DNA from: Gemmatimonadota bacterium
GTDB lineage: Bacteria; Gemmatimonadota; Gemmatimonadetes; Gemmatimonadales; Gemmatimonadaceae
Length of the DNA stretch: 35,502 nucleotides
Direction: 5' to 3'
Assembly: GCA_947471365.1 (NCBI GenBank)
Contig: CANIWQ010000017.1
Span: 1 to 35,502, forward strand
Shown here: positions 1 to 35,502 of the stretch, piece by piece
Numbering within the stretch: position 1 is the first letter of the stretch
How the letters are laid out: the number at the start of each line of letters is the position of its first letter
Position numbers and translations under genes: made by a program
Notes under the pieces: generated by a model
Told to the model about the DNA's origin: nothing
The model's input: the letters and a program-made list of their open reading frames with translations, nothing else
The model's database searches: none

Positions 1-19
1 GCCAACCCTTACACCCCCC

Positions 20-48
20 CGGGGGCGCGGTGGGGGCCCCCGCCCCCG
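20..48. repeat. GC-rich inverted repeat
   Basis: An 8-base arm CGGGGGCG (20-27) pairs perfectly with CGCCCCCG (41-48), and the intervening bases contain the palindrome GGGGCCCC. It lies downstream of the TonB-like gene and has no T-tract on either side. Its role is unknown; it may add to transcription termination or simply be low-complexity GC sequence. Confidence 0.4.
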
Positions 49-62
49 CTTCTCGTTTCCAA

Positions 63-81
63 GCTCCTCGTTGAGAGGAGC
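63..81 (-). terminator. Probable terminator after the TonB-like gene
   Basis: A perfect 7-bp stem, GCTCCTC (63-69) with GAGGAGC (75-81), has a 5-base loop and lies 14 bases beyond the stop codon of the minus-strand TonB-like gene. On the minus strand it is followed only by TTGG, so the U-tract is weak. Confidence 0.45.
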
Positions 82-95
82 GCCCTCGGTGGGGT

Positions 96-536
96 TTACT
101 GGTGACGCGGCGCTGCGCTCTGTGCGCCCTTCGGGCCATGCAACGCCGCTTTGGACGGCATCGCAAACACGAACGGAGTCTGATACAGCTGGCGCACCTT
201 CTGTCCCTTCCGTTCAGCGGGGGCAAAACGCATCTCGGGCAATGCCGCCTTGACGGCATTCGCGAACTCGACGTTGGTCGTCTTGATCACCTTGAAGGTG
301 TCCAGGATCGGCGTCCCGTCCACATCGACCACAAACTGCGCTAACACCTCGCCTTGAATACCGGCGGCCTTGAGTGCCTCGGGATACTGCGGAAAGAGAG
401 TCCCCGGCTTCTTCATGGCCGGGCGATCAACCTGAGCTTCGGCGTACACCTTGTCGCTGGCGGCCAGAGCGGGCGCTTGAGCGCGGGCAGCAGTGGCCAG
501 CACAGCGATGAGGGGGAAGACGTGCCAGACACGCAT
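96..536 (-). CDS. TonB C-terminal-domain protein (energy transducer family)
   Basis: A 146-residue exported protein. The start at 536 puts a typical signal peptide first (MRVWHVFPLIAVLATAARAQA, likely cut after AQA) and leaves GGAG about 12 bases upstream; a longer reading from 611 would only add a non-signal tail. The mature part, about residues 45-130, looks like a TonB C-terminal domain: a P-x-YPEALKAAGIQGEV start, then a VVDVDG turn and a closing F-A-P segment. TonB domains contact outer-membrane receptors and pass on energy from ExbBD. This one lacks the usual N-terminal membrane anchor and Pro-rich spacer, so it may be a periplasmic relative and not a working TonB. No exbB or exbD is nearby. 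It is separated from the formate operon by that operon's terminator. The family call is fairly firm; the role is open. Confidence 0.75.
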   Translation of the reverse strand: MRVWHVFPLIAVLATAARAQAPALAASDKVYAEAQVDRPAMKKPGTLFPQYPEALKAAGIQGEVLAQFVVDVDGTPILDTFKVIKTTNVEFANAVKAALPEMRFAPAERKGQKVRQLYQTPFVFAMPSKAALHGPKGAQSAAPRHQ

Positions 537-638
537 GGTGAATCGATCTCCAAAGGGGGAAGAACCGTGAGGAATACATCTAGGCAGATACCCGCCTGCC
601 AGCAGTATCACGAGTTACTCACGGTCGCTCAGTCGGTG

Positions 639-683
639 AAAAGCCCCGATCGGCGTCCGGTAATCCGGAAGCCGATCGGGGCT
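639..683 (-). terminator. Rho-independent terminator of the formate operon
   Basis: A 12-bp perfect stem, GCCCCGATCGGC (643-654) with GCCGATCGGGGC (671-682), encloses a second 5-bp stem TCCGG/CCGGA with a TAAT loop. Read on the minus strand it ends in TTTT (642-639). It begins 26 bases beyond the fhs stop, so it closes the fdh-fhs operon. Confidence 0.85.
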
Positions 684-708
684 CGAACCTCACCGTTCCC
701 CGACGAAC

Positions 709-2382
709 CTAACTGAGCCCGACGATATCCCCATCGGCGTCAATCGACATCCCCTCTGCGGCAGGCACCTTCGGGAGCCCAGGCATGGTCATAATGTCGC
801 CGGCTTTCGCGACCACGAATCCAGCCCCAGCCGATCCGTACACTTCATTGATCGTGATCCGGAAGCCCTTGGGCACGCAGAGCCGCGCCGGCTCGTCCGT
901 GAGGGAGTACTGCGTCTTGGCAATACACACCGGCGTCTCGCCGAGCCCAATCGACGTCAGATACTCAATGGCACGCTCCGCCGCCGGCGCGTAGTCCACG
1001 CCGTCGCCGCCGTACACCTTCTGCACGATCGTCTCAATCTTCTGCTTGATCGGCAACTTGGCATCGTACAACGGAGCGTAGCGGCCAGTTTTGGCGGCGA
1101 GCATCGCCAGCACTTCCTTGGCCAGCTCCTCTCCACCGGCACCGCCCTTGGCCCACACTTCCGTCAGGATCACCTTCACGCCGAGTTTGGCGGCGTAGTC
1201 TTGGACCATCTTCAGTTCCGCGTCGGTGTCGCTCAGGATGCGGTTCAGTGCCACCACAACTGGCACACCGAACTGCTGCACGTTCTTCACGTGGTGGGCG
1301 AGGTGCGGGAGTCCGCGCTCAAGCGCGCCCAGGTCTTCTGTCTTGAGATTCTTCTTGTCGAGGCCGCCCTGCATTTTGAGCGAACGAATGGTGGCCACGA
1401 GCACGGCGGCCTCGGGGTTTAATCCACCAAATCGGCACTTGATATCAAAAAACTTTTCAGCGCCGAGGTCGCTGCCGAATCCGGCTTCGGTGACCACCAC
1501 ATCGCCAAGGGCCAATGCGGTCTTCGTCGCGATGATCGAGTTGCAGCCGTGCGCAATATTTCCAAACGGCCCCGCGTGGACGAGGGCCGGGCCTCCCTCC
1601 AGTGTCTGCACGAGGTTCGGGCGAATCGCATCCTTGAGCAACATCGCCATCGCGCCAGACGCTTTGATGTCGCGTGCGCGCACGGGCTTGCGATCCTTGC
1701 CAGCGGTTGCGCCAATGATGATACGCCCGAGTCGCTCTTCAAGATCTTCACGGCTCGACGAAAGCGAGAGAATCGCCATGACTTCACTGGCGGGGATGAT
1801 CACCCAGTGCTCTTCGCGGACCACGCCGTCGCCCACGCCGCCCAGCCCGATGACCGCGTTCCGCAGCGCGCGATCGTTCATGTCGATCGTACGCGGCCAC
1901 GTGATGCGACGCGGGTCGAGGTTGGTCTCGTTCCCCTGTTGGATATGGTTATCCATCATCGCCGACAACAGCGCATGCGCGCTCGAGATCGCGTGAAAGT
2001 CACCCGTGAAATGCAGGTTGATATCCTCCATCGGAATCACCTGCGAATAGCCGCCCCCGGCGGCACCGCCCTTCACGCCGAACACGGGGCCGAGTGATGG
2101 CTCGCGAATGCAGAGCACCGCATTGGTCCCAATCCGCCGCATGGCCTGCGCCAAGCCCACGCTCACGGTGCTCTTGCCTTCGCCAGCCGGCGTCGGGCTG
2201 ATGGCCGTCACGAGTACGAGTCGTCCCTTGGCTGGCCGCTGCGACAGCTCCAGCGGCAGTTTTGCCTTGAACTTGCCGTACTGGTCAATGTCGTCGGGCG
2301 TCAGGCCGAGATCGGCCGCGACGTCCGTGATAGGGCGCGGTTTGGCAGCCTGGGCGATGTCAATATCGGTCGGAAACGTCAT
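709..2382 (-). CDS. fhs: Formate-tetrahydrofolate ligase
   Basis: This 557-residue enzyme joins formate to tetrahydrofolate with ATP, giving 10-formyl-THF for the cytosolic one-carbon pool. The length is normal for the family. The P-loop TPAGEGKST is at residues 64-72, followed by conserved blocks such as REPSLGPVFGVKGGAAGGGY and the C-terminal MTMPGLPKVPAAE. The ATG start at 2382 lies 9 bases after the fdhD stop, so it is the last gene of the formate operon. Sharing an operon with a formate dehydrogenase suggests formate is routed either to CO2 plus NADH or into C1-folate; which way the flux runs cannot be read from sequence. No folD or other Wood-Ljungdahl gene is in the window. The family call is secure. 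Confidence 0.97.
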   Translation of the reverse strand: MTFPTDIDIAQAAKPRPITDVAADLGLTPDDIDQYGKFKAKLPLELSQRPAKGRLVLVTAISPTPAGEGKSTVSVGLAQAMRRIGTNAVLCIREPSLGPVFGVKGGAAGGGYSQVIPMEDINLHFTGDFHAISSAHALLSAMMDNHIQQGNETNLDPRRITWPRTIDMNDRALRNAVIGLGGVGDGVVREEHWVIIPASEVMAILSLSSSREDLEERLGRIIIGATAGKDRKPVRARDIKASGAMAMLLKDAIRPNLVQTLEGGPALVHAGPFGNIAHGCNSIIATKTALALGDVVVTEAGFGSDLGAEKFFDIKCRFGGLNPEAAVLVATIRSLKMQGGLDKKNLKTEDLGALERGLPHLAHHVKNVQQFGVPVVVALNRILSDTDAELKMVQDYAAKLGVKVILTEVWAKGGAGGEELAKEVLAMLAAKTGRYAPLYDAKLPIKQKIETIVQKVYGGDGVDYAPAAERAIEYLTSIGLGETPVCIAKTQYSLTDEPARLCVPKGFRITINEVYGSAGAGFVVAKAGDIMTMPGLPKVPAAEGMSIDADGDIVGLS

Positions 2383-2391
2383 GGCGGGGTG

Positions 2392-3234
2392 TTAGGAAGT
2401 GAGAATGCGGGAAGGGTGACAATACACATTTGCCGACTCTCCGCGGAGGAGGCCAACGAGTGTGATGCCGGCGCCGTCGGCAAGCCGTACGGCGAGTCCG
2501 GTGGGTCGGGAGATGGCCGCGACAATCGACACGCCGGCGACCGCGGCTTTTTGTACGAGTTCGTAACTCAGGCGACTGGTGAGCAGCAAGAAACCGTTGG
2601 CCGTGTCCGTCTCAGCGCGCCACAGCGCGCCCAGGACCTTGTCGAGCGCATTGTGCCGGCCAACGTCCTCTCGGACCACGAGCAGCTCACCGTCGGCTGA
2701 CACCCATGCCGCCGCGTGGACGCTGTTGGTATCGCGGTTCAGCGTTTGCTCGGCGCCGAGCGATGCACCGGCCCGGTATAGCGCGGTATCTGGCACCTTT
2801 CGCGTGCCGTGTACAAAAGGCACGGCACGCACGGCCTCTGCAATCGCTTCGACGCCACACAACCCACAGCCGGTGCGACCGGTCAGTGAGCGCGATCGTG
2901 CTGCCAGCTGATTCCGCACAGATTCCGCGACAGCGATGCCGAGTTCGATGCCGCGGCTATGGCGCGTCACCGTGATGTCGCCAATCTCTCCACGCGTCGC
3001 GACAATCCCCTCCGACAGCGTGAAGCCAATCGCCAAATCCTCCAAATCACTTGGCGTACACATCATCACCGCGTGCGAATGGCCGGCATACACAAACGCC
3101 ACCGGCACTTCCTCCGCCAGCGTCGCGTGGCGGTCCGGCGACACGCCGTTCGCCACCAACAGGAACGCCCGGGCACTCGTCGGTGCACCGTAGCCCACGC
3201 CAGGGTCCGCGCCGAGGCCGATGTCGTTAGCCAT
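2392..3234 (-). CDS. fdhD: Formate dehydrogenase accessory sulfurtransferase FdhD
   Basis: A 280-residue protein. FdhD takes sulfur from a cysteine desulfurase and places it on the bis-MGD cofactor of formate dehydrogenase, which needs the sulfido ligand for activity. The hallmark Cys pair is present as GCGLCG (Cys123 and Cys126). Other family blocks include EEVPVAFVYAG, DLEDLAIGFTLSEGI, the VREDVGRHNALDKV segment and a SRLSYELVQKAA helix. I chose the ATG at 3234 (MANDIGLG); it overlaps the end of the iron-sulfur subunit gene by 8 bases, and an extension from 3393 would only run antisense-like Arg-rich sequence. It sits between the dehydrogenase structural genes and fhs, as expected for a dedicated maturase. 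Confidence 0.95.
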   Translation of the reverse strand: MANDIGLGADPGVGYGAPTSARAFLLVANGVSPDRHATLAEEVPVAFVYAGHSHAVMMCTPSDLEDLAIGFTLSEGIVATRGEIGDITVTRHSRGIELGIAVAESVRNQLAARSRSLTGRTGCGLCGVEAIAEAVRAVPFVHGTRKVPDTALYRAGASLGAEQTLNRDTNSVHAAAWVSADGELLVVREDVGRHNALDKVLGALWRAETDTANGFLLLTSRLSYELVQKAAVAGVSIVAAISRPTGLAVRLADGAGITLVGLLRGESANVYCHPSRILTS

Positions 3235-4207
3235 CACGCGTTGTTGCGCTGTCCGCGCTCGGGCCGGGCTGTACGTACTGCCAGCCGAAACGACCTTTGA
3301 CGCACAAGTTGCCGAGCGTGATGCTGTTTTCAAGCGGCGACGTCGCCTTGACGATCGTGTTGTCCTGCACATGCAAACTGAGCGTGCAGCCAACGCCGCA
3401 GTACGGGCAGATGGTATCCGTGGTGGTTTGTGCCTCGATGTTCCACGAACCCGCCGCGCGCATATCGAACTCGGGTTTGGCCATCAACGCGCCCGTCGGG
3501 CACACCGCAATGCAGTTGCCGCAGTACACGCACGCGGAGTCGGGAAGCGGGACCGCCATTTCGGTTGAGATGCGCGCGTTGAAGCCGCGCCCCGCCACGG
3601 CGATGGCGAAACTGTTTTGGTGATCCGCCCCACAGGCTTCCACGCACTTGTAGCAGAGGACGCACTTCGCGTAGTCGCGCACATAGAGATCGTTGTCCAC
3701 CATGACCGGTTGGCCAACCGTGGCTGCGAAATCCGGATCCGGGGCCGCGTGGTGTCCAGCGATCGCCGCATCGCGTTCGCCCGCGAGGGCGTGTGGCTTG
3801 GGCGGCCCATAGCGCTCCGGTTTACAGTCATACTCCGCCAGCAACTCCGCCATGCCCGGCGTCGTGGAGAGGTCCACACTCGAGGCGAGGAACTCGAGCA
3901 CGAGCCGGCGTGCGTGTATGACCCGCGCGGATTTCGTGTACACCACCATGCCCGCTTCCGCGGTGCGTGAGCAACTCGGCGCCAGAACGCGGGCCCCTTC
4001 AACTTCCACAACGCACAGTCGGCAGGCGTTCACCGGACGCAGCGTCTCCAGAAAACACAGTGTCGGAATCTCAATGCCGATGGTCCGGCAGGCCGCGAGA
4101 ATTGTGGTGCCTTCTTCCACCGTCACCGCGCGACCGTCGATGGTGAACGCCAGGGGTTTCTTGGGCGCTCGTGTCGGCCGCTCGATTGAAATCAGCGTCG
4201 TTGTCAT
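3227..4207 (-). CDS. Formate dehydrogenase iron-sulfur subunit (NuoG/HoxU-like part of FdhA plus the Mo-proximal [4Fe-4S] module)
   Basis: A 326-residue electron-transfer subunit matching only the N-terminal half of a standard NAD-linked FdhA. It has, in order: a [2Fe-2S] domain (Cys51, 62, 65, 79); a two-cluster ferredoxin domain (Cys182, 185, 188, 192 and Cys226, 229, 232, 236); and a CPYCGVGC...LCVKGRFGW module (Cys267, 270, 274, 302 and Lys304). In molybdenum/tungsten formate dehydrogenases that last module binds the [4Fe-4S] next to the active site and normally belongs to the catalytic chain. Here the protein stops 24 residues after Cys302. The His-Cys3 cluster motif usual between the first two domains is not visible; only Cys128 is there. 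The ATG at 4207 shares an ATGA overlap with the upstream diaphorase gene. It should carry electrons between the Mo/W site and FMN. Confidence 0.9.
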   Translation of the reverse strand: MTTTLISIERPTRAPKKPLAFTIDGRAVTVEEGTTILAACRTIGIEIPTLCFLETLRPVNACRLCVVEVEGARVLAPSCSRTAEAGMVVYTKSARVIHARRLVLEFLASSVDLSTTPGMAELLAEYDCKPERYGPPKPHALAGERDAAIAGHHAAPDPDFAATVGQPVMVDNDLYVRDYAKCVLCYKCVEACGADHQNSFAIAVAGRGFNARISTEMAVPLPDSACVYCGNCIAVCPTGALMAKPEFDMRAAGSWNIEAQTTTDTICPYCGVGCTLSLHVQDNTIVKATSPLENSITLGNLCVKGRFGWQYVQPGPSADSATTRDG

Positions 4208-6084
4208 ACCGCACCTCCCTGGAACAGCTGCAGGCGCTTGACGGCTGACTCCACCGCGGCGTACGCCGTTTGCCCGAGTCCGCAAATGGAGGCGTCTCGC
4301 ATCGCCACGCCAATCTCTTCAAGCAAGGCGAACTCCGCCTCCGCTCCGCCGCGCGTCTTCCCGCGTGCCAAACGGTGTAGCGCCTCCTCCTGCCGCACGG
4401 TCCCCACACGGCAGGGTACGCACTGTCCGCACGATTCATCGCGGAAAAACGCGGCAATGCGGAGCACGGCGGCTTCGAGGTCCTGCGAGTCATCGAACAC
4501 CATCACCACGCCGGAGCCCAAGGTGGTCTCTGCCGCTCGTGCACCTTCCAGCGACAGGGGGAAATCGGTATCCGCTGCTGGGAGGAATGTGCCCGCGGCG
4601 CCACCGAGGAGCACGGCTCGCATCCGCGGAGATGCTCCTGCGGTCTTGAGCAGCGCCTTTAGTGAGGTTCCAAATGGCGCTTCGTACACACCGGGCCGCT
4701 CCACGGCTCCACTCAAACAGAAGAGTCTCGTTCCCGTGGACTGCGTAGTGCCAATGGCGGCAAACGCCGCGCCGCCATGCAAGACAATCGGCAGCACATT
4801 CGCGAGTGTTTCGACGTTGTTGACCAGCGTCGGTTTTCCAAACACACCGGATTGCACGGGGAAGGGTGGCTTGCTCCGCGGCTCGCCGCGTTTGCCTTCA
4901 ATTGACTCAAACAACGCGGTCTCTTCGCCGCAGATGTACGCGCCCGCGCCGCGCCGAATCTCGATGTCAAATCGGAATGGCTGGCCAAGGATGTTCTCAC
5001 CCAAGAGCCCTGCCGCGCGCGCCTGTGTGATCGCTCCCTGCAGCCGTTCGTTGGCGAGCGGGTACTCGGCGCGCAAATACACAAATCCATGCTCACAACC
5101 CGTGGCGAATGCCGCGATGGTCATCGCTTCAACGATCGCGAACGGATCGCCCGTAAGCAGCACACGATCTTTGAAGGTGCCCGGTTCACTTTCGTCCGCG
5201 TTGCAGATCAGGTAATGCGGCGTCGCACGTTGCGTGCGCACTGCTTCCCACTTACGGCCGGTCGGGAAGGCCGCGCCGCCACGGCCCACGAGACGAGACG
5301 CGGTCACCTCAGCGATGACGCCCTCGGCGCCAAGTTGTAGCGCGCGCCCAAGGGCCGCGTAGCCGCCGGCGTTTCGGTATGCGGTGAGCGACGTCGGGTC
5401 TACGACCCCGACGCGCTGGAGCAATACCAGCGAGGGGTCCCCCACCTGTGGTACCACAGTGTTCGCCAGTGCGTCTGCACCAGGCGCGGCTCCGGCGAGT
5501 AAGGCGCGGGCCACATCAGCGGTCACACGCCCGATCAATCGCTCAACCGCGGGATCGCCAGCGTCTGTGACCAGCACCGCCGGCGCCTGATCGCACAAGC
5601 CGAGGCAAGGGGAATGCATCCACGCGGGCGTGTTGGCATCGAGCTGCATGTGGGTACCCGACGGCTCATGTGCCACCGCAGGACCCCCGGCGGCAACGAG
5701 AGCGGCCTCCACCTCGCGCCCACCGTTGTCGCGGCAGCCGACGTCGTCGCACACATGCAGCATGCGTCGCGGCCGGGGCGACGTGGCGAGTAGCGCGTAG
5801 AACGTCGCCACGCCCCACGCCTCAGCGGGTGGCACTTGGAGTCGCTCGCACACATAACCCAAGCCTCCCTCGCTGATCCACCCCACCCGCGCTTGGAGCG
5901 CCTGCAGAGCCGGAACGAGTTCGTGGCGCCGTTCACGCATGGCGCGCCCACCGTAGGCGAGGTGCGAGTCTCGCGCATTGACGCGAACTCCACCGTCCCA
6001 CCCCGAAGCGGGAGCTCCGAGCACCGCATCAACGGCGGCGCGTTCCGTATCGGAGGGCACGGCCTGCAGCAGACGAATATCCAT
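4204..6084 (-). CDS. fdhB: Formate dehydrogenase NAD-reducing subunit (NuoE-NuoF fusion, HoxF-like)
   Basis: A 626-residue diaphorase subunit. Residues about 40-190 are NuoE-like with a [2Fe-2S] site (Cys112, 117, 160, 164). Residues about 210-626 are NuoF-like: the FMN loop GRGGAAFPTGRKWE (268-280), the NAD-binding GAGAYICGEETAL (379-391), and a [4Fe-4S] site in SCGQCVPCR (Cys552, 555, 558) with Cys601. The expected role is to pass electrons from the iron-sulfur subunit to NAD+. The ATG at 6084 forms a TGATG overlap with the catalytic gene; a longer reading to 6132 adds an Arg-rich tail encoded inside that gene. The E-F fusion is like HoxF of NAD-linked hydrogenases, but no hydrogenase genes are present and the neighbours are formate genes. 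Confidence 0.94.
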   Translation of the reverse strand: MDIRLLQAVPSDTERAAVDAVLGAPASGWDGGVRVNARDSHLAYGGRAMRERRHELVPALQALQARVGWISEGGLGYVCERLQVPPAEAWGVATFYALLATSPRPRRMLHVCDDVGCRDNGGREVEAALVAAGGPAVAHEPSGTHMQLDANTPAWMHSPCLGLCDQAPAVLVTDAGDPAVERLIGRVTADVARALLAGAAPGADALANTVVPQVGDPSLVLLQRVGVVDPTSLTAYRNAGGYAALGRALQLGAEGVIAEVTASRLVGRGGAAFPTGRKWEAVRTQRATPHYLICNADESEPGTFKDRVLLTGDPFAIVEAMTIAAFATGCEHGFVYLRAEYPLANERLQGAITQARAAGLLGENILGQPFRFDIEIRRGAGAYICGEETALFESIEGKRGEPRSKPPFPVQSGVFGKPTLVNNVETLANVLPIVLHGGAAFAAIGTTQSTGTRLFCLSGAVERPGVYEAPFGTSLKALLKTAGASPRMRAVLLGGAAGTFLPAADTDFPLSLEGARAAETTLGSGVVMVFDDSQDLEAAVLRIAAFFRDESCGQCVPCRVGTVRQEEALHRLARGKTRGGAEAEFALLEEIGVAMRDASICGLGQTAYAAVESAVKRLQLFQGGAV

Positions 6085-8015
6085 CAGCGCGCGCCGACGG
6101 AAGCGACGAGTGCTTCGATGCGGACCGCGCACGCTTTGAACTCCGCGGTGCCGGACTTGGGGTCGTATTGGTCGTTGGTCAGCACGTTGGTGTCAACGCT
6201 ATCTGGAAAATGGAATGTCATAAACACGAGGCCAGCGCGCAGCGCGCGATCGATCCGTACTGGCGCGGTGACCTCGCCGCGTCGCGAACTCACGCGCGCG
6301 AGATCCCCATCCGCACACCCGAGCATCACCGCATCTTCGGGTGACATATCAACCGTTTCGCCGTAGTGCAGTGGCGACGCGTATCCGCCCGTCTGTACAC
6401 CGGTGTTGTAGGACTCGAGGCGACGGCCAGTGGTGAGCAAAAACGGATACGCCGCATCGGGCTGTTCGGCGGGGCCGGCATGCTCAACCACGGAGAACGG
6501 GGCCGGGCGTCCGCGTACCGGGGTCTCCCAGAGCCGTCCGTGCAGAAACGTTTCGCCTGCGTGCGATTCGTCTGGGCAGGGCCACTGAATGCCGCCCAAC
6601 GATTCGAGACGCGCATAGCTCATGCCGCCAGCGAAAGCAGGCGCCACTGTGCGGAACTCATTCCAGAGCTCCTCGGCGGTCGGATTGCCGAGATCGGTAC
6701 CGAGTCGTCGCGCGAGCTCCGCGAGAATCCAGAGTTCGTCGCGCGCCCCCGCTGGCGGTTCTTTTGCTTTGCGCACACGCTGGACGCGGCGCTCGCTGTT
6801 GGTGACGGTCCCATCCGCTTCGCACCAACTCGCCGTGGCTGGCAGCACGACGTGCGCCAACTGCGCCGTCTTCGTGAGAAAGATCTCTTGTACCACAAGG
6901 TGGTCAAGGCCGCCCAGGAGCCGCGCGACTTTGTTCCCATCCGCGTCGCTCTGCACCGGATTCTCACCAGCGCACAGCAGCGCGGTGATCTTGCCGTGCT
7001 CCATCGCGTGCAGCATCTCGGTGAGGTTCTTGCCGTACGTCGGCTGAATCGGCACACCCCAGTGACGTTCAAAGGCGGCGCGCACCGCCGGGTCGAGAAT
7101 GTCCTGAAAGCCGGGCAGGCGATTGGGAATCGCACCCATGTCGCCGCCGCCCTGCACATTGTTCTGCCCACGCAACGGGTTACAGCCGCAGGCCCAACGA
7201 CCGACATGACCGGTGAGCAGGCAGAGATTGATCAGCGACAGCACGTTGTCGACGGCGTTGTGATGCTCGGTAATGCCGAGCGTCCAACAGATCATCGCCT
7301 TGTCCGCTGTGGCGAAGGTGTGCGCGGCTTCGCGAATCGCGGCGGCGGGAATCCCGGTGAGCTGTTCACCCACGTCGAGCGTGTACGGTTCGACCGCCGC
7401 GCGGTACACGTCGAAGCCCGTCGTCCCATTCGCAATGAACGCTGCGTGCGCCAACCCCGCATGAATAATTTCGCGCGCCATCGTATTCGACAGCGCCACG
7501 TCGGACCCCACGTTGAGCCCCATCCACACGTCCGCCCACTTGGCAGAATCGGTGCGGCGCGGATCCATCACGTAGAGGCGCGTCCCATTGCGCACGCCTT
7601 TCAGCAGATGATGAAACCAAATCGGGTGCGCGGCGCGCGCGTTCGATCCCCAGAGAAAGACGACGTCCGTTTCTTCCACTTCCGCGTACGAGTTGGTGCC
7701 GCCACCCGCTCCAAACACCGTCGCCAGACCGACGACGCTAGGGGCGTGTCACGTTCGATTACAACTGTCGATGTTGTTGGTCTTGAACACCAGTCGCGCG
7801 AGCTTGCCCGCGAGGAAATTCATTTCGTTCGTCGACTTGGAGCAGCTGAAAATGCCCAAGGCGTTGGGGCCGCCACGATCGAGGTTGCGGCGGAAACCCG
7901 CCGCCGCCGCGTCCAGCGCTTCGTCCCACGTCGCCGAGCGCAACACGCCGCCATCGCGAACCAAAGGCGTCGTCAGGCGCTGATAGGCGCCAGCAGGAGC
8001 ATTGTGACGTTTCAT
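6084..8015 (-). CDS. fdhA: Formate dehydrogenase catalytic subunit, selenocysteine-containing (in-frame UGA)
   Basis: This is read as one 643-residue protein across an in-frame UGA at 7749-7751 (residue 89). The junction reads NNIDSCNRT-U-HAPSVVGLATVFG. This is the family's active-site segment, where Sec or Cys ligates Mo/W and the next His (here His90) is catalytic. The other active-site Arg is in NPLRGQNNVQGG (Arg282). Residues 550-643 form the C-terminal dinucleotide-binding domain. It oxidises formate to CO2 at a bis-MGD cofactor, probably in the cytosol because no Tat signal is visible. It starts MKRHNAP and lacks the N-terminal [4Fe-4S] module, which is in the gene at 3227-4207. A gene caller that stops at UGA would report 7749-8015 and 6084-7718 as separate fragments. 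The alternative is a nonsense mutation of a Cys codon; the hairpin after UGA and the intact operon argue against it. Confidence 0.88.
7707..7751 (-). promoter_or_regulatory. Selenocysteine UGA codon and bacterial SECIS-like hairpin
   Basis: UGA is at 7751-7749. Beginning 11 bases later on the minus strand, CGUCGUC (7737-7731) pairs over 7 bp (one U-G) with GGCGACG (7725-7719) around the loop GGUCU (7730-7726). A lower stem CGCCCC (7746-7741) pairs with GGAGCG (7712-7707), with one C-A mismatch. Loop GGUCU and an 18-base UGA-to-loop distance match what I recall of the E. coli fdhF SECIS bound by SelB. Part of this match is forced by the conserved Gly-Leu codons. Confidence 0.75.
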
Positions 8016-8199
8016 ACGCGCGTCTCATCAAAGGGAGCGGCATCGAGGACTCACCGCAATGCAGTTTGGGGCCCGTAACCGGTCTGAGCAAGCGGCATTT
8101 CCCTCACCCCCCTCGTCCGGCGAGGCGATCAGGCTCCAATCTCCTTACGGCGCTGACGGTTGCGGTGCTGAGAGCGCTCAGCGGGATTACCTTTCCGGC

Positions 8200-9360
8200 A
8201 TGCCAAATGCCCGCCGCACCCTGACGTTCTCCGAGTCGGTCATTCGCGAAATGACCCGTGTCGCTAATCAATACGGCGCCGTGAACCTCTCCCAAGGGTT
8301 TCCTGACTTTCCCATGCCAGAGGAAATGAAGGAAGCCGCCTGCGACGCCATCCGTCGCGACTTCAACCAATACGCCACCACGTGGGGCACCAAAACGCTC
8401 CGCGACGCCATCGCGGGGAAGTACCTCACGCGCTACGGCATGACGGTGGATCCGGACGCTGAGATCACGGTGGCCTGCGGCGGAACAGAGGCGATGGCGT
8501 CGGTGTTTCTGGCGCTTATCGATCCGGGCGACGAAGTGATCATTTTTGAGCCGTTCTACGAGAACTACGGCCCCGACGCGATCCTCAGCGACGCAAAGCC
8601 GGTGTTTGTCCCGTTGACCGTCCCAGACTGGAAACTCGACATTGACGCGTTGAAGGCGGCCGTCACGCCGCGGACGCGCGCCCTGATCCTCAACTCGCCG
8701 CATAATCCCACGGGACATGTGTTCGACCGTGCGGAACTTGAGGCGATTGCCGAAGTGTGCATCGCCCATGACATCATCGTGATCACGGACGATCCCTACG
8801 AATACATCCTGTTCGAAGGGACGCACATTCCCATCGCCACGCTGCCGGGGATGCGCGAACGCACGGTGACCACGTCGAGTCTGTCCAAGACCTTCAGCAT
8901 CACCGGCTGGCGCCTCGGCTATGCGATTGCCAGCCCCGAGCGCTCCGGCGCCATTCGGAAAGTGCACGATTTCCTCACGGTGGGCGCACCGGCTCCGCTA
9001 CAGCAAGCGGCGGCCGTTGGCTACGCATTCCCGGATTCGTACTACCAAAAACTCTCCGACGATTACAAGGCGCGTCGCGAGTTCTTGGCGGGCCCGCTCC
9101 GCGACGCGGGGTTCCGTTTTACAAATCCCAATGGCGCGTATTACTTCTTCGCCGATTTCTCAGCGTTGAGTTCGCAGGACGACGTGACCTTCGCCAAGTG
9201 GATGACGAAGGAAGTCGGCGTGGCAACGGTCCCCGGGTCGAGCTTCTATCGCCCCGGCGCGCCGGAGGGCAAGCGTTTTGTGCGGTTCGCGTTCTGCAAG
9301 AAGCGTGAAACGCTGGAAGCGGCCGTTGAACGGTTGGCGAAGCTTAAGTCGTTGTTGTAG
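8200..9360 (+). CDS. Class I/II pyridoxal-phosphate aminotransferase (YbdL/kynurenine-aminotransferase-like)
   Basis: A 386-residue fold-type I aminotransferase. The PLP lysine is Lys230 in SSLSKTFSITGWRLGY, with NSPHNPTG upstream and DDPYEY between them. The start region FSESVIREMTRVANQYGAVNLSQGFPDF resembles methionine/kynurenine/aspartate aminotransferases of the YbdL type; the substrate cannot be fixed from sequence. I use the ATG at 8200; the frame stays open to 8059 but that stretch is not family-like. There is a hairpin at 8167-8182 just upstream. It is transcribed divergently from the formate operon with 184 bases between, and its 3' end overlaps the convergent DUF983 gene by 17 bases. 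Confidence 0.9.
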   Translation: MPNARRTLTFSESVIREMTRVANQYGAVNLSQGFPDFPMPEEMKEAACDAIRRDFNQYATTWGTKTLRDAIAGKYLTRYGMTVDPDAEITVACGGTEAMASVFLALIDPGDEVIIFEPFYENYGPDAILSDAKPVFVPLTVPDWKLDIDALKAAVTPRTRALILNSPHNPTGHVFDRAELEAIAEVCIAHDIIVITDDPYEYILFEGTHIPIATLPGMRERTVTTSSLSKTFSITGWRLGYAIASPERSGAIRKVHDFLTVGAPAPLQQAAAVGYAFPDSYYQKLSDDYKARREFLAGPLRDAGFRFTNPNGAYYFFADFSALSSQDDVTFAKWMTKEVGVATVPGSSFYRPGAPEGKRFVRFAFCKKRETLEAAVERLAKLKSLL

Positions 9361-9742
9361 CCCGATCGCGCGCGGTCGGCGGCGAGAACGACAGGTCAAA
9401 CGCCAGCCACAGCGTCTTCGTAAACGGATAGGTCGTCAGCGGCGCCACGATAATGGCGACCACTGCGATGTACTGCAGCGCATCCCACGTCACGGCGGGC
9501 CAGGTCGCATAGACGATCGATCCCACGAGCGTGGCGAACAGCACTTCGGCAATGATCAGATTGATCAGGTACGCGCCGATGAAAAAATCGCGAGAGCCAC
9601 GATCCAACAGCAGCTGACAGTGCGGACACGCCGGCCGCATCGTGAACCAAGACGAAAAAATCCCGCGTCCGCCGCAGTCAGGGCATCGCAGGCGTAGTCC
9701 TCGTAGGAGGCGAGCGGAAATCGTGGGCTTTTGGTCTGTCAT
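9344..9742 (-). CDS. DUF983 membrane protein
   Basis: A 132-residue protein. It opens with a zinc-ribbon-like pair of CxxC motifs (CPDCGGRGIF and CPHCQ), then two hydrophobic helices at about residues 52-77 and 85-105, which is the DUF983 layout. The function of the family is unknown. It is convergent with the aminotransferase gene (17-base overlap of the 3' ends) and divergent from the hydroxyacid dehydrogenase, with only 22 bases between the two starts. Any promoters for that divergent pair must overlap each other or the opposing gene. Confidence 0.8.
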   Translation of the reverse strand: MTDQKPTISARLLRGLRLRCPDCGGRGIFSSWFTMRPACPHCQLLLDRGSRDFFIGAYLINLIIAEVLFATLVGSIVYATWPAVTWDALQYIAVVAIIVAPLTTYPFTKTLWLAFDLSFSPPTARDRATTTT

Positions 9743-9764
9743 TCCTCAATATACTTCGCACATC

Positions 9765-10733
9765 GTGTCACGCCCCATCGTAACCGTTACGCGCCGACTT
9801 CCGGAATCGGTTGAAACGCGCCTGCATCAACTGTTTGACGCGCGCACCAACCGCGACGATCTCCCGCTCGGTGTCACGGGGCTCGCCGCCGCGTTAGCGG
9901 AATCAGACGCGCTCCTCTCCACCCTCGGCGATCCGCTCAACGCGGCCGTGCTCGGCGCGCGGCCGCGCCGCGCTCGCATCATTGCCCAGTTTGGCGTGGG
10001 CTATGACAACATCGACGTCGCCGCGGCCACCCGTGCAGGACTCGTCGTCACCAACACACCAGGCGTGCTCACCAACGACACCGCCGATCTCGCGATCATG
10101 CTCCTCCTGAGCGCCGCACGACGCGCCTCAGAGGGAGAACGAGAGCTTCGCCGGGGCGAATGGACGGGATGGCGACCCACGCACAACCTTGGCACACGCG
10201 TCACGGGTAAACGGCTTGGGATTGTGGGGTTCGGCCGCATTGGCCGAGCCGTGGCGGACCGCGCACGTCTTGGCTTTCAAATGCAGGTGCAGGCGTTCAG
10301 TCGGTCGCTCACCGATGAGGCGGCGCGAGATGCCGGCGTGACGCGCGCCGCCAGCCTCGACGCACTACTCGCCAGCTCCGACTTCGTCAGTATTCACGTA
10401 CCATCCACCTCCGCCACCCGCCAACTGTTTGGCGCCACCCTGCTGTCGCACATGCTTCCGCACGCGGTGTTGGTGAACACCGCCCGCGGCGACGTTGTGG
10501 ATGAACGGGCCCTGGCCGACGCGCTGCGGAACGGACGCCTCGCGGCGGCCGGACTCGATGTGTTTGAGCGGGAACCGTCGGTCAGTTCCGGCTTGCTCGA
10601 CCTGCCCAACGCCGTACTCCTGCCGCACATCGGCAGCGCCACGGTCGAAGCCCGTACCGCGATGGGGCACCTCGCGGTGGACAATCTCGAGGCATTCTTC
10701 GAGGGAAAGGTAGTGCCAAATCCTGTGGCGTAG
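9765..10733 (+). CDS. D-isomer-specific 2-hydroxyacid dehydrogenase
   Basis: A 322-residue NAD(P)-dependent oxidoreductase of the glyoxylate/hydroxypyruvate reductase and phosphoglycerate dehydrogenase superfamily. It shows QFGVGYDNID and GVLTNDTADLAIMLLLS, then the nucleotide loop GIVGFGRIGRAVADRA, and the catalytic signature residues: Arg241 in NTARGD, Glu in DVFEREP and His288 in LPHIGSAT. There is no ACT domain, so a glyoxylate or hydroxypyruvate reductase-type role is more likely than serine-pathway SerA, but substrate is undetermined. The start is taken as GTG at 9765 (VSRPIVTVTRRL); upstream frame sequence belongs to the opposite-strand DUF983 gene. Confidence 0.9.
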   Translation: MSRPIVTVTRRLPESVETRLHQLFDARTNRDDLPLGVTGLAAALAESDALLSTLGDPLNAAVLGARPRRARIIAQFGVGYDNIDVAAATRAGLVVTNTPGVLTNDTADLAIMLLLSAARRASEGERELRRGEWTGWRPTHNLGTRVTGKRLGIVGFGRIGRAVADRARLGFQMQVQAFSRSLTDEAARDAGVTRAASLDALLASSDFVSIHVPSTSATRQLFGATLLSHMLPHAVLVNTARGDVVDERALADALRNGRLAAAGLDVFEREPSVSSGLLDLPNAVLLPHIGSATVEARTAMGHLAVDNLEAFFEGKVVPNPVA

Positions 10734-10769
10734 CGGTGGTGCGGTGCGGCGAGAATATCGTCGGCTTCC

Positions 10770-10798
10770 TTGAACCACCCTGAGCCACTTCCTAACTT
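10770..10798 (+). promoter_or_regulatory. Probable promoter of icd
   Basis: TTGAAC (10770-10775), a 17-base spacer and TAACTT (10793-10798), followed by TG. Transcription would begin near 10805, about 28 bases before the GTG start of icd. The same -10 sequence and spacing occur before yicC and mdh. Confidence 0.6.
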
Positions 10799-10832
10799 TG
10801 CTGTACTCACCCGATTCCGAGAGCGACACACC

Positions 10833-12080
10833 GTGACTCAATACAAGTACGCAACCGTGCCGCAGGGCGGCGAACGCATTCAGGCCTCCGGCGGTGTCTT
10901 TACTGTGCCGGACCAACCGATCATCCCGTTCATCGAAGGCGACGGCACCGGTCCAGATATCTGGAAGGCGTCCGTTCGCGTGTTCGATGCCGCCGTCGCC
11001 ATTGCCTACGGCGGCAAGCGCAAGATCCATTGGATGGAAGTGCTCGCCGGCGAAAAGGCGTTTAACGCCACCAAAGAATGGATGCCCGCAGAGACGCTCG
11101 AAGCGATTCGCGAGTTCAAGATCGCCATCAAGGGGCCGCTCACCACACCAGTTGGCGGCGGCATTCGTTCGCTCAACGTGGCGCTGCGTCAGGAACTCGA
11201 CCTCTACGCCTGCATTCGCCCCGTGCGTTACTTCCAGGGCGTGGGCGCGCCCATGAAGCATCCGGAAAAACTCAACATCATCATCTTCCGTGAGAACGTC
11301 GAAGACGTCTACTCCGGCATTGAGTTCAAAGCGGGAACGCCCGAAGCTGAAAAGCTTCGCGCCTTCCTGAAGACCGAGTTCAACAAGGATGTGCGAGAGG
11401 GCTCGGCCATCGGGATCAAGCCGATGTCTCCGTTCGGCTCCAAGCGCCTCGTGAAGATGGCGCTCGAGTACGCCCTCAAGCGCGGCTGCAAGTCCGTCAC
11501 GCTGATGCACAAGGGCAATATCATGAAGTTCACCGAAGGTGGCTTCAAAGACTGGGGCTACGAAATCGCACGCGAACAGTTCGCGTCGACCGTCGTGGCC
11601 GAGGCCGATCTCGGCAAGGCTGGCAACGGCGCACGCGCCGACGCCGTGGTCCTCAAGGATCGCATTGCCGATTCGATGTTCCAGCAGCTCTTGCTGCGCC
11701 CCGAAGATTACGAAGTGATTGCCACGCCAAACCTCAACGGCGATTACGTCTCCGATGCGGCCGCTGCACAGGTGGGTGGGCTCGGCATCGCCCCCGGCGG
11801 CAACGTCGGTGATAACGCCGCGGTGTTTGAAGCGACGCACGGGACGGCACCGAAGTACGCTGGGCTCGACAAGATCAACCCGGGCAGCGTGATCCTCTCG
11901 GGCGTGATGATGCTCGAGCACATGGGATGGCAGGAAGCCGCCGATCTCATCGTGCGTGGCATGGAGCACGCGATTGCCGCCAAGACCGTCACGTACGACT
12001 TGGCGCGTCAGATGCCAGGTTCCACCGAAGTGTCCACCTCGGCGTTTGGCGACGCCATCATCACCGGCATGAAGAAGTAA
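10833..12080 (+). CDS. icd: NADP-dependent isocitrate dehydrogenase
   Basis: A 415-residue TCA-cycle enzyme converting isocitrate to 2-oxoglutarate, nearly the same length as E. coli Icd. Ser113 falls in [19 protein letters not shown], the substrate loop that carries the regulatory phosphorylation serine in enteric bacteria. [17 protein letters not shown] contains the Lys-Tyr pair that marks NADP preference. The metal-binding aspartates are in the [12 protein letters not shown] region. The GTG at 10833 matches the family N-terminus ([16 protein letters not shown]); the open frame to 10770 is excess and covers the promoter. It is followed 4 bases later by pepA. No aceK is in the window, so regulation by phosphorylation is not implied. 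Confidence 0.97.
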
Positions 12081-12084
12081 TCCT

Positions 12085-13560
12085 ATGACTCTCGTCCTGT
12101 CGTCCCACGCCGGTGATCCGGCGCAGTTGGCTACGCCGCTACTCGCACTCGCGTTGTCGTCTGACGCAAAGTTTCCTCGGGCGCTGGCCGCGTTGGATGC
12201 CGCGTCCGGCGGTGGCATTGGGCGCGCCATCAAGCAGCGTGACTTCAAGGGAAACCGCGACGAGAGCTTACTCCTGTTCACCACCGGCCGCGGGCCGCAA
12301 CGTGTTCTGCTGATTGGCATGGGCGCGTTGCCCGCGGCGGGCGCCGTCACGCGAGCGGCGTCCATTGCGGGGCGCCGTGCCAACGGGATGGGCGTGGGCA
12401 AGATGGCGTTCTGGGCCGACGGACTCGATGCTCGCGGAGTTGAAAATGCCGCCGTCGGCATCAGTCTCGGTGCGTGGGAGTTTACCGAACTCAAGAGCGC
12501 GCCCGCGAGTGGCGAAAAAACAACGCCACTCAGCGCGGCCGTTATTTGCGTGGGGAAGATCGCCGGCGCGGCCGTTGCGCTGGCCAACGGCCGCGCCGTG
12601 GCCGAAGGACAACGCATCGCCCGTCGCCTCGCGATGTTGCCGGGCAATATCTGCACGCCGAGCTACATCGCCCAAGCCGCGCGTGACATTGCCAAGCGAC
12701 ACAAGCTCGGCTGTAGCGTGTATGGCCGTGCCGATCTCAAAAAGTTTGGGATGGGGTCGTTTCTCGCGGTGGCGCAAGGCACGCCGCAGGATCCGAAGCT
12801 GATTGTGCTCGAGTACCGCGGTGGTGCAAAGGGCGCACCGCCGGTCGCGCTGGTGGGCAAGGGACTCTGCTTTGATTCAGGCGGCATCAGCATCAAGCCG
12901 GCCGATCGTATGGAATGGATGAAGTTCGACATGAGCGGCGCCGCCGGCGTCCTCGGCGCGATGGAAGCCATCGCGCGCATGAAGCTCAAAATCAATGTCG
13001 TTGGGCTGGTGGGCAGCACCACCAACATGCCGAGCGGTACGTCGATGAATCCCGGCGACGTGGTGACGGCGAGCAATGGCAAGACGATCGAGATTATCAA
13101 CACGGACGCCGAAGGCCGCCTCGTGCTCGCGGACGTGCTCGTGTACGCCGCGCGCTTCAAGCCGCAGGCGGTGATTGATGCCGCGACGCTCACCGGCGCC
13201 GTCGTCGTGGCACTGGGGAACACGGCCGTCGGCGTCCTCGGCAACGACCAAGCACTCGTGGACGAAGTGCTGGCAGCCGGGCGCCTCGGCGGAGAGCCGG
13301 GATGGCAACTCCCGCTCTGGCCGGAGTATAAGGAGCAGATCAAGTCCGATGTCGCCGACATGAAGAACATCGGATCGCGCGGTGCTGGGACCATTACGGC
13401 CGCGCATTTTCTCGCCGAGTTCACGCAAGGGTACCAGTGGGTGCATCTCGATATCGCCGGTACGGCGTACACGGAGGCGGATCTCGTCGCCATTCCGCGC
13501 GGCCCAACAGGAACGCCGGTGCGGACGTTCGTCGAGTTCGTCCGGGGGAGGGCTCGCTGA
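12085..13560 (+). CDS. pepA: Leucyl aminopeptidase (M17 family)
   Basis: A 491-residue cytosolic two-metal aminopeptidase that removes N-terminal residues from peptides. The C-terminal catalytic half has GKGLCFDSGGISIKPADRM (metal-binding Lys and Asp), MKFDMSGAAGV, and the M17 signature NTDAEGRLVLAD at residues 339-350. The N-terminal macrodomain-like half is less conserved, as usual. The ATG lies 4 bases after the icd stop, so the two are probably co-transcribed. Its 3' end contains GGGGGAGGG and its stop overlaps the apparent CTG start of the next gene. Confidence 0.95.
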   Translation: MTLVLSSHAGDPAQLATPLLALALSSDAKFPRALAALDAASGGGIGRAIKQRDFKGNRDESLLLFTTGRGPQRVLLIGMGALPAAGAVTRAASIAGRRANGMGVGKMAFWADGLDARGVENAAVGISLGAWEFTELKSAPASGEKTTPLSAAVICVGKIAGAAVALANGRAVAEGQRIARRLAMLPGNICTPSYIAQAARDIAKRHKLGCSVYGRADLKKFGMGSFLAVAQGTPQDPKLIVLEYRGGAKGAPPVALVGKGLCFDSGGISIKPADRMEWMKFDMSGAAGVLGAMEAIARMKLKINVVGLVGSTTNMPSGTSMNPGDVVTASNGKTIEIINTDAEGRLVLADVLVYAARFKPQAVIDAATLTGAVVVALGNTAVGVLGNDQALVDEVLAAGRLGGEPGWQLPLWPEYKEQIKSDVADMKNIGSRGAGTITAAHFLAEFTQGYQWVHLDIAGTAYTEADLVAIPRGPTGTPVRTFVEFVRGRAR

Positions 13561-15509
13561 GCCCCATCGCGCGAGCGCTACTCGCTGGTGCGCTCGCGCC
13601 CCTGCTGGCCCTTTTCCCCCATACCGTTTTGGGGCAGAAGGGCCCGCCGCCGCGTCCCCGCGCGGACTCAACGAAAGACGCCCCGGTCAAGCCGCGTGCG
13701 ATTCCAGACTCCGCTCTCGCACTGAGCGTGGATTCGGCCGGAACCGACAGCGCGCTCACCAAGATTCCGCCGCGGGACACCGTCAAAACGGCGATCGTCT
13801 CGAGCTATGCACCAAACAATACAGAGATCGGCGGTCGCGACTATCACTGGACCCGCGACGAGTTGTTCGCCTCGGGAGCCGTGACCCTCGGGGATTTGCT
13901 CGCGCAGGTGCCAGGCGTCACGGGCTATCAAACCGGATTTATGGCGGCGCCGCAGGTGGTCACGTGGTACGGCAATGCGGGATCGGTGCGCGTGTTCGTC
14001 GACGGCGTCGCCTACGTGTCGCTCAATCCGCGGAATGGCGGCGTGCCCGATTTTGCGGTGATTCCACTCTGGACGCTCGAAGACATTCGCATTGAACGTT
14101 CCGCAGGCGAAGTGCGCGCCTATTTACGTACTTGGCGCGTGGATCGTACCACGCCATCCACGCGCGTGGATGTCATCACCGGCAGTGAAAATCTCAATCT
14201 GTATCGCGGGTTCTTCGGCAAGCGCTTCGATAACGGCTTGGCGGTGCAACTCGCCGGCCAACAGCTCAGCACCATCTCGCGCACCGGCCTCGATGGCGAC
14301 GCCCTTGGCGGTTTTGCGCGCATCGGCTGGGCCCGCGGAGAGTGGAGCGTCGATGGCACGTACCAAACGCAAGGGCTGAATCGCAACACGGGACAACGCT
14401 ACACTCGTCCCTCGTCGCTCGTGCCGCTACAGCCCAAAGCCATGCCGGCGTATTCTGGCTCCGACGGCATCGGATATCTTCGCATCGGCTGGCGTGATCC
14501 CGCGCGCGACGTCGCCTGGGTGCAACTGATCGCAGCCACGCTCGCGTCCGTGGAGGCGCACGGCAAGAGCACCTCGACCATTTCCGTGACCGACACCGTC
14601 GACACGGCCTCGTCGCGCTCGCAGTACACGCTCTCGGCCGGCACCAACTGGCGCGGTATCCGCCTTGTGGCGATCAATCGCTTCGAGCGGATGTATGGGG
14701 CGCCGATCATGACCAAGACTGGCGTCGGCGAGAGCGCCGTGACCAAGTCGCGTCGCACCATGAAGTCGTTCTTTGCACCCGGCGTGCGACTCGAATACGA
14801 GTACAAGTTCGCGACACTCGGGGCCGTGTTCGACCGATCGTCCGACTCCACCGATCACCAGGATGTATTTCTTCGAGCCGCGCCGTTCTCGTGGCTCCAG
14901 TTTGGTGGCGCCTGGAGTAATGTCGCGCCGACCGACAAAAACGACCCGCGAAAGAGCTACGTCACCACGCGATACGAAGCCGCCCTCAAGTTCCGCGACC
15001 GCTGGATCACGGTTGGTAGTATCCAGCGTGGTCTCATGACGCTGGCAGCCCCCATTGAGCTCGACTCCGCGCTCCACCCGATGCTCGACGACAAGGTTGC
15101 CGGGCTGACCGCGTCGGTCCACGGCCCCCTATTTGGCGGCTGGGGGATCGATTTTGACGCCATCAAGTGGAAGACCACCAGCGGCTGGCGTCCTCAAAAC
15201 GAGGCGCGGACGACGATCAAGTTTGCCTCAGGCTTTCCCAAGCGCTTCACGCGGAACGAGTTCCACCTGCTCGTCTCGGCTACCCACGAGCTGCGATCCG
15301 CCTCGTTCGTGCCATCCGGTAAGCTGTTGATAGGGCAGAGCTTAGCATCGTACAGCATCTTCTCAACGCTGCTCGAAATCCGGATTGGCGACGCCACCAT
15401 CTCGTGGCAGTACCGTAACGCGGTCGGAACCCCATACGAGCAGTATCCGGGCTACACCATGCCGCGCCTCACGAACATCTACGGCGTGCGGTGGAACTTC
15501 TGGAACTGA
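13557..15509 (+). CDS. TonB-dependent-receptor-like outer-membrane protein, apparent CTG start
   Basis: A 650-residue exported protein. It begins with a signal peptide (SPIARALLAGALAPLLALFP...VLG), a Pro-rich stretch, a plug-like domain (VTLGDLLAQVPGVTGY, then VRVFVDGVAYV and ledIRIERSAGEV) and a long region of alternating aromatic/polar strands ending GVRWNFWN, consistent with an outer-membrane barrel. The cargo is unknown. There is no ATG, GTG or TTG near the signal peptide. CTG at 13557 sits 5-8 bases after GGGGGAGGG and overlaps the pepA stop as CTGA. The frame also has an ATG at 13437, but starting there would place 40 non-signal residues before the signal peptide. The overall fold call is moderately firm; start is inferred. 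Confidence 0.75.
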   Translation: MSPIARALLAGALAPLLALFPHTVLGQKGPPPRPRADSTKDAPVKPRAIPDSALALSVDSAGTDSALTKIPPRDTVKTAIVSSYAPNNTEIGGRDYHWTRDELFASGAVTLGDLLAQVPGVTGYQTGFMAAPQVVTWYGNAGSVRVFVDGVAYVSLNPRNGGVPDFAVIPLWTLEDIRIERSAGEVRAYLRTWRVDRTTPSTRVDVITGSENLNLYRGFFGKRFDNGLAVQLAGQQLSTISRTGLDGDALGGFARIGWARGEWSVDGTYQTQGLNRNTGQRYTRPSSLVPLQPKAMPAYSGSDGIGYLRIGWRDPARDVAWVQLIAATLASVEAHGKSTSTISVTDTVDTASSRSQYTLSAGTNWRGIRLVAINRFERMYGAPIMTKTGVGESAVTKSRRTMKSFFAPGVRLEYEYKFATLGAVFDRSSDSTDHQDVFLRAAPFSWLQFGGAWSNVAPTDKNDPRKSYVTTRYEAALKFRDRWITVGSIQRGLMTLAAPIELDSALHPMLDDKVAGLTASVHGPLFGGWGIDFDAIKWKTTSGWRPQNEARTTIKFASGFPKRFTRNEFHLLVSATHELRSASFVPSGKLLIGQSLASYSIFSTLLEIRIGDATISWQYRNAVGTPYEQYPGYTMPRLTNIYGVRWNFWN

Positions 15510-15544
15510 GCAGGCGCTCATAGGGCGTGCGAGCCCGTCCGGCG

Positions 15545-15573
15545 TTTACAAAGGCGTTGTCGGACAGTAACTT
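15545..15573 (+). promoter_or_regulatory. Probable promoter of the yicC-to-tpiA run
   Basis: TTTACA (15545-15550), 17 bases, then TAACTT (15568-15573). The expected start near 15580 leaves only about six bases before the yicC ATG, so the message may be almost leaderless. Confidence 0.45.
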
Positions 15574-15585
15574 AGTAGGCTTGCT

Positions 15586-16458
15586 ATGATACGTTCGATG
15601 ACTGGTTTCGGCGCTGCTGAAGGCCTCGTGGGCACCACCCGCGTGGCGGTTGAGTTGCGTTCGGTCAATCACCGGTTCTTCAATCCGAGCCTCAAGCTCT
15701 CTTCGGACCTCTCCAAGTGGGAGCCGGAAGTGCGGGAGGCGCTCCGCAAACGCATTAGTCGTGGGCATGTCACGTTGACCGCTCGCACGGTACGCGATGC
15801 GGTGGACGTGGCGTCGATCAACGAGACGCGTTTTGCCGAGTATGCGGCTCGCTTGAAGGAGCTGCGTGACCGGCACGGCTTGGGCGGTGAAGTGGACGTT
15901 GCGACGGTGCTCCGTATGCCCGACGTGATCCACGGCGCCACCGAAGAGCAGGACGGTACGGTTGAAGAGTTGTTGCTCATTGTGGAAGGTGCCATCGCGG
16001 CGCTGGGACGGATGCGCGAAGCCGAAGGTGCACGACTCGCCGAGGTGTTGCGTGAACGCATTGCCGTCATTGAAGACGCGGTGGGACGCATTGCGGTTCG
16101 GGCACCGGAGCGGGTGGTTGCGCAGCGCGATCGCCTGCGGGAAAATGTGAAGGTGTTGGCCGAAGGGATTGCGGTCGATGAGCAGCGACTGGCGCAGGAG
16201 ATTGCGATTCTAGCCGATCGCTTGGACGTTGGGGAAGAGTTGGACCGCTTTGCATCGCACATTACCGCATTCCGTGACGCACTCGCCGTGAAGGACGGCG
16301 ACGCCATCGGCAAGCGGCTCGGCTTCCTGTTGCAAGAGTTGCTACGCGAAGCCAATACGACAGGCAGTAAGGCCAACGACGCGACCATTCAAAAGGACGT
16401 GTTGCTGGTGAAGGAAGAATTGGAACGGATTCGTGAACAGGTGGAGAACCTCGAGTGA
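15586..16458 (+). CDS. yicC: YicC family protein (putative endoribonuclease)
   Basis: A 290-residue YicC/YloC-family protein. It has the invariant start MIRSMTGFG, the block VELRSVNHRFFNPSLKL, and a C-terminal domain with FLLQELLREANTTGSKAND followed by VLLVKEELERIREQVENLE. E. coli YicC has been linked to cleavage of small RNAs, and the family is widely found next to gmk, as here. It ends in a GTGA overlap with gmk, so the two are translationally linked. It is the first gene of the long head-to-tail run after a 76-base gap holding a promoter candidate. Confidence 0.93.
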   Translation: MIRSMTGFGAAEGLVGTTRVAVELRSVNHRFFNPSLKLSSDLSKWEPEVREALRKRISRGHVTLTARTVRDAVDVASINETRFAEYAARLKELRDRHGLGGEVDVATVLRMPDVIHGATEEQDGTVEELLLIVEGAIAALGRMREAEGARLAEVLRERIAVIEDAVGRIAVRAPERVVAQRDRLRENVKVLAEGIAVDEQRLAQEIAILADRLDVGEELDRFASHITAFRDALAVKDGDAIGKRLGFLLQELLREANTTGSKANDATIQKDVLLVKEELERIREQVENLE

Positions 16459-17099
16459 ATCCATTCCCGGTGGTGCTGTCGGCGCCGAGTGGGGGTGGCA
16501 AGACCACCGTCACGCATCGCTTGATGGCGCAGCGCAAGGATTTGGGGTATTCGATTTCGTGCACCACGCGGACGCCGCGGGTGGGCGAGGTCAACGGAAC
16601 GGATTACCACTTTCTCGCGGAGCCGGAATTCTTGGCGCGTCGGGAACGGGGTGAGTTTGCAGAAACGGCTATAGTACACGGGCGGTGGTACGGCACACTC
16701 AAGTCCGCCGTGCAAGTAGTGTTGGACAGTGGCAAGCACGTCATGATGGACATCGACGTGCAGGGAGCGGCGCAGTTCGCGGTGGCCTATCCTGGTGCGG
16801 TGCTCGTTTTTGTGCTGCCGCCGTCCGTCGAGGTGCTGGTGGAACGCCTGATGGCGAGGCAGACCGAAAGTCGTGCCGCGCTGCGCACGCGGTTGCAAAG
16901 TGCGCGGGCGGAGTTGAAGGAAGTCGATCGGTACCACTACGTCGTGGTCAACGATCAACTGGACGCGGCGGTGGAGCGGGTGAAGGCCATCATCGACGCT
17001 GAGGAAGTGAAGCGCGAGCGGGTCCGTTCGCTCGACGCGCAGGTGGCTGGGCTGATTACCCGGCTGGATACGGAGCTTGAGGGTTTTGCGCAGGACTGA
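16455..17099 (+). CDS. gmk: Guanylate kinase
   Basis: A 214-residue enzyme phosphorylating GMP to GDP with ATP. The P-loop is SAPSGGGKTTV (Ser9-Val19), followed by the GMP-binding SCTTRTPRVGEVNGTDYHF block and the GRWYGT segment. The GTG start lies inside the yicC stop (GTGA). The yicC-gmk-rpoZ-coaBC order is a common bacterial arrangement. The C-terminus extends slightly past the usual end with an acidic helix but nothing unusual is seen. Confidence 0.97.
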   Translation: MNPFPVVLSAPSGGGKTTVTHRLMAQRKDLGYSISCTTRTPRVGEVNGTDYHFLAEPEFLARRERGEFAETAIVHGRWYGTLKSAVQVVLDSGKHVMMDIDVQGAAQFAVAYPGAVLVFVLPPSVEVLVERLMARQTESRAALRTRLQSARAELKEVDRYHYVVVNDQLDAAVERVKAIIDAEEVKRERVRSLDAQVAGLITRLDTELEGFAQD

Positions 17100-17126
17100 T
17101 TACCCGTCGTCACCGAGGAAGCATCG

Positions 17127-17339
17127 ATGCGAGTATTTACACCCCAGGAAGTGATCACCCACGCGGCCAACAAGTACCTCGCGGTACTGGTGGCCTCGAA
17201 GTACGCCCGCGTGCTCAACGAGTTCCCGCGCGATCGCTCCAAGAGCGGTGAGAAGAAGCTCACGACGCGTTCGCTCGAAGAGTTGTCGACTGGCGACATC
17301 GAGTATCGTGTGGTTCCGCGGCGTCGCGCCGCGGAATAA
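17127..17339 (+). CDS. rpoZ: RNA polymerase omega subunit
   Basis: A 70-residue protein matching RpoZ: an N-terminal helix (VITHAANKYLAVLVASKYARVLNE) containing the conserved A-x-x-K-Y/R-A-R pattern, then LTTRSLEELSTGDIEYRVV. Omega aids assembly of RNA polymerase by holding the beta' subunit. Its length is short but normal for the family, and its place between gmk and coaBC is classical. ATG start, with GAGGAAGC upstream. Confidence 0.92.
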   Translation: MRVFTPQEVITHAANKYLAVLVASKYARVLNEFPRDRSKSGEKKLTTRSLEELSTGDIEYRVVPRRRAAE

Positions 17340-17363
17340 CGCGACCTCCGCCGCGCGCGAACC

Positions 17364-18572
17364 GTGCGCCCCGTACAGGGCCGGCGGATCCTCCTCGGGG
17401 TAACCGGAGGGATCGCAAGCTATAAAACGGCGTGGCTAGCGCGGCTGTTCGCGCAGGGCGGCGCGGAAGTTGACGTAGTGCTCACGCGTTCGGCGCGGGA
17501 GTTCATCGGCGCCGTCACGTTCGAGGCGCTCACGGGGCGCCCGGTGCACACCGAACTCGTGGCCGAAGGGCACGCCCTCGATCACATCACGCTGGCTCGC
17601 GGCGCCAATCTCATTGTGGTGGCGCCGGCGACTGCCGACTTCCTCTCGCGCGCGGCGTCGGGTCGGGCGGATGATCTCCTCTCCGCCTGTCTGCTCGCCG
17701 CCGATGCGCCAGTCTTGCTGGTACCGGCGATGAACGATCGCATGTGGGCGCATAAGCAAACCGTCGCCAACGTCGAACATCTGCGCTCGCTCGGCTACCA
17801 TGTGCTCGCGCCCGACGCGGGTCCCTTGGCATCACCGCAAGAAGGCGCGGGCCCAGGGCGTATGCCGGAACCCACAACGATTTTCGCACACGCCGCGCGC
17901 TTACTTGAGCCGCGTAGTGCGCTGGCCGGTAAACACGTCGTGGTCACCGCAGGCCCAACGCGCGAAGCGATTGACCCGGTGCGCTACCTCTCGAATCACA
18001 GCAGCGGTCGCATGGGTGTCGCGATCGCGGAGAGCGCGTGGCGCCGCGGCGCCGACGTCACGCTGATCGCTGGCCCGCTCGCCGTGCCGCTGCCCGACGG
18101 TGTGCACACCGTCGCGGTAGAAACCACGGAACAGATGGCCGCGGCGGTGCGCAGCGCACTCGCGTCAGCCGATGTGCTGGTGATGGCGGCGGCTCCGGCG
18201 GATTTCCGCCCGTCGCAGCTGTCCGATTCCAAGATCAAGAAGGGCGCGCGGCCCGAGGCCATCGCGCTCGAGAACACCTCCGACATCTTGGCCACCACCC
18301 GGGACGCGCGCCGCCCTGGCACGATCGTTGTGGGTTTTGCCCTCGAAACCGACGACGTGCTTGTGCACGCCGCCAAGAAGCTCGAGGCCAAGGATCTCGA
18401 TTTCATTGTCGTGAATGACGCACGCGAGATCGGCGCTGGTTTTGGGAGCGAAACGAATCGGGTCACCATTCTGGCACGCGGCGCGCAACCCGACGCCCTC
18501 CCGCTCCTCTTGAAGACTGAGGTGGCTGACGCCATTCTCGATCGCGTTGAGGGAGTGATGCGTGGACGGTAG
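17364..18572 (+). CDS. coaBC: Bifunctional phosphopantothenoylcysteine decarboxylase / synthetase
   Basis: A 402-residue enzyme for two steps of coenzyme A synthesis. The N-terminal flavin-dependent CoaC domain (about 1-180) has GVTGGIASYKT, the catalytic His74 in LDHITLARGA, and PAMNDRMW. The C-terminal CoaB domain (about 190-400) has VTAGPTREAIDPVRYLSNHS, SGRMG and SKIKKGARPEAIAL. One odd point: the flap that is usually ACG...GRM reads LASPQEGAGPGRM, so the cysteine known to be catalytic in E. coli Dfp is a serine. Other bacteria are also thought to vary here, so this need not mean loss of activity. The GTG start follows rpoZ by 24 bases; its end overlaps the glycosylase gene by 11 bases. 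Confidence 0.95.
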   Translation: MRPVQGRRILLGVTGGIASYKTAWLARLFAQGGAEVDVVLTRSAREFIGAVTFEALTGRPVHTELVAEGHALDHITLARGANLIVVAPATADFLSRAASGRADDLLSACLLAADAPVLLVPAMNDRMWAHKQTVANVEHLRSLGYHVLAPDAGPLASPQEGAGPGRMPEPTTIFAHAARLLEPRSALAGKHVVVTAGPTREAIDPVRYLSNHSSGRMGVAIAESAWRRGADVTLIAGPLAVPLPDGVHTVAVETTEQMAAAVRSALASADVLVMAAAPADFRPSQLSDSKIKKGARPEAIALENTSDILATTRDARRPGTIVVGFALETDDVLVHAAKKLEAKDLDFIVVNDAREIGAGFGSETNRVTILARGAQPDALPLLLKTEVADAILDRVEGVMRGR

Positions 18573-19662
18573 GGAAATCCTCCGGCGGTATTTGGAACAG
18601 CGGCGCGAGCTCGGTGAATCGGAGTTCGTGCTCGACAATATGTCCGTTGACGAGGCCCTCAAAGCGCTTGGGGTCTCCGCCGCACCGCCGAGTGGTCCAG
18701 TCGTCGCACGCCGCGATGCGGGGCCGTCGGCATCCACGCCGCTGAACGCACCCACCGAGCCGAGCGCGCCCAACGCCGCGCGCCAAGCCGCAGAACAGGC
18801 GGCCAGCAGCGGTGATTGGCGCGAGGCACTGATTGCCGTGGGCGCGCCGAAGCCTGAGAGCGCTCCGGTCAAGAAAGACGTCGTCGCGGTGAGCTCGACG
18901 GCTGCGACGTCTCATCCGGCGGGCCCCGTGCGTCATGATGCCGACGACGCCCCGCCCGACGCTCAGCCCCCGCGTGAGAAGATTCCCAGACTCGAAATGC
19001 CGAGCCCCGTCGCCGGTGCACTGGGACACGGGATGGGCGTGCCAGGCATCGTGGTTGGGTCACCGATGCGTGACTTGTTGCCGGGCCCGCTGGCTCATCT
19101 GGAAACGCTCGACGCCATTGCCGCGGCGGCGGCCAAGTGCACGGCATGCGAGCTGTATGCCGGTGCCAAAAATGCGGTGCCGGGCGAGGGAAGCCCTTCG
19201 GCGCGATTCGTTTGCGTGGGAGAAGCCCCCGGTGCCACCGAGGACGAACTGGGTCGTCCATTTGTGGGTGCCAGCGGTCAACTGCTCACCAAGATTCTGG
19301 ACGCCGTAAAATTGGCACGCGAGGACGTCTTCATTTGCAACGTCCTCAAGCACCGCCCGCCAGGGAATCGGAATCCCACGCTCGACGAGATCAAGGCCTG
19401 TAGCCCGTTTCTCCTCCGGCAGCTCGAAATCCTGCAACCCCGTGTCATTTTGGCGCTTGGGACCTTCGCGGCGCAGACCTTACTGCAGACCTCGACCCCA
19501 ATCGGTAAGTTACGGGGTCAGGTGCACCACTATTTCGGGGTGCCACTCATCGTTACTTACCATCCCGCGGCGCTTCTTCGGAACCCGTCGTGGAAGCGTC
19601 CCACGTGGGAAGATGTCCAGCTCGCACGCCGAATTTTCGATAACGCCGCCCGCGACGCGTGA
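18562..19662 (+). CDS. Uracil-DNA glycosylase, family 4-like, with long N-terminal extension
   Basis: A 366-residue protein. The catalytic domain occupies about residues 185-366. It has GEAPGATEDELGRPFVG (from Gly220), the four Cys expected for a [4Fe-4S] cluster (Cys193, 196, 259, 280), LKHRPPGNRNP, and the active-site segment TYHPAAL (His334). Enzymes of this type remove uracil from DNA. The first 37 residues form a charged helical segment (GREILRRYLEQRRELGE), followed by about 140 Pro/Ala-rich, probably disordered residues. GTG start at 18562, inside the end of coaBC; the 3' end overlaps the dnaB start by 50 bases. Placement next to dnaB and radA suits a replication and repair role. Confidence 0.88.
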   Translation: MDGREILRRYLEQRRELGESEFVLDNMSVDEALKALGVSAAPPSGPVVARRDAGPSASTPLNAPTEPSAPNAARQAAEQAASSGDWREALIAVGAPKPESAPVKKDVVAVSSTAATSHPAGPVRHDADDAPPDAQPPREKIPRLEMPSPVAGALGHGMGVPGIVVGSPMRDLLPGPLAHLETLDAIAAAAAKCTACELYAGAKNAVPGEGSPSARFVCVGEAPGATEDELGRPFVGASGQLLTKILDAVKLAREDVFICNVLKHRPPGNRNPTLDEIKACSPFLLRQLEILQPRVILALGTFAAQTLLQTSTPIGKLRGQVHHYFGVPLIVTYHPAALLRNPSWKRPTWEDVQLARRIFDNAARDA

Positions 19663-21040
19663 CGGCACGTTCCGTGACCGGCGTCCTCCGTATTCTGAGG
19701 ACGCCGAGATGGCTGTGCTCGGCGCCATGCTCCTGGATGCCGAGGCCATCACCCGTGCCGTTGAGATCATCGACGAATCGATGTTCTATAGCGAGCGCCA
19801 CCGCCGCGTCTTTCGCGCGATGCTCGCGATTCACCAGACGGGCGCGGTGCTCGATCCACTGCTGCTCACCGAACAGCTCGACCGGGGTGGCGAACTCGCC
19901 GCGGCGGGCGGAAAGGAATATGTCAGCGAGCTGCTGTACGTAGTCCCCACAGCGGCCAACGTCGAGTACCACCTCAAGATTGTCAAGGAAAAAGCGCTTC
20001 GCCGTAGACTGATTGAGGTGGCGCAGGGGCTCGTCGTAGAGGCGCATGAATCAGCGGCAGATGCCACCGAACTCATTGACCTCGCCGAGCATCGCATCTT
20101 CCAGGTGAGTCAACAGCGCGGGTCCGATGGCTTTACGCGCATCAAGGATCTGCTCTGGCCGGCCATGGAGCGCATTGAATCGCTCCGCGAAGGCGGTCCG
20201 CTCACCGGCGTGCCGAGCGGATTCCGCGATCTCGACCAGCTGACGCTGGGCTTCCAGCCGTCCGATTTGATCATCATTGCCGCGCGCCCCTCGATGGGCA
20301 AAACGGCGTTCGTGCTGAACATCGCGCAATACGCCGCTGTCGAAAGCAATATTGCGACTGCAGTGTTTTCGCTGGAAATGAGTAAAGAGTCTCTCGTGCA
20401 ACGTATGCTCGCCTCCGAGGGATTCATCGACGCCCAGCGCCTGCGCTCGGGCAAGCTCACCAGCCAGGATCATTCCAACCTGGCCAAGGCCGCTGCCTTG
20501 CTGTCGCAGGCGCCTATTTGGATTGACGACACACCCGGCCTGACGCTGCTCGAGATTCGGTCGCGGGCGCGACGCCTCAAGTCCACGGCCGATATCAAAA
20601 TGGTCATCGTCGATTACTTGCAGTTGCTCTCTGGGCCGCCGGGCGTCGAAAGCCGTCAGCAGGAAATCTCACAGATTTCGCGCTCGCTGAAGATTCTGGC
20701 CAAGGAACTGAACATCCCCGTGATTGCGCTGTCGCAGCTCTCGCGTGGTCCGGAGCAGCGTACCGGCGACAGCAAGCGTCCGCAGCTCTCGGACTTGCGC
20801 GAGTCCGGCGCCATTGAGCAAGACGCCGATCTCGTGATGGCGATCTATCGGCAGGAAATGTACGACCGCCCAGTGGATGAGTCGGGCAATGTCGTGAAGA
20901 CGCCCGACGGCACGCCGATCGAAGGGCTCGCTGAGATCATTCTGCTGAAGCAGCGTAACGGACCGACCGGCCACATCCGCCTTTCGTTCCGGAAACAGTT
21001 CACGCGCTTCGAGAATTTCACGGCCCGTCAACAGGGCTGA
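19613..21040 (+). CDS. dnaB: Replicative DNA helicase DnaB
   Basis: A 475-residue hexameric helicase that unwinds DNA at the fork. The N-terminal domain begins RRPPYSEDAEMAVLGAMLLD. The RecA-like domain has Walker A ARPSMGKTAF (Lys230), VIVDYLQLL as Walker B, and the SRSLKILAKELNIPVIALSQLSRGPEQR motif followed by LRESGAIEQDADLV. No intein is present. The ATG at 19613 is the only plausible start that keeps the whole N-terminal domain; the frame upstream to 19442 overlaps the glycosylase gene without family similarity. It follows the glycosylase gene with a 50-base overlap and precedes radA by 2 bases. Confidence 0.95.
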   Translation: MSSSHAEFSITPPATRDGTFRDRRPPYSEDAEMAVLGAMLLDAEAITRAVEIIDESMFYSERHRRVFRAMLAIHQTGAVLDPLLLTEQLDRGGELAAAGGKEYVSELLYVVPTAANVEYHLKIVKEKALRRRLIEVAQGLVVEAHESAADATELIDLAEHRIFQVSQQRGSDGFTRIKDLLWPAMERIESLREGGPLTGVPSGFRDLDQLTLGFQPSDLIIIAARPSMGKTAFVLNIAQYAAVESNIATAVFSLEMSKESLVQRMLASEGFIDAQRLRSGKLTSQDHSNLAKAAALLSQAPIWIDDTPGLTLLEIRSRARRLKSTADIKMVIVDYLQLLSGPPGVESRQQEISQISRSLKILAKELNIPVIALSQLSRGPEQRTGDSKRPQLSDLRESGAIEQDADLVMAIYRQEMYDRPVDESGNVVKTPDGTPIEGLAEIILLKQRNGPTGHIRLSFRKQFTRFENFTARQQG

Positions 21041-21042
21041 GT

Positions 21043-22440
21043 ATGGCCGCACGCGCGAAGACCGTGTACCGCTGCACCGAATGCGGTGCCGACTCGCCAA
21101 AATGGGCGGGGAAGTGCGATGCGTGCGGCGAGTGGAATACGCTGCACGAAGAGATCGTTGCGTCGCGCAGTGTCGAAGGGGGCGCCGCGCGCCGGAAAGC
21201 GGGCGTCACGTCACTCGGCAGCGGCGGCACCGTGGTGGCAACACCGCGATTGGCCGAGGTGGTGGGCGCCGAGAGTAATCGCCTCACCACGGGCCTCGCG
21301 GAATTTGACTTCGTACTCGGCGGCGGCATTGTGCCGGGTTCGATGGTCCTCGTCGGTGGCGAACCCGGCATCGGCAAGAGCACCATTCTCCTGCAAGTCG
21401 CTGCGCAGCTCGAAACGCTTGGTGTGCGCACGCTGTATGTGAGCGGCGAAGAGTCGCCGCTGCAGGTCAAACTGCGTGCCGACCGTTTGGGCACGGGAGC
21501 GCTCGACGTCTCGTTGCTCGGCGAAACCTTACTGGAAACGATCCTTGCGACCGCCGCCGAACGGACGCCAACGGTGATGGTGGTGGATTCTATTCAGACC
21601 GTGTTCACCGGCGATCTCGAGGGAGCGCCAGGAAATGTGGGGCAGGTGCGTGAGTGCGCCGCACGTCTGATGCGCTTCGCGAAGGAGAGCGGCACCGCCG
21701 TGATTGTGGTGGGACACGTCACCAAGGGTGGTGGCATCGCCGGCCCGAAGACGCTCGAACACATTGTGGACACCGTGTTGTATTTCGAGGGAGAAGGATC
21801 GCTCGATCATCGGGTGTTGCGCGCCACCAAGAATCGGTTCGGTTCGGTGGATGAAATCGGTGTGTTCCGTATGACGGAACGCGGTTTGATACCGGTCGAC
21901 AACCCCTCGGCGCTCTTTCTCGGCGACCGCGAGGGGCATCACGCGTCGGGCAGTGCCGTGACCGCCACGCTCGAAGGCAGTCGTCCGATGCTGCTTGAGG
22001 TTCAGGCGCTCGCGGCGAAGGCGGGCTTTGGCACGCCGCAACGTGTGGCCACTGGCTTTGACGGACGCCGTCTCGCGCTCTTGTTGGCCGTACTCGACAA
22101 GCGCGCGGGGTTGTCCTTTGCGCAACTCGACGTGTTTCTGAACATTGTTGGTGGCGTGCGCGTGCAGGAACCGGCGGCTGATTTGGCCGTGGCGGCGGCA
22201 CTCGCCTCGAGTGTCTACGACAAAGCGTTGCCCCAAGACGCGGTGTTCATTGGTGAGGTCGGACTCGGCGGTGAGATTCGAGCCGTGGGGCAGGTAGAAC
22301 GCCGCATTGCGGAGGCCGAAAAAATGGGAATGGCGGTCGCCTATGTTGGGGAACGTTCTGTGCCGAAGCGTGCGCCCCGCAGTATTCGTGTGGTCGGCGT
22401 CAAGGATTTGACCGCGCTCTTCCGGCAGCTGTTCACATGA
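21043..22440 (+). CDS. radA: DNA repair protein RadA
   Basis: A 465-residue RecA-like ATPase that promotes branch migration in recombination. It shows the N-terminal zinc finger (Cys11, 14, 25, 28 in CTECG...KCDAC), Walker A GEPGIGKST (Lys112), the RadA-specific KNRFG motif, and a C-terminal Lon-protease-like domain (about 290-465) with VGEVGLGGEIRAVGQVERRI. Length is normal. ATG start 2 bases after dnaB. The 3' end overlaps ispD as ATGA. Confidence 0.97.
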   Translation: MAARAKTVYRCTECGADSPKWAGKCDACGEWNTLHEEIVASRSVEGGAARRKAGVTSLGSGGTVVATPRLAEVVGAESNRLTTGLAEFDFVLGGGIVPGSMVLVGGEPGIGKSTILLQVAAQLETLGVRTLYVSGEESPLQVKLRADRLGTGALDVSLLGETLLETILATAAERTPTVMVVDSIQTVFTGDLEGAPGNVGQVRECAARLMRFAKESGTAVIVVGHVTKGGGIAGPKTLEHIVDTVLYFEGEGSLDHRVLRATKNRFGSVDEIGVFRMTERGLIPVDNPSALFLGDREGHHASGSAVTATLEGSRPMLLEVQALAAKAGFGTPQRVATGFDGRRLALLLAVLDKRAGLSFAQLDVFLNIVGGVRVQEPAADLAVAAALASSVYDKALPQDAVFIGEVGLGGEIRAVGQVERRIAEAEKMGMAVAYVGERSVPKRAPRSIRVVGVKDLTALFRQLFT

Positions 22441-23135
22441 CGCGCGACGTCGGTGTGGTCATCGTGGCGGCGGGCGCGAGTACGCGCACGCAGGGCGAGG
22501 CCGGCGGCGAGCTCAAGCAGTTTCGCTGGGTGGCGGGAAAGCCGATGCTGCTCCATTCACTGCAGGCGTTTCAGGCGCGCGCGGATGTGGCCATGGTCGT
22601 CGTCGTATTGCCGCAGCGCTACCTCGGCGATCCGCCGCCCTGGCTCTTTCAGTGCGACACCGATCGTTTGCTCGTCGCTCCCGGCGGGCGGCATCGCGGT
22701 GAAAGTGTGTACAATGGCCTCGCCGATATCCCCGCCGAATGTTCCGTGGTGCTCATCCACGATGCCGCGCGCCCATTTCCTACGCCGGAGATGATAGACG
22801 GCGTGGTCGCTGAGGTGCGCCTCGGACACGGCGCAATCGCCGCGCTGCCCGTGGTGGACACGCTCAAGGAAGTGGATAGCACCGGACGCATCGTCCGCAC
22901 CGTCGAACGCGAGGGGCTCTGGCGCGCGCAAACGCCGCAGGGGTTTCCGCGCGAGGCGATTATGCGCGCTCACTACACGGCGCACGACGGTGGCATAGCC
23001 GCTACGGACGACGCCGGCCTGTTTGAAAGACTCGGGCTCCCCGTGGTTGTAGTGCGCGGAAGCGAACGCGCAATGAAAGTCACGGACGCGGCCGATTTTC
23101 TGAGGGCGGAGGCGCTGCTTCCGCTCCCCGATTGA
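22437..23135 (+). CDS. ispD: 2-C-methyl-D-erythritol 4-phosphate cytidylyltransferase
   Basis: A 232-residue enzyme of the MEP isoprenoid pathway that makes CDP-methylerythritol. It has the nucleotide-binding start VVIVAAGASTRTQGEAGGELKQF with the conserved Arg and Lys, VLIHDAARPFPTPEMID, VVDTLKEVD and AQTPQGFPREAI, and TDDAGLFERLG near the end. ATGA overlap with radA and a TTGA overlap with the next gene. No ispF follows; the next gene is tsaC. Confidence 0.93.
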   Translation: MTRDVGVVIVAAGASTRTQGEAGGELKQFRWVAGKPMLLHSLQAFQARADVAMVVVVLPQRYLGDPPPWLFQCDTDRLLVAPGGRHRGESVYNGLADIPAECSVVLIHDAARPFPTPEMIDGVVAEVRLGHGAIAALPVVDTLKEVDSTGRIVRTVEREGLWRAQTPQGFPREAIMRAHYTAHDGGIAATDDAGLFERLGLPVVVVRGSERAMKVTDAADFLRAEALLPLPD

Positions 23136-23803
23136 ACAGCGAACCCAAAGCGATTCCGTTTTGGTCGGAACCAGAGATCGCGTCATCGATCTCTGGCACC
23201 TTGTTGCATCTCGAGCAGCACGGCGTGTTGGCGTATCCCACAGAGACCGTCTACGGTTTTGGCGGGGCGATCGATTCCGCCTCGGTGTCGACCCTCGTGG
23301 CACTCAAGCGTCGCCCAGAAACGAAGCCGTTTCTGCTGCTCATCTCCGACAGCTCGATGATTGATCGGTTGGGGCTTCAGCTTTCCAACGCCGCATCAAT
23401 GCTCGCCGCCCGTTTCTGGCCGGGGCCGTTGACGCTGGTGTTGGCTGGCGGAGAGCGTCGCGTCGCTGCGCGGCTACGTGGTCCAGAGGGTGGTATCGCC
23501 GTGCGCTGGACGCCACACCCGGGATTACAGCGCCTCATCTCCGCGATGGGTGATCCGCTGACCAGCACGAGTGCGAACCTGCCCGGTACGCCGCCCGCCA
23601 TGAATGCCGCCACCGTGGTGCGGGATTGGTCGCAATCCATTTCGCGCGGCACGTTGCGCGTGTTGGACGGCGGCACGCTCACGGCGTCCGCACCGTCAAC
23701 GGTGGTGGACTGCACCGGCCGTTCGCCGCGCGTGATTCGCCCCGGCGCTATTTCGGCCGAAGCGCTCCGAGCGGCGGTACCAAGTTTGGTGGGTGACCGA
23801 TGA
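23132..23803 (+). CDS. tsaC: L-threonylcarbamoyladenylate synthase (TsaC/Sua5 family)
   Basis: A 223-residue YrdC-domain protein that uses threonine, bicarbonate and ATP to make the TC-AMP precursor of the t6A tRNA modification. Typical blocks are GVLAYPTETVYGFGGAID, LKRRPETKPFLLLISD, FWPGPLTLVL, and the TSANLPGTPPA segment. The apparent start is TTG at 23132, overlapping the ispD stop as TTGA; no ATG or GTG lies near. It is the single-domain form, without the Sua5 C-terminal domain. ATGA overlap with the phosphatase gene. Confidence 0.92.
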   Translation: MNSEPKAIPFWSEPEIASSISGTLLHLEQHGVLAYPTETVYGFGGAIDSASVSTLVALKRRPETKPFLLLISDSSMIDRLGLQLSNAASMLAARFWPGPLTLVLAGGERRVAARLRGPEGGIAVRWTPHPGLQRLISAMGDPLTSTSANLPGTPPAMNAATVVRDWSQSISRGTLRVLDGGTLTASAPSTVVDCTGRSPRVIRPGAISAEALRAAVPSLVGDR

Positions 23804-24267
23804 CCGCGGTGCTCTTTGTATGCACCGGGAACACCTGTCGGAGCGCGCTCGCCGAGGCTCTCGCCGCGAACGCCATCACGTCGCGCGCGCTCTCGGGCGT
23901 CACCGTCTCCAGTGCTGGCACCAGTGCGTGGGATGGCGCGCCCGCCTCCGACGGAGCCTTACTCGTTGGTATGGAACGGAAGCTTGACCTCAGCGCGCAT
24001 CGCGCACGGCAAATCAGCCCCGACGCCGTCGAGCATGCGTCCCTCATTCTCGCCATGGGGCCGCATCATCTGGAGCGGGTGCATGCATTGGGGGGGAGCG
24101 GCAAATCACATTTGCTCGTGGATTTTGCTGAAGGAACTCGCACGGGGCGCGGCATCATCGATCCATTTGGCGGCGGGCTCGATATCTACCGCGCGACGGC
24201 CGACGAGTTGGAGCGCCTGATTGGCCTTGTGCTCGATCGCATCGGCGGGCCATCGGAGGCGCGGTGA
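23800..24267 (+). CDS. Low-molecular-weight phosphatase (YwlE-like, possible protein-arginine phosphatase)
   Basis: A 155-residue LMW-PTP-fold phosphatase. The P-loop is VCTGNTCRS (Cys8, Arg14) and the acid loop is DPFGGG. In YwlE of Bacillus the Thr in CTGNTCRS is what favours phosphoarginine; the same residue (Thr12) is here. A tyrosine phosphatase role is the alternative. A neighbouring tsaC/sua5 gene is common for this family. ATGA overlap with tsaC and GTGA overlap with aroE. No arginine kinase (McsB) is in the window. Confidence 0.85.
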   Translation: MTAVLFVCTGNTCRSALAEALAANAITSRALSGVTVSSAGTSAWDGAPASDGALLVGMERKLDLSAHRARQISPDAVEHASLILAMGPHHLERVHALGGSGKSHLLVDFAEGTRTGRGIIDPFGGGLDIYRATADELERLIGLVLDRIGGPSEAR

Positions 24268-25073
24268 ACGAACTGCCCGGCCGACTGACGTTGTTGGGGC
24301 ATCCGGTGGAGCATTCGCTGTCGCCCGTTTTTCAGAATGCCGCGTTGCGCCATGCGGGAATCCCGTTGATGTACGAGGCGCTCGATGTCGCGCCATCGGA
24401 CTTAGCGACCATCGCCGGTCTGATGCGCGACGTCAATGGCGCCGGCAATATCACCGTGCCGCACAAGGTCGCGTTCACCGCGCTGTGTAGCCGATGCTCG
24501 CCGGTGGCGCAGCGGGTGGGCGCGGTCAATACGTTTTGGACGGACGATGGCGAGCTCGTCGGCGACAACACGGACGTCGGGGGATTCGATGCGGCCGCGC
24601 GGGCCGCCTTTGGCGCGCCGCGTGCGGGACTGGTCGTCGCGGTGCTCGGCGCCGGGGGGGCGGCCGCGGCCGTGCTTGCCGCCGTGGAACGATGGGGCGA
24701 TGCCACCGTTCGACTGCATGCCAGAGGGCACGACCGGGCGGCGTCACTGGCGAGCACCTTTGCTTCGTTCGCCGTTGCTGTTCCCACGATCGCCGACGCG
24801 GTTCGGGGCGCGCAGTTGGTGGTCAATGCCACTCCCGTGGGGTTACACGGCGACTCCCTCCCGCTGGATCTGGCCCTTTGCGATACGCGCCCCGACGTGT
24901 TCGACCTCTGCTACCGCCGCCAAGAGACGCCGCTGGTGATTGCGGCGCGCGCGCGCGGGCTGCGCGCCGTCGATGGCCTCGGCATGGTGGTAGAGCAGGG
25001 CGCGTTGGCCTTTGAGCGCTGGTTTGGTGTTCGCCCTGACCGGGATGTGATGTGGGACGCGGTGCGGCGCTAG
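24264..25073 (+). CDS. aroE: Shikimate dehydrogenase
   Basis: A 269-residue NADPH-dependent enzyme reducing 3-dehydroshikimate in aromatic amino acid synthesis. It has LGHPVEHSLSPVFQNAA, NITVPHKVAF with the catalytic Lys, DNTDVGGFDAA, the nucleotide loop LGAGGAAAAVLAAV and NATPVGLHGD. GTG start overlapping the previous stop as GTGA. Its 3' end overlaps the comF start by 22 bases. Confidence 0.95.
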   Translation: MNELPGRLTLLGHPVEHSLSPVFQNAALRHAGIPLMYEALDVAPSDLATIAGLMRDVNGAGNITVPHKVAFTALCSRCSPVAQRVGAVNTFWTDDGELVGDNTDVGGFDAAARAAFGAPRAGLVVAVLGAGGAAAAVLAAVERWGDATVRLHARGHDRAASLASTFASFAVAVPTIADAVRGAQLVVNATPVGLHGDSLPLDLALCDTRPDVFDLCYRRQETPLVIAARARGLRAVDGLGMVVEQGALAFERWFGVRPDRDVMWDAVRR

Positions 25074-25786
25074 TTCGCTCGACGATCGAACTGCTGCTCC
25101 CGCGCTCGTGCGCCGCATGTGGGGGCGCGGGGGCGAATGGTACCGACGACTTGATCTGTGGCGTGTGTTGGTCTCGCCTGCCGGCGCTCCAGCATCCCCA
25201 GTGCCCACGCTGCGGGCATCCCCAGCGCGGCGACGCCTGTGCCCTGTGCGCCGCGTTGCCACCCTTTGTGCGCGCCGTGCGCTCGGTGTGCTGGGTACCG
25301 CATCCGGTGGCGAGCGGCATTGTGGGATCGCTCAAGTACGATGGCTGGCAGGCGGTGGCGCGGGAGATGGCGGTGCGGATGGCCCGCTTACACTGGCCGG
25401 CCGATGTGGTGCGCGAACGAGCGGCGCTGGTGCCAGTGCCGCTCCACGCCACCCGCGAGCGTGAACGAGGATTCAATCAGGCCGCCGCACTCGCGCAGGG
25501 ACTGCGTGAACACTGGCGTGTTCCGGCGTGGACCGATATCCTCACGCGCCATCGAACGACGGAAACGCAAACGCGGTTGACTCCCGCAGAGCGTTCCGCG
25601 AACGTTCACGGGGCGTTTCGCGTGCGTGATGGTGCACGACTGCATGGTCAGCACATAGTGCTCGTCGATGATGTCTTCACCACCGGAGCCACGCTCAACG
25701 CCTGCGCCAAAGCGCTGTTCGATAGCGGTGCGCGCATCCTCAGCTACGTGACTTTCGGTCGGGCCCACGCCGGCGCCGACCGCTGA
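25052..25786 (+). CDS. comF: ComF family protein (phosphoribosyltransferase-like)
   Basis: A 244-residue protein with an N-terminal zinc-ribbon region of four CxxC motifs (CAAC, CGVC, CPRC, CALC) followed by a phosphoribosyltransferase-type domain: [26 protein letters not shown], then the PRPP loop [16 protein letters not shown]. In competent bacteria ComF aids DNA uptake; in others its role is unclear. GTG start at 25052, inside the end of aroE; no other start fits. gap begins 17 bases downstream. Confidence 0.9.
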
Positions 25787-25803
25787 CTTCAGGAGCACTT
25801 CGC

Positions 25804-26811
25804 ATGGCACTCAAGGTTGGCATCAACGGATTCGGTCGCATCGGCCGTCAGGTCTTGCGCGCCGCGAAAGAAACGGGCGCGCCGATCGACTTTGTGGCCG
25901 TCAACGATCTCACGGACACCAAGACGCTGGCGCACCTGTTCAAGTACGATTCCGTGCACGGCACCTTCGGCGGAACCGTGACTGCCGAGGACGATGCCAT
26001 CGTCGTGAATGGCGACCGTATCAGGATCTTCAAGGAAAAGGATCCGGCCACGCTGCCATGGAAAGCGCTGGGCGTGGAGGTGGTCCTCGAGTGCACGGGA
26101 CGCTTTACCAACGCGGAAGACGCGAAGAAGCATATTGCCGGCGGCGCCCGAAAGGTGATCATCTCCGCGCCCGCCAAAGGCGAGGACCTCACCATCGTGC
26201 TCGGCGTGAACCACGACAAATACGACAACGCCACGCATCACATTCTCTCGAATGCGTCGTGCACCACCAACTGTTTGGCGCCCATGGTCAAGGTGATCCG
26301 CGAGTCGTTCGGATTCAAGCACGCCTCGATGGTGACCATCCACTCCTACACCAACGACCAGAGCATTCTCGATCTCCCGCACAAAGATCTGCGTCGCGCC
26401 CGCGCGGCGGCGCTCTCGATCATTCCCACGACCACCGGCGCCGCGAAGGCCACCGCGCTCGTGATTCCAGAAGTGAAAGGCAAGATCGACGGGATTGCCA
26501 TTCGCGTACCCACGCCCGACGTCTCGCTCACCGAACTCACCGTGGAAGTGGAACAGGGCACGACGATTGCCGAGGTCAACGCCGCGTTCCTCGCGGCGTC
26601 GCAGGGCGCACTCAAGGGCGTGTTGCAGTTCACCGACGTGGAGCTCGTCTCCACCGACTACATCGGGAATCCGCATTCGGTGATCGTCGATTCCAAGTGC
26701 ACCAACGTGATTGACGGCACCATGGTGAAGGTGTCCGGATGGTACGACAACGAGTGGGGCTACGCCTCGCGCTGCGTCGATCTGCTGCAGTACGTTGGCG
26801 CGCGACTCTGA
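25804..26811 (+). CDS. gap: Glyceraldehyde-3-phosphate dehydrogenase, type I
   Basis: A 335-residue glycolytic enzyme. It has the NAD loop [15 protein letters not shown], catalytic Cys153 in NASCTTNC with the His in [11 protein letters not shown], and the C-terminal [16 protein letters not shown]-like block (GWYDNEWGY). AGGAG precedes the ATG by 8 bases, the clearest ribosome-binding site in the run, so it may be strongly translated. First of a gap-pgk-tpiA cluster covering consecutive glycolytic steps. Confidence 0.98.
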
Positions 26812-26818
26812 GCCGGCC

Positions 26819-28018
26819 GTGCAAAAGCGGACTATTCTCGACTTGACGCCCGCGGAACTGCGCGGGAAGCGCGCGCTCGTCCGCGTGGATTTTAATGTGC
26901 CGCTCGACAACGCCACGGTCACCGACGACACGCGCATTCGAGCGGCAGTTCCCACCATCGCGCGCCTGCGGAACGCTGGCGCCCGCGTGGTGCTCTGCTC
27001 GCACCTCGGCCGCCCCAAGGGAAAGCCTGAGGCCAAGTACTCGCTCGCACCGGTCGCCGTCCAGCTCGCGGCACTCCTCGGTGTGCCGGTGCAGTTCTGC
27101 GAGGAGACCGATACCGACGCCGCCGTGGCCGCGACGAAGGGACTCGACAACGGTGAGGTCCTCCTCCTCGAGAATACGCGCTTTCTCGCTGGGGAAGAGC
27201 GGAACGACGACGCGCTGTCCAAATCGCTCGCACGACTCGGCGATTTGTATGTCAATGATGCGTTTGGCGCCGCACACCGCGCGCACGCGTCCACGGCCGG
27301 CGTGACAAAGTTTCTCCGCCCGGCCGTCGCTGGATTGCTCATGCAGAAGGAGCTCGATTACCTGGGCGGCGCGCTCGAGAAACCGAAGCGACCGTTCATC
27401 GCCATCCTTGGCGGGTCCAAGATTTCGGGCAAGATCGACGTCATTGAGGCGCTGCTGCCGAAGGTCGACGGGATACTCATCGGCGGCGCGATGGCCTGCA
27501 CGTTTTACAAGGCGATGGAGCTGGAAACCGGTACGTCGCTCGTGGAGGCCGATCGCGTAGAGATGGCGGCCGACCTTATTGAACGCGCGGGATTCCGTCT
27601 CACGCTCCCGCATGACGCCGTCGTCGCACCGGCCATTGCGCAAGGTGAGCAAGCGCACACCGTCAAACGCGACGCCATTCCGGCGCATGAAGCGATGCTC
27701 GACATTGGCGCCGACAGCGCCTTGTCGTTTGCCCGCGCGATTTCCGCTGCCAAAACCATTATTTGGAATGGCCCAATGGGTGTGTTCGAAACGCCACCCT
27801 TCAACGCGGGCACTCTCGCGATTGCGTCGGCCATGGCATTAGCCACGGCGAAGGGCGCCACCACGATTGTGGGTGGCGGTGATTCTGCTGCGGCCATTGA
27901 GGCCGCTGGCCTCGCATCGCAAGTCAGTCACGTGTCGACCGGCGGTGGCGCCTCGCTCGAGTTTCTCGAAGGCAAGGTGCTCCCTGGTGTGGCGGCTCTC
28001 GACGACAAGGCCGTTTGA
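26819..28018 (+). CDS. pgk: Phosphoglycerate kinase
   Basis: A 399-residue enzyme passing phosphate from 1,3-bisphosphoglycerate to ADP. It has KRALVRVDFNVPLD, SHLGRPKG, ENTRFLAGEERND, VNDAFGAAHRAHAS, ILGGSKISGKI and GGGDSAAAI. I chose GTG at 26819 (VQKRTILDLTPAEL), 7 bases after the gap stop; TTG at 26795 in the same frame would overlap gap and give 8 atypical residues. The 3' end overlaps tpiA as TGATG. Confidence 0.96.
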   Translation: MQKRTILDLTPAELRGKRALVRVDFNVPLDNATVTDDTRIRAAVPTIARLRNAGARVVLCSHLGRPKGKPEAKYSLAPVAVQLAALLGVPVQFCEETDTDAAVAATKGLDNGEVLLLENTRFLAGEERNDDALSKSLARLGDLYVNDAFGAAHRAHASTAGVTKFLRPAVAGLLMQKELDYLGGALEKPKRPFIAILGGSKISGKIDVIEALLPKVDGILIGGAMACTFYKAMELETGTSLVEADRVEMAADLIERAGFRLTLPHDAVVAPAIAQGEQAHTVKRDAIPAHEAMLDIGADSALSFARAISAAKTIIWNGPMGVFETPPFNAGTLAIASAMALATAKGATTIVGGGDSAAAIEAAGLASQVSHVSTGGGASLEFLEGKVLPGVAALDDKAV

Positions 28019-28767
28019 TGAAGCACCCCATCTTCGCCGGCAACTGGAAACTCAACCACGCGCCGGCTGACGCCGAGCAGTTCATGAAGGTGTTTCTGGC
28101 GCACTATCCGCGTCGGCAGGACCGCACCGTGCTGTTCTTTCCGCCGGCGCTCACGCTGCCGACCGTTGCGGCGCTCGTGAACGATCGGAGCGACCTCGCG
28201 GTGGGCGTGCAGAACATTCACTGGGAAGATCATGGCGCCTTCACGGGAGAAAACTCGGCGGCCATCGCGCACGGTGCGGGCGCGCGGTATGCGCTGATCG
28301 GCCACTCGGAGCGACGCCATGTCTTTGGCGAGACGGAAGAACAAACGGGGCTCAAAGTGGCGGCCGCATTGCGCGCTGGTCTGACATCGATCATTTGCGT
28401 TGGCGAAACACTGGAACAGCGGGAACGGGGCGACACCGTCCGGGTGGTCGTGCGCCAGTTGCGCGCGGCGGTCAGCCGGATTCAGCCCAGCCAGATTATC
28501 GGGTCGCTCTTGGCCTATGAGCCCGTCTGGGCCATTGGGACGGGGCGTACCGCCACCCCTGAGGACGCCGACGCCGTCCACACGGCGCTCCGAGCCGAGC
28601 TTGGGGCCCTCACTGGGGACCAAGGGCGGGCCGTGCCCATCCTCTACGGAGGGAGCGTCAACCGCATCAATGCGGCCTCGTTACTGGCGGTTCCGGATGT
28701 CGGGGGATTGCTCGTCGGCGGTGCAAGTCTGGAACCGGAAGGCTGGGCAACGCTTGCCCGCACTTGA
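28018..28767 (+). CDS. tpiA: Triosephosphate isomerase
   Basis: A 249-residue TIM-barrel enzyme interconverting dihydroxyacetone phosphate and glyceraldehyde 3-phosphate. It has FAGNWKLNHAP (substrate Lys), GHSERRHVFGET with catalytic His96, and AYEPVWAIGTGRTA with catalytic Glu168, then LYGGSVN and LVGGASLE. ATG overlaps the pgk stop. The stop codon lies within the secG promoter candidate, and this is the last gene of the long run. Confidence 0.97.
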   Translation: MKHPIFAGNWKLNHAPADAEQFMKVFLAHYPRRQDRTVLFFPPALTLPTVAALVNDRSDLAVGVQNIHWEDHGAFTGENSAAIAHGAGARYALIGHSERRHVFGETEEQTGLKVAAALRAGLTSIICVGETLEQRERGDTVRVVVRQLRAAVSRIQPSQIIGSLLAYEPVWAIGTGRTATPEDADAVHTALRAELGALTGDQGRAVPILYGGSVNRINAASLLAVPDVGGLLVGGASLEPEGWATLART

Positions 28768-28792
28768 TCGCGCACGATAAGTCTGCTATTTT
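28764..28792 (+). promoter_or_regulatory. Probable promoter of secG
   Basis: TTGATC (28764-28769), 17 bases, TATTTT (28787-28792), with the first hexamer overlapping the tpiA stop codon. Transcription would start near 28799, about 32 bases before secG. Confidence 0.55.
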
Positions 28793-28830
28793 ACAAGGCT
28801 TACCATCATTCGGCCCCATACGGATCTACG

Positions 28831-29256
28831 ATGTTCACCAAGCTGCTAGTCGTCCTTCTTCTTATTGACGCCCTCGTCCTCGTGGCGGCCATCCTGCTGC
28901 AGAGCGGCAAGGGTGGCGGCATGGCGGCCAGTTTTGGCGGCGCGTCGTCCTCTTCCGACCAGTTCCTCGGCACCCGTCAGGCGGGCAACCTCCTGACCAA
29001 GGCGAGCTGGTGGTGCGGCGGCATCTTCATCGGCCTCTCGTTCATCCTGCAAATCAGCGCCTCGCGCGGCCGTACGCCGACGTCGGTGCTCGATAAGTCG
29101 TTTGCGGCTCCCAAGGCCGCCCCAGCAGCGCCCAAGACGGCTCCGGCCGGTGGCGCGGCTCCGGCGCCGACGGTTCCGCTCCAGGCGATTCCGAGCGCCG
29201 ATGCGAAGCAGGACGCCAAGCCCGTGGCGCCCGCAGAGCCAACCAAGAAGCCCTGA
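28831..29256 (+). CDS. secG: Preprotein translocase subunit SecG
   Basis: A 141-residue inner-membrane protein. It has two hydrophobic helices (about residues 3-22 and 60-76) around the conserved loop LLQSGKGGGMAASFGGASSS, FLGTRQAGNLLTK, the SecG signature. It binds SecYE and aids export. The last 50 residues are Ala/Pro/Lys-rich, a common variable tail. ATG start; promoter candidate just upstream. carA follows by 13 bases. Confidence 0.93.
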   Translation: MFTKLLVVLLLIDALVLVAAILLQSGKGGGMAASFGGASSSSDQFLGTRQAGNLLTKASWWCGGIFIGLSFILQISASRGRTPTSVLDKSFAAPKAAPAAPKTAPAGGAAPAPTVPLQAIPSADAKQDAKPVAPAEPTKKP

Positions 29257-29269
29257 TCCAGCACTATTC

Positions 29270-30385
29270 GTGAGCACGCTTCACGCGACTCAAGGGTTCC
29301 TCCTCCTCGAGGATGGAACCCTTTTTCGTGGACATTTGAGTACCGCGGCCGGCGTGCCTGCCGCCGCGGAAGTCGTGTTCACAACCAATATGAGCGGCTA
29401 TCAGGAGGTCTTTACCGACCCCTCGTTCCGCGGTCAGATCGTTGTGATGACCTCCCCAATGATCGGCAACTACGGCGTCAACGGTGAAGATCCCGAATCG
29501 ACGCGGCCACAGGTCAGCGGTGTGATTGTGCGCGAGCTGAGTGGCGGCTTCTCCAACTGGCGTGCAGACGGTAGCCTGGGCGCGTATTTGCTGGACGCCA
29601 AGATTCCGATCCTCTTTGATGTCGACACGCGTCGGCTCACGCGTCATTTGCGGACTGTCGGGGTGTTGCGCGGTGTCATCGCGGCGGGCGCCGACGTCAC
29701 GCCTGAGGCAAAGGCGGTGCTCGATGCGTGCCCCTCGATGGACGGTCTCGACCTCGCCTCGGTGGTCTCAACGCGCGAGCCCTATCACGTGGGCGATGCC
29801 AACGCCACACGCCACATCGTGGCATTTGACTACGGCATCAAGCAAAACATCCTGCGCCTGTTTGCTGAACGCGACTGCCGAGTGACGGTGGTGCCGTCGA
29901 CGACGACGGCCGAGCAGGCACTGGCGATGAATCCCGACGGCATATTCCTCGCCAACGGCCCTGGCGACCCAGATGCGGTGGCGTATGCCCCCGCGGCCAT
30001 CCGTTCCCTCGCCGACGCAAAGATTCCCATCTTCGGCATCTGCCTCGGCCACCAGCTTCTGGGGCTGACGTTTGGAGCCAAGACCTTCAAGCTCCCTTAC
30101 GGTCACCGCGGCGGAAATCACCCGGTGAAGGACCTAGCCACGGGCAAGGTGCTGATCACCTCGCAGAACCACGGCTTTGCGGTCGAGGGGTCAGAGCAGG
30201 GGATCCCTGGCGCTCCAGATTTGCTAGTCACGCACGTGAATCTGAACGACGGCTCCATTGAGGGGCTGCGCCACAAGTCGTTGCCAATCTTCGCCGTACA
30301 GTTTCACCCAGAAGCCGCGCCCGGTCCACACGACGCGCGTCTCCTCTTTGACGAGTTTATGGCAGCGGTGCAGAAGGGCCGATAA
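29270..30385 (+). CDS. carA: Carbamoyl-phosphate synthase small subunit
   Basis: A 371-residue glutaminase subunit that supplies ammonia to CarB for carbamoyl phosphate in pyrimidine and arginine synthesis. It has LLLEDGTLFRGH and VVFTTNMSGYQEVFTDPS in the N-terminal domain. The class I amidotransferase domain has nucleophile Cys258 in FGICLGHQLLG and His346/Glu348 in QFHPEA. The GTG at 29270 fits the family start; the open frame to 29102 overlaps secG and is not family-like. carB is not adjacent. A terminator-like hairpin overlaps codons 8-19 and could cut or regulate transcription from secG. Confidence 0.95.
   Translation: MSTLHATQGFLLLEDGTLFRGHLSTAAGVPAAAEVVFTTNMSGYQEVFTDPSFRGQIVVMTSPMIGNYGVNGEDPESTRPQVSGVIVRELSGGFSNWRADGSLGAYLLDAKIPILFDVDTRRLTRHLRTVGVLRGVIAAGADVTPEAKAVLDACPSMDGLDLASVVSTREPYHVGDANATRHIVAFDYGIKQNILRLFAERDCRVTVVPSTTTAEQALAMNPDGIFLANGPGDPDAVAYAPAAIRSLADAKIPIFGICLGHQLLGLTFGAKTFKLPYGHRGGNHPVKDLATGKVLITSQNHGFAVEGSEQGIPGAPDLLVTHVNLNDGSIEGLRHKSLPIFAVQFHPEAAPGPHDARLLFDEFMAAVQKGR
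29292..29326 (+). terminator. Intrinsic-terminator-like hairpin inside the start of carA
   Basis: AAGGGTTCC (29292-29300) pairs perfectly with GGAACCCTT (29315-29323). Inside it TCCTC (29301-29305) pairs with GAGGA (29309-29313) around a 3-base loop, with one bulged T (29314). The structure runs directly into five T (29322-29326). By form it is a strong Rho-independent terminator, yet it lies within conserved codons of carA, 36 bases after the secG stop. It may end secG transcripts or attenuate carA. Confidence 0.65.
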
Positions 30386-30428
30386 CTAGGGCGGAGTGGG
30401 GTCAAAAGTAGCCAAAACGGCCAAACGC

Positions 30429-30458
30429 TTGACACCAGATGAGGTAACGTCCTAGAAT
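30429..30458 (+). promoter_or_regulatory. Strong sigma-70-type promoter of the HU/IHF gene
   Basis: Perfect TTGACA (30429-30434), an 18-base spacer, and TAGAAT (30453-30458), in the 122-base gap after carA. Transcription would start near 30465, about 43 bases before the ATG. Confidence 0.8.
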
Positions 30459-30507
30459 AGATACACTTACGGTGATTTTGCCGCCCGCCACGCCCGCGAG
30501 GATCGTG

Positions 30508-30828
30508 ATGACAAAGGCTGACCTGGTTGAGCGCGTAACAGATTCTATCGCACAGACTTCCGGTCCTATGATCTCCAAAAAGGACTGCGCCCGTGTGGTG
30601 GACTCATTTCTCGACGCGATCAAGGATGCCCTGAAGGAACAGCAGAACATTGAGGTGCGCGGCTTTGGCACCTTCAAAATCCGGCAACGGAAGACGCGGA
30701 TGGCTCGAAACCCTCGTACCGGCGCGCCGGTGGAGGTGTCCGCTCGGCCGGTACCGGTGTTCAAGCCGTCCAAGGAACTCCGAGCAATGGTTGCGGACAT
30801 CGACATCTCGGAACTCACGGACGACTAA
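30508..30828 (+). CDS. HU/IHF-family DNA-binding protein
   Basis: A 106-residue small nucleoid protein. It begins MTKADLVERVTDSIAQ, has ISKKDCARVVDSFLDAIKDAL, then the arm region EVRGFGTFKIRQRKTRMARNPRTGAPVEV, the family signature that wraps into the DNA minor groove, and ends FKPSKELRAMV. HU and IHF cannot be told apart with confidence here; the acidic tail (DIDISELTDD) is an extension beyond classical HU. ATG 30508 preceded by GAGG. A strong promoter suggests abundant expression. Confidence 0.92.
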   Translation: MTKADLVERVTDSIAQTSGPMISKKDCARVVDSFLDAIKDALKEQQNIEVRGFGTFKIRQRKTRMARNPRTGAPVEVSARPVPVFKPSKELRAMVADIDISELTDD

Positions 30829-30843
30829 GTCGTTAGTATTGGT

Positions 30844-30884
30844 CGACGGGGCCCTGCGGGCAGTGACGCCCTCGGGGCCCGTCG
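30844..30884 (+). terminator. Long GC-rich stem-loop after the HU/IHF gene
   Basis: CGACGGG then CCC (30844-30854, one bulged G) pairs with GGGCCCGTCG (30875-30884), and an inner stem GGGC (30858-30861) pairs with GCCC (30868-30871). It starts 16 bases after the stop codon. No T-tract follows at once, so it may be a weak terminator, a 3' stability element, or an attenuator ahead of moaD. Confidence 0.5.
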
Positions 30885-30915
30885 CATTTCCACCTTTTGC
30901 CGGACCGGCTGCGCC

Positions 30916-31155
30916 GTGACCCTCGTGCTGTTGTTTGCCTCGTATGCTGACGCGCTCGGCGGGCCTTCCGTCGACGTGGAACTGATCGACGGCGCCACGG
31001 TCGCCGACGTCGTCCTCGCGGTACGAGCCCTGGCACCGGAGCGAGCACTGCTTCCAGCGCCGATGGTGGCGGTAAACCACGCGTACGCCGCGCCCAGTGA
31101 TCGCGTATATGCGGGTGACGAGATTGCCATCATTCCGCCGGTGGCTGGCGGATGA
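30916..31155 (+). CDS. moaD: Molybdopterin synthase small subunit (MoaD)
   Basis: A 79-residue ubiquitin-fold sulfur carrier ending in PPVAGG; the terminal Gly-Gly becomes the thiocarboxylate that gives sulfur to precursor Z (cPMP). It starts VTLVLLFASYADALGG with a GTG codon. ATGA overlap with moaE, its partner in the synthase. Together with moaE and moaA it makes a Moco operon that can supply the formate dehydrogenase at the other end of the window. Confidence 0.9.
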   Translation: MTLVLLFASYADALGGPSVDVELIDGATVADVVLAVRALAPERALLPAPMVAVNHAYAAPSDRVYAGDEIAIIPPVAGG

Positions 31156-31652
31156 GCACGCGTGTCGCGATCGTCGACGCGGCCATCGATCCGGCGGCGC
31201 TCCTCGCCGAAGTCGCGGCCACCGGTATTGGCGCCACGACCTTGTTCGTCGGTACCGTGCGTGATGTGAACGAGGGGCGCGTCGTGACCGGCATTGAGTA
31301 TTCGGCGTACGTCCCAATGGCACAGGCCGAGTTGCAGCGAATTGTGAGTGAAGCGGTCGCGCTGTTTGCGTCGCCGGCCATCGTCGTGGTGCATCGCATT
31401 GGTGCGTTGGGACTGGGCGAGGCGAGCGTGGCTGCCGTCACGGCGCACGCGCATCGTGGTAGCGCGCTGGACGCCATGCGCTACGTGGTCGAGCAACTCA
31501 AGGCGCGTGTGCCGATTTGGAAGCGCGAGTTGTACGCGGATGGCACGCGCGAGTGGGTGAATGCCGCGAGCGCGCTGGCCGCCGCGGCACGGGGATCCAC
31601 CGACGCACCGTCGCACACGGTGCCACCGCACACGAGCACGGCACATGCTTGA
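31152..31652 (+). CDS. moaE: Molybdopterin synthase large subunit (MoaE)
   Basis: A 166-residue subunit converting cPMP to molybdopterin with MoaD. Typical blocks are GATTLFVGTVRDVNEGR, VVTGIEYSAYVPMAQ, HRIGALGLGEASV and LKARVPIWKREL, which includes the active-site lysines. The last 25 residues are a variable Ala/Thr/His tail, and the moaA ATG lies within it (8-base overlap). Confidence 0.93.
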   Translation: MSTRVAIVDAAIDPAALLAEVAATGIGATTLFVGTVRDVNEGRVVTGIEYSAYVPMAQAELQRIVSEAVALFASPAIVVVHRIGALGLGEASVAAVTAHAHRGSALDAMRYVVEQLKARVPIWKRELYADGTREWVNAASALAAAARGSTDAPSHTVPPHTSTAHA

Positions 31653-32616
31653 TCAATACGGGCGCAGCATTGAGTACCTCCGAATTTCCGTCACCGATCG
31701 CTGCAACTTCCGGTGCGTCTACTGCATGCCGGAGCACGGCCTCGCCTGGTTGCCGAAGGCCGACATTCTGAGCTACGAAGAGATCGCCGAGGTGGCGCGG
31801 CAGTTAGCGCCATTGGGGCTCAAGCGACTTCGGATTACCGGTGGAGAGCCCACCATCCGTCCGGAACTCTCGCGACTCATTCGCCAGCTGAAGGCAATTC
31901 CGGGTATCGAGGATATTGCGCTCAGCACCAACGGGGTAAAGCTCGTGGAGATGGCGCCGGCGTTGCGTGAGGCGGGGCTCGACCGCGTGAACCTCTCCGC
32001 GGACAGTCTCCGCCCGGAGCGCATTGCGGCGATTGCTCGGCGCTCGATGCCGTTCAGTCCCGTGCTGTCCGCGAGTGCCGCACAGGCCGCTGGCCTCTCG
32101 CCGGTCAAGATTAATGTGGTCGTCATGCGCGGCATCAACGACGACGAGATTGAAGACTTTGCGCGACTCACAATCGAGCATCCGTTTCATGTGCGATTTA
32201 TTGAGCTGATGCCGGTTGGGGAGATGGCCGACCTCACGTGGGAGCACGTCATTCCGAGCGAGGAGGTGCTACGGCGCGTCAGTGCGCTGGGCACGCTGTC
32301 GGCGGCGGACGGGCCCGCGCGGGGCAATGGGCCGGCGACCTACTACCGGCTCGCGGGCGCTGCGGGGTCGATCGGCGTGATCACGCCGATGAGCCACACC
32401 TACTGCGGCACCTGTAATCGCGTGCGGCTCACGGCCGATGGCCGACTGCGCACCTGTCTGTTCGGCGACCACGAAGTGAATCTGCGTGAGCCGCTCCGGG
32501 CGGGTACGGCATTGGCGCCGCTCTTTGCCCAAGCGCTGGCTGAGAAGCCCAAAGAACATCACCTCCTGCAAATGCAAGTCGGCGGCCTCAAGGCGCTGTC
32601 GCAGACCGGCGGTTAG
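31645..32616 (+). CDS. moaA: GTP 3',8-cyclase MoaA (radical SAM)
   Basis: A 323-residue enzyme, first step of Moco synthesis (GTP to 3',8-cyclo-H2GTP). The radical-SAM cluster is CNFRCVYC (Cys20, 24, 27). The C-terminal second [4Fe-4S] site is in HTYCGTCNRVRLTADGRLRTCLFG. It ends in the functionally needed Gly-Gly (SQTGG). ATG at 31645 fits the family N-terminus; earlier in-frame sequence back to 31561 belongs to moaE. moaC and the MobA/MoeA steps are not in the window. Confidence 0.96.
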   Translation: MLDQYGRSIEYLRISVTDRCNFRCVYCMPEHGLAWLPKADILSYEEIAEVARQLAPLGLKRLRITGGEPTIRPELSRLIRQLKAIPGIEDIALSTNGVKLVEMAPALREAGLDRVNLSADSLRPERIAAIARRSMPFSPVLSASAAQAAGLSPVKINVVVMRGINDDEIEDFARLTIEHPFHVRFIELMPVGEMADLTWEHVIPSEEVLRRVSALGTLSAADGPARGNGPATYYRLAGAAGSIGVITPMSHTYCGTCNRVRLTADGRLRTCLFGDHEVNLREPLRAGTALAPLFAQALAEKPKEHHLLQMQVGGLKALSQTGG

Positions 32617-32735
32617 GCAACGCCAGCCACGGGGTTCTCCTCGAAGCCACGCCTCTGCGGGTGTCGTACAGGCCGTGCGCTCGCTCCGTCGGGGAAACAA
32701 CACCGCGTGCGTCAGGGACTTTCCCTCGTCGGTGA

Positions 32736-33733
<998 letters not shown>

Positions 33734-33734
<1 letters not shown>

Positions 33735-34393
33735 TGGGCGCCCTCACGAAGTTCTGGGAGAGTTCGGTCGGGAAAAAGATCGTCATGGGGGCGACGGGAG
33801 TGATTCTCGTCGGATTCGTGATCGGACACATGGCCGGCAATCTCCAGTTCTTCATGGGGGCCGACCGTTACAACGCCTACGCGAAACTGCTCAAGCACGA
33901 CATTATCGAAATCACGTGGATCGTGCGGCTTACGCTGTTCGTGAGCGTGATCCTGCACGTGATGGCGGCGTACCAGCTCACGATGCGCAATCGCGCCGCG
34001 CGCCCGGATGACTACGCCATGCGCGCGTCGCAAAGTTCGACGTATGCCTCAATGACGATGCGATGGGGTGGGGTCTATCTCGTGGCCTTCATCATCTATC
34101 ACCTCGGGCATTTCACCACCGGCACCTTCCACCCCGCGTTCAGTGAAACGGGCACGTGGGGGAATGTGGTGATCGGCTTCAAGTCCATTCCCGTCGCCGG
34201 CTTTTATCTCGGAGCCATGGCCTTTTTGGCCATGCATCTCTATCACGGCGTCTGGGCGTGCATGCGCACGCTCGGTCTGGCCCGTCCCTCGGAGAATCCG
34301 CTGCATCGGCGCGCTGCGCTGGTCATTGCGATTGTCGTGGCGACGGGCTTCAGCCTCCTGCCGCTGAGCGTTGCGCTCGGCATTGTCCGCTGA
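33734..34393 (+). CDS. sdhC: Succinate dehydrogenase cytochrome b subunit
   Basis: A 219-residue membrane anchor of the single-subunit b558 type found in Bacteroidetes, Chlorobi and some others. About five hydrophobic segments are seen, with His in [30 protein letters not shown] and MHLYHGVW as likely heme ligands. This SdhC type binds two hemes and needs no SdhD. ATG overlaps the mdh stop; sdhA starts 14 bases after its end. Confidence 0.88.
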
Positions 34394-34407
34394 GCGCGAG
34401 GATGACC

Positions 34408-35502
<1,095 letters not shown>

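Follow-up and report, generated by a model that had tools for sequence, protein, structure and literature searches.

In E. coli formate dehydrogenase (FDH) H, the catalytic gene fdhF carries a UGA codon at its active-site position and, at a spacing of 18 nt, the sequence GGUCU in the loop of a SECIS hairpin that has a bulged U and the loop AGGUCU; in the protein, an LCxKG motif has its Lys placed between the [4Fe-4S] cluster and the pterin. The NAD-dependent FDH of R. capsulatus uses Cys and no selenocysteine (Sec), and has separate NuoE- and NuoF-like subunits. Sec-containing FdhA is, together with SelD, the most widespread bacterial selenoprotein (PMC5029168, PMC1794560), and a current model of bacterial SECIS elements places the apical loop 16-37 nt from the UGA, with a minimum free energy of -7.5 kcal/mol or lower (PMC13188914). 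In Actinomycetospora chiangmaiensis DSM 45062, the cytoplasmic, NAD-dependent FDH3 consists of FdhA3, FdhB3 and FdhC3 (640, 614 and 316 aa), all three of which were detected by proteomics, and formate accumulated in this organism unless selenite was added (PMC7176365). That effect is not assigned to FDH3 alone, because the strain has other Sec-FDHs.

Here, we analyze a window of 35,502 nt from a Gemmatimonadota bacterium (Gemmatimonadaceae; GCA_947471365.1, contig CANIWQ010000017.1, positions 1-35,502) that encodes, with a probability of roughly 95% by our estimate from sequence, the catalytic subunit (FdhA-cat) of a cytoplasmic NAD-linked Sec FDH, with SECIS-guided Sec at codon 89 and an alpha subunit split between FdhA-cat and a second protein, FdhN (Table 1). 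The first-pass annotation had claimed that two open reading frames (ORFs), 7749-8015 and 6084-7718, are in phase and separated by one UGA, located at the FDH active-site position between SCNRT and HAPSVVG. Both points are borne out. The minus-strand frame from 8015 to 6084 is continuous, with a single internal TGA at codon 89 (7751-7749) and then the terminal TGA; the apparent gap between the two ORFs arises because ORF listing needs a start codon after a stop. Upstream of the ATG at 8015, the frame is shut by a stop close by. Codon 89, in the context NNIDSCNRT-U-HAPSVVGLATVFG (SCNRT-U-HAPSVVG), is that of the Mo/W ligand, and its UGA is almost certainly read as Sec.

Table 1. Features of the FDH locus and of a second predicted selenoprotein gene. 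Positions refer to the window except where a contig (C58) is named.
Feature	Position	Strand	Basis
fdhA-cat, predicted catalytic molybdopterin subunit of FDH, 643 aa	6084..8015	-	frame; PF00384, PF01568; TIGR01591
UGA codon, predicted to be read as Sec, Mo/W ligand position, followed by His	7749..7751	-	TGA in 42/42 close homologues
Putative bacterial SECIS hairpin with a stem of 7 bp, 6 of them conserved, and the loop GGUCU (7730-7726)	7719..7737	-	fold, conservation, covariation
fdhB, fused NuoE/NuoF-like subunit (2Fe-2S, FMN/NADH site, 4Fe-4S), 626 aa	4204..6084	-	domain and structure matches
fdhN, N-terminal Fe-S part of the alpha subunit (Fer2_4, Fer4, Molybdop_Fe4S4), 326 aa	3227..4207	-	aligns to 6tg9_A 22-303
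fdhD, accessory sulfurtransferase for FDH	2392..3393	-	TIGR00129, 204.5 bits (cut-off 140.9)
fhs, formate--tetrahydrofolate ligase, closing the conserved cluster	709..2382	-	domain matches; conserved gene order
SelW/Rdx-like predicted selenoprotein, 78 aa, CxxU, own GGUCU SECIS	C58:13629-13862 (L175 from 1471; L189)	+	SECIS model; PF10262

In FdhA-cat, the Pfam domain Molybdopterin (PF00384) runs across the TGA and is accompanied by Molydop_binding (PF01568). The best NCBIfam model is FDH alpha, TIGR01591, which is matched over positions 51-672; the chain alone scores 627.1 bits and falls short of the 666.25-bit cut-off, since it lacks positions 1-50, which are encoded elsewhere. The protein starts at the equivalent of residue 51 of this model, without the Molybdop_Fe4S4 domain, and positions 1-49 are found on FdhN (47.0 bits). 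The closest solved structures are FdhF of the HDCR, the methanogen enzymes, E. coli FdhH and R. capsulatus FDH. FdhA-cat and FdhN align to residues 307-933 and 22-303, respectively, of chain A of the latter (PDB 6TG9) and thus together cover a single known subunit, with the break between its Fe-S part and its catalytic domain. The active-site features are present, namely U89-H90 and a downstream Arg, R282 of LRGQNN. As in R. capsulatus-type NAD-dependent FDHs, a NuoEF-like subunit and a complex-I-like Fe-S wire stand beside alpha. Elsewhere in the same window as this molybdoenzyme, a MoaA-like molybdenum cofactor biosynthesis gene (PF06463, Radical_SAM) is present at 31561-32616 on the plus strand.

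The gene for the NuoEF-like subunit sits between the two parts of alpha, and fdhD and fhs come next. The ATG of fdhB (6084) overlaps the stop of fdhA-cat and that of fdhN (4207) overlaps the stop of fdhB, although the longest ORFs of fdhB and fdhN begin further upstream, at GTG 6132 and TTG 4285, respectively; the overlaps suggest coupled translation of the three genes. The order fdhA-cat, nuoEF, fdhN recurs in nearly all split-type loci with enough flanking sequence, across several phyla, and is accompanied by fdhD and fhs in many. The sequence points to a mechanism in which SelB, with Sec-tRNA(UCA), would bind the GGUCU-loop hairpin downstream of the UGA and Sec would be inserted at codon 89, where it would be a ligand of Mo (or W), next to two conserved residues, His90 and Arg282. 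FdhN, a separate protein carrying the [4Fe-4S] domain of the usual alpha N terminus together with a complex-I-like [2Fe-2S]/[4Fe-4S] wire, would dock on FdhA-cat and relay electrons from Mo to NAD+ by way of the fused NuoEF-like subunit; the direction of the reaction and the cofactor specificity are likewise predictions. Since the LCVKG motif is located on FdhN, the first electron step from the Mo site would cross a subunit boundary.

The nearest described enzyme, by subunit sizes, enzyme class and the TGA homologues in its family, is FDH3 of A. chiangmaiensis (PMC7176365). Both enzymes have three cytoplasmic subunits, Sec in alpha and a link to NAD (here predicted from the genes), and the chains are similar in size (643, 626 and 326 aa against 640, 614 and 316 aa). 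The present locus belongs to another phylum and has fdhD and fhs next in the cluster. In the family of Amycolatopsis, 10 of the 18 genomes with the split type have TGA, and these genes are 59-63% identical to the one described here. Actinomycetospora belongs to this family. R. capsulatus FDH has the same domain inventory and a NuoF-like subunit homologous to the fdhB product, but its alpha is one polypeptide, whereas here FdhN and FdhA-cat are separate ORFs with fdhB between them. E. coli FdhF also keeps the [4Fe-4S] domain in the catalytic chain. On comparison with the folded fdhF sequence, the position of the UGA, the GGUCU in the loop and the 18-nt spacing are shared, but in the present hairpin GGUCU sits on a straight stem. 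Other Gemmatimonadota have a long-type Sec FdhA (L084-L093) with the TGA at the same position, a GGTCTG loop and the same 6-bp stem; these proteins are 41-43% identical to FdhA-cat, and their alpha is fused, in frames of about 900 aa or more that include the FdhN part upstream, with a NuoF-like gene upstream. TAG codons inside some long homologues raised the possibility of UAG-encoded Sec, which was rejected, as codon 89 specifies Cys in the three cases read (G149, G205 and G353); for two of them, G149 and G205, the TAG lies near the C-terminal end and was read as an ordinary terminator.

Among 395 Gemmatimonadota genomes, all 42 with a close homologue covering the codon (own genome included; 63-100% identity) have exactly one TGA, located at the same residue in all loci read, and the nearest genome, at 96% identity, shows unbroken protein conservation past it. 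The first-pass annotation held that its reading would fall if close relatives had a clear Cys codon and this strain alone had UGA; no close relative has Cys. More broadly, split-type relatives were found in Gemmatimonadota, Actinomycetota, Chloroflexota, Acidobacteriota, Planctomycetota, Armatimonadota and Myxococcota (genome_contigs), and codon 89 is TGA in 110 split-type loci of several phyla and TGC or TGT in 20. SelA was detected in 23 of 24 split-type genomes with TGA versus 7 of 20 with Cys (Fisher p 1.7e-5). Within Gemmatimonadota, the enrichment (40 of the 42 TGA genomes versus 287 of 395 overall; hypergeometric p 1e-4) gives only modest support because the base rate is high. The TGA genomes lacking a SelA match (G210 and G038 among the 42, and that of L171 among the 24) are plausibly incomplete. 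Seven genomes combine a Cys-type gene with SelA (L105, L106, L110, L115, L145, L160 and L170) and, SelA still being present, may decode Sec for other proteins.

The tree places all 20 split-type Cys sequences in one Actinomycetota group with the TGA gene of Allonocardiopsis, a pattern that reads as a single loss of Sec, on a tree that gives neither root nor direction. Three loci on contigs titled Bifidobacterium breve (L134, L150 and L153) group tightly with Acidimicrobiia-like sequences, and their titles look wrong. One contig of a metagenome-assembled genome titled Planctomycetota (L099) lies inside the Gemmatimonadota part of the tree, by recent transfer or mis-binning.

The hairpin with the loop GGUCU, said in the first-pass annotation to start 11 bases after the UGA as in bacterial SECIS elements, folds as described. 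Its arms are 7737-7731 and 7725-7719, the distance from the UGA to the loop is 18 nt and the fold energy is -11.7 kcal/mol (z -2.1); with a 5-nt loop and a 6-7-bp stem, it agrees with the bacterial SECIS model of PMC13188914 in each of its four constraints. Scanning the window and L001 against Rfam yielded no match, and the fold energy of a 48-nt stretch had no distinguishing power (z -1.0). Fold energy alone is weak evidence for the hairpin, but its conservation is far beyond chance. Six pairs of the stem (7736-7731 with 7725-7720) form in 100% of 56 distinct sequences. Compensatory change is seen at columns 18/30, where G-C and U-A occur in place of C-G, and the U-G at columns 20/28 is replaced by C-G and U-A. 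In 500 shuffles, neither the observed pairing score nor the covariation score was ever reached, while 6 reached the count of pairs changed on both sides and 4 that of further pair types. The C-G/G-C swaps fall at the third positions of the Val94 and Ala98 codons and are thus not required by the protein. Sliding the partner by +3 still gives many pairs, 84.8% as against 100%. An alternative register of the stem was rejected, being broken by Actinobacterial sequences.

The earlier annotation had also cautioned that the need to encode Gly-Leu explains part of the loop match. The protein does need Gly-Leu, but this fails to account for the choice of codon: Gly96 is GGT in 92 of 92 Sec genes, whereas the 20 Cys genes use GGG (12), GGC (6), GGT (1) and GGA (1), and many of them have broken stem pairs. 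Across 264 conserved codon columns in 93 Sec genes, Gly96 has the lowest codon entropy; that of the other 35 conserved Gly columns is at least 0.89, and GGT makes up 15% of Gly codons in Sec genes. One locus (L071 of G317, 8375-8416, plus strand) has Ser-Leu, as AGT-TTG, in the loop, giving AGUUU instead of GGUCU, with a G still within the first two loop positions and the stem intact. The window hairpin scores 67.2 bits with a covariance model of the family, a value that is not independent, as the window sequence was among those used to build the model. Matches of 17-39 bits on split-type Cys genes were rejected as SECIS elements and reflect shared coding sequence.

The window's own genome (G000; 3.31 Mb, 222 contigs, 98.8% complete) has the complete Sec-decoding trait. 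SelA (444.8 bits, cut-off 22.8), SelB (a 650-aa frame; 299.2 bits, or 334.1 with the C-terminal match, cut-off 242.25), SelD (321.5 bits, cut-off 125) and tRNA-Sec (selC; 77.7 bits, gathering score 47), with the anticodon tca (UCA) by ARAGORN, all exceed curated cut-offs. The four components that the host was expected to have are thus present, and the objection that it lacks Sec machinery fails. The selD gene is broken over two contig ends, C101:6-722 and C42:22421-22756 (L018, L019), that have the peptide LVKSMTTLNATASRAAVALDLRCATDVTGFGLLGHASHIARASNVT in common, and tRNA-Sec adjoins the C-terminal part on C42. Judging from its N-terminal motif, FARCAGCAAK, SelD is apparently a Cys-type protein. 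This genome almost certainly decodes UGA as Sec, and most of the phylum sampled (SelA in 287 of 395 genomes) probably does so too.

When the family SECIS model was run over the own genome, one more match stood above noise (C58:13659-13703, 26.5 bits, E 0.002). It lies in a short gene whose product, MQIVIEYCIVUHYEPRAVGLAAAIREHFPAA..., matches the Rdx family PF10262 with 66.2 bits (cut-off 22.6). Among bacterial selenoproteins, those of the SelW-like CXXU type form a known family (PMC1088965). A search of 99 genomes of the family gave 57 matches to the Rdx/SelW-like protein, every one with an internal TGA, and the homologues read have the loop GGTCTGG.

These data bear on three other readings of the locus. 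TGA is a stop in the standard code and the window comes from a draft genome of 222 contigs, so that the gene might be suspected to be a pseudogene or to contain a nonsense mutation or an assembly error; with the same TGA shared by all close homologues and present at 110 loci from several phyla, a protein conserved unbroken beyond it and a downstream hairpin under selective maintenance, a real stop is vanishingly improbable. It is also highly improbable that UGA is read as Cys or Trp, by a reassigned code or plain readthrough, without selenium. Cys would serve at the same position, and Cys homologues exist, but TGA terminates 9 of the 16 window ORFs looked at, fdhA-cat included, the genome has the whole Sec machinery, the constraint on GGT and the stem is gone where the codon is Cys, and the SECIS model leads to a second selenoprotein with CxxU.

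A Sec molybdopterin oxidoreductase acting on a substrate other than formate, for instance with a nitrate-reductase-like activity, is very unlikely. The sub-threshold TIGR01591 score of the catalytic chain alone would fit such an enzyme, and there are matches to NasC and NasA models as well (407.7 and 357.2 bits), but the FDH model is well ahead (627 versus 408 bits), the best structures are HDCR FdhF, FdhH and R. capsulatus FDH, and fdhD and the formate-tetrahydrofolate ligase gene are adjacent. The favored reading remains a Sec FDH, an enzyme of a known kind, with a conserved SECIS in a bacterium predicted to decode Sec.

Two recent reviews (PMC13397495, PMC13188914) do not mention Gemmatimonadota, and in the literature searched we found no paper on Sec use in this phylum or on the FDH split as such, an absence that is not proof of novelty. 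fdhA-cat joins the known kind of Sec FDH, and the feature that distinguishes it is the large subunit encoded by separate genes. Annotation halting at TGA would shorten both fdhA-cat and the small SelW-like protein. The Cys clade of Actinomycetota shows the RNA constraint to be absent where Sec is unused. It seems reasonably likely that split Sec NAD-linked FDHs (fdhA-cat/nuoEF/fdhN) form an old, widespread and structurally uncharacterized class in Gemmatimonadota, Actinomycetota, Chloroflexota, Acidobacteriota and Planctomycetota, with the catalytic gene also in Armatimonadota and Myxococcota, in which the [4Fe-4S] cluster next to Mo would come from a different polypeptide and the first electron-transfer step would run across a subunit boundary. 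The split alpha subunit is the part that deserves a structural biologist's attention, as a natural test of whether the [4Fe-4S] domain of an FDH can work as a separate docking protein.
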